Assembly (NCBI RefSeq): GCF_900215575.1
Contig: NZ_OBEJ01000002.1
Coordinates: 372,001 to 436,000 of the forward strand
Length of the DNA stretch: 64,000 nt
Source: Natronoarchaeum philippinense
GTDB lineage: Archaea; Halobacteriota; Halobacteria; Halobacteriales; Natronoarchaeaceae
Direction: 5' to 3'
Below the pieces are notes generated by a model. The model was not told where the DNA came from and searched no databases. It worked only from the letters and a program-made list of their open reading frames with translations. This document shows positions 1 to 64,000 of the stretch, in pieces (the stretch's first letter is position 1; every line of letters begins with the position of its first letter). Both the position numbers and the translations under genes were made by a program.

Positions 1-25
1 GCCGGTCGGATTCCTCGGCAGCGAC

Positions 26-862
26 ATGAGCGATCTCCGAGTCGGTGCGCACGTATCGGTCGCCGGCGGCGTCGACAACGCCGTCGAGCGCGAACTCGAC
101 GTCGGCGGGAACTGCGGGCAGATCTTCACGACCTCGCCGCAGGTCTGGCAACAGCCCGACATCGAGGACGACGAGGCCGAGCAGTTCCGCGAGGGCACGG
201 TCGAAACGCTCGACGGCCCGTGGGTGATCCACTCGTCGTACCTCGTCAACCTCTGTACGCCCAAAGACGACCTGCGCGAGAAATCGATCGATAGCATGCA
301 GGCCGAGGTCGACGCCGCCGATCGGCTCGGCATCGAGTACGTCAACGTCCATCTGGGCGCTCACACCGGTGCCGGCGTCGAGCAAGGGCTGGACAACGCC
401 GCGAGCGCGCTCGACGAACTCGACGTGCCCGACGGCGTGACCGTGCTCGTCGAGAGCGACGCCGGCAGCGGCACCAAGCTCGGCGGCGACTTCGAGCACC
501 TCGCGGCCGTGATCGACCGCGCCGACCTCGACATCGACGTTTGTGTCGACACGGCCCACGCGTTCGCGGCGGGCTACGACCTCTCGACGGCCGACGGCGT
601 CGACGATGCCGTCGCCGAGTTCGACGAGGTCGTCGGTCTCGATCACCTGGAGTGCATCCACCTCAACGACTCCAAACACGAGTGTGGCACCAACAAAGAC
701 GAGCACGCCCACATCGGCGAGGGCCTGATCGGCGAGGAGGGGATGGAGCGGATCATCAACCACGACGACCTTGCTGACGTTCCGCTTGTACTGGAGACGC
801 CAAACGAGGACGGCAAGGGCTTCGAGTGGAACATCGACCGCGTCCGGGAACTTCGGAACTGA
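26..862 (+). CDS. nfo: Endonuclease IV (deoxyribonuclease IV)
   Basis: AP endonuclease of base-excision repair. It cuts the DNA backbone 5' of abasic sites and acts in the cytoplasm on the chromosome. The 278-residue length and the motif series fit the zinc-dependent TIM-barrel family: [10 protein letters not shown] at the N-terminus, [56 protein letters not shown] and [10 protein letters not shown] near the C-terminus carry the His/Asp/Glu metal ligands. The start is the ATG that opens directly into the conserved first strand. The gene stands alone on the plus strand and is followed by a GC-rich hairpin. Assignment is secure. Confidence 0.95.
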
Positions 863-900
863 ACCGGTCGGAATCGCACCGCGATTCCCGCTAGGCCGCG

Positions 901-919
901 CGGCGGCGTCGCGCCGCCG
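901..919. repeat. GC-rich hairpin downstream of nfo, containing CGGCGTCGCGCCG
   Basis: An 8-bp stem closes on TCG in the space after nfo. It contains the 13-mer CGGCGTCGCGCCG that recurs at five other places in the window (see findings). The position suits transcript termination or mRNA 3' protection, but no T-tract follows, so that role is inferred. Confidence 0.4.
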
Positions 920-1061
920 AACGATCCGAACGCAGGCCGAGCCAACCGGCCGGCATCTGTGATAGAAGTGCAAGCATATCCGATTCACCGTCGGATAACG
1001 GCCACGTACCGCCCATTTTGGCCCTGCATATTGATAGGTCCCGGTTCGTAACCTCGACAGT

Positions 1062-1970
1062 ATGTCGGGCGACGACGGACGGTTCGTCGGACGGCGGGAA
1101 GTGCTCGCGGCGCTCGGCGCCGCGGCGCTGGCTCCGACCGCCGACGAGGTGCTGGGACTCTCCGGAGCGTCGGCGCCCAGCCCCGAGCACGCGCCGATGA
1201 CCACGGGCGAGGCCGACGCGACGCTTCGCGTGCGGACGTATCCGCGACTCGCCAGCGCCGCGGATCGTTGGAGCGGTTGGTCGCTGGCGACGCTCGCAGC
1301 CCACGGCGCCGTCGGCGACGCGCTCGACGCCGTTGCGACCTACGCGCAGTCCGAGCGCGACGGGCTCTCGGCCGTCGACTGGAAACTGGAGGCCGGCGCC
1401 GGCGTCTCGCTCCCGCCCGGTCTGGACGCCCCGACGTTGATCGAGCGGTTCGCCGAGACGGTCCGCGAGCGCGACCCCGACGCCGAGCACGCCTGCCATC
1501 TCTTGTTGTGGTCCGAGCCGCTCAACTTCCGGATCGGCTACGGGTACACCCGCTCGGACGTCGCCGCCGCCGCTGAGGGGGCGTACACGATCGCCAACGT
1601 CGGCGCGACCGAGCGCTGGGACGGCCGTGCGGTCACGAAGAACATGGCGATCCACGAGACGCTCCACGCGTTTCTCACCGGCGAGGACGCCGAAGCGGTG
1701 ATCGGTCACAGCTGTGAACACAACCTCGGCGCGGTCCGGCACGTCGGCGACGGGATCGCCGAAGTGACGCCGATGGCGACGGCCTACGCTGGCCGATCGA
1801 CGCCGATGGACGAGACCACGTGGTCCGGGCGGGGCTGTCGTGATCCGGACGCGTTCTACAGACACGACGGCGTCGACGGCGTCGACGAGTGGCGTCACAC
1901 CACCGAGCTCAGTGAGGGGACCCTCGATGCCGCCGCGCGGTACGTCGAACACCAACTTACTGGGGACTGA
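1062..1970 (+). CDS. Tat-exported protein with an HExxH zinc-protease-like motif
   Basis: 302-residue protein of unknown function, predicted to be exported. The N-terminus (GRREVLAALGAAAL, residues 10-23) is a twin-arginine signal without a lipobox cysteine. The mature part carries HETLH at residues 198-202, and H216 and H220 lie close behind, so a zincin-like metal site is plausible. No known peptidase family is recognised beyond that motif. A TATA-like element near 1028 (TGCATATTGATAG) lies about 32 nt upstream of the ATG. It is followed by a convergently unrelated methyltransferase on the same strand with its own promoter. The protease role is inference. Confidence 0.7.
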   Translation: MSGDDGRFVGRREVLAALGAAALAPTADEVLGLSGASAPSPEHAPMTTGEADATLRVRTYPRLASAADRWSGWSLATLAAHGAVGDALDAVATYAQSERDGLSAVDWKLEAGAGVSLPPGLDAPTLIERFAETVRERDPDAEHACHLLLWSEPLNFRIGYGYTRSDVAAAAEGAYTIANVGATERWDGRAVTKNMAIHETLHAFLTGEDAEAVIGHSCEHNLGAVRHVGDGIAEVTPMATAYAGRSTPMDETTWSGRGCRDPDAFYRHDGVDGVDEWRHTTELSEGTLDAAARYVEHQLTGD

Positions 1971-2057
1971 ACCGACCGGCGTCACAGCACACTACGTCAC
2001 CGGCCACGGCGACGCCGAACCGGCCCGCTTAACTGCCGCCCGACGCCACTGACAGGC

Positions 2058-2867
2058 GTGCGCGAGTTCTCGGCAGACTACCTCAGCGAAACCCGGGAGG
2101 GGATGTGGGACGACTCCCGAGAGGCGCTGGCACCGCTCGATCTCGACCGCTGGGACTCGGTGCTCGACGTTGGCTGTGGAACCGGCGAACTCTCGGCGGT
2201 GCTGTCCGAGGAGACCGGCGGCGAGGTGGTCGGCGTCGACGCCGATCCGTCGCTGCTCGACGTGGCCGGCGAGCGCGTCCCGACGGCGGCCGGCGACGCG
2301 ACGCGGCTTCCGTTCGCCGATGATTCGTTCGATCTGGTGGTCTGTCAGGCCCTGCTGATCAACCTGCCCGATCCCGCCGCCGCAGTCCGGGAGTTCGCCC
2401 GCGTCGCCCGCCACCGCGTCGCGGCGGTCGAACCGGACAACGGCGCCGTCACCGTCGAATCCAGCGTCGACGCCGAATCCGGACTGGCCGACCGAGCGCG
2501 GCGGGCCTACCTCGACGGCGTCGGCACCGACGTGACTCTGGGCGGCGCCGGCACCCGCGCGGCGTTCGAGGACGCCGGAATCGAGGACTCGACGACGCGC
2601 CGGTACGACCACGTACAGTCCGTCGAGCCGCCCTACTCCGAGCGCGACATCGACGCCGCCAAGCGCAAGGCCACGGGCGAGGGGCTGGCCGACGATCTCC
2701 CGACGATGCTGGCTGGGGATCTCACCGAGGCAGAGTACGACGACCTTCGGAGCCGGTGGCGCGAGATGGGCCGCGAGGTCGTCGGGCAGATGGCCGACGG
2801 CGAGTACCGCCGCCGCGAGACGGTTCCCTTTTTCGTCACTGTTGGGTCGGTCGAGCAATCGGGCTGA
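2058..2867 (+). CDS. Class I SAM-dependent methyltransferase
   Basis: 269-residue Rossmann-fold methyltransferase; substrate unknown. Motif I is VLDVGCGTGELSAVL (about residues 35-49). It is followed by the acidic end of strand 2 (GVDADPSLL), the ADDSFDLVVCQALLINLPD motif IV region and a C-terminal cap rich in charged residues. It resembles UbiE/small-molecule methyltransferases. The start is GTG; an AT-rich element (GCTTAACTG) lies about 28 nt upstream, which fits a leaderless transcript. No pathway partner is adjacent, so no specific reaction is proposed. Confidence 0.85.
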   Translation: MREFSADYLSETREGMWDDSREALAPLDLDRWDSVLDVGCGTGELSAVLSEETGGEVVGVDADPSLLDVAGERVPTAAGDATRLPFADDSFDLVVCQALLINLPDPAAAVREFARVARHRVAAVEPDNGAVTVESSVDAESGLADRARRAYLDGVGTDVTLGGAGTRAAFEDAGIEDSTTRRYDHVQSVEPPYSERDIDAAKRKATGEGLADDLPTMLAGDLTEAEYDDLRSRWREMGREVVGQMADGEYRRRETVPFFVTVGSVEQSG

Positions 2868-2908
2868 CGGCCACCCGCCGCGCGGCGGCGGTGTGCCTGC
2901 CGCACCAC

Positions 2909-2917
2909 ACTTTATTA
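2909..2917 (+). promoter_or_regulatory. TATA-like promoter element of the MinD-like gene
   Basis: TTTATTATC lies about 27-33 nt upstream of the ATG at 2942, the spacing expected for leaderless haloarchaeal transcription. This supports 2942 rather than 2930 or the longer upstream reading frame as the start. Confidence 0.55.
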
Positions 2918-2941
2918 TCGGCCGCCGAGATGCCAACAGCG

Positions 2942-4450
2942 ATGACCGGAACCGTCTACGCGATTCTCGGGGGGAAAGACGACGTGGGGGCGACCGCGAC
3001 GGCCGTCGCGCTGGGAACCTCGCTGGCCGAGCAAGCTCGTCGCGTCGCCGTGATCGACGCCGACTTTGCAGGTGACGGCGTCGGTGCGACGCTCGGCCTC
3101 GGTGACGCCGACGCGACGCTGGGGGACGTGGTCGGCGGCGACGCCGACCTCGACGACGCGCTGGTCGAGACGGCCCACGGCCTGCAGGTGCTGCCCGGTG
3201 ACGACGCCGTGCCGCACCCGACCGACGTTCGCTCGCACGCGCTCGTCCGGGCGGCTGACCGCGTCCGCGAGCGCTTCGATATCGTGCTGGTCGATTTGGG
3301 TACCACCGCGGGCACCGCCGCCGCGTTCGCACTCGAACGGGTCGACGGCGTGGTGCTCACCACCACTCCCGCGAACGACGCCATCGCCGCGGTCGCCGAC
3401 GCCGCGACGGTCGCGCGCTATCACGGCGCCGACGTGCTCGGGACGGCGTTCACGAAGGTCCCCGACGGCACCGAGATCGACCACCGAGCGGCGGCCGACG
3501 CGCTCGACTCGGACGTGCTCGCGCTCGTGCCAGAGGACGGCGCCGTGCGCGAGAGCGCCGACGCTGGCACCTCCTTGCTCCGTCACGATCCCGATAGTCC
3601 GGCGGCGATGGTGTACTGGCAGCTTGCGGAGCGACTCGCCGCCGGCGACTTCGACGGCGAGCCGGTCGCCTACGAGCAACCGGGCGCATCCGACGCGACG
3701 GACCCCGGCGTGGCCGACGAGACTGGCGCCAACGGCTCCGATTCGACCGCCCGGCAGGACGCCGCGGCGGAATCGGCGTCCGAGAGCGCCGAGCAAACTG
3801 TCGGTAGTGGGACTGACGAGAGTCCGGATTCGGAGCCAAGCGAGACGCCGGTCGACGAGGAGTCCCCCGCCACGGCGGCCGCGGCAGACGAGGACGCCGG
3901 CGAGGAGCCGGTCGCTGCTGTGGCGCCGGACGGCGTCGCCGAAGAAGAGCCTACGACGGGTGACGACGACGGCGACGAGACGCCAGATGACGCCGATGGT
4001 GACGACGCCGGCGACGACACAGCGCCCGACGGTATCGACTCCGACGGAACAGCTGACGACGCCACGGCGGCGACGGCCGAAGCAGACAACACGACAGCAA
4101 ACGAGTTCTCGTGGGACGACGGGTCGGCGTCGAGCAGCGACGACGGCGACGGATCCCCAGCCGAGAGCAACCTACAGGGGAGCGAGGAGGGCGCTGAGGC
4201 TGCCGATTCCGAGCACGTAGACGACGGTCGGCGTCCTGACGGGACCGATCAAGAAAACGAACACACCGGTGATAACGACCCGACGCAGGCCGAGGACGCC
4301 GCCGAGGAACAGACCGACGACGATGAGATGGAAGCCGCGTTCAAGGCGACGATGGACAAGGTGCGCGAGCAGCGCGAGGAGGAGTCGGACGACAAAGAGG
4401 ACACCGACGACGAGGACGACAGCGGCGGCATGTTCGGCATCGGCGGCTGA
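2942..4450 (+). CDS. MinD/ParA-like protein with degenerate P-loop and long acidic tail
   Basis: 502-residue protein. Residues 1 to about 240 have the MinD/ParA deviant-Walker fold: the P-loop region is GGKDDVGATATA, followed by VIDADFAGDG and, at Walker B, IVLVDLGTTAG. The signature lysine at the front of the deviant Walker A is kept. The second, phosphate-binding lysine of KGGxGKT is alanine, and the paired glycines are aspartates. About 250 residues of Asp/Glu/Ser/Thr-rich disordered sequence follow, ending in a short charged helix and SGGMFGIGG. Known archaeal MinD-family proteins position polar structures; whether this one hydrolyses ATP is doubtful. An upstream in-frame extension overlaps the methyltransferase and was rejected. 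Confidence 0.85.
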   Translation: MTGTVYAILGGKDDVGATATAVALGTSLAEQARRVAVIDADFAGDGVGATLGLGDADATLGDVVGGDADLDDALVETAHGLQVLPGDDAVPHPTDVRSHALVRAADRVRERFDIVLVDLGTTAGTAAAFALERVDGVVLTTTPANDAIAAVADAATVARYHGADVLGTAFTKVPDGTEIDHRAAADALDSDVLALVPEDGAVRESADAGTSLLRHDPDSPAAMVYWQLAERLAAGDFDGEPVAYEQPGASDATDPGVADETGANGSDSTARQDAAAESASESAEQTVGSGTDESPDSEPSETPVDEESPATAAAADEDAGEEPVAAVAPDGVAEEEPTTGDDDGDETPDDADGDDAGDDTAPDGIDSDGTADDATAATAEADNTTANEFSWDDGSASSSDDGDGSPAESNLQGSEEGAEAADSEHVDDGRRPDGTDQENEHTGDNDPTQAEDAAEEQTDDDEMEAAFKATMDKVREQREEESDDKEDTDDEDDSGGMFGIGG

Positions 4451-4459
4451 CCCGCCGGC

Positions 4460-5104
4460 TCAGACTACGTCGCCGCGAACCGTCGCCCCCTCTTGCTCGG
4501 CGCGCCACTCGTGGAGGGTCTGGGCGGCGTCTTCGGCGTCGTCCTCGTCCAAGCCGAGCATCTCCAGCGATTCCGAGAGCGTCGGGAACGGCAGTTCGCT
4601 CTCGCGGAGCTTTCGCATCGCCTCGTCGCTTCGGGTCCCCTCGGCCCAGAGGCAGGCCGCCCGCGGATCGAGCAGCTTCTCCCAGTCTTCCCGTGCTTTG
4701 GCGCCTTCGAGACGGCGGGTGACGTTGTCGTCGAAACTGGCGTTACAGACCTCCAGATGGATCGGCTCGCCGTCGTCGAGCAGGTGGGCCGCGAGGCACT
4801 TCTCGGGGGCGGCGTGGCCGTTGGCGTTGGCCCGGAGGTGCTCGGGGTGCTCTTCGGCCCACTCGGCGCGGACGCTCTTGCCGACGCCCTCGATCCCGTG
4901 GGAGTCGACGAACTCCTCGGAGCGGTCGGCATCGCCCCCAAAGAGGACATCTTTGGCGAGGTACACGTCCAGCCGGTCGATCGGATCGAGGCCGAGCGCC
5001 ACGTCGCCGTACACCCAGACCTCCCGGACTGGCACCGGCATCTGCTCGTTCTCGACGGCGTCGACGATCTCGGCGGCGCGGTCTAACGCCTCGCTCCTGT
5101 CCAT
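4460..5104 (-). CDS. Conserved haloarchaeal protein of unknown function
   Basis: 214-residue soluble acidic protein. The N-terminal half contains VREVWVYGDVALGLDPIDRLD, which resembles the G-D/E core of a nucleotidyltransferase-like fold, then a CLAAHLLDDGEPIHLEVC segment. The C-terminal half is helical and ends with a short helix-turn unit (LSESLEMLGLDEDDAED). No catalytic signature is clear enough for a function. It is convergent with the MinD-like gene, with only 9 bp between the stops. It is likely a genuine, widely conserved halophile family because the codon usage and acidic composition match its neighbours. Confidence 0.75.
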   Translation of the reverse strand: MDRSEALDRAAEIVDAVENEQMPVPVREVWVYGDVALGLDPIDRLDVYLAKDVLFGGDADRSEEFVDSHGIEGVGKSVRAEWAEEHPEHLRANANGHAAPEKCLAAHLLDDGEPIHLEVCNASFDDNVTRRLEGAKAREDWEKLLDPRAACLWAEGTRSDEAMRKLRESELPFPTLSESLEMLGLDEDDAEDAAQTLHEWRAEQEGATVRGDVV

Positions 5105-5235
5105 GCGCGCCGATAACCGTCGCGGCGCAAAAACGGGTTCGGTCGCGGCGACGCCGCTGGCCGGCAGTCTGTCGCGGCGCCGAGCACCGTGCCGGCGCCG
5201 ACACGCCTTTCCTCGCGGGTGCCTAACTCCCGACC

Positions 5236-5655
5236 ATGTCTCAGGAATCCGCCGACGACCTGCCCGAGAGCGACGAGGAGTGGCGCGAGCGCCTCGACGA
5301 CGAGGAGTACCGCATCCTGCGCGAAGCCGGCACCGAGCCGAAATTCAGCGGCGATCTGCTCGATGTCAAAGACGACGGCTCCTTCGAGTGTGCCGGCTGT
5401 GGCCAGACGCTGTTCGACTCCGATACCAAATTCAACTCCAACAGCGGGTGGCCGAGTTTCTACGATGTCGCCGACGAGGACAGCGTCGAGACGCGCCACG
5501 ACGACAGCCACGGGATGAGTCGGACGGAAGTGATCTGCTCGCGCTGTGGCGGTCACCTCGGTCACGTCTTTTCGGACGGTCCCGAGCCGACCGGCCAGCG
5601 CTACTGCATCAACTCCGCCGCGCTGGAGTTCGACCCCGAAGAGAGCGATAGCTAA
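5236..5655 (+). CDS. msrB: Peptide-methionine (R)-S-oxide reductase
   Basis: Reduces methionine-R-sulfoxide in oxidised proteins, using thioredoxin-like donors in the cytoplasm. The 139-residue protein has the full MsrB domain. The structural zinc cysteines are C52, C55, C101 and C104. The SNSGWPSF loop is present, and the catalytic cysteine is C124 in QRYCINSAAL. The N-terminal 30 residues are a short acidic helix. There is no fused MsrA domain. It stands alone on the plus strand and is followed by the CGGCGTCGCGCCG hairpin. Confidence 0.96.
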   Translation: MSQESADDLPESDEEWRERLDDEEYRILREAGTEPKFSGDLLDVKDDGSFECAGCGQTLFDSDTKFNSNSGWPSFYDVADEDSVETRHDDSHGMSRTEVICSRCGGHLGHVFSDGPEPTGQRYCINSAALEFDPEESDS

Positions 5656-5668
5656 CGGCGTCGCGCCG
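5656..5668. repeat. Copy of CGGCGTCGCGCCG hairpin after msrB
   Basis: Five-bp stem with TCG loop immediately 3' of the msrB stop codon, in the space between convergent genes. Possible terminator or mRNA-end hairpin; same word as at 901-919 and 26678-26694. Confidence 0.4.
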
Positions 5669-5719
5669 CCGGCCGTTCCGACGGACGCCGACGCGTCGCA
5701 GCCGATCAGCGAGCGGCGA

Positions 5720-6154
5720 TCACTCCTCGTCTTCTTCGCGCTCGTCTAAGAACACGTGTGCGTCCTCGAGAATCTCGCGAGGGCCGTCCTGCGTGATCGT
5801 GTTGATCGCTTGCTCGTAGTCTCGCCACTGGAGGTCCCGGTGTTCGTGGGACAACTCCGCGCTGGCCTCGAACGATTTGGCCACGAACAGGTGGACCGTC
5901 TTGTGGATCGTCTTACCATTCGCCTCGAATACGTAGTCGTAGTCCTTGCGGAAGCCGTCGAGCAGTCGGAAATCGGAGATTCCCGCCTCCTCGGTGACCT
6001 CTCGGATGGCCGTCTGCTGGAGTTCCTCGTCACCCTCCACGCCGCCTTTGGGGAACTCCCAGTCCCCGGGGCGGCTCTTGAGGAGGAGGTACTCCCGGCG
6101 GCCGCGCGTATCCCGAAAGAGGATCGCGCCCGCGCTCGTCGCTTCAACCGTCAT
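5720..6154 (-). CDS. Nudix hydrolase, Ap4A hydrolase-like
   Basis: 144-residue Nudix protein, most like bis(5'-nucleosyl)-tetraphosphatases, which remove dinucleoside polyphosphates. The Nudix box is complete (GGVEGDEELQQ then AIREVTEEAGI). The SRPGDWEFPKGG strand before it and the later KTVHLFVAKS and WRDYEQA segments are typical of this subgroup. The ATG at 6154 is preferred over one at 6175: the AT-rich element GATATTCACTTA at 6181-6192 lies about 30 nt upstream of 6154, and the shorter product begins at the family's usual MTVEATSAGAI. The C-terminus is an acidic tail. Confidence 0.88.
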   Translation of the reverse strand: MTVEATSAGAILFRDTRGRREYLLLKSRPGDWEFPKGGVEGDEELQQTAIREVTEEAGISDFRLLDGFRKDYDYVFEANGKTIHKTVHLFVAKSFEASAELSHEHRDLQWRDYEQAINTITQDGPREILEDAHVFLDEREEDEE

Positions 6155-6381
6155 TAGCCGTACGTAATCGGCCATGCGTTAAGTGAATATCGGACGCGGG
6201 ACCGCTCGCGGGGCGATTCGGTGCGGTCGACGACACCGCGACACACGGGAGTCGGTGGGGTCACCCCATCCCCGTTTCGTCCGGTCGGACGGAACAATCA
6301 CTCACCGTGATAACGGGTCACAGGCGTCTCGCGGCCGATAGGCGGGATTTTTAGTCCCGGAGCGTCGAAGAGTAGGCTACT

Positions 6382-6711
6382 ATGACCTTCGTCACGAAAC
6401 TCCGACTCCAGAGCGGGGACCGGGCCGTGCTCGACAACGAAGTCGAGGACATCAAATCGACCGCCGAACGCAAGGGCGCCGAACTCCGCGGACCGCACTC
6501 CAAGACCACCCAGCGGATGCAGGTTCCCCTCTCGAAGGACACGACCGGCGACGGCCATCTGGGCTCGTGGGACTACACCGTCTACAGCCGCGAGGTCGAG
6601 ATCGTGGGTCACGACGAGCTGGCGCGCCGAATCGCGGCCCGCGAGTTCCCCGACCCGATCCACGTCGAGGTCGAGGTCGAGCAGATCACCCAAGTCGGCT
6701 CGGGCGCGTAA
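6382..6711 (+). CDS. uS10-family ribosomal-protein-like protein
   Basis: 109-residue protein with the fold pattern of uS10: FVTKLRLQSGDRAVLDN, then a helix (EVEDIKSTAERKGAEL), RGPHSKTT, a central loop and HVEVEVEQITQVG as last strand. The canonical archaeal uS10 is normally linked to the EF-1A gene. This copy has a different loop and no translation gene adjacent, so it is probably a paralogue. It could be an accessory or alternative ribosomal protein. A TATA-like TTTTTAG lies about 30 nt upstream of the ATG. Confidence 0.75.
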   Translation: MTFVTKLRLQSGDRAVLDNEVEDIKSTAERKGAELRGPHSKTTQRMQVPLSKDTTGDGHLGSWDYTVYSREVEIVGHDELARRIAAREFPDPIHVEVEVEQITQVGSGA

Positions 6712-6732
6712 CGACGCTTCTGCGATCCTTTC

Positions 6733-8004
6733 TCACGCACTTGCGGCGATCCGGAACAGGCCGCCACCGTCCCGTCCGGTGCCGAGTGCGTACACCTCGC
6801 CCTCGTATCGCTCGAACGCGAGGAGATACTGGAGTCGGTCGCCCTCACTGATCTCGACGACGCCGGTCGGCCACTGGTCGGCGTCCGACGGCGTCGCGGC
6901 GAACAGCCGCCCCTGTGCCTGAAAGTCGCCGAAGACGTAGACGCCCTGTAGCTCCGGCACCGCCGAGCCTCGGTAGACGGCGCCGCCGATCACCGCGGCG
7001 CCGCTGACGGGCGCCCCCGAGTGGGGATACTCGACGATCGGATCGAGGAAGGGCTCGCCGCCCCGAACGTCCTCGGGCGTCCCGTCGGGACACTCCTCGG
7101 CCCGGAAGCAGTGGGTGCCTTCCTTGACGTTCCAGCCGTAGTTGCCGCCCTTCTCGACGAGGTTCACCTCCTCGTAGCGGTTGTGCCCGACATCGGCGAC
7201 GTACAGGTCGTCGCCGTCGAAGGAGAGCCGCCACGGGTTGCGAAAACCCCACGCGTAGTACTCCTCGCGGCCCGCGCGCCCGACCAGCGGGTTGTCCTCG
7301 GGAACCCCGTACGCGCCCGCTCCGCCGGCGTCCACGTCGATCCGCAGGAGGCAGCCGAGGTAGTTGTCGCTGACGTTCTGTGCGGCCTCGCCGCCGCCGC
7401 TGGTGCCGTTTGGGACGTAGAGCAGTCCTTCCGGTCCGAACGCTAGATCGCCGGCGTTGTGCACCGGGCCGGGCTGTGGCAACTCCAAGATCGTGCGTTC
7501 GGAGCCCGGTTCGACGCTCCGTCCGTCCGCAGCCGCCCGAAACTCAGCGAGGACGCCGGTGTGGCTGTAGTCGGCGGGCGTCCCCTCGCGGACCGGCGCG
7601 CTGTACCGGACGAACAGCCGCCGGTTCTGGGCGAACTCGGGGTGGAGCGTGAGCCCGAGCAGGCCGCGCTCGCCGCCGGTCACGATCGACTCGCGCAGGT
7701 CGAGAAACGGCGTCTCGCGCAGGCCGTCGGCCTCGTGGACGTACACGACGCCGTCGCGCTCGACGACGTACCGGCGATCGGCGTCGGGCGCGAACGCGGC
7801 GTCGACCGGCTGTTCCAACCCGGTGACGATCGGTTCGACGCCGACCGCATTCGGCAACTGCGCGTCTGTATTTTGGCTGCCGTCGTCAGCGCCGTCGCCG
7901 TCGGACGGGCCGCCGGTCTGCTGGGCTGCACAGCCGGCGCCCCCCACTGCTCCCGCGGCGACGCCGATCGCAAGGAACCGTCTGCGGCTCGCTCGTGGTC
8001 GCAT
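6733..8004 (-). CDS. PQQ-type aldose/sorbosone dehydrogenase-like Tat lipoprotein
   Basis: 423-residue exported six-bladed beta-propeller of the glucose/sorbosone dehydrogenase (YliI-like) family, which oxidises sugars with a quinone cofactor outside the membrane. The start chosen at 8004 gives a twin-arginine signal (ASRRRFLAIGVAAGAVGG) ending in a lipobox-like AGC. Recognisable propeller motifs are RYVVERDGVVYV, RGLLGLTLHPEF, GDLAFGPEGLLYVPNG, YYAWGFRNPWRLSFDGD and GNYGWNVKEG. Upstream residues in the same frame overlap the divergent promoter and were excluded. PQQ synthesis genes are not in the window, so cofactor status is open. Confidence 0.87.
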   Translation of the reverse strand: MRPRASRRRFLAIGVAAGAVGGAGCAAQQTGGPSDGDGADDGSQNTDAQLPNAVGVEPIVTGLEQPVDAAFAPDADRRYVVERDGVVYVHEADGLRETPFLDLRESIVTGGERGLLGLTLHPEFAQNRRLFVRYSAPVREGTPADYSHTGVLAEFRAAADGRSVEPGSERTILELPQPGPVHNAGDLAFGPEGLLYVPNGTSGGGEAAQNVSDNYLGCLLRIDVDAGGAGAYGVPEDNPLVGRAGREEYYAWGFRNPWRLSFDGDDLYVADVGHNRYEEVNLVEKGGNYGWNVKEGTHCFRAEECPDGTPEDVRGGEPFLDPIVEYPHSGAPVSGAAVIGGAVYRGSAVPELQGVYVFGDFQAQGRLFAATPSDADQWPTGVVEISEGDRLQYLLAFERYEGEVYALGTGRDGGGLFRIAASA

Positions 8005-8173
8005 GGTCGACCGTACCACGACCCGACTGAAATACGTCGGACCGTGCTGGCTCGTCGGCTGTGGCTCGACGGCGGCGTTCCGCAGTGAATCTCCGGCGAT
8101 GTTTCGTGGTCGACGCCGTTCGGCTCCGGCGTCCCGGGGTGGCTTCAAGTGCTCGCCGCGCTACGAATCGGGT

Positions 8174-9463
8174 ATGAGCACGCTTTCCGAGCGCGATCGG
8201 TTGGTCGAGTTGCGACGTGATCTCCACCGCAGGCCCGAGCCCGCGTGGTGCGAGTTCTACACGACCGCCCGCATCGTCGAAGAGATCGAACGGATCGGCG
8301 TCGACGACCTGTACGTCGGTCCCGACGCTATCGACGCCGACAGCCGAAGCGCCGTCCCCGACGACGCCGAACTGGAGCGGTGGCACGCCCAAGCCGAGGC
8401 CGCCCTCGCCGAGCGCGAGGGAAGCGACCCCTCGATCCTCGACCAGCTACGCGGCGGCACCACCGGCGCCGTCGCCGTTCTGGAGCGCGGCGAGGGGCCG
8501 ACGATCGGTCTCCGGGTCGATATCGACGCCCTGCCCCGCGAGGAAGCCGACGGCGCCGACCACCACCCCGCCGCCGAGGGGTTCCGGTCGATCCACGACG
8601 CGATGCACGCCTGCGGTCACGACGCCCACGCGACGATCGGCCTCGGCGTCCTCGAACGGATCGCCGACAGCGACTTCTCGGGGACGTTCAAGCTGTTCTT
8701 CCAGCCCGCCGAGGAGGTGATCGGCGGCGGCAAGGCGATGGCAAACAGCGGCCACCTCGACGACGTGGACTATCTGCTGGCGATGCACATCGGTCTCGAC
8801 CATCCCACCGGCGAGATCGTCGCCGGCATCGACGACTTTCTCGCGGTCTCGCACCTGACCGCCGAGTTCCGCGGCGAGTCGGCCCACGCCGGCGCCAACC
8901 CCGAACGGGGCCGGAACGCCAACCAAGCGCTCGCGGCGGCCGTCCAGAATCTCTACGCGATCCCGCGCCACGCCGACGGCGGGACCCGAGTGAACGCCGG
9001 CCGGATCGAGGGCGGCAGTGCCTCGAATATCATCGCAGAGCGCGCGACCATCGAGGGCGAGGTCCGCGGCGAGACCTCCGAACTGCGGGACTACGTGATC
9101 GCCGAAGCCGAGCGCGTGATCGAGAACGCCGCCGGAATGTACGACTGCGAGTCCGAACTCCACGTCGGGCCGAGCGCACCCAGCGCCGAGAGCGATCAGG
9201 CGCTCGTCGACGCCGTCGCCGCGGTCGCACCGGGCGTCGCCGGCGTCGAACAGGTCGTCGAGCGCGCGCCGCTGGGCGGCAGCGAGGACGCCACGTATCT
9301 CATGCGCGAAGTCCAAGAAAACGGCGGGCTGGCGGCCTACGTCGGCGTCGGAACGGACCATCCGGGCGGCCACCACACCGCGACGTTCGACGTCGACGAG
9401 GAGAGTTTGCAGATCGGCGTCGACGTGCTGGCCGACGCCGTCGAGCGGATCGCCGAGACCTAG
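8174..9463 (+). CDS. M20-family amidohydrolase / aminoacylase-like metallopeptidase
   Basis: 429-residue dinuclear-zinc hydrolase of the M20 family, resembling N-acyl-amino-acid and aminobenzoyl-glutamate hydrolases. Metal-site motifs are MHACGHDAHATIG (about residues 144-156), FQPAEEVIGGGKAM and LAMHIGLDHPTGEI. The inserted dimerisation domain starts near ESAHAGANPERGRNANQ, and the last metal region is DHPGGHHTATFDVDEES. It differs from the minimal family by a 50-residue acidic insert near the N-terminus. The start at 8174 follows a usual spacing from a divergent promoter region. It ends in a 4-bp CTAG overlap with the convergent halocyanin-like gene. Substrate not assigned. Confidence 0.88.
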   Translation: MSTLSERDRLVELRRDLHRRPEPAWCEFYTTARIVEEIERIGVDDLYVGPDAIDADSRSAVPDDAELERWHAQAEAALAEREGSDPSILDQLRGGTTGAVAVLERGEGPTIGLRVDIDALPREEADGADHHPAAEGFRSIHDAMHACGHDAHATIGLGVLERIADSDFSGTFKLFFQPAEEVIGGGKAMANSGHLDDVDYLLAMHIGLDHPTGEIVAGIDDFLAVSHLTAEFRGESAHAGANPERGRNANQALAAAVQNLYAIPRHADGGTRVNAGRIEGGSASNIIAERATIEGEVRGETSELRDYVIAEAERVIENAAGMYDCESELHVGPSAPSAESDQALVDAVAAVAPGVAGVEQVVERAPLGGSEDATYLMREVQENGGLAAYVGVGTDHPGGHHTATFDVDEESLQIGVDVLADAVERIAET

Positions 9464-9975
9464 TCCTCGACGACGATCCAGCCCCGCATCCCCGCCCCCT
9501 CGTGTGGCTCGCACACGTACTCGTAGGTGCCTAGCGTCTCGAAGGTGAACTCGTAGCTGTGGCCGTCGTCGTAGAGGTCCTCCTCGCCGGCCCAGTCCGC
9601 GGCATCCGGTTGTTCGACCGGGACGACGTTGTGGAGGTCCGACTGCCAGAGCCATCGCACCGTCGTCCCCGGCGTGATTCGGACGGCGTCGGGCTCGAAG
9701 ACGAACTCGCCGCTCGGCCCGACTTCGACGGTGCCGCGATCTTCGCCGGTCCAGTCGACGGGCTCGGGCATCGTCGGCGTCTCGTCGCCCGTCGTGTCGT
9801 TGCCGGCATCGGTCGCGTTCTCGGTGCCGTCGTCGTCGGACTCGTTGACGGGTGCGGCTTCGTTGTTCTCGGGATCGTCGGTGTCGTCGGTGCTGCCGGA
9901 ACAGCCCGCGAGCGCGACGAGACCGACCGATCCCGCCGCGGTCAGCACTCGCCGACGGGAGGAACTGCGTTGCAT
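9460..9975 (-). CDS. Halocyanin-like blue-copper lipoprotein
   Basis: 171-residue small copper protein predicted to be anchored to the outer face of the membrane and to carry electrons between respiratory components. It has a twin-arginine signal (SSSRRRVLTAAGSVGLVAL) and a lipobox AGC. A disordered Asp/Asn/Thr-rich linker of about 45 residues follows, then a plastocyanin domain. Copper ligands are the His in DLHNVVP and the late cluster YEYVCEPHEGAGM, which supplies Cys, His and Met. It ends convergently against the amidohydrolase: both stop codons lie within the CTAG at 9460-9463. Confidence 0.92.
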   Translation of the reverse strand: MQRSSSRRRVLTAAGSVGLVALAGCSGSTDDTDDPENNEAAPVNESDDDGTENATDAGNDTTGDETPTMPEPVDWTGEDRGTVEVGPSGEFVFEPDAVRITPGTTVRWLWQSDLHNVVPVEQPDAADWAGEEDLYDDGHSYEFTFETLGTYEYVCEPHEGAGMRGWIVVED

Positions 9976-10012
9976 GTTCGTGCCAGTTGACGCGCCCGCG
10001 ATAAAAAGAAAC

Positions 10013-10096
10013 CTGTCGGGCTGACGCCGTGCTCAGTACTCTGTCGGGCTGGCGCCGTGCTCAGTACTCTGTCGGGCTGGCGCCGTGCTCAGTACT
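10013..10096. repeat. Three tandem copies of a 28-bp unit at the 3' end of the reductase gene
   Basis: Units are 10013-10040, 10041-10068 and 10069-10096. The second and third are identical; the first differs at one base (CTGACGCC versus CTGGCGCC). The third copy, read on the minus strand, contains the last codon and stop of the geranylgeranyl reductase gene. The repeat therefore copies a gene end into the adjacent intergenic DNA. The units abut with no spacers. Confidence 0.95.
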
Positions 10097-11459
10097 TCGG
10101 ATCGGCGCCGGTCGTCTCGTAGACCCGGTCCATCAGGTCGTCGCGGCGGGACTGCCACGCCGGGAACCCCTCGGGGCTGGAGGGGTAGGACTCGTAGTGG
10201 TCGAGGATGGCGTCGGCGCGCTGTTTCGTCTGGTAGAGGTTGTAGATGTCGCCCCAGTGGCCGAAGCTCTTGATCGCGGTCTTGAGGACCACCGACGGCG
10301 AGAGCGAGGTCGAGCCGGCGTACAGCGACTCGGCGATCTTCTCGCCGGGCAGGGCCGCCAGCAGGCTCATCATCTCGTCGGTGTCGACGGCCGTCGAGAG
10401 GATGTTGTACACGTCCAGCGCGGCGTATCTGGCGCCGAAGTGGTCCATCACGCGCTCGTTGTACTCCCAGAGCGCTTCCTCGGTGGGGCCGCCGTTGGCG
10501 AGCGCGTCGATCGCGGTTTCGGCGGCGTACTGACCGGCGTAGGCCGCGCCGGCGATGCCGCCGCCGGTGGTGGGGTTGACGTGGCCAGCGGCGTCGCCGA
10601 CCGCGACGAAACCGGGCGCCACCGCGGAGTCGTAGGGACGCCGCGTCGGCAGTGCCGCGCCGAGTTTGTCCTCGACTTCGGCGCCCTCGAACTCCTCGCG
10701 CTCGCGCAAATCCTCCTTGAGGTCGTCGACGAGCTGCATCGGCTCCTCGGTCATCTGGAAGCCCAGCCCGGCGTTGATCTCGGTGTCGGTCCGCGGGAAG
10801 TACCACAGGTACCCGGCAGCGCGCTCGGTGGGCTTGAACACCAAGGCGTCGTCCCACTCGACGGGTTCGTCGACGTGGACGATCTCGCGGTAGGCCGAGC
10901 AGAACTGCGAGTAGTTGACGTTCTGGTCGAACGTGGCGCCGTCGAGGTCGGCCTTGTCCTGCAGAATCGACAGCGCGCCGGCGGCGTCGACGACGATCTC
11001 GGCCTCGTAGGTGACGGGATCGCCCTTGCGGACCGCATCGACGCCGGTGACGCGCCCGTCGTCGTCCTGATTGACATCCTTGACGACGGTGTCGTAGTGG
11101 AACTCCGCGCCGGCGTCCTCGGCGCCCTCGATGACGAGCCGTCCGTACTCCCAGCGGTCGATGACGGCGAGTTCGCCCGGCACCGGGATCTCCAGCACGG
11201 TGTCCTCTTGGGGAATCTCGAAGCGGCCGTGATCGACATCGGTGTTCGTGAACGCGGGTTCGATCTGCGATTTGGGGATGGCGTCGGGGAACGCCGACGC
11301 ACCCTTGAGCGCGTCGCCACAGGCGATGTGGCCGGCTTCCTCGGCGTCCTTCCGCTCGATGACGACGGCGTCGTGGCCCGCCCGAGCGGCCGTCGCCGCG
11401 GCGTAGCAGCCGGACGTTCCGGCCCCGACGACGACGAAATCGTACTGCTGGGTAGTCAT
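10089..11459 (-). CDS. Geranylgeranyl reductase-family flavoprotein
   Basis: 456-residue FAD-dependent oxidoreductase of the archaeal geranylgeranyl reductase family, which saturates isoprenoid chains of ether lipids or quinones at the membrane. The dinucleotide fold is at the N-terminus (FVVVGAGTSGCYAA, IERKDAEEAGHIACGDAL). The second FAD motif is FVAVGDAAGHVNPTTGGGIAGA, and YLWYFPRTDTEINAGLGFQ matches the family's substrate-pocket strand. The start at 11459 lies just inside a divergent promoter region shared with the thioesterase gene. Haloarchaea usually have several paralogues, so the exact substrate is unknown. The 3' end is embedded in a 28-bp tandem repeat. Confidence 0.9.
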   Translation of the reverse strand: MTTQQYDFVVVGAGTSGCYAAATAARAGHDAVVIERKDAEEAGHIACGDALKGASAFPDAIPKSQIEPAFTNTDVDHGRFEIPQEDTVLEIPVPGELAVIDRWEYGRLVIEGAEDAGAEFHYDTVVKDVNQDDDGRVTGVDAVRKGDPVTYEAEIVVDAAGALSILQDKADLDGATFDQNVNYSQFCSAYREIVHVDEPVEWDDALVFKPTERAAGYLWYFPRTDTEINAGLGFQMTEEPMQLVDDLKEDLREREEFEGAEVEDKLGAALPTRRPYDSAVAPGFVAVGDAAGHVNPTTGGGIAGAAYAGQYAAETAIDALANGGPTEEALWEYNERVMDHFGARYAALDVYNILSTAVDTDEMMSLLAALPGEKIAESLYAGSTSLSPSVVLKTAIKSFGHWGDIYNLYQTKQRADAILDHYESYPSSPEGFPAWQSRRDDLMDRVYETTGADPKY

Positions 11460-11582
11460 GCAAACGGCTCGACGCCCCACCGTGAAAACCTTTTTTCTGT
11501 CGGCGTCTCGATGCCGGAACCGATCGCAGACGGTTCGGCCCGATGACGAACCTATTAGTCGGTCAGCGGCGTCCCCGGTGAC

Positions 11583-11981
11583 GTGAGCGAGTTCGGATTC
11601 ACCACGACGGTCGAGCCCCGGTACAGCGACATCGACACCTACGAACACGTCAACCACGCCGTCCACGCGACGTACATGGAGCAGGCCCGGATGCGCTTTT
11701 TCCGGGACGCGGTGGGCCAACTCCGGATCGACACCGTGATCGTCAACCTCGAAGTCGACTACGAGCGCCCGATCCAACTGACCGACGAGGTCGAGATCGG
11801 CGTCGGCGTCGTCGAGATCGGCGAGACGAGCCTGACGCTGGCTTACGACATCCGCGCCGGCGGCGAGCCCGCGGCCTCGGGCCGAACGACGCAGGTGATC
11901 CTCGACGGCGGCGACCCGACCCCGATCCCCGAGGACTGGCTCGACGCCCTCGCGGAGCACCGTGTCGACGCCGAAGCGTAG
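11583..11981 (+). CDS. Hotdog-fold acyl-CoA thioesterase
   Basis: 132-residue 4HBT-type thioesterase, predicted to hydrolyse acyl-CoA in the cytoplasm. The active-site helix region is TVEPRYSDIDTYEHVNHAVHA, with the catalytic Asp and the HVNH pattern of the 4-hydroxybenzoyl-CoA thioesterase group. YMEQARMRFF continues the central helix. The remaining strands (IVNLEVDYERPI, VEIGVGVVEIGETSLTLAYDI) complete a single hotdog domain. The start is GTG, preceded by CCTATTAGTC about 30 nt upstream. It is divergent from the geranylgeranyl reductase gene. Confidence 0.87.
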   Translation: MSEFGFTTTVEPRYSDIDTYEHVNHAVHATYMEQARMRFFRDAVGQLRIDTVIVNLEVDYERPIQLTDEVEIGVGVVEIGETSLTLAYDIRAGGEPAASGRTTQVILDGGDPTPIPEDWLDALAEHRVDAEA

Positions 11982-12043
11982 TCAGTCGAGTCCGATCCGG
12001 GGACGATATTCAGTCGATCCCGACAGGACAGATTGTGATAAAG

Positions 12044-12064
12044 AGTTTTACGGAGGTCCTCCGT
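12044..12064 (+). promoter_or_regulatory. Ferredoxin promoter with TATA element and 7-bp inverted repeat
   Basis: GTTTTA (12044-12049) is a TATA-like element about 27-32 nt upstream of the ATG at 12076. It is followed directly by ACGGAGG-T-CCTCCGT (12050-12064), a perfect 7-bp inverted repeat with a one-base centre. The repeat lies between the TATA element and the expected transcription start, a position where a bound protein would block initiation. GGAGGT within it is Shine-Dalgarno-like but too far from the start codon. Confidence 0.55.
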
Positions 12065-12075
12065 AGCGACCGAGT

Positions 12076-12414
12076 ATGACCGACTACACCGTCGAGTTCG
12101 TCGGCACCGGCGAGGAGGTCACGGTGTCCGACACGGAGACGATCCTGAGCCGCTGCATCGAGGCCGGGATCGCTCAGGAGTACTCCTGCCGGGTCGGGAT
12201 GTGTCTGGCCTGCTCCGCGAAGATCGTCGAGGGCGAGGTCACCCAGCCCGCCGCCCGCGGCCTGACCGACGAGGAGGCCGAGGAGTACGCGCTGACCTGC
12301 ATGGCCCGCCCGAACTCCGATCTCAAACTCGACCGCGGCAAGTACCCGCCGAGCATCGAGGACGACGCCGTCGTCGCCGGCGATTCCGACGCGACCGCCA
12401 CCGCGGACGACTGA
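12076..12414 (+). CDS. Plant-type [2Fe-2S] ferredoxin
   Basis: 112-residue soluble electron carrier. The cluster ligands are visible as YSCRVGMCLACSAKI (C-x4-C-x2-C) and the late cysteine in YALTCMARP. The fold order (TVEFVGTGEEVTV, the cluster loop, ECA-like helix TDEEAEEY) matches chloroplast-type ferredoxins. Haloarchaeal ferredoxins of the main metabolic type are longer, with an N-terminal insertion. This one lacks it, so it may serve a specific partner rather than 2-oxoacid oxidation. It has its own promoter with a palindrome. The C-terminal tail is acidic. Confidence 0.9.
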   Translation: MTDYTVEFVGTGEEVTVSDTETILSRCIEAGIAQEYSCRVGMCLACSAKIVEGEVTQPAARGLTDEEAEEYALTCMARPNSDLKLDRGKYPPSIEDDAVVAGDSDATATADD

Positions 12415-12459
12415 CGCCGACCGTTCTTCTCGCCGTTTCCTCGTCCAACAGCGACGCCG

Positions 12460-13611
12460 TCAGCCGGCGTCTGCCACCGCGCAGTTGTTCGGCCCCAGCT
12501 CCGCCTCGAACGCCTCTTCGTCGGGTAGTTCGTCGCGCCCGAGGTTCGCCGCGACGATCTGCTCGTGGTTGGCCGGTCGCGGCGATAGGTTCTCGACGGC
12601 AAACTCGACGAACGACTCGCGGTCCATCGACAGCGCGTCGAGCCTGTCTGCGAGGTCGCCGAGGCGTGCCGTGAACAGGTCGTCCTCGCCCGCCTCGTCG
12701 GCGTCGCCGTAGTGGCCCGGCGCGACGAGCGTGTCGTCGGGCAGATCGAGCAGGCGCTCGTGGAGCGTGTCGTAGAGATCGGCGGCGAGATCGCGGGCGC
12801 CGTCCGCGCCGCGTTCGAGATCCGGCCGGCCGACGCCGTCGAGAAAGAGCGTGTCGGCCGAAAACAGCGTCCCCCCGACGCGCAGAACGCACAACTCGCT
12901 GGTGTGGCCCGGCGCGTGGATCGCCTCGATGTCGGCGTCCCCGACCCGAAGGCGGTCGCCGTCCTCGTACAGATTCGCCTCGAACGCCAACCCGCGGTCC
13001 TCGGCGCCGGCGGGCAGCCACGCCGCGGCGTCCGCGGCGTCGGCGACGGCCCGGACGCCGCTGACGTGGTCGGCGTGGACGTGCGTGTCGACGGCGGCGA
13101 CGAGGTCGGCGCCACGGTCCTCGGCGTCGGCCACGTACCGCCCGGCGAACGCCCGCAGCGGGTCGATCACCGCCGCTTCGTCGCCGCTGACCACTAGATA
13201 GCCCAGACAGCCGCTGGCCGGTCGGCGGTACTGGAGCACCTCGGCGTCGGCGTCGATAGCGAGTTCGTCGGCGTCGTAGACGCGCGCCCAGCCGTTCATC
13301 CCCTCGGCGAGGTTGACCGCGTCGACGCCGGCGTCGCGGAGTTGGCCTGCGATCTCGTCGCTGGCTCGGCCGCGGGCGCAGACGACGGTGATCGGCTCGG
13401 CGAGGTCGTCGACGAGGTCGGCCGTCGTGCCCTGAATCTCGGCCTGCACGAATCGCATCTCAGGGATCTGGACGGCGTCGACGCCGTCGCCGTCGATGTG
13501 CCACGCCTCGAACTCGTCGCGGTCCCGCACGTCGAGGACGCTCACGCCCTCGCCGCGCTCGATGCGCTCGTAGAGCCGGTCCGGCGAGATCGACTCGTCG
13601 GTCGTTGCCAT
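12460..13611 (-). CDS. Rhodanese / metallo-beta-lactamase fusion (sulfur-metabolism hydrolase)
   Basis: 383-residue two-domain protein. Residues 1 to about 105 form a rhodanese domain (VSVLDVRDRDEFEAWHIDGD) with the active cysteine in VVCARGRASDE. The rest is a metallo-beta-lactamase hydrolase with DTHVHADHVSG as the HxHxDH metal motif, APGHTSE, FSADTLFLDGVGRPDL and PGHYGDAD. This arrangement resembles persulfide dioxygenases and CstB-type proteins that process low-molecular-weight persulfides; which reaction occurs here is inference. The start at 13611 is the ATG after a divergent promoter. Note the domain order: rhodanese first. Confidence 0.88.
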   Translation of the reverse strand: MATTDESISPDRLYERIERGEGVSVLDVRDRDEFEAWHIDGDGVDAVQIPEMRFVQAEIQGTTADLVDDLAEPITVVCARGRASDEIAGQLRDAGVDAVNLAEGMNGWARVYDADELAIDADAEVLQYRRPASGCLGYLVVSGDEAAVIDPLRAFAGRYVADAEDRGADLVAAVDTHVHADHVSGVRAVADAADAAAWLPAGAEDRGLAFEANLYEDGDRLRVGDADIEAIHAPGHTSELCVLRVGGTLFSADTLFLDGVGRPDLERGADGARDLAADLYDTLHERLLDLPDDTLVAPGHYGDADEAGEDDLFTARLGDLADRLDALSMDRESFVEFAVENLSPRPANHEQIVAANLGRDELPDEEAFEAELGPNNCAVADAG

Positions 13612-13695
13612 ATTGCACGGTACGTGCTCGGCCGCCAAGACTCCCCCGCCGGGTGCGCACCAAGCTTCAACTCCCCGGCGACCCTGAGTTGGGGC

Positions 13696-14328
13696 ATGGA
13701 TTCCGACGACCTCCGCGAGTCGGTCGAGACCGAAAAGGCGACCCAACTCGATCGGCTCGGCTCCTCGAAGCTCCTGATCGCGCTGACCGACGGTGACCTC
13801 GACGAGCCGTCGGTGCTCGAAGCCGCCGCCGACAGCGAGCGCTCGGCGCTGACGACGTTCTCGGGGTGGGCAGACGACGAACCTCACGACGCCGCCCGCG
13901 GGGCGTTCGAGGACGCCGCCGATCAGGAGCGGCGCCACCTCGATCTGGTCGTCGACGAACTCGACGGCGAGTACGACCCGGCCGACGGCGGCCCGATGCA
14001 CGCCTATCTCCGGGGGCGCGAGGGGACGATCGAGCGCGTCGCCGCCGGGATGGTCGGGCGCTCGCTCGTCAGCGTCCGCACCCACACGCAGGTGATCAGC
14101 TTCTTCGTCAACGAGGCCGACGAGGTCCGCGCCGACCTCTTTCGAGAACTCAAGACCGACACGCGGGGGACGCTCGACGCCGGCCTCGACCTGCTCGACG
14201 GACTGTGCGACGACGCCGAAGAGTGGGAGCGCGCCGAGATGGCCGCCGAGTACGTGATTCAGGTCGCGTACGACGACTACGTCGACGCGCTGGGCGAACT
14301 CGGCGTCGAGCCGAAGTCGCTGTGCTGA
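13696..14328 (+). CDS. Ferritin/rubrerythrin-like helical protein of unknown function
   Basis: 210-residue almost fully helical protein. The pattern of Glu and Glu-x2-His (AADSERSALTTF, AADQERRHLDLVVDEL, ECA-like later helices ending EMAAEYVIQVAYDDYVDALG) suggests a four-helix bundle such as rubrerythrin/ferritin. The diiron ligand set is not complete enough to assert a metal site, and there is no rubredoxin domain. It starts 84 bp from, and divergent to, the rhodanese-MBL gene, so the two may share regulation. Function not assigned. Confidence 0.65.
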   Translation: MDSDDLRESVETEKATQLDRLGSSKLLIALTDGDLDEPSVLEAAADSERSALTTFSGWADDEPHDAARGAFEDAADQERRHLDLVVDELDGEYDPADGGPMHAYLRGREGTIERVAAGMVGRSLVSVRTHTQVISFFVNEADEVRADLFRELKTDTRGTLDAGLDLLDGLCDDAEEWERAEMAAEYVIQVAYDDYVDALGELGVEPKSLC

Positions 14329-14406
14329 GGGCGGGCCGCGTCGGCGTCCCCGGCGCCGAGACTGGGGGCGGGATTTTCGGCGCCCGCGCTCGAACTTCGA
14401 ACTGAC

Positions 14407-15027
14407 GTGCCACGCCCGATCGGTCGCCGGACGCTGCTTGCCGGTGCAGCCATCGGCGTCGCCGGCTGTCTCGACGGCGCCGGCGGCGACGCGGCGGACG
14501 GCGACACCGGCGGCACGGACGGTGACATCATGTCAGACTCGGAGACGCCAGCACACGGCGACGCCGAACAGCGCGGCGACCTGTCGCTGACCAGTTCTGC
14601 CTTCGGCAACGGCGAGCGCATCCCCGATCAGTACGGCCGCGACGGCCGGGATGTCAACCCGCCGCTGTCGATCGGCGGCGTCCCGGACGGCGCGGCGTCG
14701 CTCGCGCTCGTGGTCGACGACCCGGACGCCAGAGCGCCCGCGGGGAAGGTGTGGGTCCACTGGCTCGTCTGGAATCTCGATCCGAGCCGCGAGCAAATTC
14801 CGGAGAACTGGAACGCGGCGGACGCCACCGAAGGGACCAACGACTTCGGCGAGGTCGGCTACGGCGGCCCGGCGCCGCCGGACCGCGAGCACACCTACCG
14901 GTTCAAGTGCTACGCGCTCGACGAGACGCTGGGCCTGACGCGGGGCGCCACGAAAGACGAACTCGGCGCGGCGATGGCGGGGTCGGTGCTCGCACAGACG
15001 CAGTTGACCGGCACCTTCGCGCCCTGA
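14407..15027 (+). CDS. YbhB/YbcL-family (PEBP-like) Tat lipoprotein
   Basis: 206-residue phosphatidylethanolamine-binding-protein-like protein carried to the cell surface. The GTG start leads into a twin-arginine signal (PIGRRTLLAGAAIGVAGC) with a lipobox cysteine, then a Gly/Asp linker. The domain motifs are SAFGNGERIPDQYGRDG, NPPLSI, LALVVDDPDARAP (the DPD-x-P ligand loop), VWVHWLVWN, YGGPAPPDREHTYRF and a helical end. Bacterial and archaeal YbhB proteins have no settled biochemical role. Confidence 0.9.
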   Translation: MPRPIGRRTLLAGAAIGVAGCLDGAGGDAADGDTGGTDGDIMSDSETPAHGDAEQRGDLSLTSSAFGNGERIPDQYGRDGRDVNPPLSIGGVPDGAASLALVVDDPDARAPAGKVWVHWLVWNLDPSREQIPENWNAADATEGTNDFGEVGYGGPAPPDREHTYRFKCYALDETLGLTRGATKDELGAAMAGSVLAQTQLTGTFAP

Positions 15028-15150
15028 GCAGCGCCGTCGACGGGGGCGTTTCGCGGTCGGCCAGTGCTCGGTGTGATCGGCTCGTTCCGATCGCAGTTTT
15101 CGCCAAAATGCTCAGAAACATTTACGTATTGGCTATCGAACAGCTTCGGT

Positions 15151-15918
15151 ATGTCTCCGCGACGCTTCCTGACGCCGCTGCGTCGGGACGCCCTCCTTGC
15201 CCTCCTCGCGCTCGGCCTGCTCGCCACGCCGCTGTGGGCGCCGACGGACGACCTCGGCGACGAGACGCACACGTACGAGCGTGCAGAGATCGTTATCGAC
15301 GACCAGTACGGTATCTCGTTTGCCGAGGACCGAAAGCGCGTTCGGATCGGTGAAATCAGCGACGCGATCGCCTGTGCTCCCGTCACGTACCGACAACCCC
15401 GCGTGTGCGCATTCGAGCGGCTGCTCGTCGGAAACGAAACCGTCCCGACGGAGCGGTACACACCCGGGAACAGTACCCCTATGTGGAGCGAGCAGTACCA
15501 CTACGTCCAACTCAACGGCTCCGTCTACGAGACCGAGTACGTCGTCAACGAGTCCGCTACCGCACACGGCGGGCTCCACAGAATCGAACTCGCGCTCGAC
15601 CCGGTTTCGGCGCCCGACGTGCTCGAACGGATTTCGATCGACGCCGCAGCCGAGTATCCCAGTCTCTCGGACACCGCCGTCGAGGTCGCACGCGATGGTC
15701 AGGTGACCGTCCACAGTGAGGTCGACGTTCCCCAGACGCCGGTTCGCCTCGACGACGGGTCGTACTACCGCGTCCACGAGGCCACCTCGGACGGCCCGGA
15801 TCCGGTGAAGCAACTGCTCGATATCTTGCTGAAAGCGTTCGGCGTCGTCGCCGGACTGTATCTCCTCTACCGGCTCACCCGGCGTTTCGAAGTGACCTAC
15901 GTCGGCGGTGAGCGCTAA
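15151..15918 (+). CDS. Membrane-anchored protein of unknown function
   Basis: 255-residue protein with a membrane segment at each end: residues about 12-28 (ALLALLALGLLATPLWA) and about 222-240 (AFGVVAGLYLLYRL). Between them is an exported, N-glycosylatable domain (several NxS/T sites) with two cysteines (ACAPV, VCAFERL) that could form a disulfide. No known family recognised. TTTACGTAT at 15121-15129 lies about 26 nt upstream of the ATG and supports this start over the longer open frame. It overlaps the stop of the next, convergent gene by 4 bp. Confidence 0.7.
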   Translation: MSPRRFLTPLRRDALLALLALGLLATPLWAPTDDLGDETHTYERAEIVIDDQYGISFAEDRKRVRIGEISDAIACAPVTYRQPRVCAFERLLVGNETVPTERYTPGNSTPMWSEQYHYVQLNGSVYETEYVVNESATAHGGLHRIELALDPVSAPDVLERISIDAAAEYPSLSDTAVEVARDGQVTVHSEVDVPQTPVRLDDGSYYRVHEATSDGPDPVKQLLDILLKAFGVVAGLYLLYRLTRRFEVTYVGGER

Positions 15919-16160
15919 CTTCGGGTGTGGCGGTTGACCGTGAGCGCGTCGTAGGCGGTGAACAGCCCCGCCGGCACCGCCAGCGCCCAGCCGACGTACG
16001 ACAGCGGGGCGGGCTGGAGCAGCGCGAGATAGATCCCGCCCAGCAGCGCGACGGACGCGATCAATCGCGTGACGATCCGCCCGAGCGTCAGGTCGTGCAC
16101 GAAGTACTCGAACAGCGGGTCCACGAAGACGCTCGTCAGGAGGTCGTACAGCAGGGACAT
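15915..16160 (-). CDS. Small membrane protein (two to three TM helices)
   Basis: 81-residue hydrophobic protein. Segments around residues 29-46 (RLIASVALLGGIYLALL) and 55-70 (VGWALAVPAGLFTAY) are clear membrane helices; the N-terminus (LLTSVFVDPLFEYFVHDLT) may be an amphipathic or re-entrant helix. Function unknown. Its stop overlaps the convergent upstream gene by 4 bp. The start codon is 93 bp from the end of the sugar-acid dehydratase gene, which lies upstream on the same strand. Confidence 0.65.
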   Translation of the reverse strand: MSLLYDLLTSVFVDPLFEYFVHDLTLGRIVTRLIASVALLGGIYLALLQPAPLSYVGWALAVPAGLFTAYDALTVNRHTRS

Positions 16161-16253
16161 ACCTCTCGATGTTCGCTGTTCGACAAAAAATTTCGGACGC
16201 GAGCGATCACGCCGCGTTGGACGAGCGAGTGAAAAACTCGGTCGGTCTTCGGC

Positions 16254-17492
16254 TTACGCTTCGTCGAAGAGGGTCTCGCCCTCGACCATGTGCTCCTCGA
16301 CGGCGTCCATGTCGAGCGTCAGGCCGAGACCGGGCTTCTCGGGGATCTCGATGTAGCCGTTCTCGATGACGTCCTCCTCGACGAGGTCCTCCCACCAGCC
16401 GAGTTCGTAGGAGTGGTACTCGACGGCGAGCGAGTTCGGGATCGAGGCGCCGACGTGGGCGCTTGCCATCGTTGCGATCGGCGAGGAGACGTTGTGCATC
16501 GCGACAGGGATGTAGTACTGGTTGGCAACGTCCGCGATCTTGCGGGTCTCGCGCATGCCGCCGACCTTGGGCATGTCGGGCGCGATCATGTCGACGGCCT
16601 GGTTCTCGATCAGGCGTCGCTCCTCGGTGACGCGGTAGCGGTTCTCGCCGACGGTGATCGGCGTCGTCGTGGACTTGGTGACTTCCTCCTGCACGTCGAG
16701 GTTCTCCGGCGGGACGGGGTCCTCGAGCCACCACACGTCGTAGTCCTCGATGGCGTCGGCGAGACGCTTTGCCGAGCCGCCCGAGAACGTCCAGTGACAG
16801 TCGAAGGCCACGTCGGCCTCGTCTTTGACTTCCTCGGTGACCTTCTCGACGATCTCTGCCTTGTGGCGGATCTCGCCGGGGCGGAGGTGGCGGTTCGCGC
16901 GGTCTTTCTCCAGCCCGGAGGGAACGTCGAGGTCGAACTTCAGGGCGTCGTAGCCCAGTTCGTCGACGACGCGGCGCGCTTCCTCGGCGCAGGCTTCGGG
17001 GTCGGCCTCTGCCTCGGTGTGACAGTCACAGTAGACGCGCATCTCGTCGCGGTACTTGCCGCCCAGCAGCTGGTAGGCGGGCACCTCCAGAATCTTGCCG
17101 GCCAGATCGTGCAGCGCGACCTCGATGCCGGCGATGGCGGTGATCGTGACGCCCTCGACGGAGCCCTCGCCGGACATCTTCTGGACGAGGTGCTCGTAGA
17201 GGCGGTCGATGTCGAGCGGGTTCTCGCCGATGACAAAGGGCTTCATGCGCTCGATCAGCTCGGGGACGCCGGCGCCCCAGTAGGCCTCGCCGGTGCCGAC
17301 GACGCCCGCGTCGGTGTAGATACGGACCAGCGTCCACGGGAAGTTCCCGTCGACCATCGTCGTCTGGACGTCGGTGATCTCGACGTCGCGGCCGCCGCCG
17401 CGCTCGTTGGTGACGCCCATCGTCTCCGAGGAGAGTTCTCGCATCGTGTACTCCGCGTTCGGATCGTGCAGATCCTCGTAGTTGACACCCAT
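16254..17492 (-). CDS. Sugar-acid dehydratase, enolase superfamily (xylonate/gluconate type)
   Basis: 412-residue enolase-superfamily enzyme, predicted to dehydrate an aldonic acid to its 2-keto-3-deoxy form, as in haloarchaeal pentose oxidation or the semi-phosphorylative Entner-Doudoroff route. The N-terminal cap contains TLVRIYTDAGVVGTGEAYWG. The barrel carries the metal ligands in DVAFDCHWTFSG, WWLEDPVPPEN and TVGENRYR, and a general-base histidine in VAMHNVSSPI. The extended N-terminus (DPNAEYTMRELSSETMG) resembles what I recall of xylonate dehydratase XacD; gluconate dehydratase is the alternative. It is divergent from aIF2-beta. Confidence 0.85.
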   Translation of the reverse strand: MGVNYEDLHDPNAEYTMRELSSETMGVTNERGGGRDVEITDVQTTMVDGNFPWTLVRIYTDAGVVGTGEAYWGAGVPELIERMKPFVIGENPLDIDRLYEHLVQKMSGEGSVEGVTITAIAGIEVALHDLAGKILEVPAYQLLGGKYRDEMRVYCDCHTEAEADPEACAEEARRVVDELGYDALKFDLDVPSGLEKDRANRHLRPGEIRHKAEIVEKVTEEVKDEADVAFDCHWTFSGGSAKRLADAIEDYDVWWLEDPVPPENLDVQEEVTKSTTTPITVGENRYRVTEERRLIENQAVDMIAPDMPKVGGMRETRKIADVANQYYIPVAMHNVSSPIATMASAHVGASIPNSLAVEYHSYELGWWEDLVEEDVIENGYIEIPEKPGLGLTLDMDAVEEHMVEGETLFDEA

Positions 17493-17501
17493 ACCTCCCT
17501 C

Positions 17502-17521
17502 TTTACTAAGCGCACAGTAAA
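17502..17521 (-). promoter_or_regulatory. TATA region of the dehydratase promoter within a 6-bp inverted repeat
   Basis: TTTACT (17502-17507) and AGTAAA (17516-17521) form an inverted repeat with an 8-nt spacer. Read on the minus strand, TTTTACTG is the TATA-like element about 25 nt upstream of the start at 17492. The repeat is short and could be accidental. Confidence 0.35.
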
Positions 17522-17621
17522 ACTTTGAGATATGCGTTTGTGGCGGCGATACTGTGTCACCGTGTGACGTGGCACTGACCGTTCCGAACGCGCTTTAGGT
17601 GCGCGTCGCGTGTGTCGTCCC

Positions 17622-18233
17622 ATGGACTACGAATCGAATCTCCAGCGAGCGATCGACGACATGCCGGAGATAGAGGGCAGCGACGAGCGCCTCTCGATCC
17701 CGGATGCCGCCGCACAGAAAGACGGTGCCTTCACTCGATTTACCAACCTCTCGGAGATCGCCGATCTCCTCTCCCGCGATCCCGAGCACGTCCACCGCTT
17801 CATCCAGCGCGAGCTGGGTACCAGCGGCACCTTCGAGGAGGGCCGCGGCCGCTACAACGGCGACTTCACCAACGGCGAGTTCGACGCCGCCATCTCGAAG
17901 TACGTCGACGAGTACGTGCTCTGTACGGAGTGTGGTCTTCCCGACACCCGCATCGTCCGCGAGAATCGGACGCCGATGCTGCGCTGTGACGCCTGCGGTG
18001 CGTTCCGTCCCGTCCAGAAGCGCAGTCAGGCGACCCAGCAACAGAGCGCCGAGGCCGTCGAGGAGGGCAAGACCTACGAGGTCAAGATCACCGGCACCGG
18101 CCGCAAGGGCGACGGCGTCGCCGAGAAGGGCAAGTACACGATCTTCGTCCCCGGCGCCAACGAGGGCGACGTGGTCCAGATCTACATCAAGAACATCTCC
18201 GGCACGCTGGCGTTCGCTCGCATCGCCAACTGA
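17622..18233 (+). CDS. eif2b: Translation initiation factor aIF2 subunit beta with TRAM domain
   Basis: 203-residue beta subunit of the heterotrimeric factor that brings Met-tRNAi to the small ribosomal subunit. Residues 1-130 hold the aIF2-beta alpha/beta domain (FTNLSEIADLLSRDPEHVHRF, RGRYNGDFTNGEFDAAI) and the zinc ribbon LCTECGLPDTR...RCDACGAF. The C-terminal 60 residues are a TRAM RNA-binding domain (YEVKITGTGRKGDGVAEKG), a fusion seen in halophiles. TTTAGG about 28 nt upstream supports the ATG at 17622 over an in-frame GTG 12 bp earlier. Confidence 0.95.
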   Translation: MDYESNLQRAIDDMPEIEGSDERLSIPDAAAQKDGAFTRFTNLSEIADLLSRDPEHVHRFIQRELGTSGTFEEGRGRYNGDFTNGEFDAAISKYVDEYVLCTECGLPDTRIVRENRTPMLRCDACGAFRPVQKRSQATQQQSAEAVEEGKTYEVKITGTGRKGDGVAEKGKYTIFVPGANEGDVVQIYIKNISGTLAFARIAN

Positions 18234-18504
18234 TTGCGGTCCGTTTTCGCCGTTCCGACGCACTCACAACCACCAGCGTCGCGGCTGCTTGGTGTTTCTA
18301 CTGTCGAAGTCAGTGTCGAAAAACCGGTCGAGCGGGGGACACTCGCCGGTCGGGGGAAACTGGCGAACCACGGAGCGTGCCGTGGGCGGTCGCAGCCGAG
18401 ACTGCCGACCACACAGTTGGATGCGTCTGAGTCGTCCTAAAACTTCCGGAACCATCGGTCGGTTTCACCAGTGTTGTCGTACAACGAAAGATTCCGAATC
18501 GCAG
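18234..18504. other. Intergenic region between convergent aIF2-beta and cobA
   Basis: 271 bp with no supportable gene. Short open frames on both strands lack family features and start signals. CGTTTTCG just after the aIF2-beta stop is the only T-run and could serve in termination. Nothing else stands out. Confidence 0.5.
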
Positions 18505-19170
18505 TCAGAACTCGGTTCCTTTCCGGGCGCCCTGTCCGGCGTCGATCGGGTGGGATTGCTTGCGCACCTCGGTGACGAGGTCGGCGCGGTCGAGCAACTC
18601 GGTCGGCTCTTCGTGGCCACCAGTCAGCACGAGTTCGAGGTCGTCGGCTTTCGCCTCGATCAGCGCGATCACGTCGTCGGCGTCGAGCAGTTCCTGTTGG
18701 ACTGCGTACAGGATCTCGTCGAGAATCAGCATGTGTACCGGGTCGTCTCCCCTCTCGCCAGCGACCAGTTCGCGGGCGCGTTCTAGTCCGGCCTCGGCTT
18801 CCGTCTCGTGTTCGGCGTCGTCGCGCGCGACGCCGAAGCCGTGCCAGCCGTAGTGGCCAGCGTTCTCGTAGGTGAACCCGGGGACGTGCTCGATAGCGTT
18901 GTACTCGCCGCGGACGTCCTCGACGGTCTCGGCGCCGCCCTTCATGAACTGGAGCATGTGGACGCGGTAGCCGTGACCGGCCGCGCGCAGGCCCATCCCC
19001 ATCGCGGCGGTCGTCTTGCCCTTGCCCGAGCCCCACCAGACCTGCACGAGGCCGAACTCCTCGGGCTCGCTCGGTTCGATCGGTTCGGCAGTCGGCGTCG
19101 CGCCGCCGACGCTGCGGTCCGGTTCGGTGCTGTCGGCTCCTCCGTCGTCGGTAGGTTCGCTGTCAGTCAT
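18505..19170 (-). CDS. cobA: Cob(I)alamin/corrinoid adenosyltransferase (CobA/BtuR family)
   Basis: 221-residue enzyme that transfers the adenosyl group from ATP to Co(I) corrinoids. The P-loop is VWWGSGKGKTTAAMG at about residues 45-59, followed by GHGYRVHMLQFMKGG, the GFTYENAGHYGWHGFG substrate loop, ILDEILYAV and VLTGGHEEPTELLDRADLVTEV. An acidic 40-residue N-terminal tail is a halophile addition. It is the last gene of the cobamide operon; its start overlaps the cbiZ stop by 8 bp. Its presence allows adenosylation of imported corrinoids before nucleotide-loop assembly. Confidence 0.93.
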   Translation of the reverse strand: MTDSEPTDDGGADSTEPDRSVGGATPTAEPIEPSEPEEFGLVQVWWGSGKGKTTAAMGMGLRAAGHGYRVHMLQFMKGGAETVEDVRGEYNAIEHVPGFTYENAGHYGWHGFGVARDDAEHETEAEAGLERARELVAGERGDDPVHMLILDEILYAVQQELLDADDVIALIEAKADDLELVLTGGHEEPTELLDRADLVTEVRKQSHPIDAGQGARKGTEF

Positions 19171-20182
19171 GGCTCTGAGTTTCGGTCGTTCGTCGCGGTT
19201 CGAACACCGTCGCCGAGCGCGTCGTTACGACGCCGTGGTCGGCGTCGGCGACGCTCGCCGGAAGCTCGCCGTCGTCGTACCGTGAGCGCAGGCTCGCCGT
19301 CACGGCGTCGCGGACGCAGGCCCGCGCCGCGGCGCCGACCGGCGTCCCGCTCCCCGAGAACAGCGCGATGCCGTCGTGCTCGCCGCCAGTCGGACTCCGA
19401 ACCGCCGGACAGCCGACGATCACCGCGTCGGTCGTCGTACCGGGGAATCCGGTTTCGCGCACCAGCGTGGCGGTCTTGGCCTCGGCGACGACGGCGACGA
19501 GGTTCGCCAGCGCGCCCTCTGTCAGCGTCCGGCCGGCGTAGAGCACGAGATTGACCGTTCCAGGCGTATACTCGTCGGCGCCGTCGGGCGGGCGGGGCGA
19601 CGCCGCTGCGGCGTCTGCCTCGGCCGGAAACAGCCCGGCGGGGTTCGAGACGCCAGCGGTGGCGACCGCCGTCATGGTCGCTCCGTCGCTGTCCTCGATG
19701 TCGGCGTCGAGCCGCGCCGCGCGGGCGTGCTGCATGTCGACGCCGGTCAACAGCGCCGGCCCGTCGGTGTCCTCGGGAGCGCCAGCGTCTTGACGAGGCG
19801 AAGCCGAGTCAAGGCTCGATGAGCTCTGCTCATCGGCGACTGAGGGCTCGCTGGACTCCCGTCCAGCGGCGTCCTGACGAGTCTGCGAGTCAGGGCTCGA
19901 CGAGTCTCGCTCGTCGGCGTCCCGATGAGTCGAAGCCGAATCGGGGCTCGACGAACTCCGTTCGTCGGCGTCGAAGCCAGCGGCACGAAGCCGTTCGTCG
20001 ACGTAGGCGTCGAGGTCGGTCCGTGCCCACCCCTCCGGCACCGAGACGTTGTACGCGGCGTCGGCGTCGCGCCGGCCCCCCGCCCATCCGGTCGAGAGCC
20101 ACGTCGATCCCGGCGCGTGCAGCCGGCAGACGCCGCCGCGCACGTCGATCTCCGGCATCGCGGCGTCCCCGCGATCAGCCAT
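19163..20182 (-). CDS. cbiZ: Adenosylcobinamide amidohydrolase, with an inserted repeat tract
   Basis: 339-residue salvage enzyme that cleaves adenosylcobinamide (and often pseudocobalamin) to adenosylcobyric acid so CbiB can rebuild the aminopropanol arm. Conserved blocks are STGWAGGR, AYNVSVPEGW, LLTGVDMQHA, ATAGVSNPAGLFPAEA, GTVNLVLYAGRTLTEGALANLVAVV and TTTDAVIVGCP. Between YVDERLRAAGF and LLTGVDM about 65 residues of Ser/Asp/Arg-rich repeats interrupt the fold (19785-19967). The tract stays in frame and the following motifs are intact, so the enzyme is probably active with a surface loop. The start at 20182 overlaps the cobD stop by 8 bp. Confidence 0.92.
   Translation of the reverse strand: MADRGDAAMPEIDVRGGVCRLHAPGSTWLSTGWAGGRRDADAAYNVSVPEGWARTDLDAYVDERLRAAGFDADERSSSSPDSASTHRDADERDSSSPDSQTRQDAAGRESSEPSVADEQSSSSLDSASPRQDAGAPEDTDGPALLTGVDMQHARAARLDADIEDSDGATMTAVATAGVSNPAGLFPAEADAAAASPRPPDGADEYTPGTVNLVLYAGRTLTEGALANLVAVVAEAKTATLVRETGFPGTTTDAVIVGCPAVRSPTGGEHDGIALFSGSGTPVGAAARACVRDAVTASLRSRYDDGELPASVADADHGVVTTRSATVFEPRRTTETQSHD
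19785..19967. repeat. Intragenic array of about four 51-bp hairpin units in cbiZ
   Basis: Each full unit contains two short hairpins. First-type stems are CTTGAC/GTCAAG (19789/19808), CCTGAC/GTCAGG (19873/19889) and CCCGAT/ATCGGG (19921/19940). Second-type stems are CGATGAG/CTCATCG (19817/19829), CGCTGGAC/GTCCAGCG (19849/19861), CGACGAG/CTCGTCG (19898/19910) and CGACGAA/TTCGTCG (19949/19961). Stem sequences differ between units but both arms change together. The second unit has lost its first hairpin. The tract encodes Ser/Asp-rich peptide repeats in frame. Confidence 0.85.
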
Positions 20183-21185
20183 CCGCGAGCACCTCCAGCA
20201 GCCGGTCGTTGGCCGCTCGGTCCTTGACGGCAACCCGGATATGAGAGTCCAGCCCGCGGAACGTTCTGGCGTCCCGGAGCGCGATGCCGTTCTCGCGGGC
20301 GCGGTCGAGCACGGCGTCGACCGACCGGTCGCCACAGTCGAGCAGCAAGAACGGCGCGTCGGATGGGTGGACGCCGAACCGGTCGTCCAGCGCGGCGCGC
20401 AGCCGATCCCGCTCGCTGGCGATACGGCCGCGCGTCTCGGCGACGAACGACTCATCACGCAGGCAATGGGCTCCGACGGCGGCCGCGGGCGTCCCGAGGT
20501 TCCACGCTCGGCGCGCCGTCGCCAGATTGTCGAACCGATCGCCAGTCGCCACCGCGAAGCCGGCGCGTAGGCCGGGGAGACCGAACAGCTTGGTCAGCGA
20601 TCGGGCGACGACCGCGCCCTCGTGGCCGGCCAGCGACGGCCGATCGGTGAAGCCGAGAAACGCCTCGTCGACCAGCAGCGTCGTTCCGGTGGCCGCGCAG
20701 TCGTCGGCGAACGCCGAGAGCGCGTCGGGATCGTACGCGTCGCCGGTCGGGTTGTTCGGGTTGCAGACGATCACGAGATCGTACGCTTCGGGGTCGGCGT
20801 CGAGCAGCCGATCGTGGGCGACGAACTCGGGAGCGGCGCCCTGCAGGCGCACCTCGCGGGCGTACTCGCCGAAGCTCGGCGCCGGAACGAGCGCGTCGTC
20901 GCCGGGCGTCAGCGCGCACTCGATCGCAAATCTGATCGCCGCCAGCCCGCCGGGCGTCGGGACGATCTGATCGGGTACACAACCGACGTATTCGGCCGCG
21001 GCAGCGCGAAACTCCGGATAGCCGTCGTCGGGATACCGGCGAGAGCGCTCCAATGCAGCGCCGTAGACCCCCCCGACGCCGTCGGGCGTCCGGGTGTTGA
21101 CGTTCGCGCTAAAATCGAGCACGTCCGTATCGGACTCGCCGCCGTGAGGTACCCGACCGACTCGGTCGAGGGCGTCAGGCTCCAC
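20175..21185 (-). CDS. cobD: L-threonine-O-3-phosphate decarboxylase-like aminotransferase
   Basis: 336-residue PLP-dependent fold-type I enzyme. In cobamide synthesis it decarboxylates threonine phosphate to the aminopropanol phosphate that CbiB attaches to cobyric acid. Features are VLDFSANVN at the N-terminus, [57 protein letters not shown] (the PLP lysine is the K of SLTK) and a C-terminal domain with HIRVAVKD. It resembles histidinol-phosphate aminotransferase, but context favours CobD. The GTG at 21185 gives an 11-bp overlap with cobT and a normal N-terminus; the ATG further upstream would add about 20 residues. Confidence 0.9.
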
Positions 21186-22227
21186 CGTCGGCACCTCCGG
21201 AGTCTTCCGGTCCGCTCCCGCCGGACGCCGACGCGTCGGCGCCGACATCCAGCCGGTCGTAGACGGCTTCGATCCGGCCGCGTACGGCGCGCATCGGCGT
21301 CTCGGCCTCGGCTGCGAGCGCAAGCGCGCCGCCCGCGCCGACGCCTTCCTTGGCTTCGCCGGCGACGTACCGGTCCATTGCGACGTGGTTCGAGCGCTCG
21401 AACTCGGGGTCGGTGACGGTCAAATCGAGGTCGAACGCCCCCGCCGCGGCGTCGAGGTCGACGTTCGGGTCCTCGTCGACGAACGCCGTCGTCGCCAGCG
21501 AGAGCGGCAGCGTGATGCCGGAGTGACGCACCAGCGCGGCGGCGGCGAGCAGCTGTGTTCCGCCCGCCAGCGTGACCGACGTACCGGCGGCCGCGGCGCC
21601 GATCGCCAGCCCCGCGACGGTCGCAAGCACGGGATCGCCGACGCGCCGAACCGCTTCGATAGGATCGCCCGCGAGATCCCCCGCCTCGACGCCGCTCTCG
21701 GCCAGCGCGTCCGCGACGACGCGGCGCTTGAGGTCGGTGGGGTTCTCGGCCAGCGACGAGGAGACGCCCACGTCCTCGCCGAGCGCCCGCAGGACGCCGA
21801 GGGCCGTCGTCGTGCCGCCGGGAATCGTCTCGCCGATCAGTAGCTCGTCGTCGGGCAGTGCGCGGCCGAACTCGCGAGCCGTAGCGAGAATCTCGTCGGC
21901 GTCCGGCACCGCGATAGGATCCCGAACGTCCCGCCCCGGTCGGGCGTCGACGCCGACCGTCGGCGCGCCCGTCTCGGCGTCGAGCCCGGCGTCAACGACC
22001 GTGAGGTCGAAGCCGACCGCTTCGCGGACTGCTCTCGTCAGGACCGCCGGCGTCGGACAACCGGTCGGGCTCACGGGGACGTGCTCGCCGGTGATCGGCC
22101 GCCCGTACGCGACGATCTCGGCGTCGATCGCGGGCGTGTGGGCCATCAGCTCCCGGGTCGCGCCGGCCGCGCTGATCCCCTCGATCTCGGCCGTGCGGGT
22201 CGCCCCCGCCGCGAGAACGAGTCTCAC
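21175..22227 (-). CDS. cobT: Archaeal CobT-like nicotinate-nucleotide phosphoribosyltransferase
   Basis: 350-residue protein of the archaeal CobT-like family, expected to make alpha-ribazole phosphate (or another lower-ligand nucleotide) from nicotinate mononucleotide. Visible blocks are [84 protein letters not shown] and [17 protein letters not shown]. These include the conserved glutamate and glycine-rich stretches of the family. It overlaps cobY by 4 bp and cobD by 11 bp. The extreme C-terminus is a Gly/Asp-rich tail. Which base is activated cannot be read from sequence. Confidence 0.88.
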
Positions 22228-22850
22228 AGCAGCGCCTCCGCGATCTCGGCGTCCTTGTTCCGGTTCACGTTCACTGCCAATCGTGCGTCGTAGCTCAGGG
22301 ACATGGTCTGAGTCGGGTCGTCGTCAGATGCGATATTGAGACCGGTCGGCGCGAGCTCACTGGGGGCGGGGCGTGCAACGCCCACGACATCGGCGTCTAC
22401 CTCGCCCGGATCGAACGCCGTGTCGACGCCGACGCCGAGACGGCGTTTGAGCGCCGCAGGGACACAGACCGTCACCGGACCGGTGTCGTGAGCTTCCAGC
22501 GCGGCGTCGACGAGGTCCGCGCCGAGCAGCGGGAGGTCGGCCGCGACCGTGAGAACGGGCGCGCCGACCTGGTCGAGCGCGCCCGCCAGATCCTCGACGT
22601 ACCCCTCGCCCGGCGTCTCGATCAGGTTCGTCCGGCCGTCGAGGTGCTCGCGCGTCGCCGGCGTCGCGGGCGACACCGCGGCGTGGACGGCATCGACCGC
22701 GCTGGCGTCGAGCGCGGTCAGCACTCGATCGACCATCGGTCGGCCGCCGACCTCGAACAGCGGCTTCTCGATCCGATCGTCGGAGCGCTCGTGGTCGAGC
22801 GAGGCCGCAAGCCGCCGCCCCTCGCCGCCACACATCAGGACGGCGTCCAC
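22224..22850 (-). CDS. cobY: Adenosylcobinamide-phosphate guanylyltransferase
   Basis: 208-residue nucleotidyltransferase that transfers GMP to adenosylcobinamide phosphate. It is the archaeal non-orthologous replacement for CobU. The N-terminus [18 protein letters not shown] is the GTP-binding loop, followed by [45 protein letters not shown] and a CobY-type C-terminal strand region ([25 protein letters not shown]). The GTG at 22850 is preferred over the ATG at 22835 because residues VDAVL form the first strand. It overlaps cobS by 16 bp and cobT by 4 bp. Confidence 0.9.
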
Positions 22851-23608
22851 GCGATCACCTCCGGAAAGAGTTCCCACGCGATCAGCCCGCCGTACAGCCC
22901 CGCCAGCCGGCCGAGCTCGTTCGTGGCGCCGAAGGCGTCGCCGCCGGCGCCGCCGAGCGCGCGGTCCGACCAGCGACCGACGGCCCCCGCCGCGAGGAGT
23001 GCCCCGGCGACGGCGCCCGTCGCGGCGAGACTCGGCCACGTCAGTGCGAGGGCGGGCAGCGCGAGTAGCGCCGACGGGACGAGCGAGCGGGCGCCGTTGT
23101 CGGCCGTGAACTGCGACCCCAGCCCCTCGTGGGCGGGGGCGCCGAGACACGCCAGCGCGGCCATCCCGAACTTCGCGCCGACTTCGGCGGCGACGACGAT
23201 GCCGACTGCGGCGAGCAGGGTGATGCCGGCGAGCGCGAGTGCTGCCAGCGCGAGGCCCGCGACGACCAGCGCGACCGCGAGCACCGCGCCGACGCCGACG
23301 GTCGTGTCCTTCATGACTTCGCGCCGGCGCTCGGTATCACCGTGGACGACGGCGGCGTCGCCCAGATCAGCGAGCCCGTCGACGTGGTTGATCCCGGTCA
23401 GCGCGTAGACTGCGGCGACGTAGCAAAACGCCCGCGCCGGATCAGGCGCGGGAATCGCCAGCGCGAGCGCGGCGACGCCGCCGAGGAGGTAGCCGACCGG
23501 GAGAAACGCCGCCGGCGTCGCGGCGAAGGCGTCCCACGCGTCGGCGTCGCGGCCGGCCGGCAGTCGCGTCAGGAAGCCGACCGCGCCGGCAAGCGCTTTC
23601 AGGCCCAC
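22835..23608 (-). CDS. cobS: Adenosylcobinamide-GDP ribazoletransferase (cobalamin synthase)
   Basis: 257-residue integral membrane enzyme that joins adenosylcobinamide-GDP to alpha-ribazole (phosphate). Family motifs are AVGFLTRLPAGR at the N-terminus, ALTGINHVDGLADLGDA with the catalytic acidic residues, MKDTTVGVGAVLAVAL and six or so hydrophobic helices rich in Ala/Leu/Val. The start is GTG and overlaps the cbiB stop by 10 bp. It should act in the cytoplasmic membrane together with CbiB, next in the operon. Confidence 0.93.
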   Translation of the reverse strand: MGLKALAGAVGFLTRLPAGRDADAWDAFAATPAAFLPVGYLLGGVAALALAIPAPDPARAFCYVAAVYALTGINHVDGLADLGDAAVVHGDTERRREVMKDTTVGVGAVLAVALVVAGLALAALALAGITLLAAVGIVVAAEVGAKFGMAALACLGAPAHEGLGSQFTADNGARSLVPSALLALPALALTWPSLAATGAVAGALLAAGAVGRWSDRALGGAGGDAFGATNELGRLAGLYGGLIAWELFPEVIAWTPS

Positions 23609-24510
23609 ACCAGCACCTCCCAGAGGACGGCGGCGGCGTACGCCAGCAGCCCAGCGGAGCCGACCAGCGAGATCGCGCGCTCGGCGTCCTCGACTGTCGG
23701 CAGCGACGCGACGCCGTTGAGCGTGTAGCTACCGGGCTTTTCGAGCTTGATCTGGAGGGCGCTGGCGACGGTCCCCATCGGCCACCCCGAGTTCGGCGAC
23801 GGCGGCGCGCTGGACCACCGACGAGCCGACAGCATCGGGTCGGGCGAGCGCGCGACCGCGGTCAGGGCCAGCGCGCTCAGCCGAGCGGGCAGCCACATCA
23901 CGGCGTCGTCGAGCCGCGCGGACAGCCAGCCGTGGGGTTTCGATGGGTAGCCGAGCATCGAGTCCAGCGTGTTGACGGCTTTGACCCACGCCGCCGCGCC
24001 CGCGGCGAGCGCGAGCGACTCCGGGGCGAGCAGGGCGAACGCGAGCAGGGGCGCGACCAGCCCGTCGGCGAGATTCTCGGCGGCGCTCTCGACGGCCGCG
24101 CTACGCAACTGCTCGGCCGAGAGATCGGCGGCGTCCCGACCGGCCAGCGCGGGGAGCCGGTCGCGCGCGGCCTCGATGTCGGTCGCGCTCGCGGCGACGA
24201 CGCCGGCGGCCTCGTCCAGCAGGAGTCGCAGGCTCGTCGTCGAAAACAGCGCGAGCCCCGCCAGCACGCCGCCCGCGATGGGGTGGACGAACGAACCGAG
24301 CGCGACGACGCCGCCGACCGCGAGGCCGGCCGCGATCGGGCACAGCAGCGCGATCCAGAAGCTCACCGACCGCGGGAGCGTCCAGTCCCGATCCAGCGGC
24401 GCGACCAGCCGGCCGAACAGCGCGACCGGATGGATTCGCGCCGGGGGCTCGCGGACGAGCCAGTCCAACGCGGCTGCGAGAGCGATCGCGCCTGCCGCGA
24501 TCAGCGACAC
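23599..24510 (-). CDS. cbiB: Adenosylcobinamide-phosphate synthase (CbiB/CobD family)
   Basis: 303-residue membrane protein that attaches aminopropanol phosphate to adenosylcobyric acid. The start is GTG. Motifs include LDWLVREPPARIHPVALFGRL, DLSAEQLRSAAVESAAENLADGLVAPLLAF (the ESAAENLxDG core), KAVNTLDSMLGYP and SPNSGWPMGTVASALQIKLEKPG. Multiple membrane helices lie between. It overlaps the HAD gene by 10 bp and cobS by 10 bp. With CbiZ this closes the cobinamide salvage loop. The CobD product downstream provides the aminopropanol arm. Confidence 0.94.
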   Translation of the reverse strand: MSLIAAGAIALAAALDWLVREPPARIHPVALFGRLVAPLDRDWTLPRSVSFWIALLCPIAAGLAVGGVVALGSFVHPIAGGVLAGLALFSTTSLRLLLDEAAGVVAASATDIEAARDRLPALAGRDAADLSAEQLRSAAVESAAENLADGLVAPLLAFALLAPESLALAAGAAAWVKAVNTLDSMLGYPSKPHGWLSARLDDAVMWLPARLSALALTAVARSPDPMLSARRWSSAPPSPNSGWPMGTVASALQIKLEKPGSYTLNGVASLPTVEDAERAISLVGSAGLLAYAAAVLWEVLVWA

Positions 24511-25166
24511 GGCGATCCCCCCGCACCATCCGGCTTCGTCGCTTCCGCGTCGGCGTCCAACCGCTCCGGCACCGCCGACAGCGACGCGTCGTCGAGCAGG
24601 ATCGCCGTCCCACCACAGGCTTCGATCCCGCCGTCGGTTCGGGGGTCGTCGCCGACGTGGACGAGCGCGTCGACGCCGACGCCGAGAGCGTCAGCGACGG
24701 CCTCGAACGCCCGCCGATCGGGCTTTCGCCAGCCGCAATCGACGCTGGCGACGACGGCGTCGAACAGGCGTCGGTCGAGGTCCGAGCGGTTGAGCGCGCG
24801 CTCGACCAGTCCCGGAACGCTGCAGTTCGAGAGCACGCCGACGCGGCCCGCGTCGGCTGCCGCCGCGACGGCCTCGACCGCGTTCGGGCGCGTCTCGACG
24901 GGCGCGTCGAACGCCGCGGCGACGGCGGCGTCGACGGTATGCTCGGGGACGCCGACGCCGCAACTCTCCAGCGCAGCGCCGACGTGGTCCGGCAGCGGGA
25001 CTTCGGCGCCGTCTGGCGCGTCGACGTGCGGTTCGGCGTAGGCCTGTGACCAGTTTTCGGGCACGCTCACGCCGCGCTCGGCGAGTTCTCGGCCCACCGC
25101 GCTCGCCGGTGACGACGGCGGATCGACGCGCACCAGCGTGCCGAACAGATCGAACGTTACTGCCAC
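24501..25166 (-). CDS. HAD-superfamily hydrolase heading the cobamide operon
   Basis: 221-residue haloacid-dehalogenase-like phosphatase. Motif I is AVTFDLFGTLVRVD (first Asp nucleophile), motif II is VGVLSNCSVPG, motif III includes GWRKPDRRAFEAV and motif IV is LVHVGDDPRTDGGIEACGGTAI. The GTG at 25166 starts the protein one strand before motif I. It is the promoter-proximal gene of an eight-gene operon and overlaps cbiB by 10 bp. Family phosphatases remove phosphate from small metabolites. Context suggests an alpha-ribazole-phosphate or cobalamin-phosphate phosphatase, since no CobC or CobZ is visible here; this is inference. Confidence 0.8.
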   Translation of the reverse strand: MAVTFDLFGTLVRVDPPSSPASAVGRELAERGVSVPENWSQAYAEPHVDAPDGAEVPLPDHVGAALESCGVGVPEHTVDAAVAAAFDAPVETRPNAVEAVAAAADAGRVGVLSNCSVPGLVERALNRSDLDRRLFDAVVASVDCGWRKPDRRAFEAVADALGVGVDALVHVGDDPRTDGGIEACGGTAILLDDASLSAVPERLDADAEATKPDGAGGSPCR

Positions 25167-25248
25167 TACCGACGGATTAGTGCAAGTCGACTTGAATACC
25201 GCGGTCGTCGGGCTCCCGTCCACCCCATTCGTTTCTGCATAGAATCCA

Positions 25249-25269
25249 AAAATTTATCCGCTATATAGG
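25249..25269 (+). promoter_or_regulatory. AT-rich promoter of the MinD/ParA-like pair
   Basis: AAATTTATCC at 25249-25258 lies about 27-32 nt upstream of the ATG at 25284, TATA-like spacing. A second AT-rich patch, CTATATAGG (25261-25269), is almost palindromic and sits at the initiation zone; it may be an operator or a second TATA element. Confidence 0.45.
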
Positions 25270-25283
25270 ACAGAACTGACGTA

Positions 25284-26057
25284 ATGGTCGAGGCCTTCGC
25301 GGTCGCAAGCGGGAAAGGCGGGACCGGCAAGACCACCGCCACGCTCGCGCTCGGCATGGCGCTCGCCGACGAGCACGACGTGACGGTCGTCGACGCGGAC
25401 ACGGGGATGGCGAATCTCCTCTTTCACGCCGGGCTGGCCGACGTGGACACGACGCTTCACGAGTTGCTCGTCGAGGACGCCGACCGGCCGGTCGAGGCGG
25501 CGGTGTACGAACGCCACGGGCTCCGAGTCGTCCCCTGCGGGACGAGCCTCGCGGGGTTCGAGGCGGCAGACCCCGCCAGACTGCGCGAGGTCGTCGCCAC
25601 GCTCGCGGCAGACACCGACGTGTTGTTGCTCGATTCGCCGGCCGCGCTGGGCTCGAAAAGCGCCGTGTTGCCCGTCGTGCTCGCCGACCGGACGATCACG
25701 GTGCTCCATCCGACGATCCCGGCGCTCAGCGACGGCCTGAAAGTCCAAGAGTACGCTCGGTCGTACGGCACCGACTCGGCGGGCGTGCTGTTCAATCGCG
25801 TCCGCGACGACTCCCGGATCGACGCCATCGCGGATCGCACTCGCGAGTACTTCGACGGGCCGGTCCTCGGTCAGGTCCCCGAGTGCCGATCGGCCGACGC
25901 CGCCCGGAGCGCGGGGGAGCCGCTGCTCGCTCACGCCCCCGAGTCGCCGGCCGCCCAAGCGTTTCGCGCGGCCGCCGAGTCGCTGACGGTCCGGGACGGC
26001 GAGTCCGGCGCCGTCGCCGACCGCTTTCGCAGCGCCGTCGTCCCGGAACAGCCATGA
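25284..26057 (+). CDS. MinD/ParA-family ATPase
   Basis: 257-residue ATPase with a complete deviant Walker A (SGKGGTGKTTATLALG, residues about 10-25), VVDADTGMANLLFHAGL, switch-like GLRVVPCGTSLAGF and Walker B VLLLDSPAALGS. The C-terminal 40 residues lack a clear amphipathic membrane-targeting helix. Relatives position chromosomes, pili, archaella or chemosensory arrays. No ParB or replication gene is nearby. The stop overlaps the ATG of the next gene (ATGA), so the neighbour is the likely partner. It contrasts with the degenerate MinD-like protein at 2942-4450, which lacks the P-loop lysine. Confidence 0.9.
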   Translation: MVEAFAVASGKGGTGKTTATLALGMALADEHDVTVVDADTGMANLLFHAGLADVDTTLHELLVEDADRPVEAAVYERHGLRVVPCGTSLAGFEAADPARLREVVATLAADTDVLLLDSPAALGSKSAVLPVVLADRTITVLHPTIPALSDGLKVQEYARSYGTDSAGVLFNRVRDDSRIDAIADRTREYFDGPVLGQVPECRSADAARSAGEPLLAHAPESPAAQAFRAAAESLTVRDGESGAVADRFRSAVVPEQP

Positions 26058-26641
26058 GGCTCCCGCAGGGCCAACTGGTCCGCTCTAGGGTCGTCTCGAC
26101 GCCGGGCACCGCGCTGGCGTCGGTGCTCGATCTGGAACTGACGGGCTACGCGGTGTTCGAACCGCAGGATTCGCTCTTGCTCGATGCCGACGGACGGGGC
26201 GTGCTCACCTTCGAGTCGGGCGTCCCCGTGCTGGCCTACCACACCGGCACGGACCGCGGTGGCGTCGAAGCGCTCGCGGACCTCTCGGTGCCCGGCCCCT
26301 ACAACGTCGACGTGTTCCGGACCCCACCGGACGAGATGGCCGAGATCAACGACACGCCCGATCTGGCCGTCCCGCCGGGGATGCCCGCCGAGCGCGTCGC
26401 CGGCGATCCCCGGCTGGCCGATCGGACGCGCGAACGTGCTCGAGCGGCCGACGCCGAGCTCGTCCTCGAACCGGGCGCCCTGCCGTCCGCGGACGAGGCA
26501 GGTTGCGCGGACGCCGTGACGACGTTTCTCGACGACGACGAGAAGATCGAGGCGATCCGCGAACAGGCCCGCGAGGAAGCCGAGCGCCGGGCCGAAGAAT
26601 GGGGGCTGGACGGCGAATTGGTGGCCGCAGACGACGACTGA
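26054..26641 (+). CDS. Partner protein of the MinD-like ATPase, unknown function
   Basis: 195-residue acidic protein translationally coupled (4-bp ATGA overlap) to the MinD/ParA-like ATPase. The N-terminal half is predominantly strand-forming (GQLVRSRVVSTPGTALASVL, TGYAVFEPQDSLLLDADGRGVLTFESGVPVLAYHTG). The C-terminal third is a charged helix (IEAIREQAREEAERRAEEWG) that could form a coiled coil. No known domain recognised. By analogy with MinD and its activators it could be an adaptor or ATPase-activating partner; that is inference from arrangement only. Confidence 0.7.
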   Translation: MRLPQGQLVRSRVVSTPGTALASVLDLELTGYAVFEPQDSLLLDADGRGVLTFESGVPVLAYHTGTDRGGVEALADLSVPGPYNVDVFRTPPDEMAEINDTPDLAVPPGMPAERVAGDPRLADRTRERARAADAELVLEPGALPSADEAGCADAVTTFLDDDEKIEAIREQAREEAERRAEEWGLDGELVAADDD

Positions 26642-26677
26642 TCGGACGGGGCGCTATCTGCGAGTCAGCGTCGACGC

Positions 26678-26694
26678 AGCGGCGTCGCGCCGCT
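26678..26694. terminator. Hairpin between convergent genes
   Basis: AGCGGCG-TCG-CGCCGCT, a 7-bp stem with a 3-nt loop, lies between the convergent partner gene and Bat-like regulator gene and touches the regulator's stop codon. It contains the recurrent CGGCGTCGCGCCG-type core. A bidirectional terminator is plausible, without a T-tract to prove it. Confidence 0.4.
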
Positions 26695-27365
26695 CAGGGA
26701 TCGGTCGGCCCGTCCGTCTCCCCGACAAACAGCGTGTGCTCGATGAGGTTCCGGTGTCCCCGGCGCAGGCGCTCGGAAAGGGCCTGATGGGAGATGCCCA
26801 ACTCGCCGGCCAGCGCGTTCATCGTCTCTCCCCGGGGGATGTCGTAGAAGCCGCGCTCGTAGGCCGTCTCCAGCGTATCGAGCTGTTCGGCCGTCAATCC
26901 GTACTGGCCTCGCCGGGCGGCGTCTTCGAGTTCGTAGATGCGCTCGATGTCGAGCGAGAGGTTCTGCTCGTCACAGAACTCGAAGGTGGCCGACAGTGAC
27001 TGTCGGTCGGTAAAGAGGATTCGGAGATGCCACCCCTCGCCGTTGCCGTAGGCCGACAGAATCGTCCCGTCGGCCTCGGTCAGGACGTGCAGGATAACTC
27101 GGATGTCCTCGACCCACTCCATCCGGTAGAGCCACTCGTCGTCGTTGTCAGCTAGCAGGGAGATGTTCTTCACGGAGTCGTCGGCAGCCAGTGCGCGTTC
27201 GAGATCGTCTTTGTCCGGCGCCATCGCCGTGAGAAACGGGATCACGTCGCTGGTGCCGTGCGCGGCGACCCGCATCACCTCGAACTCGGCGTCTGGCACC
27301 GCCGACAGCGTCTCGCGGAGGACGAACTCGTCGGGGGGCACGCGGATCTCCGCGATCGTGCTCAT
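26694..27365 (-). CDS. Bat-like helix-turn-helix transcriptional regulator
   Basis: 223-residue regulator of the haloarchaeal bacterio-opsin-activator-like group. Residues 1 to about 150 form the GAF/PAS-related sensor region without clear ligand residues (EVMRVAAHGTSDVIPFL, YRMEWVEDIRVILHVL). The C-terminus holds the characteristic HTH: LTAEQLDTLETAYERGFYDIPRGETMNALAGELGISHQALSERLRRGHRNLI. Target genes are unknown; the next gene upstream on the same strand is a membrane protein. A second member of the family is at 28364-29017. Confidence 0.88.
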   Translation of the reverse strand: MSTIAEIRVPPDEFVLRETLSAVPDAEFEVMRVAAHGTSDVIPFLTAMAPDKDDLERALAADDSVKNISLLADNDDEWLYRMEWVEDIRVILHVLTEADGTILSAYGNGEGWHLRILFTDRQSLSATFEFCDEQNLSLDIERIYELEDAARRGQYGLTAEQLDTLETAYERGFYDIPRGETMNALAGELGISHQALSERLRRGHRNLIEHTLFVGETDGPTDP

Positions 27366-27466
27366 GGGTGATGTACCACGAACCTTGCCTTAAAGCCACG
27401 AACGCGTCGGGTTGCTGACGGGCGGAGCGTCGAGCCGGCGCGTGACGCCAGTGCCCACAGCGGCGG

Positions 27467-28213
27467 TCAGAACCCGCCGTAGCGCAGATAGACCATCACG
27501 GCGATGATCGCAAGCTGGAAGACGCCCTGCACGCCGCTGAGCCGCGCGTTTCGCATGCCGATCGCGCTGATCACCGTCGCATCGGGCTCGTCCGAGACCA
27601 TCTGGCGGTACATCCGCACTTCGCCGGGCAGCAAGACGCCGAAGCCGACCACGCTGAGTACGATCACGATGGCGATGGCGACGACGATTGCCGGTTCGGT
27701 CATCGCGAAGTCGGGGAGCGTCGCCGCGAGGTAGGCGCCGCTGCCGACCAGTGCGACGCCGAAGGCGGCCTGCCAGCGTCGGTCGCCGAACGCGCCGAAC
27801 TGCCAGCCGATCAGCGCGAGCGCGGGCAGCAGCGACGCCGCGGTGAGGATGGCGATCCACGGCTGGAGGTTCTCGTAGAAGGCGATCCGGACCGCAAGCG
27901 TCACGCCACCGCCGATCGTCACCAGCGCGAGCGACGGCATCAGAAACGTCATTTTCGGGGTAAACCGCTCGAACACGCTCGCGCGCTCCTCGACGGCCAG
28001 CCCGCCCAGCACCGGCCCGAGCACGAGCGCCATGAACAGGTCGATGCCGGTCCAGAGCACGCCGGCCATCACGTGGACGAACGTGTGCTGGATCAGCGTG
28101 CCGAACTGTAGGACGTACGCGAACGCGGCGACCGGGAGCAGGATTGCGCCGGTCGCAAAGGCCGGGTTCGCCCGCTCGGCCATGCCCCTGATCGTCTCGC
28201 GGATCGTCGTCAT
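27467..28213 (-). CDS. Multi-pass membrane protein, unknown function
   Basis: 248-residue integral membrane protein with about seven hydrophobic segments. The first (TGAILLPVAAFAYVLQF) is followed by HTFVHVMAGVLWTGIDLFMALVLGPVL, whose histidines and Trp resemble copper-export CopD or DUF2269-like membrane families, though a metal role is not shown. Later segments include LMPSLALVTIGGGVTL and VVAIAIVIVLSVVGFGVLL. GTTAAAGC about 25 nt upstream is a weak TATA candidate. It is flanked by two Bat-like regulator genes on the same strand, either of which could control it. Confidence 0.72.
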   Translation of the reverse strand: MTTIRETIRGMAERANPAFATGAILLPVAAFAYVLQFGTLIQHTFVHVMAGVLWTGIDLFMALVLGPVLGGLAVEERASVFERFTPKMTFLMPSLALVTIGGGVTLAVRIAFYENLQPWIAILTAASLLPALALIGWQFGAFGDRRWQAAFGVALVGSGAYLAATLPDFAMTEPAIVVAIAIVIVLSVVGFGVLLPGEVRMYRQMVSDEPDATVISAIGMRNARLSGVQGVFQLAIIAVMVYLRYGGF

Positions 28214-28363
28214 GGGCGGATTGCTCGGAGCGGTGATTGTTAAAGCTTGGTAATTGGTGACTACTGTCGTGATACCGCTACTCGGGATAGAAGCCAAGTG
28301 GATACCGCCGTCGAGGAGTGCCCGCAAGCGCCGGCGACGCCGCAGCAGCGGGATCGTCGCGCG

Positions 28364-29017
28364 TCAGGAGACGAGGGCGCCGAACACCCGCTCTTCGATC
28401 TTCCGGAGGTGCTCACCTGCGGTCGTTGGGGCAACGTCAACCCGCTCGGCGATGTCTTCGAGCGTCGCCTCCCGAGGTGTCCGGTAGTAGCCCACTTCGA
28501 CCGCGGTTTCCAGCACCTCCTGTTGGCGGGTCGTCAGGAGCCTCGCCAGCGATGCCTCGTCGGGGTCGTACTCGCCTGTTTCGAGCACCTCGAAGTCGAT
28601 GTCTGCCGCCTCGTTCACCGTCTCGTACAGTTCGCGGAAGGCGGCGTCGTCACCGAGGTACGTCACACGAACCGCGCCGTCGGCGTCGAATCGGATCGGC
28701 GTCTCGACGACGAGTTCGGCGTCGCGCTGCAGTTCGAGCGTCCGCCGGGCGAGTGCCGTCGGCTCGAACTGGCTCACGGCCGTCCAGCGCTCCTCGCCGG
28801 AGACCATGTATTCGACGACGTGCGGTGAGTCGCGCATGATCGCCTCGTACCGGCCGCGGTCGCCGCTCCCCTCCGCGAACAAAAGCACCGTCCCGTCGTC
28901 GAGCAGTTCGACGTGGTGGATCGCCTCCCGCTGGATCGACGGCTCCGCCGAGAGTTCTCGTCCGAGCGGGTGAAACGCACCTGCGGCGGGCTCGACGAGC
29001 GCGGTGAGGTATCGCAT
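28364..29017 (-). CDS. Bat-like helix-turn-helix transcriptional regulator
   Basis: 217-residue regulator with a sensor-like N-terminal region (LFAEGSGDRGRYEAIMRDSPHVVEYMVSG) and the family's C-terminal HTH: LTTRQQEVLETAVEVGYYRTPREATLEDIAERVDVAPTTAGEHLRKIEERVF. The start at 29017 is supported by CCGTTTATAC (29041-29050, minus strand), 25-30 nt upstream. It is transcribed divergently from the flavin monooxygenase across an 84-bp gap, an arrangement that suggests it controls that gene and itself. Confidence 0.88.
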   Translation of the reverse strand: MRYLTALVEPAAGAFHPLGRELSAEPSIQREAIHHVELLDDGTVLLFAEGSGDRGRYEAIMRDSPHVVEYMVSGEERWTAVSQFEPTALARRTLELQRDAELVVETPIRFDADGAVRVTYLGDDAAFRELYETVNEAADIDFEVLETGEYDPDEASLARLLTTRQQEVLETAVEVGYYRTPREATLEDIAERVDVAPTTAGEHLRKIEERVFGALVS

Positions 29018-29040
29018 ACGATTCGCTGGGCACCGTACAC

Positions 29041-29050
29041 GTATAAACGG
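29041..29050 (-). promoter_or_regulatory. TATA element of the Bat-like regulator promoter
   Basis: CCGTTTATAC on the minus strand, 25-30 nt from the regulator's ATG. It lies in the 84-bp divergent region shared with the monooxygenase, so a protein bound here could affect both promoters. Confidence 0.55.
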
Positions 29051-29101
29051 GCGTGGATGCGGGGCAGTCGGGGGTTGGGAATCGAGCGCCAACGAACGGG
29101 T

Positions 29102-30319
29102 ATGACACGCGACCGATCGGAGGCGTGCGACACGACGACCGACATCGCTATCGTCGGCGGCGGCATCTGCGGACTGACTACGGCGATTGCGCTCGAACAG
29201 CGCGGCTGGGAGCCGTCGGTCTACGAGGCCGCAACCGAGTACCGACCCATCGGCGCGGGGCTGTTGTTGCAGACGAACGCGTTGCTCGTACTGGAGCGTC
29301 TCGGTCTCGCGGACCGGGTTCGGGCTGCAGGGACGCCGCTGGGCAACAGCGCGATCCGCTCGCCGGACGGCCGCGTGCTCAAGCGGTTCGATCTCGATCG
29401 CATCGAGCGAACGGAGTTCGGCTACGGCTTCGTGGCGATCCACCGCGCCGACCTCCAGCAGATCCTCCTCGACGAACTCGATGCGACTGTCCAGACCGGG
29501 ATGGAGTGCGAGCGGGTGATCGGCACCGACAGCCCGACAGCCAAGTTTTCCGACGGAACGCGAATCAGTCCGGATGTCCTCGTCGGAGCGGACGGCATCC
29601 ACTCGGCGGTGCGCGACGCGGTCGTCTCGGATGTCGATCTGCAGTCCGTAGACGGCGTCTGCTACCGGTCGGTCGTCTCGGTCGAACTCCCCGATCGCCA
29701 CCGTGATCACGGGCTCGAAGTGTGGGGCGACGGGAGCTACACCGGCGGCGCCCCGCTCGACGACGACCGATTCTACTGGTTTGCCACGGTGTCCGACTCG
29801 ACGGCTGCGGGGCTGAACGGCTCGCAAGAAGTTGCCGCCGCGCTCCGCGAGCGCTTCGCCGCGTTTCCGGAGCCGATCCCCGTGGTCCTCGATGCGCTCG
29901 ACCCCGACGACATCTTCGCAACCGGTCTCGAAGACGTGCCGGCGCTCGATCGGTGGTCGCGCGGATCGGTCGTCCTCGCGGGCGACGCGGCCCACGGGAT
30001 GTTGCCGTTCGCCGGGCAGGGGGCGGCCCAGTCGATCGAGGACGCGCTCGCGCTCGCGGACGCCATCGACAGACACCCCGAACCGGCCGCCGCGTTCGCG
30101 TCGTACGAGGCCGAACGGCGGCAGCGAGCGGACGGGATTCGCGCCGAAGCACACAGACTCGGCCGCCTCGGAACGGTCCAATCGCCGTTCGCCGCGCGAC
30201 TCCGGAATCTCGCAATCGGGCTCGTTCCGGCGTCGCTCTTCCGACGCTTCCGTCGACAACGGGCGGCCCGAACGTCGCTGCCAGATCGGACGCTCGCGGA
30301 CGGCGGTCCGGACGCGTGA
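29102..30319 (+). CDS. FAD-dependent aromatic/isoprenoid monooxygenase
   Basis: 405-residue single-component flavoprotein monooxygenase. It has the N-terminal FAD dinucleotide motif IAIVGGGICGLTTAIALEQ, the DG motif VLVGADGIHSAVRDAV (about residues 160-175) and the second FAD motif VVLAGDAAHGMLPFAGQGAAQSIEDA. The family includes salicylate/hydroxybenzoate hydroxylases and zeaxanthin epoxidase-like enzymes; the substrate is unknown. The C-terminal segment is Arg-rich. It is divergent from a Bat-like regulator, which may sense the same compound. Its 3' end lies 22 bp from the convergent ABC permease gene. Confidence 0.87.
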   Translation: MTRDRSEACDTTTDIAIVGGGICGLTTAIALEQRGWEPSVYEAATEYRPIGAGLLLQTNALLVLERLGLADRVRAAGTPLGNSAIRSPDGRVLKRFDLDRIERTEFGYGFVAIHRADLQQILLDELDATVQTGMECERVIGTDSPTAKFSDGTRISPDVLVGADGIHSAVRDAVVSDVDLQSVDGVCYRSVVSVELPDRHRDHGLEVWGDGSYTGGAPLDDDRFYWFATVSDSTAAGLNGSQEVAAALRERFAAFPEPIPVVLDALDPDDIFATGLEDVPALDRWSRGSVVLAGDAAHGMLPFAGQGAAQSIEDALALADAIDRHPEPAAAFASYEAERRQRADGIRAEAHRLGRLGTVQSPFAARLRNLAIGLVPASLFRRFRRQRAARTSLPDRTLADGGPDA

Positions 30320-30341
30320 GGCCCGACTGGCCACACTTCGA

Positions 30342-31142
30342 TCACTCCGAAACGTCCCGTCGCTCGAAGAGCTCGCTGCTGAGAACGACGAGCACGACGG
30401 CGGCAGCCAGCAGGAGCGACAGATCACCCCACGCGATCTCGCCGTCGGCGAGGATCTCGCCGGGATCGAAGTACCGCGAGAGGGCGAGGTCGCCGAGCCA
30501 GTCGTAGTCGGTATCGAACGTGAACGTATCGAGCAAGAACAGCCCGAACACCGCGCCGGCGCCGGCAGTCTGGGCGCGCCGGATCGAGTCGAACGCGACC
30601 GAGGCCAGCAGGCCGACGCCGGCACACGCGAGCAGATAGGCGATCGAGTACGCGTGGACCGCAAAGAGATCGAGCGCGTCGATCGACTCGTCGATGAGGA
30701 CGACGCCGACGTAGACGCCGAGGAAGGTGATCGCGTTGACGAGGACGATGCCGGGAAGCAGCGAGAGGAACTTGCCGACGACGAACCGGGTCCGCGACAC
30801 CGGCATCGAGAGCGTCATCCCGATCGTCCCGCGCTCGATCTCGCCGGCGACGGTCGACGCCGCCGCGTAGGCGTAGTAGACCGCGAGCAGCAACACCCAG
30901 CCGAACTGGTAGAGCTGTGAGACCAGATACCCCTCGATCGTCGTCAGCGTGGTGACGCTGCCGACGAACGCGCGGGTCGCTTCCGGCGGGAGCGACTCCA
31001 GATAGGCGTCGAGATCGGTCCCCGATTCCGCGATCGAGGGGAACAACGCGACGGTGAGCACGATCAGGGCCAGCAGCGCCACCGTCAACAGCAGCGATCC
31101 CCGGAGTCGGCGCCCGGCCTCGAACGTCGTGATCTCGAACAT
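30342..31142 (-). CDS. ABC transporter permease (ABC-2/NosY-like)
   Basis: 266-residue membrane protein with six predicted helices. Examples are RGSLLLTVALLALIVLTVAL, FGWVLLLAVYYAYAAASTVAGEIE, FLSLLPGIVLVNAITFLGVYVGVVL and LLLAAAVVLVVLSSELF. The EIERGTIGMTLSMPVSRTRFVVGK segment is typical of ABC-2 type permeases. It is the probable partner of the ATPase at 32963-33883 on the same strand. The two are separated by about 1.8 kb containing a surface-protein gene on the other strand and a tiny membrane protein. Transported substrate unknown. Confidence 0.85.
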   Translation of the reverse strand: MFEITTFEAGRRLRGSLLLTVALLALIVLTVALFPSIAESGTDLDAYLESLPPEATRAFVGSVTTLTTIEGYLVSQLYQFGWVLLLAVYYAYAAASTVAGEIERGTIGMTLSMPVSRTRFVVGKFLSLLPGIVLVNAITFLGVYVGVVLIDESIDALDLFAVHAYSIAYLLACAGVGLLASVAFDSIRRAQTAGAGAVFGLFLLDTFTFDTDYDWLGDLALSRYFDPGEILADGEIAWGDLSLLLAAAVVLVVLSSELFERRDVSE

Positions 31143-31338
31143 GCGACTCCCTACGGGCGTATGACGACGAGTGGGCTGTTAAACCCGAGTGACGGCCCAA
31201 ACAGCTTGGTTTCGCGTATTTGTGTGCTGCTGTGGGATGGGTACGTATGAGCCGGAGCGACCGCGGTAGCGGGCGGCCGATCGCACCGGTGGCGCCGGCA
31301 CCGGATCGTACACCGACCCCGTCCGACGCCGAGGGAGC

Positions 31339-32622
31339 ATGACGCCACAGGCGGCCGATCCCGCCCGACGACGCCGCCGAACGCTCGTCGTCCGTCTCCT
31401 CGTAGCCGCGGTGCTGCTCGCTGCGGTCGTCGGTGCCTCCATCGGCGTCCCAGCGCTGCAGTCCGACGACGAGAACGACACCACAGACGCCGGGAACGAC
31501 ACCGCAGACGAGGAGTCGGACGAGCATGCAGCCGACGAAAACGACACCGCGGACGACGAACAGGCCGAGGAGCCGCCAGCGGACGCCGGCACCGCGGAGA
31601 CGACACCCGAGAACGAAGCCGGAACGCCACCCTCCGGTGCGGATGTTCCGGGCGGGACCCCACAGCCGAATGGCACAGTGCCCGGCGGTGCTGGCGGCGC
31701 GGGAGCGGGTGAGGTCGGCGTCCCGCCCGGACAACCGCCCGAGGGAACCGCGCCGACACCCGGGGCGAACGGCGCCGTGACCGGCCCGCCGACGCTCGCC
31801 GGCCTCGACGAGAACATCACCGTCGCGGTCGCGAGCGACGAGTCCGTCCGGGCGTCGACATCGACGACGGTCGAGTTCGAGGTGACCAACGAGGACGATG
31901 ACGACGAGCTGACTGATGTCGTCGTCACGCTGGCGGCGACCGGCGGCGCGGTAGGGTTCGGATCGTTCGCCGACCCCCAGCGAACGCAGTCGGTGTACAT
32001 CGAGGAACTCGATCCCGACGAGACCGAGAGTTTCGAGGTCGATGTCCTCGCGGACGCGGTCGAGCCGGGCACCTACCCGCTGTTCGCGTCGGTGCAGTAC
32101 ACGGTCGACGAGGACGGCGATGACGACGATGATGGGAACGACGAAGACGACCCCGTCGTGAACAGCGGCCCCGCCGCGATCGGCCTGCCGGTCACCGACG
32201 CCCTCGCGTTCGAGGTGACGCCCGTGGACGGGTCGGTCCCCGTCGACGAGACGGCCGTCTACCGGGTCCAGATCACGAACGAGGGCGAGACGAACGCGAC
32301 CGATGTCGTCGCCGGGCTGACGGTCGGGACGCCGCTGTCGAGCGAGTCGCCGACGGCGTACGTCGGGGATCTCGCTCCGGGCGACTCGGAGACGGTCCGG
32401 TTCGGGCTGGAATCGTCGTCGGACGCGATCGAGACGACGACCGGCGCGACGCTCACGATTACCTACGAGGCCGGTGACGGCGACCGATCGAGCGCCGAGC
32501 CAGTGTCGGTCCCCGTCTCGGTCGTCGAGGACGAGGGCGCCGATGTCGATACGACCGTCCCATTCGCCGTCGCCGCAGCCGTGGTCGTGATCGCCGCGAT
32601 CTGGTGGCTCCGGCGGCGCTAA
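31339..32622 (+). CDS. Surface-anchored CARDB-like protein with disordered linker
   Basis: 427-residue predicted envelope protein. A basic N-terminus and membrane helix (RLLVAAVLLAAVVGASIGV, about residues 20-38) is followed by a roughly 120-residue acidic, Gly/Pro-rich disordered stretch with many NDT glycosylation sites. Two CARDB-like beta-sandwich domains follow (residues about 160-285 and 290-395). The first is VRASTSTTVEFEVTNEDDDD...LTDVVVTL; the second is VDETAVYRVQITNEGETNATDVV. It ends with a helix (FAVAAAVVVIAAIWWL) and RRR. It sits between the genes of an ABC transporter and may be its exported partner; inference. Confidence 0.75.
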   Translation: MTPQAADPARRRRRTLVVRLLVAAVLLAAVVGASIGVPALQSDDENDTTDAGNDTADEESDEHAADENDTADDEQAEEPPADAGTAETTPENEAGTPPSGADVPGGTPQPNGTVPGGAGGAGAGEVGVPPGQPPEGTAPTPGANGAVTGPPTLAGLDENITVAVASDESVRASTSTTVEFEVTNEDDDDELTDVVVTLAATGGAVGFGSFADPQRTQSVYIEELDPDETESFEVDVLADAVEPGTYPLFASVQYTVDEDGDDDDDGNDEDDPVVNSGPAAIGLPVTDALAFEVTPVDGSVPVDETAVYRVQITNEGETNATDVVAGLTVGTPLSSESPTAYVGDLAPGDSETVRFGLESSSDAIETTTGATLTITYEAGDGDRSSAEPVSVPVSVVEDEGADVDTTVPFAVAAAVVVIAAIWWLRRR

Positions 32623-32641
32623 CCACACATCGACAGTCCCC

Positions 32642-32815
32642 TCACCGACTGGCCAGCGCCGCTCCGATCGCTATGCCGGAACCCATGCCGATCGCAAGCC
32701 CCAGTGCGATATCGTCCATTGCGACTCCGAGCGCAGCACCTAGGCCGGCACCGAGCGCAATTCCGACTCCCATCATCTCCCCGTCGATATCGTCGCTTCC
32801 CTCGTTGTCGCTCAT
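32642..32815 (-). CDS. Small glycine-zipper membrane protein
   Basis: 57-residue protein from the ATG at 32815 (a start at 32842 is possible). After an acidic N-terminus the rest is two hydrophobic helices packed with G-x3-G and G-x3-A repeats: VGIALGAGLGAALGVAM and IALGLAIGMGSGIAIGAAL. This glycine-zipper pattern promotes helix packing. It lies between the permease and ATPase genes of the ABC transporter on their strand. No function known; reality as a gene is likely but not certain. Confidence 0.55.
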   Translation of the reverse strand: MSDNEGSDDIDGEMMGVGIALGAGLGAALGVAMDDIALGLAIGMGSGIAIGAALASR

Positions 32816-32962
32816 CGAGGGTAGTGGTCCGCGCAGCGTCATAATCGTATCGAGGACGCCGTGACGGCTGCCGGTCGCGGCTGTCTCTCGTGGTGGCGCC
32901 GCGCTTGCAACCGATCCAACTGCTTCGACGCTCGCCTACTCCCGAGGATTGGCTTCCGCCCG

Positions 32963-33883
32963 CTACGTGTCAGACTCTTCTTCCGGTTCGGCGTCGTCGC
33001 CGTAGAAGTGCATGAACACGTCGTCGATCGACGCGTCGCGGACCTCCAGATCGAGGACGGTGTACTCGTGGAGCCGGTCGATCAGGGCGTCGAACTCCCG
33101 CGCGAGGACGAGGCTGTACTCGCCGTCGCGGCGCTCGACGCTCGACGTTCCTGGAAATTCGAGGTCCTCCGGCGGCGGGTCTTCGGCCAGTCTGGCGGTG
33201 ACGACCGTCCCGCCCGCCGCGAGGATGTTTTCGACGGTATCGAGTTCGATCAGCCGCCCGCGCCGGATGATGCCGACGCGGTCGCAGACGCGACGGACCT
33301 CGCTGAGAACGTGCGAGGAGAAAAAGCTCGTCTGGCCCTGCCGCTTGCGCTCGTCGAGCAGTTCGTAGAACTCGTTTTGCACCAGCGGGTCCAGCCCCGC
33401 AGTGGGCTCGTCCATGATCGCCAGTTCGGGATCGTGCATGAACGTCGCAACGATGGCGAGCTTCTGTCGATTCCCGCTGGAGTACGCCCGGACCGGCCTG
33501 TCGAGCGGGACCGGAAATCGTTCGAGCAGTTCCGAACGGCGTCCCTCCCCGCGCAGTCGGCCGAAGTAGTCGAGCACCTCGGCGCCCGTCACCCGGTCGT
33601 AGAAGCGAACGTCGCTGGGAAGATAGCCCAGCTCGCGCTTGGCCTCGCGCAACGCGGCGCGGTCGGTCACGTCCCGACCCAGCAGGGTCGCCGCGCCGTC
33701 GGTTGGCTTGAGCAAGCCCAGCAGCACGCGGATCGCCGTCGACTTGCCCGCGCCGTTGGGCCCGAGAAAGCCGAATATCTCGCCGGACGCCACGGAAAAT
33801 GTGAGATCCTCGACGCCGCGTACGTCCCCGTAGTACTTGGTTAGGCCGTCGATCTCGATCGGGGGCGCGTCGCTGCCGCTCAC
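32963..33883 (-). CDS. ABC transporter ATP-binding protein
   Basis: 306-residue ATPase subunit of an ABC-2 type exporter. Walker A is GFLGPNGAGKSTAIRVLLG, the Q-loop region is RELGYLPSDVRFYDRVT, the signature is a YSSGNRQKLAIV variant, and Walker B/D-loop is LAIMDEPTAGLDPLV, followed by the H-loop TSFFSSHVLSEVRR. The C-terminal 80 residues are the extra domain seen in long exporter ATPases. The minus-strand TATA element AACTAGATATAAC lies 25-30 nt upstream. The matching permease is 1.8 kb downstream rather than adjacent. Confidence 0.9.
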   Translation of the reverse strand: MSGSDAPPIEIDGLTKYYGDVRGVEDLTFSVASGEIFGFLGPNGAGKSTAIRVLLGLLKPTDGAATLLGRDVTDRAALREAKRELGYLPSDVRFYDRVTGAEVLDYFGRLRGEGRRSELLERFPVPLDRPVRAYSSGNRQKLAIVATFMHDPELAIMDEPTAGLDPLVQNEFYELLDERKRQGQTSFFSSHVLSEVRRVCDRVGIIRRGRLIELDTVENILAAGGTVVTARLAEDPPPEDLEFPGTSSVERRDGEYSLVLAREFDALIDRLHEYTVLDLEVRDASIDDVFMHFYGDDAEPEEESDT

Positions 33884-33952
33884 GTGTCGAGCAACGACGC
33901 CGCGGGCGTTATATCTAGTTGGGCGCTGTCGGGAGTTGGTGGTCCCGCAGGC

Positions 33953-34609
33953 TCAGACGTGTTCCTCGTAGGGCTGGACGACGACGAAGCCGTCGCCACC
34001 CGCGAAGGACATCTGATAGCGCTCGCCGGATTCCTGTCCGACCATGTCCGAGAGGCTCCGGTTGACCTCCACGTCCGGTGAGGTGCCGCTCCAGGCGACG
34101 GTCGCGCTCGGGTCGGTCGACACCGGCGGGGAGAGCACCAGCGGGTCGCCGTGGGTGGTCAGTGCGACGTAGCCCGGTCCTTCGAGGAAGACGTTCGTCA
34201 ACCCGCCGGCGAAGGCGCCCGCGAGGCTGTCGATCGTGCTGATCTCGTAGGACAGATCTGACTCGAACGCGAGGATGTCCTCTCCGTTGACCGTGATCGA
34301 CTCGCCGGCGTCGAGTTCGAGCACCTGCACCTTCTTCTTGCTGTCCGCGAGGTAGACGTGTCCCTGTCCTTCGACCTTCATCACGGGTGTCCCCTCGCCG
34401 GAGGCTGCTTCCTTCAGAAAGCCCGTGATGCCGCCTTCGGCGGAGGCTTGGCCGGTAAACGAGAGATCGCCGGAGTATGCGACCATCGACCCGGCTTTCG
34501 CCATCACGGTGTCCTCGACGGCAACGTCGAGCGTGTAGCTATTTTCGAGCTGGAACGTTTCGTCTGTCTCTGTCGGAACGTGTTCGGCTTTGAATTCGTC
34601 TACATCCAT
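33953..34609 (-). CDS. AIM24-family protein
   Basis: 218-residue beta-rich protein of the AIM24/TIGR00266 family, found in bacteria, archaea and mitochondria; biochemical role unsettled. Typical segments are VAVEDTVMAKAGSMVAYSGDLSFTGQ, GGITGFLKEAASGEGTPVMKVEGQGHVYLAD, AGESITVNGEDILAFESDLSYEI and NVFLEGPGYVALTTHGDPLVL. The start at 34609 is 41 bp after the last pilin-like gene of the pilus operon on the same strand, with a hairpin between (34617-34634). It may be the last cistron of that operon or have its own transcript. Confidence 0.88.
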   Translation of the reverse strand: MDVDEFKAEHVPTETDETFQLENSYTLDVAVEDTVMAKAGSMVAYSGDLSFTGQASAEGGITGFLKEAASGEGTPVMKVEGQGHVYLADSKKKVQVLELDAGESITVNGEDILAFESDLSYEISTIDSLAGAFAGGLTNVFLEGPGYVALTTHGDPLVLSPPVSTDPSATVAWSGTSPDVEVNRSLSDMVGQESGERYQMSFAGGDGFVVVQPYEEHV

Positions 34610-34616
34610 GGTATCA

Positions 34617-34634
34617 CAGGGCAGGGCGGCCCTG
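34617..34634. other. Hairpin between the pilus operon and the AIM24 gene
   Basis: CAGGGC-AGGGCG-GCCCTG, 6-bp stem, in the 41-bp gap. It may attenuate or end pilus-operon transcripts, or mark processing; no T-tract is seen. Confidence 0.3.
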
Positions 34635-34650
34635 TATGATCGACACGCTG

Positions 34651-35199
34651 CTAGGAAATTAGTGTTGCTGTTTCGATACGAACTGTCGAGCGCACTGTTT
34701 GGCGCTCGGTCGTCACTCGCAGATCGAAGACCGCGCCGAGCACGTGCGTCCGACCTGCTCGGTCCTGCACGACGACGCCGTCGATCGCTTCGCACGCGCC
34801 GAACTGCCGATCCGGACCGCTCGGACAGCGAGCGTCGGCCCACGCCGTCGCGGCTGACGTGTTGTACGCGATTCCGCGGACGACGCCGGCTCGCAGCCGG
34901 GAGGTCCGGAGCGTCTCGATTCGCGGGCCGAGCTGATCGTTGACTGCGTCGACGGCGGCCTCGCGCTCGTTCCACGCATAGTTGCTGGGGACGCCTGCCG
35001 CTGTGTCGTGTACTGCCCGGTCGAGCGCTCGGGACACGTCGCCGTCCGATCGGTCTGCCACACCAGCGGCGTCGACGGGCGCCGCACCGAGTTGCACGTA
35101 CGCCAGCGCGATCGGTGCCAGCCCCACCGCAATCACTGCAGCGGCGACGAGCACCAACTGTGCGCGCGCCGCTGTGTCCCCATCTCTTGCTGCGATCAT
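34651..35199 (-). CDS. Pilin-like single-anchor protein, pilus operon gene 7
   Basis: 182-residue protein. A short polar N-terminus (MIAARDGDTAARAQ) runs straight into one hydrophobic segment (LVLVAAAVIAVGLAPIALAY), then an exported domain. This is the shape of archaeal pilins and minor pilins. The exported part contains two cysteines (ARCPSG, FGACEAI) that could pair. The ATG at 35199 overlaps the previous stop by 4 bp. Function within the pilus or secretion machine is unknown; it may be a minor pilin or assembly factor. Confidence 0.72.
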   Translation of the reverse strand: MIAARDGDTAARAQLVLVAAAVIAVGLAPIALAYVQLGAAPVDAAGVADRSDGDVSRALDRAVHDTAAGVPSNYAWNEREAAVDAVNDQLGPRIETLRTSRLRAGVVRGIAYNTSAATAWADARCPSGPDRQFGACEAIDGVVVQDRAGRTHVLGAVFDLRVTTERQTVRSTVRIETATLIS

Positions 35200-35603
35200 G
35201 CATACCACACTCTGAGGATCACATCGCCATACTGCGTCGTCACCGTCGCGGTACCGTAGCTCACGCCGGCCGGGCGCTGGTAGCCGACCGACCCGTGTGT
35301 GGTCTGGACCTGATACAACAGATTGTCCGGTAGTAGCCGGTCGAGACGGCGATCAAGCGACGCCCGCTCGCGCTCGAAACTCTCGGCATCTCTGGCAATC
35401 TCCGAGAGTCGTGTGGCGTCCTGATGACGCGGGGGCTCGCCTGCCAGCACCGTTCCGGCGTCCTCGGCGTAGGCATCGAGCTGTGTCGCGCCGTCGTTGG
35501 GTACGGGGACGCCGAGAGTAAACACCACGGCGATGGCGAGAATCAGGACGACGCCGATGCCTGCCTCGACGACCGGTGTCGACAGCTGCGCACGATCACT
35601 CAT
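35196..35603 (-). CDS. Pilin-like single-anchor protein, pilus operon gene 6
   Basis: 135-residue protein. MSDRAQLSTPVVEAG leads into a hydrophobic helix (IGVVLILAIAVVFTLGVPV), followed by an exported helix-rich segment with a heptad-like charged stretch (ESFERERASLDRRLDRLL) and a final beta region (YGTATVTTQYGDVILRVWY). The N-terminus resembles a class III (prepilin) signal more than a Sec signal, because the hydrophobic part probably stays in the mature protein. It overlaps its neighbours by 8 and 4 bp. Confidence 0.72.
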   Translation of the reverse strand: MSDRAQLSTPVVEAGIGVVLILAIAVVFTLGVPVPNDGATQLDAYAEDAGTVLAGEPPRHQDATRLSEIARDAESFERERASLDRRLDRLLPDNLLYQVQTTHGSVGYQRPAGVSYGTATVTTQYGDVILRVWYA

Positions 35604-36267
35604 CGACGGCGACCTCCAGCAGCGCCTTCTCGGTCTGTTTCGGATAGTACGTCAGCTCGATGTCGCCCGACGCCAGCACACCGTCGGCGTCTACCGATAC
35701 TGTCGCGGTCCGATATCGGCTCGTCGTGACGGCGAACTCGCCGGTCAGTCCCGACTCGTTGTGCCGAACGATCCGCGGGCCGATCCGCATCGTCGTCACG
35801 GTGGCGTTTGCCATCGGATCGACGTACACGTCGACGCGTCCGGTCCGCCGCGGTAGTGTCACCGTCCTATCGGTTCCGTCGAAGGCGTCTGCGACCGTGA
35901 CCGACTGCGTCCGTTCGACCAGCACGAGCCGTTCGATCGAGTAGCCGTCGGCGTCGCCGGTCGCTGCGAGTGTCGTCTCGTTCAGTGTCACGCGGACCGA
36001 GCGTCCGCCGAGGCCGGGTACCGTTGACCGGAGCGCGTCGGCGTCGAACGCTTGGACCGCGCTCGCGTTCAACACGTTCGCCCGCGTCGCCAGCGGACCG
36101 TCGGCGTCGACGAGTCGCTCGGAGACTCCCGCCGCGAGCTGACGCTCAGTCGCGTCGCCGTCGGCGGCCGCGAACGCGCCGTCTGCGATCGCCAGCCCGA
36201 CGACCATCGCCCCAGTCACTGCGACGAGCGCCACGCCAAGCGCCAGCAGGTTCGCCTGCCCGCGCAT
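35596..36267 (-). CDS. Pilin-like single-anchor protein, pilus operon gene 5
   Basis: 223-residue protein from the ATG at 36267. MRGQANLLALGVALVAVTGAMVV is a short basic head plus membrane helix. The exported domain is beta-rich (VRVTLNETTLAATG, TVTLPRRTGRVDVYVDPMANATVTTM, RYRTATVSVDADGVL) with several NxS/T glycosylation sites. Haloarchaeal proteins of this kind are encoded beside PilB/PilC-like genes. It overlaps the previous stop by about 1 bp and the next start by 8 bp, so translation of the group is probably coupled. Confidence 0.72.
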   Translation of the reverse strand: MRGQANLLALGVALVAVTGAMVVGLAIADGAFAAADGDATERQLAAGVSERLVDADGPLATRANVLNASAVQAFDADALRSTVPGLGGRSVRVTLNETTLAATGDADGYSIERLVLVERTQSVTVADAFDGTDRTVTLPRRTGRVDVYVDPMANATVTTMRIGPRIVRHNESGLTGEFAVTTSRYRTATVSVDADGVLASGDIELTYYPKQTEKALLEVAVDE

Positions 36268-36770
36268 CACGACCCCTCGCCTCCGAGGCGGACGACGAGC
36301 CCGTTCGGACTGTCGCGCACTCGCACGTTCGCCGACTCCTGACTGTCCCAGTGACCGTCGACCGTCTCGACTGACTCGGGCAGCGCCAGCGGCGTCTTCC
36401 CGCCGACCGAGGGATGTGGGTGCTCGAGCACGAGCCGGCCGCTCGTGACGCGGATCGTGTACGCCGAACTTCCGATCGTTCGCGGGAGCTCCAGCCTTGT
36501 CGTCGCGTTCACTGCCGTCGCGTTGTGAGGTATCGCTGCACGCAGTTCGGCGCTGGCGTCAGCCAGCGTTCTGTCAGCGACTTCTTGGGCGGCCGCCGAC
36601 CGGTACTCCGGGATCGCACCGGCGTACAGCGTCGTCGTCAGGAGCCCGATGTACAGGATCACGATCCCGGCCTCCAGTGCCTTGCCGACGACCGGGGACG
36701 CGGCGCGAGTCGTCGCCGTGAACGTGCCACCCGAGCGCCGCTTTGCCGGCGGTTGGGATGGCTCAGGCAC
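36267..36770 (-). CDS. Pilin-like protein with RAxSPVVG motif, pilus operon gene 4
   Basis: 167-residue protein. After a basic 20-residue head comes TTRAASPVVGKALEAGIVIL, close to the R-A-x-S-P-V-x-G pattern at the start of mature haloarchaeal type IV pilins. This points to prepilin-peptidase processing. The helix (ALEAGIVILYIGLLTTTLYAG) is followed by a compact exported domain with NATAVNATT glycosylation sites. It is the best pilin candidate of the five. It overlaps both neighbouring genes. Confidence 0.75.
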   Translation of the reverse strand: MPEPSQPPAKRRSGGTFTATTRAASPVVGKALEAGIVILYIGLLTTTLYAGAIPEYRSAAAQEVADRTLADASAELRAAIPHNATAVNATTRLELPRTIGSSAYTIRVTSGRLVLEHPHPSVGGKTPLALPESVETVDGHWDSQESANVRVRDSPNGLVVRLGGEGS

Positions 36771-37515
36771 GGTTCACCTCTAGCTGCATGTCGTGGATGA
36801 TCAAATAGGCCGTTCGGTCGCCGCGATAGGTCGCCACGACGCTCTGGTGATCGTCGCCGGGGAACAGGCGCCCGCTCGTCGACCGAACCGCGCTCTGGGC
36901 ATCGAAGTGGCGCTTCCAAGCGCCCGGCGTCGGCGTCTCGATCGCAACGCGATAAGACCCGTTCCCCAGCGCTCGCCGATCGTGGCTGACGCGCGAGGAC
37001 AGCCTGAGCGACCGGCCTGCGGCCCCGGTCGTCGTCCACTCGCTCGCGTTCAGCTGGGCAGCGCCGACGGCGAGGACGCCGCCGCTCCCCCGCGAGGCCG
37101 TGATCGGTGGCGCTTCGTAGAGCCAACTGTTCCCTGTCCGTCCGCGGACGATGGTCCCAGCTTCGTACGCCACTCGCCGATCGCCCGACTCGTAGACTAA
37201 CGCGTCGACCGCGACGGTCGCCACGACGCCAGACTCGTTGAGCACGCGGAGCGCCCGGTCCTCGGTAGCGATCCGTCCATTGGCGAACGCGACGCGCCCC
37301 TCGTGGTAGCCGGTCGTCTCGGTCGGTTGGAGCGCGCGATCGAACCCATCGGCGACGCTGGCGGCGTCCGCTGTGGCTGCGTTGCTCTCGACAACCGCGC
37401 CGATACCAGCCGTTAGCCCGCCGAGGCCGACGACGGCGATCGCCAACAACAACGCGACGCCGACGACGTTCGACTGCGCTCGGTCGTTCGGGCTGCTGCG
37501 CTCGGATCGGCTCAC
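36763..37515 (-). CDS. Pilin-like single-anchor protein, pilus operon gene 3
   Basis: 250-residue protein. The head MSRSERSSPNDRAQSNVVG followed by VALLLAIAVVGLGGLTAGIG is again pilin-like (R-A-x-S-x-V-V-G). The exported domain is about 200 residues with alternating strands (GRVAFANGRIATEDRALRVL, VVATVAVDALVYESGDRRV) and ends ATYRGDRTAYLIIHDMQLEVN. Large exported domains are usual in minor pilins or tip proteins. Its start overlaps the PilC-like stop by 4 bp. Confidence 0.75.
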   Translation of the reverse strand: MSRSERSSPNDRAQSNVVGVALLLAIAVVGLGGLTAGIGAVVESNAATADAASVADGFDRALQPTETTGYHEGRVAFANGRIATEDRALRVLNESGVVATVAVDALVYESGDRRVAYEAGTIVRGRTGNSWLYEAPPITASRGSGGVLAVGAAQLNASEWTTTGAAGRSLRLSSRVSHDRRALGNGSYRVAIETPTPGAWKRHFDAQSAVRSTSGRLFPGDDHQSVVATYRGDRTAYLIIHDMQLEVNRA

Positions 37516-39404
37516 ACCATCCCACCTACCGAGAACACGGCGTACGCGATCAACACGAGCACGCCGGAGTGCAACAGCGCCTCGTACCGCCCGCGGCTGG
37601 CCGTTCCCGCGAACCAGCCCGAGGCGAGCATCGTCGCTTGGGTCACGATGTAAAACCGGTAACGCTCGCGCGCCGGATCGATACCGCTGGGATCCAGCCC
37701 GACGCCGGCGCTCGATCCCGATACCGCCGAGAGCTGTGCGAACCCGTCGATCACGTAGGCGTCGACTGCGACGACGATGCCGATCACGAGTAGCGCGGTC
37801 GTCCAGCCGACGGTGACGTACACGAGCATTGCGCTCCGCAGCGCTTTCTTTTCGTGATGGAGGCGTCCGACCTCGGTCTGGAGCGTCTCGAAGATGTCCT
37901 CGGTGTCGCCACCGGCGTCTAACGCTCCGGTCACGAGCCCGATCGTCTGGCCAGCCAGCGGCGTCCCGACGCGTTCGACGAACCGATCGAGTGCCGCGGC
38001 GCGCAGGTCTCCCTCGGTCGTTGTGAGGTTGACATTGAAAGCGAGATCATCAACGTCGGCCTGCAATGCACCCAGATCGACATCGGCGGCGACGCGCTCA
38101 ACGGCTTCCGAGAACGGGCGGCCGAGACGGACGTGGCCGGAGACTGCGTGGACGAAGTCCTTGATCTCTCTGTCTTTGGCGTCGTTGATCCGGGCACGTC
38201 GCACCGCGACGAGTCCGACCGGTACCGTGAACGCGACGTACGACAACAAGACGACATCGACGAACTGCACGCCTATCGATGAGAGCGAGGCCCCGACGCC
38301 GAGGCCGATCGGTAGCGAGAGCACGACCGCGCTGGCCGGGTTGCGCGCTGCAGACGTGATCGTCGGTAGGACCCCAGCCGGGACCTCGTACGACGGCTCG
38401 GAGTGGTCTGGCGGCCGAAGCCGCTCGACGAGCCATGCGGCGGCGAGTCCGGTCGAGAGGACAAACACGGCGCTGCCATACACGATCAGTTGCCGCCCGG
38501 TAACCGTGCCGACGGGCGATCCGATAGGTTGCGAGAGACTCGGCGAGAGCACGCTCAACACGGTCGTGATAATGACCATCAGCGACGGCAACACCAACAA
38601 CACGATGAACAGCTCAGCGAGCAGTTCGAGGAACGATTCGGCCCGCTCGCGCGCCCGTCCCTGTTGGTGAGAGAGCATCCGGCTCTCCATACGAAGGTAG
38701 CTTGTCAGCTCCTCGCCACCCTGCTCGGCGTGTTCGCGGAATTTGAGCAGGAACGGCGCTAAGACGTCCCGAGAGGGCGTGTCCCGCGCGACGATCTGAA
38801 GCCCGTGGCTGAGGCTCCCGGTCAGCGTCGCCTTGTTCAGCGCCTTCCGGAACGCCACCGCAGTCTGTCCGTACGCCTCAGTGTTGGCGGCGACTTTTCG
38901 CAACATCGCGCGGCGGTCGTCGCTCCCCGTCGAGAGCACCCGTAAGTACCGAACCGCGCCGGGAAGCGTTCGGTCGATGTCTGTCTGGCGAGCGCTTGCG
39001 ATCCACTGGAGATAGCGCCCGCCGAACCAGATCGTGACGCGCTTGGACGCCGCCGCAGCGACGAGCGCACTCCCGGCGGCGACGGGCGACACCCCCGGTG
39101 TGAGACCACTGGCGACCGAAAGACCCGTTCCGGTTGCCGTGGGAACGACGGAGACCGCAAGCGCCAGTGACGTGACAAACACGCCAACGAACGCAATCCA
39201 CGAGAGGGCGTACACGCGCGAGATGTACACGTCGAAGCTCGCACGAACGTCGGTCCCGCGGTAGGACTGTCTGTCGGCGTCGTGGCGTCTGGCGTCGGCA
39301 TGACGGCCAAATAGCGCGTACAGCGACCGATCGAGCACCGCACCCGGACCGCTGCCGCCGAGCGTCCTGTTGCCGGCGGTCTCGACGGATGTCGGACTAC
39401 TCAT
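37512..39404 (-). CDS. PilC/TadC-like pilus assembly membrane protein
   Basis: 630-residue platform protein of type IV filament systems, with about nine membrane helices and two T2SSF-like cytoplasmic domains. The first domain spans roughly residues 130-245 (TLPGAVRYLRVLSTGSDDRRAML, ELTSYLRMESRMLSHQQGR). The second spans residues about 400-520 (IKDFVHAVSGHVRLGRPFSEAV, LAGQTIGLVTGALDAGGDTEDIFETL). Helices include LFIVLLVLPSLMVIITTVLSVL and ALLVIGIVVAVDAYVIDGF. The ATG at 39404 overlaps the ATPase stop by 8 bp. It should sit in the cytoplasmic membrane and couple the ATPase to pilin polymerisation. Confidence 0.9.
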   Translation of the reverse strand: MSSPTSVETAGNRTLGGSGPGAVLDRSLYALFGRHADARRHDADRQSYRGTDVRASFDVYISRVYALSWIAFVGVFVTSLALAVSVVPTATGTGLSVASGLTPGVSPVAAGSALVAAAASKRVTIWFGGRYLQWIASARQTDIDRTLPGAVRYLRVLSTGSDDRRAMLRKVAANTEAYGQTAVAFRKALNKATLTGSLSHGLQIVARDTPSRDVLAPFLLKFREHAEQGGEELTSYLRMESRMLSHQQGRARERAESFLELLAELFIVLLVLPSLMVIITTVLSVLSPSLSQPIGSPVGTVTGRQLIVYGSAVFVLSTGLAAAWLVERLRPPDHSEPSYEVPAGVLPTITSAARNPASAVVLSLPIGLGVGASLSSIGVQFVDVVLLSYVAFTVPVGLVAVRRARINDAKDREIKDFVHAVSGHVRLGRPFSEAVERVAADVDLGALQADVDDLAFNVNLTTTEGDLRAAALDRFVERVGTPLAGQTIGLVTGALDAGGDTEDIFETLQTEVGRLHHEKKALRSAMLVYVTVGWTTALLVIGIVVAVDAYVIDGFAQLSAVSGSSAGVGLDPSGIDPARERYRFYIVTQATMLASGWFAGTASRGRYEALLHSGVLVLIAYAVFSVGGMV

Positions 39405-41754
39405 CGGCGGCCTCGCTGGGACCGGTGCTGGCCCGTTCGACGGTCGCCGCCTCGTTAGTCCGAAGGTCAGCGAGGAATTCGAACAGTTCCTCGAAGTCGT
39501 TCGCACCGTCGCGCCGTAGATACCGAACGTACCGGTGTTTGCGGTGGAACTCCGCTTCGACGGCGCCGACCGGCCGGTCGGTTCGCCGGGCCAAAGCGTG
39601 AAACACGCGCATGTTGCACTCGCGCTCGTCGTCAGCACCCCACTCGCCGCCGAACTCGCCGCCGTCGGGGGCGGCCTGTCGCTCGTCGGTTGCAGTCTCG
39701 TTGAGCACCGTGGCTCTGCTCCGGTCTGACCAGTCGATGCTCGCCGCTTCGACCGTCGTCTCCAGTTTCGGGTGCGCGTACTCGAACGTGAACCGGCCGG
39801 ACTGGTCTGTCCCACCGATCCGGTTCCAGTAGATTTCGTCGCCCTGTTTTTTGACGACGCCGCATTCGCCGTCGACGTGTTCGAACTCGTCGGCGGTGAG
39901 AAACTCCACGAGGTCGCCGACGTACCGATCGCCGCCGACGTGTCGTGGGAACACGACCAGATCGAGTTCGCGCAACAGGTACGGGGCCATTCCCTGCTCG
40001 ACGACGCGGTTAACGAGCTTTTCGACGTCTTCTGCGTGGGTCGTGCCGATGATACCGTGACCGGTGTTGAGCGACTCGGCGAACGTCTCGAAACTCGCTG
40101 GCGTGTTGATCTCCGCGAGCACCTCGACATCAGGATTAAGATAGTTACATTCGGTCATCAGATCCGCCATCGTCACCTGTTTGTACTCGCTCTCGTGGTC
40201 TCTGGTTGTCAGCGAGACGCCAGTTTCGTGCGGTAGGCGCACCTCTCGCGATCCTTCGTCGATGCTGATCGGACGGTCGCGGAAGGGTATAAATGGCATA
40301 TGGGCATTGAGTAATGTCGTTTTCCCGACACCAGTCGGACCGGAGAACAACACGACGCCGTGGTGCTCGTACAGCATCCACAGCAGCGCGACCATCTCTT
40401 CGGAGACGCTCCCGCGCTCCAGCAGGTCGATCGGCGTCATCGCCTCGGGAGATTGCTTTCGGATCGAGATGTGCGGGCCGTCCTCGCTGATCACCCCCAA
40501 CGCTACCGCACAGCGGATCGTCACGTCGTCCGGAACGCCCTCCGGAGCTAGATTGACCTTCGCGCTGGGATTCGATGCGTTCAGTTCGGTGCCGTCGGCG
40601 GCCGCGAGTTGGGTGACGACGTTGATAAACGTCGACTCGTCCTCGAACGCGAGATTCGTCGGCATTCGCTCGTCGTGACCGACACTCCCACGGGGCAGCA
40701 CCTTGATGCGCTCGCCGACGCGGTTGGCCTCGATGTCTTCGAGGTGGCGGTCCCTGATCGGGACCGTGAGCGTCCCCTCGCCGACGTAGTCGCGGAGCAC
40801 GTAGTACACGAGATCAGAGAGCCTGTCCGCCGAGTACCGACCTTCGATGGGTGGGACCGCGAGATCGTACTCCGCGAGGGCACGCTGCAGTCGGAACCGC
40901 GTCGCGTCGACCCACGCTCGCGTCCGGCGCGCGGTGAGTTGCCGGGAGAGAAACGTTCGGGCGCGACTACGAACGAACGACTTGCGGTCGTCGACCAGTC
41001 CGTCGACGTTGGCCTCCCAGATTCGTTCTTTACACTCCTCGACTAGGGTCTCGTCACCGGGCAGCAGGTCCGGCTCCTGAACGGCGTATTTCGTCGTGAA
41101 CGAGTCCCTGCCGAGCAGATGCTCCCGATAGATGACGACCGGAACTTCGAACTCCTGAAAGCTGACGGTGTAGCTGGTTAGTCGCTCGCTGACGAACCGC
41201 TCGATGAACTTCGGTTCGGCGGGAAACGTCGTTCTCGCCGGTGCGTAGTTCTCGGTGTGGACGACGAGCCGATCGTCGGCAGTGTCGGCTACTTCGATAC
41301 GATCGTCGACTGCCAGCGGCGTCAGTTCGCCCAGACAGCGTAGGTCACGGAACGCACGGTAGCCCACCCGTCGGCGCGCAGCCGCCGAGCAGGACACCAG
41401 CCGGTCGATGATCTGCTCGTACTTGGGATCGAACCCCTCGTTCATCCGTTCGACGGTCCCCTCGCGGGTCAACGGCCGCGCGAGGGCGGCGTCCTCGAAG
41501 TAGTCCCTGATCGTTTCGAGTGCAACCACGTCGGTCGCCGAGAGCGGCGGTTCGCGCACCTCGTACTCGAACGCTTCCTCCCGATCGTAGATCGTTGCGA
41601 CGACGCCGGGATAGAGCTCGTACTGCTCACGAACGTCGGACGCATACCACGCTTCGGGATCGTCGGGCGGCAGTGGCGGCGGCACAGCGTCGCCCTCTTG
41701 GGCGATCGACTCGCGCGGCGTCGTCGGAACTTCCAGCGACGGCCCATCGGTCAT
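39397..41754 (-). CDS. PilB/TadA-like type IV pilus or secretion ATPase
   Basis: 785-residue VirB11/PilB-family motor. About 300 N-terminal residues hold a family-specific domain. The ATPase core follows: Walker A FSGPTGVGKTTLLNAHM (about residues 470-486), Asp box SIDEGSREVRLPHE, Walker B-like VEVLAEINTPASFETFAES, His box IGTTHAEDVEKLVNR. The C-terminus has a short cysteine-less acidic region. It is the first gene of a seven-gene operon (ATPase, platform, five pilin-like proteins). The start at 41754 lies about 25 nt downstream of a TATA element enclosed in an inverted repeat, indicating a leaderless, regulated transcript. Confidence 0.92.
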   Translation of the reverse strand: MTDGPSLEVPTTPRESIAQEGDAVPPPLPPDDPEAWYASDVREQYELYPGVVATIYDREEAFEYEVREPPLSATDVVALETIRDYFEDAALARPLTREGTVERMNEGFDPKYEQIIDRLVSCSAAARRRVGYRAFRDLRCLGELTPLAVDDRIEVADTADDRLVVHTENYAPARTTFPAEPKFIERFVSERLTSYTVSFQEFEVPVVIYREHLLGRDSFTTKYAVQEPDLLPGDETLVEECKERIWEANVDGLVDDRKSFVRSRARTFLSRQLTARRTRAWVDATRFRLQRALAEYDLAVPPIEGRYSADRLSDLVYYVLRDYVGEGTLTVPIRDRHLEDIEANRVGERIKVLPRGSVGHDERMPTNLAFEDESTFINVVTQLAAADGTELNASNPSAKVNLAPEGVPDDVTIRCAVALGVISEDGPHISIRKQSPEAMTPIDLLERGSVSEEMVALLWMLYEHHGVVLFSGPTGVGKTTLLNAHMPFIPFRDRPISIDEGSREVRLPHETGVSLTTRDHESEYKQVTMADLMTECNYLNPDVEVLAEINTPASFETFAESLNTGHGIIGTTHAEDVEKLVNRVVEQGMAPYLLRELDLVVFPRHVGGDRYVGDLVEFLTADEFEHVDGECGVVKKQGDEIYWNRIGGTDQSGRFTFEYAHPKLETTVEAASIDWSDRSRATVLNETATDERQAAPDGGEFGGEWGADDERECNMRVFHALARRTDRPVGAVEAEFHRKHRYVRYLRRDGANDFEELFEFLADLRTNEAATVERASTGPSEAADE

Positions 41755-41766
41755 GGAATCTATGCG

Positions 41767-41797
41767 CTATTCCACAGTATTTAAATTTGTGGAATAG
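41767..41797 (-). promoter_or_regulatory. Pilus-operon promoter: TATA box enclosed by a perfect 10-bp inverted repeat
   Basis: CTATTCCACA (41767-41776) and TGTGGAATAG (41788-41797) are exact reverse complements, separated by the 11-bp AT-rich GTATTTAAATT. That spacer lies 23-33 nt upstream of the ATPase start codon, the position of the TATA element. A dimeric regulator bound here would cover the TATA and BRE sites. No regulator gene is adjacent. Confidence 0.75.
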
Positions 41798-41835
41798 AGG
41801 TGCAATTATACTGCTAGGCAGATCATCACAACTCC

Positions 41836-42669
41836 TCAGCCCAGACTAATATCCAGATACAGCATCCCGACGACGCCGGCCATCAGCCCCAGCGTAGCGA
41901 TCCGCTCGTAGCCGCGAGTGTGGGTTTCGGGAATGATCTCGTCGGAGATGACAAACAGCATCGCGCCGGCGGCAAAGCCCATCGCGTAGGGCAACAGCGG
42001 CTCGACGGCGCTGACCGCAAGCGCGCCGAGCACCGCTAGCGGGATTTCGACGGCGCCCGAGCGCACGCCGGCAAAGACCGCGTAGGCGCGCCGATCCAGT
42101 CCGGCGTTGATCGCAGCGACCGAAACGGCGAGCCCCTCGGGAATGTTCTGGATGCCGATCGCAAGCATCAGCGGGATCGCGCTCGCCACGTCGCCCGACC
42201 CGAAGCCGACGCCGACAGCCAGCCCTTCGGGCATGTTGTGGAGCGTGATCGCCAGCACGAACAGGACGACGGGCGTCAGCCGATCGTCGTCGAGCGGGAG
42301 CGACTCGGTCGGATTAGCGCCGTCGGCTCGCTTCCCGCCCGTCAGCAGGTAGTGGGCGTGGGGCACCAGCCCATCGGCGCGGTCGAGAAAGGCGGCGCCG
42401 AGTGCGATGCCGACGAGCGTCGGGATGGGATTCCCATCGGAGTACTGCTCGATGCCGGGGATGATGAGGCTGGTAAACGCCGCGGCGAGCATCACGCCGG
42501 CCGCGAAGCCGAGCGCGCCGTCTAGTGCGCGCCGCGAGGGGTCGCGCCAGACGAGCACCAGCGACGCCCCGAGCAGGTTCAGCGTCGCAATGACGAGGCC
42601 GCCGACCAGTCCCTGTATCACCGGGTTGTCACCGGCGACGCCGACGAACAACTCGACTATCGAAACCAT
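41836..42669 (-). CDS. ZIP-family divalent metal transporter
   Basis: 277-residue membrane protein with eight hydrophobic helices. The metal-pathway helices are intact: ITLHNMPEGLAVGVGF (helix IV, HNxPEG) and IGIQNIPEGLAVSVA (helix V, here QNIPEG with Gln in place of His). A moderately acidic, His-poor loop (GGKRADGANPTESLPLDDD) links helices III and IV. ZIP proteins usually import Zn2+, Fe2+ or Mn2+. Its 3' end is 81 bp upstream of the pilus operon start on the same strand, but the pilus operon has its own promoter. Confidence 0.9.
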   Translation of the reverse strand: MVSIVELFVGVAGDNPVIQGLVGGLVIATLNLLGASLVLVWRDPSRRALDGALGFAAGVMLAAAFTSLIIPGIEQYSDGNPIPTLVGIALGAAFLDRADGLVPHAHYLLTGGKRADGANPTESLPLDDDRLTPVVLFVLAITLHNMPEGLAVGVGFGSGDVASAIPLMLAIGIQNIPEGLAVSVAAINAGLDRRAYAVFAGVRSGAVEIPLAVLGALAVSAVEPLLPYAMGFAAGAMLFVISDEIIPETHTRGYERIATLGLMAGVVGMLYLDISLG

Positions 42670-42744
42670 GCTCCGGGTTGTGTGCTATGCTGTCGAGTGA
42701 CAAATAGCTCGTCCCTGCGACGGGGTTCGGACGGAACACTCCGG

Positions 42745-44706
42745 TTACGTTGCTCGGGGGAGTTCGACGTGGACGATACTTTTCTCGTCGGAGTTCGCTT
42801 CGAGCTCGACATCGCCCTGCGAGAGCGTCACGACCAGATACACCAGCCACAGCCCCATTCCGATGCCGTGGTCGAGGGGCGTCACTTCCTGTTCGCCGGT
42901 GAGGATTTGCGCTTCTTCCGGAGGGATCTTCGGCCCTCGATCGGTGATCCGAACGCTGACAGTATCGTCGCCGTCGGGGGAGATTTCGACGCCGACGGTC
43001 GGTGCGTCGCTTTCGTCGTGGATGATCGCGTTGACCAGCAGCTCGTGGAGCGCGTGTTCGAGGGCTGGAATCGCACGCACGTCCCCGATCGTCTCGTCGG
43101 GGCGGGTGACCGACAGTTCCGCTTCGGGGTACTCCTGTCGGATGTCGTCGACCACGCGGTCGACGGTAGCGTCGAGGTCGAGCCGCAACGGCGGCGGTTG
43201 TTCGTCGAGCAAGCGTACGATCTCGCGGTGTTTGTCCATCACGTCGACCAGTCGATCGATCTCCTCGACGATCACAGCCGCCATCTCGGCGACTTCGCCG
43301 TTCGTACTGCGGGCGACTTCGTCGGCGTACCCGCGGATGATCGTCAGCTGATTCGAGAGGTTGTGACGCAACACGCGGTGCAGCACTTTCAACTGGCGCG
43401 TCGCCTCCCTGTACTCGGTCACGTCTCGCTGGAAGCCGACGTAGTTGACCACGGCGCCGTCTTCGTCTCGCACCGGCGCGATCGTCACCCGATTCCAGAA
43501 CTTGCTGCCGTCTTTGCGGTAGTTCCGGAGTTCGACCGTCGTTGCTTGTTCCTCCTCGATCGCGGCCCGGAGCTCGGCGACCGGTTCCGCCTCGGTGTGG
43601 TCGCCCTGCAAGAATCGGCAGTTGCGGCCGAGCGTCTCCGCCTTGCTGTAGCCAGTGATATCGGTGAACTGGTCGTTGACGTAGCTGACGGCGTTGTCCG
43701 GGTGATTGGCGTCGGCGAGCGTGATGCCGATCGGCGCCTCGTCGATCGCGCGATTCTTGCGCTCCAGTTCGGCTTGGCTGTCCCTGCGAGCTGTGATATC
43801 TCTCGTGATCCAGAGGCGGCCGTAGTGGGCGCCCGAACTGCCCGTGACCGCCGTCGAGTACCACTCGACCGTCCGGCCATCGTCGAGTTCGAGCACGCCG
43901 CTGCTGGTCGTCCGCGGCGTCTCGAACAGTTGCTCGATCGCTTGTCGAAAGGCGTCCTCGTCGGCTACGGACGATCGGATGGCAGCGAAGACCTCGTCGA
44001 CGCTCCCATCGTTGAGCAGCTCCGTCGAGACGCCCCAGAGCTCCCGAAATCGATCGTTGTACGAGAGAATGTCGCCGTCGTCGTTGACGACGAGAACGCC
44101 GTTGGGAAACGCCTCGTGCTGGGCTTCCAGCAGCGACTGGCGAAACTCCAGTTGCTCGCGCTGTGCAGCGCTTTCTCTGTTGCGCAGCGCGCGATGAACG
44201 ATGTCGGCGAGATCGCCGGCGAACTGCACGTCGTCGCCGGTCCACTCGCGGGTTTCACCAACGTGCTCGAAGCAGACGACGCCGACGACTTCCCCTTCCG
44301 ATCGGAGCGTCGCATCCAGCAGCGAGGCGATGTCGTTGGGCCCGAGATAGTCCGCGACGAGTTCGCGCGTTCGCTCGTCGGAGTGTGTATCGGTAACGGC
44401 GATCGTCCGGTGGCTCTTGAGGGCCTGAAAGTACCGCGAGTAGTTGCCGATGGCGAGTTCCCTGCCCGAGGAGTGCTCGCCGGTCTCGGCGTCGAAGTGA
44501 TCCACACAGCGCATCACCGTGATGTCGTCGTCGAACAGCCAGATGTTGACCCGGGAGACGCCGAGGATTTCGACCGCGGCCTCCGTGATCTGTCGGGCGG
44601 CAGCCTCGAAGTTGCCGTCGACGACCGCCTCGTTCGTCGTCAGCTCCAGCAGCGTCTCCTGTCTGCGACGAAGGCGGTGATGGTCTTCGCTGCGGTCCCG
44701 ACTCAT
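42745..44706 (-). CDS. GAF-PAS-LOV sensor histidine kinase (likely blue-light receptor)
   Basis: 653-residue soluble sensor kinase. Order: GAF (about residues 25-180), PAS (195-305), LOV-type PAS (320-440), HisKA-like helix pair with VLRHNLSNQLTIIRGY (His near 448) and HATPase (HELLVNAIIHDE, RITDRGPKIPPEE, GIGMGLWLVYLVV). The LOV domain has the flavin-adduct motif GRNCRFLQG (C363), RNYRKDGSKFWN and NYVGFQRDVT, which supply the flavin-contacting Asn, Asn and Gln. There is no receiver domain. GATTTATC about 25 nt upstream supports the ATG at 44706. It is divergent from a DoxX gene. Light sensing is inferred from the intact motif. Confidence 0.9.
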   Translation of the reverse strand: MSRDRSEDHHRLRRRQETLLELTTNEAVVDGNFEAAARQITEAAVEILGVSRVNIWLFDDDITVMRCVDHFDAETGEHSSGRELAIGNYSRYFQALKSHRTIAVTDTHSDERTRELVADYLGPNDIASLLDATLRSEGEVVGVVCFEHVGETREWTGDDVQFAGDLADIVHRALRNRESAAQREQLEFRQSLLEAQHEAFPNGVLVVNDDGDILSYNDRFRELWGVSTELLNDGSVDEVFAAIRSSVADEDAFRQAIEQLFETPRTTSSGVLELDDGRTVEWYSTAVTGSSGAHYGRLWITRDITARRDSQAELERKNRAIDEAPIGITLADANHPDNAVSYVNDQFTDITGYSKAETLGRNCRFLQGDHTEAEPVAELRAAIEEEQATTVELRNYRKDGSKFWNRVTIAPVRDEDGAVVNYVGFQRDVTEYREATRQLKVLHRVLRHNLSNQLTIIRGYADEVARSTNGEVAEMAAVIVEEIDRLVDVMDKHREIVRLLDEQPPPLRLDLDATVDRVVDDIRQEYPEAELSVTRPDETIGDVRAIPALEHALHELLVNAIIHDESDAPTVGVEISPDGDDTVSVRITDRGPKIPPEEAQILTGEQEVTPLDHGIGMGLWLVYLVVTLSQGDVELEANSDEKSIVHVELPRAT

Positions 44707-44782
44707 TGCACGCAGTTTCACACTCCAGATAAATCACTCTTCTTGCAGTCTCGTTTGTTCCGCCGGGTCGCTCAAACTTCAT

Positions 44783-44840
44783 AGGACCAGCCGCGAGAGC
44801 AACGTGGTCCTCGACTTTGGTCGAGGCTGACATTTATATT
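44783..44840 (+). promoter_or_regulatory. DoxX-gene promoter with two overlapping inverted repeats
   Basis: AGGACCA (44783-44789) pairs with TGGTCCT (44805-44811). CCTCGAC (44809-44815) pairs with GTCGAGG (44820-44826) across TTTG. The two share three bases, so the structures are mutually exclusive. Both lie just upstream of the TATA element CATTTATATTA (44830-44840), in the region divergent from the LOV kinase gene. Confidence 0.5.
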
Positions 44841-44863
44841 ACGTCCACGTCGATAGATACCAT

Positions 44864-45418
44864 ATGGCATCCACAGAGGTCGAGCTTCGGAGCACGATCG
44901 GCGGTTTCACCGCGACCGGACGGCTTCACACGTTGAGCGTTTGGTTCATCTTTGCCCTTCGGCTGATGATGGGGATCGCCTTCTTCCAGAGCGGTTTCGG
45001 CAAGGTGCTCGCGGGGAATTTTAGCGCCGCGGGCTACCTCAACAACGCACCGGCAGCCAACGGCAGCCCAGTCGCCGGCCTCTTCGAGGCGATGGGTAGT
45101 TCCGCCCTGTTCGTCGACTTCGTCAACGTCGCGGTGCCGTGGGGCGAGGTGCTGATCGGACTCGGCCTGATCTTCGGCGCCCTGACGCGGCTGGCGGCGT
45201 TTTGGGGCGCGTTCATGATGCTGCTGTTCTACCTCGGGAACTGGGATGTCGCCCACGGGTACATCAACGGCGACTTCGCGTACATGCTCGTGTTCCTCTC
45301 GGTGGCCGCCTTCGGCGCCGGGCGCATCCTCGGCATCGACGCCTACCTCGAACAGTACGATGTCGGTGGTCAGCCGCTCGTCGAGCGGTATCCGTGGATG
45401 CGGTACATTCTGGGCTGA
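44864..45418 (+). CDS. DoxX-family membrane protein
   Basis: 184-residue protein with four membrane helices in the DoxX/SURF4-like arrangement. The first is FALRLMMGIAFFQSGFGKVLAG, and later ones include FVNVAVPWGEVLIGLGLIFGALTRLAAFWGAFMMLLFYLGNW and FAYMLVFLSVAAFGAGRIL. Relatives act in membrane redox reactions (thiosulfate:quinone oxidoreductase large subunit, DoxD) or stress response, but family members are functionally diverse. CATTTATATTA lies 24-34 nt upstream of the ATG. It is divergent from the LOV histidine kinase, which may influence its expression. Confidence 0.85.
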   Translation: MASTEVELRSTIGGFTATGRLHTLSVWFIFALRLMMGIAFFQSGFGKVLAGNFSAAGYLNNAPAANGSPVAGLFEAMGSSALFVDFVNVAVPWGEVLIGLGLIFGALTRLAAFWGAFMMLLFYLGNWDVAHGYINGDFAYMLVFLSVAAFGAGRILGIDAYLEQYDVGGQPLVERYPWMRYILG

Positions 45419-45580
45419 TCGGCGAGCAGTTCGTTTTGGAGACGGTCGTCGTGTCACCGTGGCGTCTCTAGGTACGGCGCAGTCACCCGGATGCGAATGG
45501 TCGGCACTAGTACGCAGGGGGCGGCGACCGACAACCGCCGGGCAACTTCGTGTTTAGGCGCCGCGAGTGCACTCTTAGGT

Positions 45581-46810
45581 ATGCCGGGGGAGTCACAACT
45601 ACGCTACGCTGCAGCGGGCGCACTGACCACGATCGTCGCCGTGCTCGTCGTCGTCGGCACGGTCGGCGCGGGCGTCGTGCCGTCGCTCGGCGGGACGGGA
45701 CCGGCCGCCCAGCCTCAGACCGCACAGCAGGGCGCCGACGACGGGGCGTTCCCGCCCGCGACCGACGACGTTGCCGATCCAGTGATCGACTACGACAAGG
45801 TCGACTACGGGCTGGCGCTCCAGAGCGGGACGAACAACGCGACCGAGTACCAACTGTTGGTCCTCGGGGCGGTGTTGCCGGCCAGCGAAACCGCCGAGGG
45901 GACGGTGAACTGCGAGGGACAGGTCTGTCGGCTCAACGGAACGGTCGGGCCGGACGAGACGGTGACCTACCGCGTCTCGGGCGCGATCGTCGGCGTCCAG
46001 CCGCGCGACGACAGGCTCGTCGGCACCGTCAGCGGACGGCTGACCGGCGACGGGATGCTCGGCCTCGCCTCGGGAGCACTCTCGCCGTCGGGCGAACGTG
46101 TCGACGTTCAGGGGCCACAGCCGGGGCTCGGCGGCGGTGACGGCGGCGCGGGCGATGGGGACGGTGATGGCGGTAACGGCGGTGCCGGGGCAGGCGGCGA
46201 TGGTGGGGACGGCGGTGACGGCGGCGCCGCAGGAGACGGCGGTGGCGGCGACACGAACGTCAACGTCAACGTGAACACTTCGGCGTCGGCCAGCGCGCAG
46301 TCGTCGGCCAACGCCGCGGCCGGCGCCGAGGCGACGGCGGGCGGCGAGAACGCGAGCGCCAACGAGAGCACTGCGGCCGGCGGGGCGTCGGACGGCGACG
46401 GACAGGGTGCCGCCGGCAACGCGACGGCGGGCGACGGTGACGGCGGATCAGCCGACGGTGATGCAACGACTGACGACGGGACTGACGCCGACGACGGGAC
46501 TGACGCCGACGACGGGACGGATGACGGCGGTGATCAGAACGGTGAAACGCAGGACGGGAACGTGGACGACGCGGATAACGGCGACGGCGGCGAGACTGTG
46601 GATGCGAACGAGGGTGATGGCGGCGAGACGGACGCGAACGGCGGTGACAGTTCCACGCCCGACGGGAACGTCGACGACGAGAACGGGGACGACGCGTCTA
46701 CGTCCGACGCAAATTCGGCGGGCGACGACGCCGATGACGCCGACGGCGATTCGACCGACGAGTCCGAGACGTCCGATAGCGACAGCGAAGGCGACGGGAA
46801 CGAGTCGTGA
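45581..46810 (+). CDS. Gly/Asp-rich surface protein with low-complexity repeats
   Basis: 409-residue predicted envelope protein. One N-terminal membrane anchor or signal (AGALTTIVAVLVVVGTVGAGVV) precedes a compact domain up to about residue 190 with two cysteines (VNCEGQVCRL). The last 200 residues are low-complexity: Gly/Asp runs, VNVNVNTSAS, Ala-rich stretches and repeats of TDADDGTDADDG, from an 18-bp DNA period near 46484-46520. Many NxS/T sites suggest heavy glycosylation. No C-terminal anchor is evident. Rapid expansion of the repeat is likely. Function unknown. Confidence 0.7.
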   Translation: MPGESQLRYAAAGALTTIVAVLVVVGTVGAGVVPSLGGTGPAAQPQTAQQGADDGAFPPATDDVADPVIDYDKVDYGLALQSGTNNATEYQLLVLGAVLPASETAEGTVNCEGQVCRLNGTVGPDETVTYRVSGAIVGVQPRDDRLVGTVSGRLTGDGMLGLASGALSPSGERVDVQGPQPGLGGGDGGAGDGDGDGGNGGAGAGGDGGDGGDGGAAGDGGGGDTNVNVNVNTSASASAQSSANAAAGAEATAGGENASANESTAAGGASDGDGQGAAGNATAGDGDGGSADGDATTDDGTDADDGTDADDGTDDGGDQNGETQDGNVDDADNGDGGETVDANEGDGGETDANGGDSSTPDGNVDDENGDDASTSDANSAGDDADDADGDSTDESETSDSDSEGDGNES

Positions 46811-46816
46811 TCGGCC

Positions 46817-47587
46817 TCAGACCGCCTCGACGCGCTCGAACAGGTACGTCCCGACGCCGACCATCACGACCGACGAGACGACGAGCGCGACCAGATCGAC
46901 CGCGAGCGGGTTCGCCGAGGCGCCGACCAGCACCGCGCGCAGCGCGTCGACGCCGTAGGTCAGGGGGTTGACGTAGGCGAGCAGTTGGACCGCGCCGGGA
47001 AGGCTCTCGATCGGGTAGATCGCGCCCGAGAGGAAAAACAGCGGGAAGATGACGAACTGGATGACGAGTCCGAACCCCTCGCTGTCGCGGAACTGCGAGG
47101 CCAGCGCGACGCCGAAGCCGACGAACGTCACCGCGATCAACGCGAGAATGACGCCCGCGAGCGGCAGGGCGAACACGCTGGTCACCCGAAACCCGAGCGG
47201 GATCGAGAGCAGTAGGATGAGAGACGCCTGCACGAGCGCGGTCGTCGATCCGCCCGCGATCCGGCCGAGGACGATCGAGGTGCGGCTCACCGGGGCGACC
47301 ATGATCTCCTTGAGGAAACCGACCTCCTGATCCGAGAGAATCGACATCCCGGCGAAGGAGGCGCCAAACAGCATCGTGAAGCCGACCATTCCGGGGACGA
47401 GGTACTGGAGGTAGTCGACGCCTTCGGGCAGTCCGGGGATCGCCGCGTCGCTGAATCCGAACCCGAGGAACACGAGGAACAGGATCGGCATGGCGACCGA
47501 GCCGATGATCCGCGAGGGCGTCCGGAGAAATCGCTTGATGTCGCGCAGCCAGAGGGCGTAGATGCTCCGGGCGTCGACGAGGCTCAT
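46817..47587 (-). CDS. ABC-2 type exporter permease (DrrB-like)
   Basis: 256-residue permease with six hydrophobic helices. It starts ARSIYALWLRDIKRFLRTPSRI (cytoplasmic N-terminus) and continues GFTMLFGASFAGMSIL, VGFLKEIMVAPVSRTSIVLGRIAGG (the cytoplasmic coupling region), LILLLSIPLGF and FPLFFLSGAIYPIESLP, the family motif before helix 6. With the ATPase encoded just upstream (4-bp overlap) it forms a complete daunorubicin-resistance-type exporter. Substrate unknown. It ends 6 bp from the convergent surface-protein gene. Confidence 0.92.
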   Translation of the reverse strand: MSLVDARSIYALWLRDIKRFLRTPSRIIGSVAMPILFLVFLGFGFSDAAIPGLPEGVDYLQYLVPGMVGFTMLFGASFAGMSILSDQEVGFLKEIMVAPVSRTSIVLGRIAGGSTTALVQASLILLLSIPLGFRVTSVFALPLAGVILALIAVTFVGFGVALASQFRDSEGFGLVIQFVIFPLFFLSGAIYPIESLPGAVQLLAYVNPLTYGVDALRAVLVGASANPLAVDLVALVVSSVVMVGVGTYLFERVEAV

Positions 47588-48624
47588 CGCTCACCACCGC
47601 TCGTCCCGGCCTCGGCGGGCGCGCCGGCGGCGTCGGTCTGTGGGGAACTGCCCGTCCCGACATCGGCGTCGGTCGGCGCGTCGGCTTCCCGCTCGGCCAG
47701 CGTCGCGCCGGTGAGCGAGAGAAACACCGTTTCGAGATTCGGCTTGCGAACGTCGATGCCGGAGATCGACACGCCCTCGTCGTCGGCCAGTCGAACGAGG
47801 TCCGCGACGTGGGCGTCGCCGCGCTCGATCGTGACGCGCAGCCCCGAGTCCGTGGTGGTGTACTCGCTCGCCCACGGCGCGGCGTCCAGCCGAGCGCGAA
47901 GCGGCGCCGCCGACCCCTCGACGGCCAGCGAGACCACGTCCCCGCCGAGCGAGGACTTGAGCGCCTCGGGCGCATCGAGCGCGACGATCTCGCCCTCGTC
48001 GACGATCGCAACGCGGTCACAGAGCGCGTCGGCCTCGTCCATGTAGTGAGTCGTCAGGACGACCGTCGTGCCGGTCTCCTCGTTGAGTCGGCGGACGTAC
48101 TCGCGGGTGTCCCGGCGCGTCCGTGCGTCGAGGCCGACCGTCGGCTCGTCGAGAAACAGCACCTCGGGCCGGTGCAACAGCCCGCGAGCGAGTTCCAGCC
48201 GGCGCGCCATCCCGCCGGAGTAGCCCCCGACGCGTTCGTCGCGCCGATCCGCGAGATCGACCAGATCGAGCACCTCGTCGATCCGGTCGTGCAGCGTCGA
48301 GCCGCCCATCCCGTAGAGACGGCCGTGGAACGTCAGGTTCTCTTCGCCTGTCAGCTCCTCGTCGAGCGCGGGCTCTTGGAACACGACGCCGATCGACGAG
48401 CGAACGTCGTCGCCCGCCGTCTGCACGTCGTGTCCGGCGACCCGCGCCGTCCCCGCCGTCGGCGGCAACAGCGTACAGAGAACGTTGATCAGCGTCGACT
48501 TGCCGGCCCCGTTCGGCCCCAGCAGTCCGAAGATCTCGCCGTCCTCGACTGCGACCGAGAGGTCGTCCACCGCGACGACATCGCCGTAGGATTTCGTCAG
48601 CCCGTCGACCTCGATCGCTACCAT
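47584..48624 (-). CDS. ABC exporter ATP-binding protein (DrrA-like)
   Basis: 346-residue ATPase. Walker A is GPNGAGKSTLINVLC, the Q-loop FQEPALDEELTG, signature YSGGMARRLELARGLL, Walker B FLDEPTVGLDARTRRD and H-loop TTHYMDEADALCDR. The C-terminal 100 residues are the DrrA-type domain plus a Gly/Ala-rich acidic tail. This long-tailed type exports lipophilic compounds. Its stop overlaps the permease ATG. The start is 58 bp upstream of the convergent-strand neighbour's end region and both genes form one operon. Confidence 0.93.
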   Translation of the reverse strand: MVAIEVDGLTKSYGDVVAVDDLSVAVEDGEIFGLLGPNGAGKSTLINVLCTLLPPTAGTARVAGHDVQTAGDDVRSSIGVVFQEPALDEELTGEENLTFHGRLYGMGGSTLHDRIDEVLDLVDLADRRDERVGGYSGGMARRLELARGLLHRPEVLFLDEPTVGLDARTRRDTREYVRRLNEETGTTVVLTTHYMDEADALCDRVAIVDEGEIVALDAPEALKSSLGGDVVSLAVEGSAAPLRARLDAAPWASEYTTTDSGLRVTIERGDAHVADLVRLADDEGVSISGIDVRKPNLETVFLSLTGATLAEREADAPTDADVGTGSSPQTDAAGAPAEAGTSGGER

Positions 48625-48682
48625 GTGGCGCCATTGGACGCCGACCCGTTTGAGTCGTTGGGTACCGGTGCCACGGGGCTCC

Positions 48683-49687
48683 TCACTCGAACTGCGCGAC
48701 GAAGCTCCCGGCCGACTCGCGCCACGCCTCGACGACGGCGTCGTCGTTCTCGCTGTCCCACGGATCGACGGCGTCGCGCTCGTCGAGCGCCGCGACGGTG
48801 CGTCGGACGCCGTCCTCGAAACTGATCGTGTACTCGAAGCCGAGATCTCGGCGCGCTTTCGCGTTGTCGAACACGGTGCTGTACTGGAAGTGATTCTCCA
48901 GCAGATGGGTGCGCTCGGGCAGCGCCGCCCGGAGCTGGTCGGTCGGAATGTGGACCAGTTCGGGCTCGGGGGCGTCGAGCGCGCGGGCGACTCGGCGGTG
49001 GTACTGGTTCCACGTGATCACCTCCTCGCTGGTGACGTGGTAGGTCTCGCCGTAGGCGGCCTCGTTGCCGACCGCCCCGACGAACGCCGCCGCCACGTCG
49101 TCCCGATGGCAGGGTCCCCACAGCGAGGTGCCGTCGCCGTGGACGACGATCGGTTTCCCACGACGGATGCGGTCGATGTAGTAGCTACCTACCCCGAGCG
49201 TGTGGAGCACGTCGCCGCCCTCGCCGTAGGTGCTCCACGGCCGGAGCACGGTCGTCTCGAAGGCGTCGCCGTGGGCGTCGAGAAACACGTCCTCGGCGGC
49301 AGCCTTGTTCCGGCCGTACTCGCTGACGCCGGGCTCGCGCGCAGCTGATTCCACAACTGGGTTGCGCTCGGGCGGCCGGTGGTACACGTCGACCGTCGAG
49401 CAGAAGACGTACTGGTCGACCCGGTCGGCGAAGGCGTCCACGGCGGCGCGGGCCTGCTCGGCGTCGAAACAGACCATGTCGATCACGCAGTCGGCGTCGG
49501 TCTCTCGGGCGACGGCGTCGAGCCGCTCGCCGTCGTTCCGGTCGCCGTGGACGAACTCCACTGCCTCGGGTACGTCGGCGTCCGCCTCACCGCGCGTCAT
49601 GCAGACGGCTTCGTGCCCGGCCTCGACGAGCTGTCTGGTGATCCCTGTCGAGATGAGTCCCGTGCCGCCGATGAGTAATACTCTCAT
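48683..49687 (-). CDS. Extended SDR NAD-dependent epimerase/dehydratase
   Basis: 334-residue nucleotide-sugar-type oxidoreductase. The NAD(P) motif is LLIGGTGLISTGITRQL. The active site has YVFCSTVDVY and YGRNKAAAEDV (YxxxK). RPWSTYGEG and GDGTSLWGPCHRDDVAAAF are the substrate-region motifs of extended SDRs. Alternatives are a UDP-sugar epimerase or an isoflavone-reductase-like enzyme; no glycan cluster is present to decide. It is divergent from the zinc-ribbon membrane protein. Confidence 0.88.
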   Translation of the reverse strand: MRVLLIGGTGLISTGITRQLVEAGHEAVCMTRGEADADVPEAVEFVHGDRNDGERLDAVARETDADCVIDMVCFDAEQARAAVDAFADRVDQYVFCSTVDVYHRPPERNPVVESAAREPGVSEYGRNKAAAEDVFLDAHGDAFETTVLRPWSTYGEGGDVLHTLGVGSYYIDRIRRGKPIVVHGDGTSLWGPCHRDDVAAAFVGAVGNEAAYGETYHVTSEEVITWNQYHRRVARALDAPEPELVHIPTDQLRAALPERTHLLENHFQYSTVFDNAKARRDLGFEYTISFEDGVRRTVAALDERDAVDPWDSENDDAVVEAWRESAGSFVAQFE

Positions 49688-49773
49688 AGCCCAGCGTTGG
49701 GCGGTCGACGCTTAACTGGCGGCGGTACGCGCTCGACCCCGGCTTGATGCCGAGCCGCAATCGACGAAACAAG

Positions 49774-49802
49774 ACTTATTACTTACTAACTAGTCAGTCA
49801 AA
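49774..49802 (+). promoter_or_regulatory. TATA element and TetR-type palindrome of the zinc-ribbon gene
   Basis: ACTTATTA (49774-49781) is the TATA-like element 24-31 nt upstream of the GTG at 49805. It is followed by a 21-bp site (49782-49802) with core ACTAACTAGTCAGT, one base from a perfect palindrome. In reverse complement it matches the site at 51009-51029 at all but one base. The same regulator probably binds both. Confidence 0.75.
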
Positions 49803-49804
49803 CT

Positions 49805-50233
49805 GTGCAACAGTCGAGTTCACAGAAACGGCCGTGGCTCGCGGCGCTGCTGGGAGTGCTCGCCGTCGGCTTCGGCCACTTCTACATTCGGCGGTGGCGG
49901 CGCGCTCTCGGCTGGCTGCTGGCCACCGTAAGCGTGACCACGCTGTTCGTCGACCCGGCGGCGCTCGAAGCGTTTGCGACCTTTTCGGCCGTCGATCCGA
50001 TGGCGCTCGCCCCGACCGCGTTCGTGGCGGTGCTCAGCGTCGTCGACGCGTACGTCCTCGCGCAGGCCCAAAACGCCGCCGCCCGGATGACGCCCGACGA
50101 AAACGGTGAGTTGACCCACTGTCCCCACTGCGGGAAGGAACTCGACGACGACTTAGAGTTCTGTCAGTGGTGTACGACTCCGCTCGACGAGTTCCAAGGC
50201 GGGCAGCAGATCGACGACCGCGACTCGCCCTGA
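49805..50233 (+). CDS. Membrane protein with C-terminal zinc ribbon
   Basis: 142-residue protein. Residues about 8-30 (PWLAALLGVLAVGFGHFYIR) and 38-100 contain three to four hydrophobic segments of a TM2-like N-terminus. The C-terminal 35 residues hold a zinc ribbon, CPHCGKELDDDLEFCQWC (two CxxC pairs). The start is GTG. The promoter carries a near copy of the TetR-type palindrome found in front of the tetR-MATE operon, so expression is probably controlled with the exporter. Function unknown; haloarchaeal proteins of this form are common. Confidence 0.75.
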   Translation: MQQSSSQKRPWLAALLGVLAVGFGHFYIRRWRRALGWLLATVSVTTLFVDPAALEAFATFSAVDPMALAPTAFVAVLSVVDAYVLAQAQNAAARMTPDENGELTHCPHCGKELDDDLEFCQWCTTPLDEFQGGQQIDDRDSP

Positions 50234-50247
50234 CCGGGGTCAGAACT

Positions 50248-50847
50248 TCACTCCTCGGGCAACAGCACTGACTGAACGTACTCTTCTGCAGTCTGTCTCG
50301 CGGTCGCCAGTGCGTCGGCATCGTCGAGCACGACCGCCCGTGTGCGAGCGCCGTCGACGATCGTCATCAGCGCCGCGGCGGTGTGTTCGGCATCGACATC
50401 GGCGAACACGCCCTGCGAGATGCCGTCGTCGATCACGGTTCTGAGCATGTACTGGACGTACTCGTCGTTCTGCTCGAACCGGTCGGCGAACGCCTCCTTG
50501 TACGGGGCCTGACTGCGCATTTCGAGGATGGCGACCAGCAGATCCTGATGCTCCTCGACCTCGACGAGCAACTGATCGAGCAACAACGTCAGGCGCTGTT
50601 CGGGGTCGGTCCGTTCGACCTCGTGGATCGTGTCGACGAACTGTTCGAGGACGAAGTCTAAAAATGCCGCCAGCAGATCGTCTTTCGTGTCGTAGTGGTA
50701 GTGTACTGCGGCGGTCGATTTTCCGTACTCCTCGGCGATACGTTTGATAGTCAGATCGGCGTACCCGTGTTCGCGGAGCGCACGATAGGTCGCGTGCATG
50801 ATCTCCTCGTCGGGGTCGGAAAACGAGCGATCCGGCGGGTTGGCCAT
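50248..50847 (-). CDS. TetR-family transcriptional regulator
   Basis: 199-residue repressor. The N-terminal HTH is IMHATYRALREHGYADLTIKRIAEEYGKSTAAVHYHYDTKDDLLAAFLDFVL. The helical C-terminal ligand domain includes LLVAILEMRSQAPYKEAF. It is a close paralogue of the TetR at 51042-51644 (same HGYADLT, VHYHYD and QAPY motifs) and is divergent from it. The ATG at 50847 is supported by a TATA-like TTATTTGATC 22-31 nt upstream; a longer frame start was rejected. Two 20-bp direct repeats lie just beyond the TATA element. Confidence 0.9.
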   Translation of the reverse strand: MANPPDRSFSDPDEEIMHATYRALREHGYADLTIKRIAEEYGKSTAAVHYHYDTKDDLLAAFLDFVLEQFVDTIHEVERTDPEQRLTLLLDQLLVEVEEHQDLLVAILEMRSQAPYKEAFADRFEQNDEYVQYMLRTVIDDGISQGVFADVDAEHTAAALMTIVDGARTRAVVLDDADALATARQTAEEYVQSVLLPEE

Positions 50848-50868
50848 CGTGTAACGCGTCGGCCCTGG

Positions 50869-50920
50869 ATCAAATAACAGTTGTGACCCGCTCGCCAGCA
50901 TTGTGACCCATTCGTCAGCG
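50869..50920 (-). promoter_or_regulatory. tetR promoter with two 20-bp direct repeats upstream of TATA
   Basis: GTTATTTGATCC (minus strand, about 50869-50880) is TATA-like. On its upstream side are two direct repeats starting TTGTGACCC, at 50881-50900 and 50901-50920, identical at 16 of 20 positions. Tandem sites at the BRE side suggest an activator or an alternative operator. They differ from the ACTAACTAGT palindrome. Confidence 0.55.
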
Positions 50921-51008
50921 GCTCGACGCCGCGGTCGAACCGTCGAATCCGGTGCACTCGGGGCGAACTATTCGGGATCAGAGTCACCGTGACTGCGTTC
51001 AAAACGCT

Positions 51009-51029
51009 TTTGACTAACTAGTTAGTAAG
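51009..51029 (+). promoter_or_regulatory. TetR-type operator of the tetR-MATE operon
   Basis: A 21-bp site with a perfect 14-bp palindromic core, ACTAACTAGTTAGT (51013-51026). It ends 12 bp before the ATG of the tetR gene, so it covers the expected transcription start. In reverse complement it matches the site at 49782-49802 at all but one base. Confidence 0.8.
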
Positions 51030-51041
51030 TCGCGTAACGAG

Positions 51042-51644
51042 ATGGACGACACACCGGCCGACGATATTCTGGAAGCGACCTATCACGCGCTGTGCAAGCA
51101 CGGATACGCGGATCTCACGTTACAGCAGATCGCCGCCGAGTCCGAGCGGAGCAAGTCCTCGATCCACTACCACTACGACAGCAAAGACGAGCTGTTCGTC
51201 GCGTTTCTCGATTTTCTCTACGAACGGCGCGCGTCCCAACTCGCGTCGGTCGACGGTGACACGCCCCGCGAACGGTTGGCGTCGCTGCTCGACGCGCTGT
51301 TGTCCTTCGAGGAGACGGCAGCCGACGGCGAGTTCCAGACCGCGATGCTCGAAGTCGCCGCGCAGGCTCCCTACGACGACGCGATCCGGCGGCGGATCGC
51401 CGAGTTCGATCAGTATCTCTTCGAGACCGTTCGAGAGATCATCGAGGACGGCGTCGAGACAGGGGAGTTCGACACCGACCTCGAGCCGGCCGTCGCCGCG
51501 GACCTTCTGACGACGACAGTTCGGGGCGCTCACACGCGACGCGTCGCGGTCGATCACCCGACTGATCGCCTGCACGAGACGATGGATCAGTTCGTCGAGG
51601 ATCATCTCGTCGCAGCCGGTGCAGTCGAGGAGGTCCGCGGATGA
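51042..51644 (+). CDS. TetR-family repressor of the MATE operon
   Basis: 200-residue TetR protein with HTH ILEATYHALCKHGYADLTLQQIAAESERSKSSIHYHYDSKDELFVAFLDFL and a helical ligand-binding C-terminus (TAMLEVAAQAPYDDAI). Its stop overlaps the MATE ATG by 4 bp, so repressor and pump are co-transcribed, the usual layout for an inducer-responsive efflux unit. A perfect 14-bp palindrome lies just upstream of the start. It probably binds that site and the similar site at 49782-49802. Inducer unknown. Confidence 0.92.
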   Translation: MDDTPADDILEATYHALCKHGYADLTLQQIAAESERSKSSIHYHYDSKDELFVAFLDFLYERRASQLASVDGDTPRERLASLLDALLSFEETAADGEFQTAMLEVAAQAPYDDAIRRRIAEFDQYLFETVREIIEDGVETGEFDTDLEPAVAADLLTTTVRGAHTRRVAVDHPTDRLHETMDQFVEDHLVAAGAVEEVRG

Positions 51645-53092
51645 GCGTGCTCGACCGCGTCAGCGCGCTGTTTAAGGGACCCGAGGAGTTCGATCTCACC
51701 TCCGGCGGCATCGGGAAGCCGCTGTTTTTCCTGGCGATGCCGATCGTCGTGACGAACCTGTTCCAGACGGCGTACAACCTCGCCGACACGTTCTGGCTGG
51801 GCCAGTACAGCACCGACGCGCTGGCGGCGATCAGCTTCGCGTTCCCGATGGTGTTCCTGCTGATCTCCTTTGGCATGGGCATCTCGGTCGCCGGGAGCGT
51901 GTTGGTCGCCCAGTACACCGGCTCGGACGATCCGGCCGAAGCCGAGTACGCGGCGTCACAGACCGTGACGTTCGCGCTGCTGGTTTCCTTACTGCTGGGC
52001 GGTCTCGGCTACTTCGCCATCGAACACTTCCTCGACCTGATGGGCGCCTCTGCAGACGTGCTCCCGCTGGCGACGGAGTACATGGAAGTGATCTCGCTCG
52101 GCCTGATGGCCATGTTCGGCTTCGCCGTGTTCATCGCGCTGATGCGTGGCTACGGCGACACGATCACGCCGATGCTGGTGATGTTCGGCTCGGTCGTGCT
52201 CAACATCGTTCTGGATCCGTTCCTCATCTTCGGCTGGGGACCGTTCCCCGAACTCGGCATTCAGGGCGCCGCCGTCGCCACGGTGTTTTCCCGCGCGCTG
52301 GCGCTCGTCGTCGGCCTTGCGATCATGTTCCGGGGCGTGCGCGGTGTCCAGATCAACCTCCGGGACATGGCGCCGGATATGGTCTACCTGCGGCGCCTCG
52401 TCGCGATCGGCCTGCCGGCCTCAGTCGAGGGGATGGGTCGGGCGCTGTCGATGAACCTGCTGTTGTTCATCGTGGCGATGTTCTCCGACCCGGTCGTGGC
52501 TGCCTACGGCATCGGGACGCGGGTGTTTTCCGTGATCGTGCTCCCGGCGATTGCGGTCGCCCGCGGCGTCGAGACGATGACCGGCCAGAACATCGGCGCC
52601 GGCAAGCCGGACAGAGCCGCGAAAGCCGCGAAGCTGGCCTCCCAGTTCCTGTTCGGCCTCCTCACGATCGTCGGCATCGTCGTGTTCGTGTTCCCCGAGC
52701 CGATCGTCTCGGCGTTCGTCGGCGCCGATCAGGTAAACGCCGACAAGGTCGTCGACATCGGCGCCCAGTTCCTGCGCTACGTCGCCTTGACGTTCGGCTT
52801 CATCGGCATCACGCGGGCCTACACCGGGAGCTTCCGCGGCGCAGGGAAGACGCTGACCGCCGCCGCAATCTCCGTGTTGATGCTCGGTATCGTCCGGTTC
52901 CCGATCGCGTGGGTCGCGGCCGGCCAAATCGGCGAAGCCGGGATCTGGCTATCCTTTGCGATCTCGAACGTCATCGGCGCGGTCGTCGCCTACGTCTGGT
53001 ATCAACGCGGCACGTGGCGGGACGGCGACCTCACGGGTCCCGACATCGACATCGACGACGAGGCCGTCGACGCCACAGCCACTGACGATTAG
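51641..53092 (+). CDS. MATE-family efflux transporter
   Basis: 483-residue multidrug/toxin exporter with twelve predicted helices in two similar halves. The first half starts GKPLFFLAMPIVVTNLFQTAYNLADTFWLGQYSTDALAAISFAFP, typical of the NorM/DinF group. The second includes IGLPASVEGMGRALSMNLLLFIV and MTGQNIGAGKPDRAAKAAKLASQ. MATE pumps use Na+ or H+ gradients to expel cationic compounds. It is coupled to the TetR gene. The next gene starts 3 bp after its stop. Confidence 0.93.
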   Translation: MSVLDRVSALFKGPEEFDLTSGGIGKPLFFLAMPIVVTNLFQTAYNLADTFWLGQYSTDALAAISFAFPMVFLLISFGMGISVAGSVLVAQYTGSDDPAEAEYAASQTVTFALLVSLLLGGLGYFAIEHFLDLMGASADVLPLATEYMEVISLGLMAMFGFAVFIALMRGYGDTITPMLVMFGSVVLNIVLDPFLIFGWGPFPELGIQGAAVATVFSRALALVVGLAIMFRGVRGVQINLRDMAPDMVYLRRLVAIGLPASVEGMGRALSMNLLLFIVAMFSDPVVAAYGIGTRVFSVIVLPAIAVARGVETMTGQNIGAGKPDRAAKAAKLASQFLFGLLTIVGIVVFVFPEPIVSAFVGADQVNADKVVDIGAQFLRYVALTFGFIGITRAYTGSFRGAGKTLTAAAISVLMLGIVRFPIAWVAAGQIGEAGIWLSFAISNVIGAVVAYVWYQRGTWRDGDLTGPDIDIDDEAVDATATDD

Positions 53093-53095
53093 ACC

Positions 53096-53872
53096 ATGAC
53101 CGGGCAACTCACTCGCGACGAGCGCAGCGCCGAACTGGACCGACGAGTCACAACCGCCGTCGACGCCGACGGGACGGACTGTCTCGATCCCGGTTCGCTC
53201 CCGAGCGCCGACGACCGATGGTACGGCCGGTTGCTCGCGCTGTCGTACGACGCGGTCGCACCGACCCCGGATCGAACAGTCACGCTCACCGCGGGGACTG
53301 CGATCGAACTGCTCCGGGAGTACTGGCTGGTACGCGAGCAGTTGATCGACACCGATGACGCCGCGGCGTCGCGCCGCGAACTCACGACGCGCCTGCTGGC
53401 CTCGGACTATCGCTACACCTCGGCGTACTCGACGCTCGGTGATCTCCAGACCGAGCGGCTGACCGAGTGCTTCGAGGTGTTTTCGGCAGTGTCAGAGTCG
53501 CTTATCGAGACGCTCGGGACACCCTCGCCGGACCACTCCGATCCGGACGAGGTCCGGTTCGCCGAGCGGACGGCGGGCGCGCTCGGCCGGGGAGCGGCGT
53601 CGATCGGCGCCATCCTCGCCGACGCTGACGAGCGCCAACGGGACCGCTTGGAGACGCTCGGCAGCGGCGTAGCCACGGCCCGCGCAGTGCGGGCAGCGAT
53701 CGACGGTGACGGCGCGACGGCCGCGACCGATGGCACCGACACGCGGGCACTCCGACGCTACGCGAACCGGCGGCTGCAGGCTGCACAGCGGGCGCTCGAA
53801 GAACTCTCGGAAAGCGCGACGACGGCGTCGCTCAAAGGGCTTCTCGACGACGCCCCGGCGTCCGAGGCGTAG
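53096..53872 (+). CDS. Helical protein of unknown function, prenyl-synthase-like
   Basis: 258-residue all-helical protein. The pattern LASDYRYTSAYSTLGDL and LTECFEVFSAVSESLIETL resembles polyprenyl synthase helices, but the DDxxD aspartate motifs are absent, so no prenyl-transfer activity is expected. It may be a pseudoenzyme of the isoprenoid synthase fold or an unrelated helical bundle. It starts 3 bp after the MATE stop, so it is the third gene of the tetR-MATE operon. It includes one copy of the CGGCGTCGCGCCG word in coding DNA (53364-53376). Confidence 0.65.
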   Translation: MTGQLTRDERSAELDRRVTTAVDADGTDCLDPGSLPSADDRWYGRLLALSYDAVAPTPDRTVTLTAGTAIELLREYWLVREQLIDTDDAAASRRELTTRLLASDYRYTSAYSTLGDLQTERLTECFEVFSAVSESLIETLGTPSPDHSDPDEVRFAERTAGALGRGAASIGAILADADERQRDRLETLGSGVATARAVRAAIDGDGATAATDGTDTRALRRYANRRLQAAQRALEELSESATTASLKGLLDDAPASEA

Positions 53873-53885
53873 TACGACGCGGCGT

Positions 53886-54128
53886 CTAGAACATCCGGCC
53901 GTCTTCGTCGACGTCGTTTTGCAGGGCGGGGTCCTGCTGATCTTCGACGTTTTGCATCACCCACTCGTCGTCCTGACTGGACGTTTCGGGCGACGATTCG
54001 TAGGCCGACATCCCCATCGACAGGAGCTCCTCGACGGCCTGCTCGCGGTTGAGGAACTCGCCCTGATCGACGAGGCGGTCGATCTCGGTGTCGACGCGGT
54101 CCGGCAGTGAAACCTCAATGTTGGGCAT
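53886..54128 (-). CDS. Ribbon-helix-helix DNA-binding protein
   Basis: 80-residue protein with a CopG-like ribbon-helix-helix: MPNIEVSLPDRVDTEIDRLVDQGEFLNREQAVEELLSMG (strand, helix, G-x-F-x-N-R turn, helix). The last 35 residues are an acidic tail (SSQDDEWVMQNVEDQQ). RHH proteins bind DNA as dimers; targets are unknown. No toxin gene lies next to it, so it need not be an antitoxin. It is divergent from the SprT-like gene, with 125 bp between starts. Confidence 0.85.
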   Translation of the reverse strand: MPNIEVSLPDRVDTEIDRLVDQGEFLNREQAVEELLSMGMSAYESSPETSSQDDEWVMQNVEDQQDPALQNDVDEDGRMF

Positions 54129-54253
54129 GGTCTGACCTCAGAGAGTCACAGACGTAAATGCTTCGTCGCGGCAGTCGCTCGTCAGTTCGATGATACGCTG
54201 TTGCCGCGACCGCGGATTTCTTTTCGGCCCGCAGCGCAGAGTCGAGCAGTTCG

Positions 54254-54850
54254 ATGCCACGAGACGACCACGACCGCCAGCGGACACCGGACGCAGATCC
54301 GGACGCGCCCCGAACCGAGTCCGAACTGCTCGATCGCGCTCGCCGGTACGCCGCGACGGTCGACCTCGATGTCGATCTGGACGCCGTCTCGTGGGACGTG
54401 TCCCGCCGCGCGAAGCGTCGAGCGGGCGCCTGTGTCTACCGCCGTACTGAGGACGCGGTGACGATCCGACTGACGTGGGCGGCGTATCGATCGCTCGGCT
54501 GGGCAACCTTTACCGACGTGATCCGGCACGAACTCGTCCACGCGTGGGAGTTTCTGACATTCGGGGAGTCGGGCCATGGCGAGCGATTCCGAGCGCAGGC
54601 CGACGCCGTCGACGCCTCGCGATACTGTCCGTCGTTTGCGGTGCCGCGGCTGCAACTGTGCTGTACGACGACGGGCTGTGCGTGGACGGCAGACCGACAC
54701 AAGGCGTCGAAGACGGTCCGCGAGCCGGACGCGTATCGCTGTGGGGACTGTGGGTCGCGGTACGTCGTCGAGCACGTCGAGACGGGCGAGCGCTGGCGGA
54801 CGGCCGCGGGCTACGAGGGCGCACGCGAGCGGATCGGCTCGGCGTGGTGA
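54254..54850 (+). CDS. SprT-like zinc metalloprotease
   Basis: 198-residue protein of the SprT/Spartan-like group. The active site is FTDVIRHELVHAWEFLTFGESGHGERFR: HELVH at residues 92-96 and the third ligand H108. The C-terminus is a zinc-ribbon-like part with CCTTTGCAW and RCGDCGSRY. Eukaryotic Spartan degrades DNA-protein crosslinks; archaeal members are not characterised, so a DNA-repair role is inferred from the family. Its stop abuts the stop of the convergent exchanger gene with no gap. Confidence 0.87.
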   Translation: MPRDDHDRQRTPDADPDAPRTESELLDRARRYAATVDLDVDLDAVSWDVSRRAKRRAGACVYRRTEDAVTIRLTWAAYRSLGWATFTDVIRHELVHAWEFLTFGESGHGERFRAQADAVDASRYCPSFAVPRLQLCCTTTGCAWTADRHKASKTVREPDAYRCGDCGSRYVVEHVETGERWRTAAGYEGARERIGSAW

Positions 54851-55888
54851 TCACGCACCCTTGATGAGGTGGGTCGCACCGACAGTCTCGGCGACGATCC
54901 AGGCGACGAACAGCGCGTAGGCGGCCAGCAGGACGTACGATTCGAGCTGCGTGACGCGGAGGTCGGTCCGCAGGAACGAGAACAAAAGCACCGTCGCAAG
55001 CGTGAGGACGCCGAGCATCGGGACGGCGGTGGCGAAATCGATCGGGACACTGCCGACGATCAGCACGCCGATCGGAATGGCGACCAGCAGGTCGAACGTG
55101 TTCGAGCCGAGCACGTTTCCGAGGCTCGTGACGCTCTTGTCGGCCTGTGCCGAGCGTACGCTGACCAGCGCGTCGGGCAGACTCGTCGCCGCCGCGACGA
55201 TGGTGACGCCGGCGAGGAATTCGGGGATGCCGAAGGTGGTGCCCAGCGACTCGACGCTGCCGACCAACAACTCGACGGCGAGCAGGATGACGGCCAGTCC
55301 GGCCGCGAGCCGGCCCCACTCCCGGCCGACTGCGATGCCGCCAGGCACGTCCCCGGCGTCGTGATCGCTCACATCCTGCCACTGGATGAACAGGTACAGC
55401 CCGTACAACAGCAGCGGGATCATCGCCAGCGGGCGCGTGAGGGTCCCGGCGAGTTCCGGGCCGTTGGCGACGGGGACGTAGATCACCGCCAGCGCGAACG
55501 TGACGACGACCGCTGAGACGGCGATCATGTAAAATTGGGCTTCCTTGTAGACGATGGTGCGATTCGTCTCCAGATCGCCGTCCGCCGCCAGCCCCGACAG
55601 CGCGGGGATGACGAGGATGTTGAAGATCGCCGAGCCGACGATGGCGCCGACGCCCATGTCGAACGTGTCGCCGAGCGCCGTCACCACGACGCTGGCCAGT
55701 TCTGGAAAGCTCGATCCGATCGCGACGACGATCGAGCCCTGCACGACCGCCGGCAGGCCGTAGTACGACGAGAGATGATCGGCCGACTCTTCGAGCCAGC
55801 CACTGCCGAGCCAGATGAACGCGGTGGCAACGACGACGATCAGTACGTGGACGATCGGCGCGTCGGGGAGCATCCCTCCGAGGACCAT
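54851..55888 (-). CDS. Sodium/calcium exchanger-family antiporter
   Basis: 345-residue CaCA-superfamily antiporter with ten predicted helices and the two inverted alpha repeats: VQGSIVVAIGSSFPELASVVVTALG (alpha-1) and VTIVAAATSLPDALVSVRSAQ with GNVLGSNTFDLLVAIPIG (alpha-2). The GSSFPEL and ATSLPDA acidic residues bind the cation. It should export Ca2+ (or another divalent) against Na+. The start at 55888 is used, although an ATG five codons in is equally possible. The gene is convergent with the SprT-like gene. Confidence 0.92.
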   Translation of the reverse strand: MVLGGMLPDAPIVHVLIVVVATAFIWLGSGWLEESADHLSSYYGLPAVVQGSIVVAIGSSFPELASVVVTALGDTFDMGVGAIVGSAIFNILVIPALSGLAADGDLETNRTIVYKEAQFYMIAVSAVVVTFALAVIYVPVANGPELAGTLTRPLAMIPLLLYGLYLFIQWQDVSDHDAGDVPGGIAVGREWGRLAAGLAVILLAVELLVGSVESLGTTFGIPEFLAGVTIVAAATSLPDALVSVRSAQADKSVTSLGNVLGSNTFDLLVAIPIGVLIVGSVPIDFATAVPMLGVLTLATVLLFSFLRTDLRVTQLESYVLLAAYALFVAWIVAETVGATHLIKGA

Positions 55889-55919
55889 CGCCCGTGTATC
55901 GCCGGCCGGCCGGCTTTAA

Positions 55920-56981
55920 TTATACGTCTTCGCGCCACGACAGCCCCAGCGCGTCGTCCGGCGGGGCGAGCGGGCTCGTCGGCAGGTCGTCACCGAGTTC
56001 GGGGTCGTTGTAGGCCCGCGGCGCAACGTCGTTGGGGCCGTCGGGGTAGAACAGCGACGCGAGCAACTGGATATGCTGGCGGCCGACGCCGAGCTCGAAC
56101 TGGCCGCCGCCGTACAGCTCCACGTCGCGCTCGGCGGCGTACTCGATCGTCTCGAACAGCGATCGGACCGAGCCAAAGCGGGAGGGCTTGATGTTGAGCC
56201 AGTCGGGTTCCCACGGCAGCGCTTCGACGTCCTCGATGCCGTGGATCGGCGCGTCCCAGCTCACCCGATCGGCGGCGTCGTCGACGATCGGGCGCGTCTC
56301 GTCGGTGAGATCCGGATCTTCGATCACCGTCTCGTCGAACGCGTCGATCAGGCGCTCGTACAGCTCCGGATCGGCGGCTACGTCGACCTCGGTTCCCTCG
56401 TACTGGCCTTTGAGATCGAGGATACGCACGGCGTCGGTCTCGGCCAACTCCTCGATGATCTCCGGCGTCCAGTCGGGCGTCGGATCGAGCTTGAACTCCA
56501 TGTCGGCGTCGACCTCGCGCAGCGCGTCGATCCGGTCGAGCGTCGGCGGATCGCCGAGACGGGTGCTGGCGACGAAGCGGACCGGATCGTAGCTCTCGTC
56601 GAGCGCGTCGGCCAGCGACAGGTCGGCCTGCCGGAGCGCCAGATCGAGCGCGGCGGACTCGACGCCCCAGCGCCGGTAGTTACGGAACACGTCGCGGTCG
56701 GGCGCGCCGGCGGGAAACAGGTCGAGGTTGCCGACGGCCTGTGAGAACTCGTCGAACGCGTACTCGCCGGCCAGCTCGAAGTCCGGTTCGTCCTCGACGA
56801 GCGCGTGGTGGTGTGACTCCTCGTAGGTCACGTCCTCGCCGCGGCCGACGGCGCCGTCGCCGCGTAGCTCGAAGACGGTCGTCGTCCGCACGAAGCCGCT
56901 GGAGGTGTCTCGCTCCCGGAGCGATAGCTCCCAGTCGTCGACGACCAGATCGAGATCGGCGACGGCGTCGTAGAGTGCCAT
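55920..56981 (-). CDS. Enolase-superfamily protein
   Basis: 353-residue protein with the enolase capping domain and barrel. Barrel features: MEFKLDPTPDWTPEII (K-x-D/E strand), VRILDLKGQYEGTEV, TVIEDPDLTDETRPI, SWDAPIHGIED and DWLNIKPSRFGSVRSLFETIEYA, then ELYGGGQFELGVGRQHIQLLASLFYPDGPNDVAPRAYNDPE. It resembles the o-succinylbenzoate synthase / dipeptide epimerase branch, but the usual KxK pair is not clear, so the reaction is open. It reads away from dhaK across the 24-bp tandem repeat. Confidence 0.78.
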   Translation of the reverse strand: MALYDAVADLDLVVDDWELSLRERDTSSGFVRTTTVFELRGDGAVGRGEDVTYEESHHHALVEDEPDFELAGEYAFDEFSQAVGNLDLFPAGAPDRDVFRNYRRWGVESAALDLALRQADLSLADALDESYDPVRFVASTRLGDPPTLDRIDALREVDADMEFKLDPTPDWTPEIIEELAETDAVRILDLKGQYEGTEVDVAADPELYERLIDAFDETVIEDPDLTDETRPIVDDAADRVSWDAPIHGIEDVEALPWEPDWLNIKPSRFGSVRSLFETIEYAAERDVELYGGGQFELGVGRQHIQLLASLFYPDGPNDVAPRAYNDPELGDDLPTSPLAPPDDALGLSWREDV

Positions 56982-57020
56982 ATCACGTAGATCGGGCGCC
57001 GATAATAAAGTGGCTGTGGC

Positions 57021-57116
57021 GCCGTCCGGTTGTTGCCGGCAGTAGCCGTCCGGTCGTTGCCGGCAGTAGCCGTCCGGTCGCTGCCGGCAGTAGCCGTCCG
57101 GTCGCTATCGGCAGTT
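57021..57116. repeat. Four tandem copies of a 24-bp unit upstream of dhaK
   Basis: Units at 57021-57044, 57045-57068, 57069-57092 and 57093-57116 share GCCGTCCGGT at their start and a TGCCGGCA-type palindrome (in three of four) near their end. They differ at one to three bases. They fill the space between the divergent enolase-family and dhaK genes, about 80 bp before the dhaK ATG. No spacers, so not a CRISPR array. Confidence 0.93.
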
Positions 57117-57197
57117 GTCGACCGCTCGCGAGGGAAGCCGGAGAGGGGGTCCGCTAGTGTGAGGTATATGTTGGTCGCTGACGATGTACCACGTGGC

Positions 57198-58199
57198 ATG
57201 AAGAAGTTAATCAACGATCCGGAAGATGTCGTCGACGAGATGCTCGACGGGATGGTGGCTGCCCACCCCGATCGACTTCGCCGACTCGACGATCAGGAGG
57301 TGCTTGTGCGTGCAGACGCCCCCGTAGAGGGGAAAGTAGGGATCGTCTCGGGCGGGGGAAGCGGCCACGAACCGACCCACGCGGGCTACCTCGGCGAAGG
57401 GATGTTAGACGGCGCGGCCGCGGGCGAGGTGTTCACCTCCCCGACCGGCGACCAGCTCGACGAGATGATCGAGGCCTGCGACGGCGGCGAGGGCGTGCTC
57501 TGCGTCGTCAAAAACTACGAGGGCGACGTGATGAACTTCGATACGGCCGCCGAGATGGCCGACATCGAGGGTGTCGATGTCGAGCAAGTAGTGGTCAACG
57601 ACGACGTTGCGGTCGAGGACTCGCTGTACACCTCGGGCCGGCGCGGCGTCGCGGGGACGATCTTCGTCCACAAGGCCGCCGGCGCGAAGGCCGCACAGGG
57701 CGCCGACCTCCAGACTGTCGCCGAGACGGCCGAGAAAGTGATCGACAACGTGGGGACGATGGGGATGGCGTTGACCTCCTGCGTGACGCCGGAGAAGGGC
57801 GAGCCGACGTTCGATCTAGGCGACGACGAGATCGAACTCGGCATCGGCATCCACGGCGAACCGGGCACCGAGCGCACCGACGTGATGAGCGCCGACGAGG
57901 TGGCCGACCACCTCACCGAGAAGGTGCTCGACGATCTCGAACTGGACGACGGGCAGGAAGTGATCACGATGGTCAACGGGATGGGCGGGACGCCGCTGAT
58001 GGAACTGTTCGTCGTCAACCGCCGACTGCAGGAGCTGATGGACGACGAGGGGCTGGACGTCTGGGACGCCTGGGTCGGCGACTACATGACCTCGCTGGAC
58101 ATGGAGGGCTGTTCGATCACGGTCTGTGCCGTCGACGAGGAACTCAAAGAACTGCTGGCCGCGCCGGCCGACACGCCGGCTCTGACGGTGACGGAGTAG
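57198..58199 (+). CDS. dhaK: Dihydroxyacetone kinase subunit DhaK
   Basis: 333-residue substrate-binding subunit of the phosphotransfer-dependent dihydroxyacetone kinase. IVSGGGSGHEPTHAGYLGEGML (about residues 49-70) and the covalent substrate histidine H219 in IGIHGEPGTER are intact; VNGMGGTPLMELF completes the fold. It works with DhaL and DhaM encoded next. The start at 57198 is the first good ATG with a TATA-like GGTATATG about 33 nt upstream. The longer open frame reads through the 24-bp repeat as repeated peptide and is not credible. Confidence 0.95.
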   Translation: MKKLINDPEDVVDEMLDGMVAAHPDRLRRLDDQEVLVRADAPVEGKVGIVSGGGSGHEPTHAGYLGEGMLDGAAAGEVFTSPTGDQLDEMIEACDGGEGVLCVVKNYEGDVMNFDTAAEMADIEGVDVEQVVVNDDVAVEDSLYTSGRRGVAGTIFVHKAAGAKAAQGADLQTVAETAEKVIDNVGTMGMALTSCVTPEKGEPTFDLGDDEIELGIGIHGEPGTERTDVMSADEVADHLTEKVLDDLELDDGQEVITMVNGMGGTPLMELFVVNRRLQELMDDEGLDVWDAWVGDYMTSLDMEGCSITVCAVDEELKELLAAPADTPALTVTE

Positions 58200-58299
58200 T
58201 TGGTCCTGCCCGAATCGTCGGCTCGCCGGGCGGGTCGCCGCGGCGGCGTACCTGTCCGGAGCACAAATGCTTTACCTGCAAGCGAACGGGTATCCGTCT

Positions 58300-59022
58300 A
58301 TGGGAGATGATGCCACTCAAGCGGAGGCGGTCAGGGCGGCCGTCGAGAACGTCGCCGACCGCATCGAAGACGAACGGGACTACCTGACCGAACTCGACTC
58401 GGCGATCGGCGACGCCGACCACGGGGGGAACATGAGCCGGGGGTTCGAAGCCGCCGCCGAAGCCGTGGCCGACGCCGACACCGACGATCCCTCGGAGCTG
58501 ATCAAGACCGTCGGCACGACGCTGATCTCGGAGGTCGGCGGGGCGTCGGGCCCGCTGTACGGCGGGTCGTTCATGAGCGCCAGCCAAGAGTTCGCCGAGG
58601 AAGGGATCACGACCGAGACAAGCGTCGACTTCGCCGAGGCGTATCTCGAGAAGGTCAAAGACCGGGGCGACGCCCGGATCGGCGCGAAGACGATGGTCGA
58701 CGCGCTCACGCCCGCGGTCCAGACCTACAAGAAATCGATCGAGCACGACGACTTGCCGCCGCTGACGGCGCTCTCGAAAGCCGTCGACGCGGCCGAGCGC
58801 GGCGTCGAGTTCACCGTGCCGATCCGCGCCGAGAAGGGCCGGGCCTCGTATCTCGGCTGGCGGTCGGTCGGCCATCAAGACCCCGGCGCGACCTCGACGC
58901 TGTACATCCTCGAAGAGCTACTCGACACCGCCGAGGAGTACGTCGAAGGCGAGATCGAGCGCGACGCCGGCGCCGCCGAGGCGCCCGAGGAGACGCCGGC
59001 CGACGCCCCGGAGGACGAGTGA
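58300..59022 (+). CDS. dhaL: Dihydroxyacetone kinase subunit DhaL
   Basis: 240-residue ADP-carrying subunit that accepts phosphate from DhaM and passes it to dihydroxyacetone bound to DhaK. The helix-bundle nucleotide site has D33, D38 and D40 in LDSAIGDADHGGNMSRGF; GGASGPLYGGSFMSAS, AKTMVDALTP and AEKGRASYLGWRSVGHQDPGATST follow. A Gly/Ala/Glu-rich tail is halophile-typical. ATGCTTTACC upstream is a possible TATA element, so dhaL may have its own promoter despite lying 100 bp after dhaK. Its stop overlaps the dhaM ATG by 1 bp. Confidence 0.95.
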   Translation: MGDDATQAEAVRAAVENVADRIEDERDYLTELDSAIGDADHGGNMSRGFEAAAEAVADADTDDPSELIKTVGTTLISEVGGASGPLYGGSFMSASQEFAEEGITTETSVDFAEAYLEKVKDRGDARIGAKTMVDALTPAVQTYKKSIEHDDLPPLTALSKAVDAAERGVEFTVPIRAEKGRASYLGWRSVGHQDPGATSTLYILEELLDTAEEYVEGEIERDAGAAEAPEETPADAPEDE

Positions 59023-59411
59023 TGGTCGGGTTGGTCGTCGTCTCCCACAGCGCCGCGGCCGCCGAGGGGATCTGCGAGGTCGCCGCCGAGATGGGCGGCG
59101 ACGCGCCGATCGAGCCCGCCGGCGGCGACGGGCAGGGCGGCGTCGGGACCAACGCGCCGACGATCCAAGACGCCATCGAGGCGGCCGACGACGGCGACGG
59201 CGTCGTCGTGCTCGTCGATCTAGGCAGCGCCGTGATGAACGCCGAACTCGCCGTGGAGATGGCTGCTGACGACACCGCCGTCGAGATTGCCGACGCGCCG
59301 GTGCTCGAAGGTGCGGTCAACGCCGCCGTGGAAGCCTCGGGCTCGAAGGCGACGATCGAGTCGGTCGTCGAGCGCGCCGAGGAAGCACGGGACTACCGCA
59401 AACTCTCCTGA
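59022..59411 (+). CDS. dhaM: Phosphotransferase subunit DhaM (EIIA-Man type)
   Basis: 129-residue single-domain phosphocarrier that takes phosphate, ultimately from PEP through PtsI/HPr-like proteins, and rephosphorylates ADP in DhaL. The phosphorylated residue is H9 in VGLVVVSHSAAAAEGI. GGDGQGGVGTNAPTIQDAI and VVLVDLGSAVMNAELA match the mannose-EIIA fold. Bacterial DhaM often has extra HPr and EI domains; here they are absent, so those proteins must be encoded elsewhere. The ATG shares a base with the dhaL stop. Confidence 0.94.
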   Translation: MVGLVVVSHSAAAAEGICEVAAEMGGDAPIEPAGGDGQGGVGTNAPTIQDAIEAADDGDGVVVLVDLGSAVMNAELAVEMAADDTAVEIADAPVLEGAVNAAVEASGSKATIESVVERAEEARDYRKLS

Positions 59412-59537
59412 CAAACCGCCGCGCTCGGTCCAGTGGGGGTTCTATCGCTCGTCGGCGCGGCGGTATCGAAGCGGTGACGGGTCGGATATCCGTCCAGTTA
59501 CGTAATACATACAAAACATTAGTTTAATTCAAATTTT

Positions 59538-60473
59538 GTGGAACAGAAATCTCTTCGGACGCTTGCGATCGCACTCCTCTGCGTGCTGGCACTCGTCGGC
59601 GCCGCCGCGACGCTGGAGACGGTACAGTCGGGGAGTGACAGCGGTTCTGGGGGCTTCTTGGGTGGCCAAGAGGGAGACAGCACTGGCCCTATCGGCGGCC
59701 AAGATCGGACTGCTGCCGGGGCCAACGGTCAACTGGTCGAACCGACCTGCGTCGTATCCGGCCCTTCGCCTGCGATCATCTGGGCGGGAGTTGCGGCGAC
59801 GGTGGTCGCGGGCGCTCTCGTCGCCCGGCGGTTCGGACTCGCAGTGACCGCAGTCGTCGCTGCTGCGCTGGTACCGCTCGCCTTGCTTCTCGGGCTGGTT
59901 CTGACAAGCGGGTGTCCCGAAGCCAGCACCGGGCCACTTCCCAGCGCGACGGCGGCGTCCAACGGCGGCGGCGGTGGGGGCGGCGCCGGAGGCGGCGGTA
60001 GCGGTGAAATGCTCGCGGTCGCGATTCCGGCGCTGGCACTGCTGTCGGTGTTGCTGATTGCGATCGGCGGCGGCCTCGTCTCCCTTCTGTTCTCGACCGA
60101 CGAAGAATCGTCACCTGACGAGTCGGTCGAACGGGTCGACGACGACGGGGAGCGCCGCGCCGAGGTCGGGCGTGCGGCCGGACGAGCGGCCGAGCGTCTC
60201 GACGACGCCGACGACTTCGAGAACGAAGTCTATCGGGCGTGGCGCGAGATGGCCGACTCGCTCCCGGTCGATCACCCGGGGTCGAGCACGCCCGGCGAGT
60301 TCGCTATGGCCGCCCGCGAAATCGGTATCGACGAAGCGGATGTCGACGAACTAACGGACGTATTCGAAATTGTACGCTACGGCGGGCGCGATCCGACGCC
60401 CGACCGCGAGGAGCGCGCTGTGGCCGCCCTGCGTCGCATCGAAGACGAGTACAGGGGTGACGCCGATGCGTAG
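59538..60473 (+). CDS. DUF4129-like membrane protein
   Basis: 311-residue membrane protein from a GTG start. It has a signal or anchor at the N-terminus (LAIALLCVLALVGAAATL), two adjacent hydrophobic segments about residues 78-125 and a third near 155-185 after a Gly-rich linker (SNGGGGGGGAGGGG). The cytoplasmic C-terminus is DUF4129-like: ENEVYRAWREMADSLPVDH, STPGEFAMAAREIG, ADVDELTDVFEIVRYGG. Such genes occur with DUF58 and MoxR genes, as here; the complex may act in envelope or metal-cofactor chaperoning. It overlaps the next gene by 8 bp. Confidence 0.83.
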   Translation: MEQKSLRTLAIALLCVLALVGAAATLETVQSGSDSGSGGFLGGQEGDSTGPIGGQDRTAAGANGQLVEPTCVVSGPSPAIIWAGVAATVVAGALVARRFGLAVTAVVAAALVPLALLLGLVLTSGCPEASTGPLPSATAASNGGGGGGGAGGGGSGEMLAVAIPALALLSVLLIAIGGGLVSLLFSTDEESSPDESVERVDDDGERRAEVGRAAGRAAERLDDADDFENEVYRAWREMADSLPVDHPGSSTPGEFAMAAREIGIDEADVDELTDVFEIVRYGGRDPTPDREERAVAALRRIEDEYRGDADA

Positions 60474-61101
60474 GTACGCGTGGGCCGGCGTAGCTCTCGT
60501 CGCAGGCGGTGTCGCCCTCGCCGTCGCGCCGGGAGCGATGCCGGTCGCGCTCCAGAGCTGGGCGGTGGGGCTGGTCGGCGCCGTGGCGCTCGTGCAGGGG
60601 CTCCGTCGCGTGCGGGAACGCCGACGGACGCCGGTCGAGGCGGCGGAGCTACCGACGCTCGAACGGGCACAGGAGCTTCCGCGTCCCGGCGGCGAGTTCG
60701 ACGAAGCAATCGAGCGCAACCGCCCGGACGGGCTGAAGGGACACAGTTCGCGGCGGAAAGTGGGCAACCGCCTCGAACGCGCCGCGGTGGGTGCGCTCGT
60801 GTGCCACCGGGATCTGGACGAGGCTGCAGCTCACGAGGCGCTCGCGGAGGGGACGTGGACGGACGACCCCGTCGCAGCGGCGCAGTTCCTCGGGGAGCTG
60901 CCGGCGTGGACGCCGCTGCGCGTTCGAGCGCGCGAGTGGATGCGACGGCATCCCCACTCGCGGCGCGCCGAGCGGGCCGCAGCCGAGATTGCGCGGATCG
61001 CCGGGATCGCCGAGGACGGCCGGGCCGACGAACACACTGCCTCGGGGGCGTCGGCGGATCCGAACACGGCTGGTCCGAGCGCCGTGGAGGGGTCGACATG
61101 A
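60466..61101 (+). CDS. Membrane protein in the DUF4129-DUF58 cluster
   Basis: 211-residue protein with two N-terminal membrane helices (WAGVALVAGGVALAVAPGAM and LQSWAVGLVGAVALVQGL). A helical cytoplasmic domain rich in Arg and Glu follows (RRVRERRRTPVEAAELPTLERAQELP, LERAAVGALVCHRDLDEAAAH, LRVRAREWMRRHPHSRRAERAAAEIARI) with an acidic tail. No known function. It overlaps both flanking genes by 8 and 4 bp, so it is translated with them. Confidence 0.75.
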   Translation: MRRYAWAGVALVAGGVALAVAPGAMPVALQSWAVGLVGAVALVQGLRRVRERRRTPVEAAELPTLERAQELPRPGGEFDEAIERNRPDGLKGHSSRRKVGNRLERAAVGALVCHRDLDEAAAHEALAEGTWTDDPVAAAQFLGELPAWTPLRVRAREWMRRHPHSRRAERAAAEIARIAGIAEDGRADEHTASGASADPNTAGPSAVEGST

Positions 61102-62570
61102 GCGCCGATCTCGAACCGCCGGTGTCGGATGGCACGCCCGGCGGCGACGCCGACGACGCCGCGGCGGGGCCGTCCGAGCCTGCCCGCAGCGCCGACGCCA
61201 GCACCGGACCGGACGAAGCCGACCGGGTCGCGGGCGACGTGGACGACAGCACGACCGACGACACCGCTAACCCGGACGACACCGCCAACCCGATCACGTA
61301 CTCGCGCGAGCAGCCGACAGGGCGCTGGACGGGGAGCACCGGTCTGGCACTCGCGTTCGGCGCGGCCGGGTTGCTCTCGACCAGTCCGGCGCTGGTGCTC
61401 GCGTCGGTGCTCGGCGTCGCGTTTGCAGCCTACGCGCGAGCGAGCGATCCGCCGGAGCCCGCGCTCTCGGTCGAGCGAACGTTCGCTGACGACGCGCCGG
61501 CGCCGGGCGACGAGGTCGACGTGTCGGTGCGAGTCCGAAACGTCGGCGACCGTGTACTTCCGGATCTCCGAATCGTCGACGGCGTGCCCGACGAACTCGC
61601 GGCGACCGACGGCCTCGCTCGGCTCGGAACGTCGCTGCGGCCGGGCGAGGCGGCGGCGTTCGAGTACGCCGTCACCGTCCGACGGGGCACCCACGAGTTC
61701 GACTCGATGCAGGTCGTCGCCCGCGGGTTCGCCGGCGCCGCCGAGCGCGTCCTCTCCGTCGAAACGGACGACGAGTTGGTCTGTGACTCCGGCGCCGACG
61801 GGCTGGTCGATCTGTCGCTGCGCTCGCTGACGACGCCACACGCCGGCCGCGTCTCGACCGACATCGGCGGCGACGGCGTCGAGTTCCACGCGACCAGAGA
61901 GTACCGGACGGGCGACCCGCTCTCTCGGGTCGATTGGAACCGGTTCGCGCGGGCCGGCGAGCTCACGACCGTCGAGTTTCGCGAGGAGCGCTCGGCGACG
62001 GTCGTCGTCGCCGTCGACACGCGCAACGCCGCGTACTTACGGAGCGAGCCGACCGCCCGCCACGCGGTCGACCGTAGCGTCGAAGCCGCCGACGCCGTCG
62101 CGGGTGCGCTGGCTGATGGGGGCGACACGGTCGGTCTCTACGCGCTCGGTCCGCGTGAGTGCTGGCTTGCGCCCGGTGCGGGCGCGGCCCACCGCCTTCG
62201 GCTCGCCGAGGCGCTGACGGCCGACCCGGCGTTCTCGCACGCGCCGCCGAAGGAAGCGGCGCTGTCGGACGCCGACGCCGAGCAGTTCCTACAGCGCCTG
62301 CCGGCCGACTCGCAGGTGCTGCTCGTCTCGCCGCTGGCCGACGACTCGATCGTCCGCCACGCGCGTCTCTTGCACGCACGGGGACACGCCGTCACGGTGG
62401 TCAGCCCCGATCCGACGGCGACCGACACGCCGGGCGGACGACTGGCGGCCGTCGAGCGCGATCGGCGCGTCGTGACACTCCGCCGGGCGGGACTCCGCGT
62501 CGTCGACTGGGCGCGAGAGGACGCGCTCGCCGCGGCGGTCGCCCGGACGGCGAGGGGGTGGTCGAGATGA
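61098..62570 (+). CDS. DUF58 domain protein (VWA-like, MoxR-associated)
   Basis: 490-residue protein. An acidic N-terminal 65 residues precede two membrane helices (TGLALAFGAAGLLSTS, LVLASVLGVAFAAYA), a CARDB-like beta domain (PGDEVDVSVRVRNVGDRVLPDLRIVDG) and the DUF58 core: VEFHATREYRTGDPLSRVDWNRFARAGELTTVEF, then VVVAVDTRNAAYL, a metal-site-like strand of a VWA fold, and DGGDTVGLYALG. DUF58 proteins are thought to receive work from MoxR ATPases. It overlaps both neighbours by 4 bp. Confidence 0.88.
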   Translation: MSADLEPPVSDGTPGGDADDAAAGPSEPARSADASTGPDEADRVAGDVDDSTTDDTANPDDTANPITYSREQPTGRWTGSTGLALAFGAAGLLSTSPALVLASVLGVAFAAYARASDPPEPALSVERTFADDAPAPGDEVDVSVRVRNVGDRVLPDLRIVDGVPDELAATDGLARLGTSLRPGEAAAFEYAVTVRRGTHEFDSMQVVARGFAGAAERVLSVETDDELVCDSGADGLVDLSLRSLTTPHAGRVSTDIGGDGVEFHATREYRTGDPLSRVDWNRFARAGELTTVEFREERSATVVVAVDTRNAAYLRSEPTARHAVDRSVEAADAVAGALADGGDTVGLYALGPRECWLAPGAGAAHRLRLAEALTADPAFSHAPPKEAALSDADAEQFLQRLPADSQVLLVSPLADDSIVRHARLLHARGHAVTVVSPDPTATDTPGGRLAAVERDRRVVTLRRAGLRVVDWAREDALAAAVARTARGWSR

Positions 62571-63085
62571 CCACGGGCGCCCCGGAGCTCACCCGACGCC
62601 CGGCGCGAACGTCGAGCGCAGTCGCTTGGATCGCGCTCGCGGCCGGCGTGTTTGCGAGCGGTCCGTTCTCGTCGCTGGCGCTCAAAGCCGGCGCCGTCGC
62701 GCTCGTCGTGCTCGGAGGCGGGCTGTGGACCGGCTCGCGGCGTCTGGTGACGATCGGCTGCGCGACGGCGCTGCTCGGCGTGATCGGGGCCGGCGTTCGC
62801 GGACTGCCGGCCGTTCCGACGCTGACGAGCGCCACGGCGATCGTGGTCGCTTGGGACGCCGGTCACCAGGCGATCGGGCTGGGGGAACAACTCGGGCGCG
62901 AGGCCGCCACCGTCAGGGCCGAACTCCCCCACGTCGGCGCGACGGGCGCGGTCGGACTGACGGTCTCGATAGCGAGCTACGGCGTCTTCCTCGCTGCGCC
63001 GGGCGGCCTGCCCGTCGCGGCTGTGGTGCTCGGACTGCTGGGCGCGCTCGCGCTGCTCGCGGCGCTGCACGGACGGGCTGAGTAG
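62567..63085 (+). CDS. Membrane protein at the end of the DUF58 cluster
   Basis: 172-residue hydrophobic protein with four or five membrane helices (SAVAWIALAAGVFASG, GAVALVVLGGGLW, CATALLGVIGAGV, SIASYGVFLAAPGG, VVLGLLGALALLAAL). It overlaps the DUF58 stop by 4 bp (ATGA). It is probably a membrane partner of the complex; no domain of known function. It ends 51 bp from the convergent MoxR gene's stop. Confidence 0.78.
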   Translation: MTTGAPELTRRPARTSSAVAWIALAAGVFASGPFSSLALKAGAVALVVLGGGLWTGSRRLVTIGCATALLGVIGAGVRGLPAVPTLTSATAIVVAWDAGHQAIGLGEQLGREAATVRAELPHVGATGAVGLTVSIASYGVFLAAPGGLPVAAVVLGLLGALALLAALHGRAE

Positions 63086-63136
63086 GTCCCGTACAGAAAA
63101 CAGCTCGGGCTTTGCTGTGGCGTCTCGAGACGCCGG

Positions 63137-64000
63137 CTACTCGACGGTCGGCACGGCGACGGCGTCGAGCACGTCGTTGACCAGCGCGAACTTCGAGACG
63201 CCGTCGACCTTGGCGTCGGGCGTCAACACGAGTCGATGGGCGAGTACCGGCTGGGCGACGCGCTTGACATCGTCGGGCGTCACGTAGTCGCGGCCGACCA
63301 TCGTCGCTCGCGCGCGAGCGGCTTCGAGCAGCCGCTGGGTGCCCCGCGGCGAGACGCCGACATCGACGCGGCGCTTGGTCCGAGTTCGGCGCGCGATTTC
63401 GGCGACGTAGCCGACCAGATCGTCGTCGACGGTGACCGACTCGGGCGTCTCGCGTAGCTCGGCGACCGTGCCGTCGTCGAGGACGCTCGTGACGCTCGGG
63501 CTGCGCTCGACGCGGCCGAGACGGCGTCGCAGCAGCTCTTCCTCGCCGTCGCGCTCGGGGTAGCCGATCGAACTCTTGACGAGAAAGCGGTCGACCTGCG
63601 CTTCGGGCAGCGGAAAGGTGCCCTCCTGATCGACCGGGTTCTGCGTTGCGATCACGAAAAACGGGTCGGGTAGCTCGTGGGTGTCGCCGTCGACGGTGAC
63701 CTGCCCCTCGGCCATGGCTTCGAGCAGCGCGGCTTGGGTTTTCGGCGGCGCGCGGTTGATCTCGTCGGCCAGCACGACGTTGGCGAAGATCGGCCCCTCG
63801 TTGAACTCGAAGCTGCCGTCCTGCTCGTTGAACACGTGCGTGCCGGTCACGTCGGCGGGCAGCAGGTCGGGCGTGAACTGAATCCGGGAGAACGACAGCC
63901 CCAGTGCGGTCGCAAGGCTGTTCGCGGTCAGCGTCTTCCCGGTCCCGGGAACGTCTTCGAGCAGGACGTGGCCTCGCCCGACGACGCCCAGTAGCACGGT
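63137..64000 (-). CDS. MoxR-family AAA+ ATPase (5' end beyond window)
   Basis: Partial gene, 288 visible codons, running out of the window at 64000. The frame is open past the edge and the N-terminal residues before the P-loop are missing. It has Walker A LEDVPGTGKTLTANSL, Walker B VVLADEINRAPPKTQAALLEAM, sensor 1 FVIATQNPVDQEGTFPLPEAQVDRFL and a lid with VDVGVSPRGTQRLLEAAR. MoxR ATPases act as chaperones on proteins with VWA domains, so the DUF58 protein at 61098-62570 is the expected client. Unusually, the ATPase is encoded on the opposite strand, convergent with its cluster. Confidence 0.93.
   Translation of the reverse strand, partial: TVLLGVVGRGHVLLEDVPGTGKTLTANSLATALGLSFSRIQFTPDLLPADVTGTHVFNEQDGSFEFNEGPIFANVVLADEINRAPPKTQAALLEAMAEGQVTVDGDTHELPDPFFVIATQNPVDQEGTFPLPEAQVDRFLVKSSIGYPERDGEEELLRRRLGRVERSPSVTSVLDDGTVAELRETPESVTVDDDLVGYVAEIARRTRTKRRVDVGVSPRGTQRLLEAARARATMVGRDYVTPDDVKRVAQPVLAHRLVLTPDAKVDGVSKFALVNDVLDAVAVPTVE

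Follow-up and report, generated by a model that had tools for sequence, protein, structure and literature searches.

The window analysed here, a stretch of 64 000 nucleotides, contains a perfect 10-bp inverted repeat that lies over the TATA box of a seven-gene pilus or secretion operon; this TATA box is kept in orthologous promoters and the arms around it are absent from relatives. The explanation that we tentatively favour, short of holding it to be probable, is that the repeat is a species-specific single-site operator at which a dimeric repressor would block TBP/TFB. A palindrome that arose by chance or was perfected by mutation is nearly as likely. As a feature the repeat is of a common type; it could at most be a local on/off site and might be coincidental. 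Better established is the conserved, putatively leaderless core promoter (TTTAAAT ~31 nt from the ATG), on which studies of regulation would be more safely based than on the palindrome. Should the repeat be an operator, it would offer a rare lead to how haloarchaeal DUF726x-type pilus/secretion operons are switched on.

The inverted repeat and the promoter it encloses

Reading of the window sequence placed the repeat, CTATTCCACA-N11-TGTGGAATAG with 20/20 symmetry, at 41767–41797, in exact agreement with the sequence and coordinates originally predicted. The plus strand reads CTATTCCACA-GTATTTAAATT-TGTGGAATAG, and the minus strand, which carries the operon, reads CTATTCCACA-AATTTAAATAC-TGTGGAATAG followed by CGCATAGATTCC-ATG. 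On the operon strand the left arm CTATTCCACA (41767–41776) becomes the downstream arm TGTGGAATAG, lying after the TATA box and ahead of the predicted start site, and the right arm TGTGGAATAG (41788–41797) becomes the upstream arm CTATTCCACA, over part of the BRE region. The minus-strand spacer AATTTAAATAC holds the TATA element TTTAAATA (41785–41778, minus strand), the first T of which precedes the A of the ATPase ATG (41754) by 31 nt.

The identity of TTTAAATA as the operon's TATA box, and with it that of the core promoter, is supported by orthologous operons, which keep the element 30–32 nt ahead of the start codon; this bears out the earlier placement of a TATA box inside the repeat. Across the TATA-anchored orthologous promoters, TTTAAAT or CTTAAAT was found at this distance in the family, Halomicrococcus, Haladaptatus, Haloferax and some MAGs; in Natronomonas the element sits at 36 nt with the start that was chosen. 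The same-genus relative (protein identity 84 %) carries AAAATTTAAATA, likewise at exactly 31 nt. Some Halorubrum orthologs, with a GTG start and no clear TATA by automatic choice, were left out of the comparison of arms. Because the enclosed element is the operon's TATA, one arm lies towards the BRE and the other between TATA and start. The 31-nt spacing fits the distance expected for a leaderless transcript with its predicted +1 at the ATPase ATG (41752–41754, minus strand), and 72 % of the protein-coding transcripts of Haloferax volcanii are leaderless (PMC4983044). A purine-rich AAAGAG/GAAAGAG tract follows shortly after the TATA in the orthologous promoters L007–L010, L024, L038, L039 and L041; its position is occupied here by the downstream arm TGTGGAATAG.

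The operon runs from 41754 to 34651 as seven genes on the minus strand, each meeting or overlapping the next, and Pfam confirmed the pilus or secretion operon of seven genes that had been proposed. It opens with a TadA/PilB-like ATPase of 785 aa (39397–41754; T2SSE, E 1.4e-23) and a TadC/PilC-like membrane protein (37512–39404; T2SSF), the likely start of which is the ATG at 39404, overlapping the ATPase stop, in an 872-aa open frame that begins farther upstream. There follow proteins assigned by Pfam to DUF7289 (36763–37515), DUF7266 (36267–36770), DUF7263 (35596–36270), DUF7262 (35196–35603) and, last of the seven, DUF7261 (34651–35208).

The arms in relatives and across the genome

The ATPase was present in 9/9 family genomes, with the ortholog proper in seven, this genome included, and at 29 loci in named haloarchaea, one promoter (L027) being the same as that of family member L042. 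Compared position by position over 14 orthologous promoters, the upstream arm was matched at 1–6 of its 10 bases and the downstream arm at 0–4 of 10. The arms were absent from the same-genus relative, from a further five family members that have the gene and from the other haloarchaea compared, in which the TATA was kept. Around the TATA of the orthologous promoters there was no comparable palindrome (best scores 4–8/10), and the scores of family members did not rise above those of their own shuffles. A partial TGTGG...CCACA around the TATA of L041 scored 7/10, a value reached by 27 % of shuffles, and was rejected; its arm order is the opposite one. The original prediction had counted absence of the repeat from close relatives with the same operon against itself, and such absence was found at the genus level, as far as the data allow. 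The arms are not conserved, and in the same-genus relative the gene upstream is also another one, transporter-like in place of a ZIP transporter; the intergenic DNA has thus been replaced or has diverged, with the core promoter alone remaining.

An order-wide scan of 394 genomes gave matches with two to three mismatches in five other genomes, none resembling this promoter and two of them inside reading frames or touching one; the reversed pattern, run as a control, gave matches about as often. Four matches on viral contigs were dismissed as unrelated, all lying in DNA of 38–43 % GC and three having near-identical flanks, and the 151-nt promoter region had no plasmid match.

By pattern search with up to three mismatches, the 31-mer is single-copy in both the window and the 3.16-Mb genome. 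The 10-mer half-site was found nowhere in the genome beyond the two arms, and there is therefore no regulon. A genome search for both arms with a spacer, suggested along with the original prediction, returned no second promoter site genome-wide, either at fixed spacing with up to three mismatches or at variable spacing (5–17 with ATTCCACA arms, 0–30 with TTCCACA arms). The one other 3-mismatch place for 8-bp arms in the genome (C3:166776) was discarded, as it falls within a 343-aa reading frame; three further 9-mer matches had no same-sequence partner, and the other pilus-type ATPase loci of this genome had no half-site. The half-site check also met a perfect 8-bp inverted repeat, TTCTGTGT-AGTATATTCC-ACACAGAA, at ~1501 of L095 (genome C1:326076).

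How unusual the repeat is

It had been argued that a 20-of-20 symmetrical match is unlikely by chance in GC-rich DNA. This was wrong as put: the window has five perfect 10-bp inverted repeats with loops of 3–20, against 2–12 in 12 simulated first-order Markov sequences, and the symmetry alone is unsurprising because the count falls within the simulated range. The unusual aspect of the repeat is its position over the TATA, not its symmetry. When the TATA was kept fixed and the flanks were shuffled, a perfect 10-bp pair bracketed it in 23 of 150 000 trials (~1.5e-4 per promoter), from which we infer ~0.01 such palindromes per window and ~0.2 per genome, expectations that leave out of account the other kinds of feature that would also have drawn notice.

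The genome background was a 400-kb sample of the 3.16 Mb. The 464 kb surveyed (~404 predicted genes) contained 42 wholly intergenic listings, some of them nested, of perfect repeats with arms of at least 9 bp. Within these 464 kb the repeat was the sole perfect 10-bp one judged to have a TATA in its spacer, a call made by reading the list rather than by a scored scan, with at most one comparable case in the sample. At L090:11404–11440, TTAAAA lies in the spacer of an inverted repeat with 9-bp arms extendable by one base. Elsewhere in the genome, at L085:15404–15441 (C2 ~535.4 kb), there is a perfect AT-rich inverted repeat, TTTAGACAC...GTGTCTAAA, its arms reaching 10 bp when extended; a gene follows after 49 bp.

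Explanations of the repeat

The conserved element is a putatively leaderless core promoter with an A-rich BRE side, the TATA TTTAAATA and transcription beginning at or beside the ATG, and the species-specific palindrome overlies it. If the repeat is an operator, a single symmetric dimer could reach the two arms from the same side of the helix, because their centres are 21 bp apart, equivalent to two helical turns. Once bound, it would shield the BRE and the TATA together with the melting region and would exclude TBP/TFB and RNA polymerase, keeping the operon repressed until its release. Binding of a protein, its dimeric form and repression at the repeat are what we infer; in favour of them are the 20/20 symmetry centred on a TATA confirmed by orthologs, its rarity in the shuffles and in the 464 kb, and an arm spacing that suits a dimer, and against them are the arms missing in relatives, the want of a second site or half-site, the lack of a regulator among the adjoining genes scanned, where regulators with a single target are usually encoded, and the ~0.2 palindromes per genome expected by chance. 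Considered as a member of the archaeal repressor operators that overlap the BRE/TATA, the repeat shows dyad symmetry in its 20/20 arms and brackets a conserved TATA at promoter distance from a predicted start. Its arms are neither conserved in related promoters nor repeated in a regulon, a supporting rather than strictly defining feature that a species-specific single-site operator would equally lack.

That the repeat has no function beyond the core promoter, its arms being coincidental or an imperfect repeat having been perfected by a template-switch (quasi-palindrome) mutation in replication, is a serious competitor to which we give only slightly less credence than to the operator. It accords with the simulated frequency of perfect 10-bp repeats in the window, with the free variation of both TATA flanks among orthologs, and with a repeat that occurs once in the genome and that relatives lack, but it has to accept a 20/20 match centred on the TATA that shuffling produced at the low rate given above. 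An RNA hairpin in the 3′ UTR of the upstream gene, acting in 3′-end formation or stability and overlapping the promoter incidentally, is improbable. The gene in question encodes a ZIP-family zinc transporter (41836–42669, minus strand); on the strand of that gene the repeat starts 38 nt past the stop codon, and its isolated fold has −11.4 kcal/mol (z = −5.8 vs shuffles). However, we disfavour this hairpin because no T run follows the stem on either strand, as an intrinsic terminator would need, and because the fold is unremarkable in its 111-nt context (z −1.5; context folds z −1.4 to −1.5). In addition, the loop is the operon's TATA, and the same-genus relative, with its different upstream gene, has no hairpin at the promoter.

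An operator would have precedents: steric occlusion of the BRE/TATA is one of the two main modes of archaeal repression, and in the haloarchaeal sptA promoter semi-palindromes over the BRE or WW motif are negative elements (PMC6085418). The sptA promoter of Natrinema sp. J7-2 resembles ours in having inverted repeats over core elements (SPS2 over the BRE, SPS3 over the WW), although its arms are of 3–5 bp, flank the TATA on either side without bracketing it and are proven by mutation (PMC6085418), whereas the arms of the putative operator here are of 10 bp and bracket the TATA. Binding of the repeat by an already described regulator of haloarchaeal motility or metabolism, CsmR or TrmB for instance, is very improbable. 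CsmR of H. volcanii does bind a semi-palindrome close to the TATA at motility genes, those of the archaellum, a surface appendage, but its consensus, TATCA-N4-TGATA, lies upstream of the BRE/TATA and in 50/65 peaks (PMC13286277), whereas our repeat has another sequence in a single copy, and no CsmR motif was found on reading 41755–41835. The TrmB operator of the Pyrococcus furiosus malE promoter is likewise a palindrome at the BRE/TATA and represses by blocking the basal machinery, but neither its site, TACT-N3-AGTA, nor the thermococcal TrmB-family TATCAC-N5-GTGATA matches the repeat, and, unlike here, its regulator is encoded beside the transporter operon (PMC4158304). Regulators of this kind bind at dozens to hundreds of places, against the one found here.

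The fuller form of the operator explanation, in which the site was newly acquired and serves a dimeric regulator encoded elsewhere with the pilus operon as its sole target, a lineage-private rewiring of the conserved core promoter, we regard as unlikely. Among the neighbouring genes scanned, no regulator adjoins the operon, as had been noted from the outset; a PAS/GAF histidine-kinase-type protein lies two genes upstream (42745–44721), and the closest transcription regulators form a divergent TetR pair (50248–50901 and 51042–51644) ~8.5 kb away, with a palindrome between them that differs from the repeat. The dedicated switch of the original prediction stands in its TATA box and its operon and is not supported as a switch, given arms absent in relatives, no second site and no regulator tied to it; what survives is a species-specific operator, not distinguished from chance. 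Just upstream of one TetR gene of the pair (50248–51644), the TAACTAGTTAGT-centred palindrome at 51004–51035 is a plausible TetR operator, better placed than the repeat at the pilus promoter. In a Haloplanus MAG (L031), the frame directly upstream of the pilus ATPase resembles, by eye, a Bat-type HTH_10 regulator, and is a possible local regulator of the operon in another genus.
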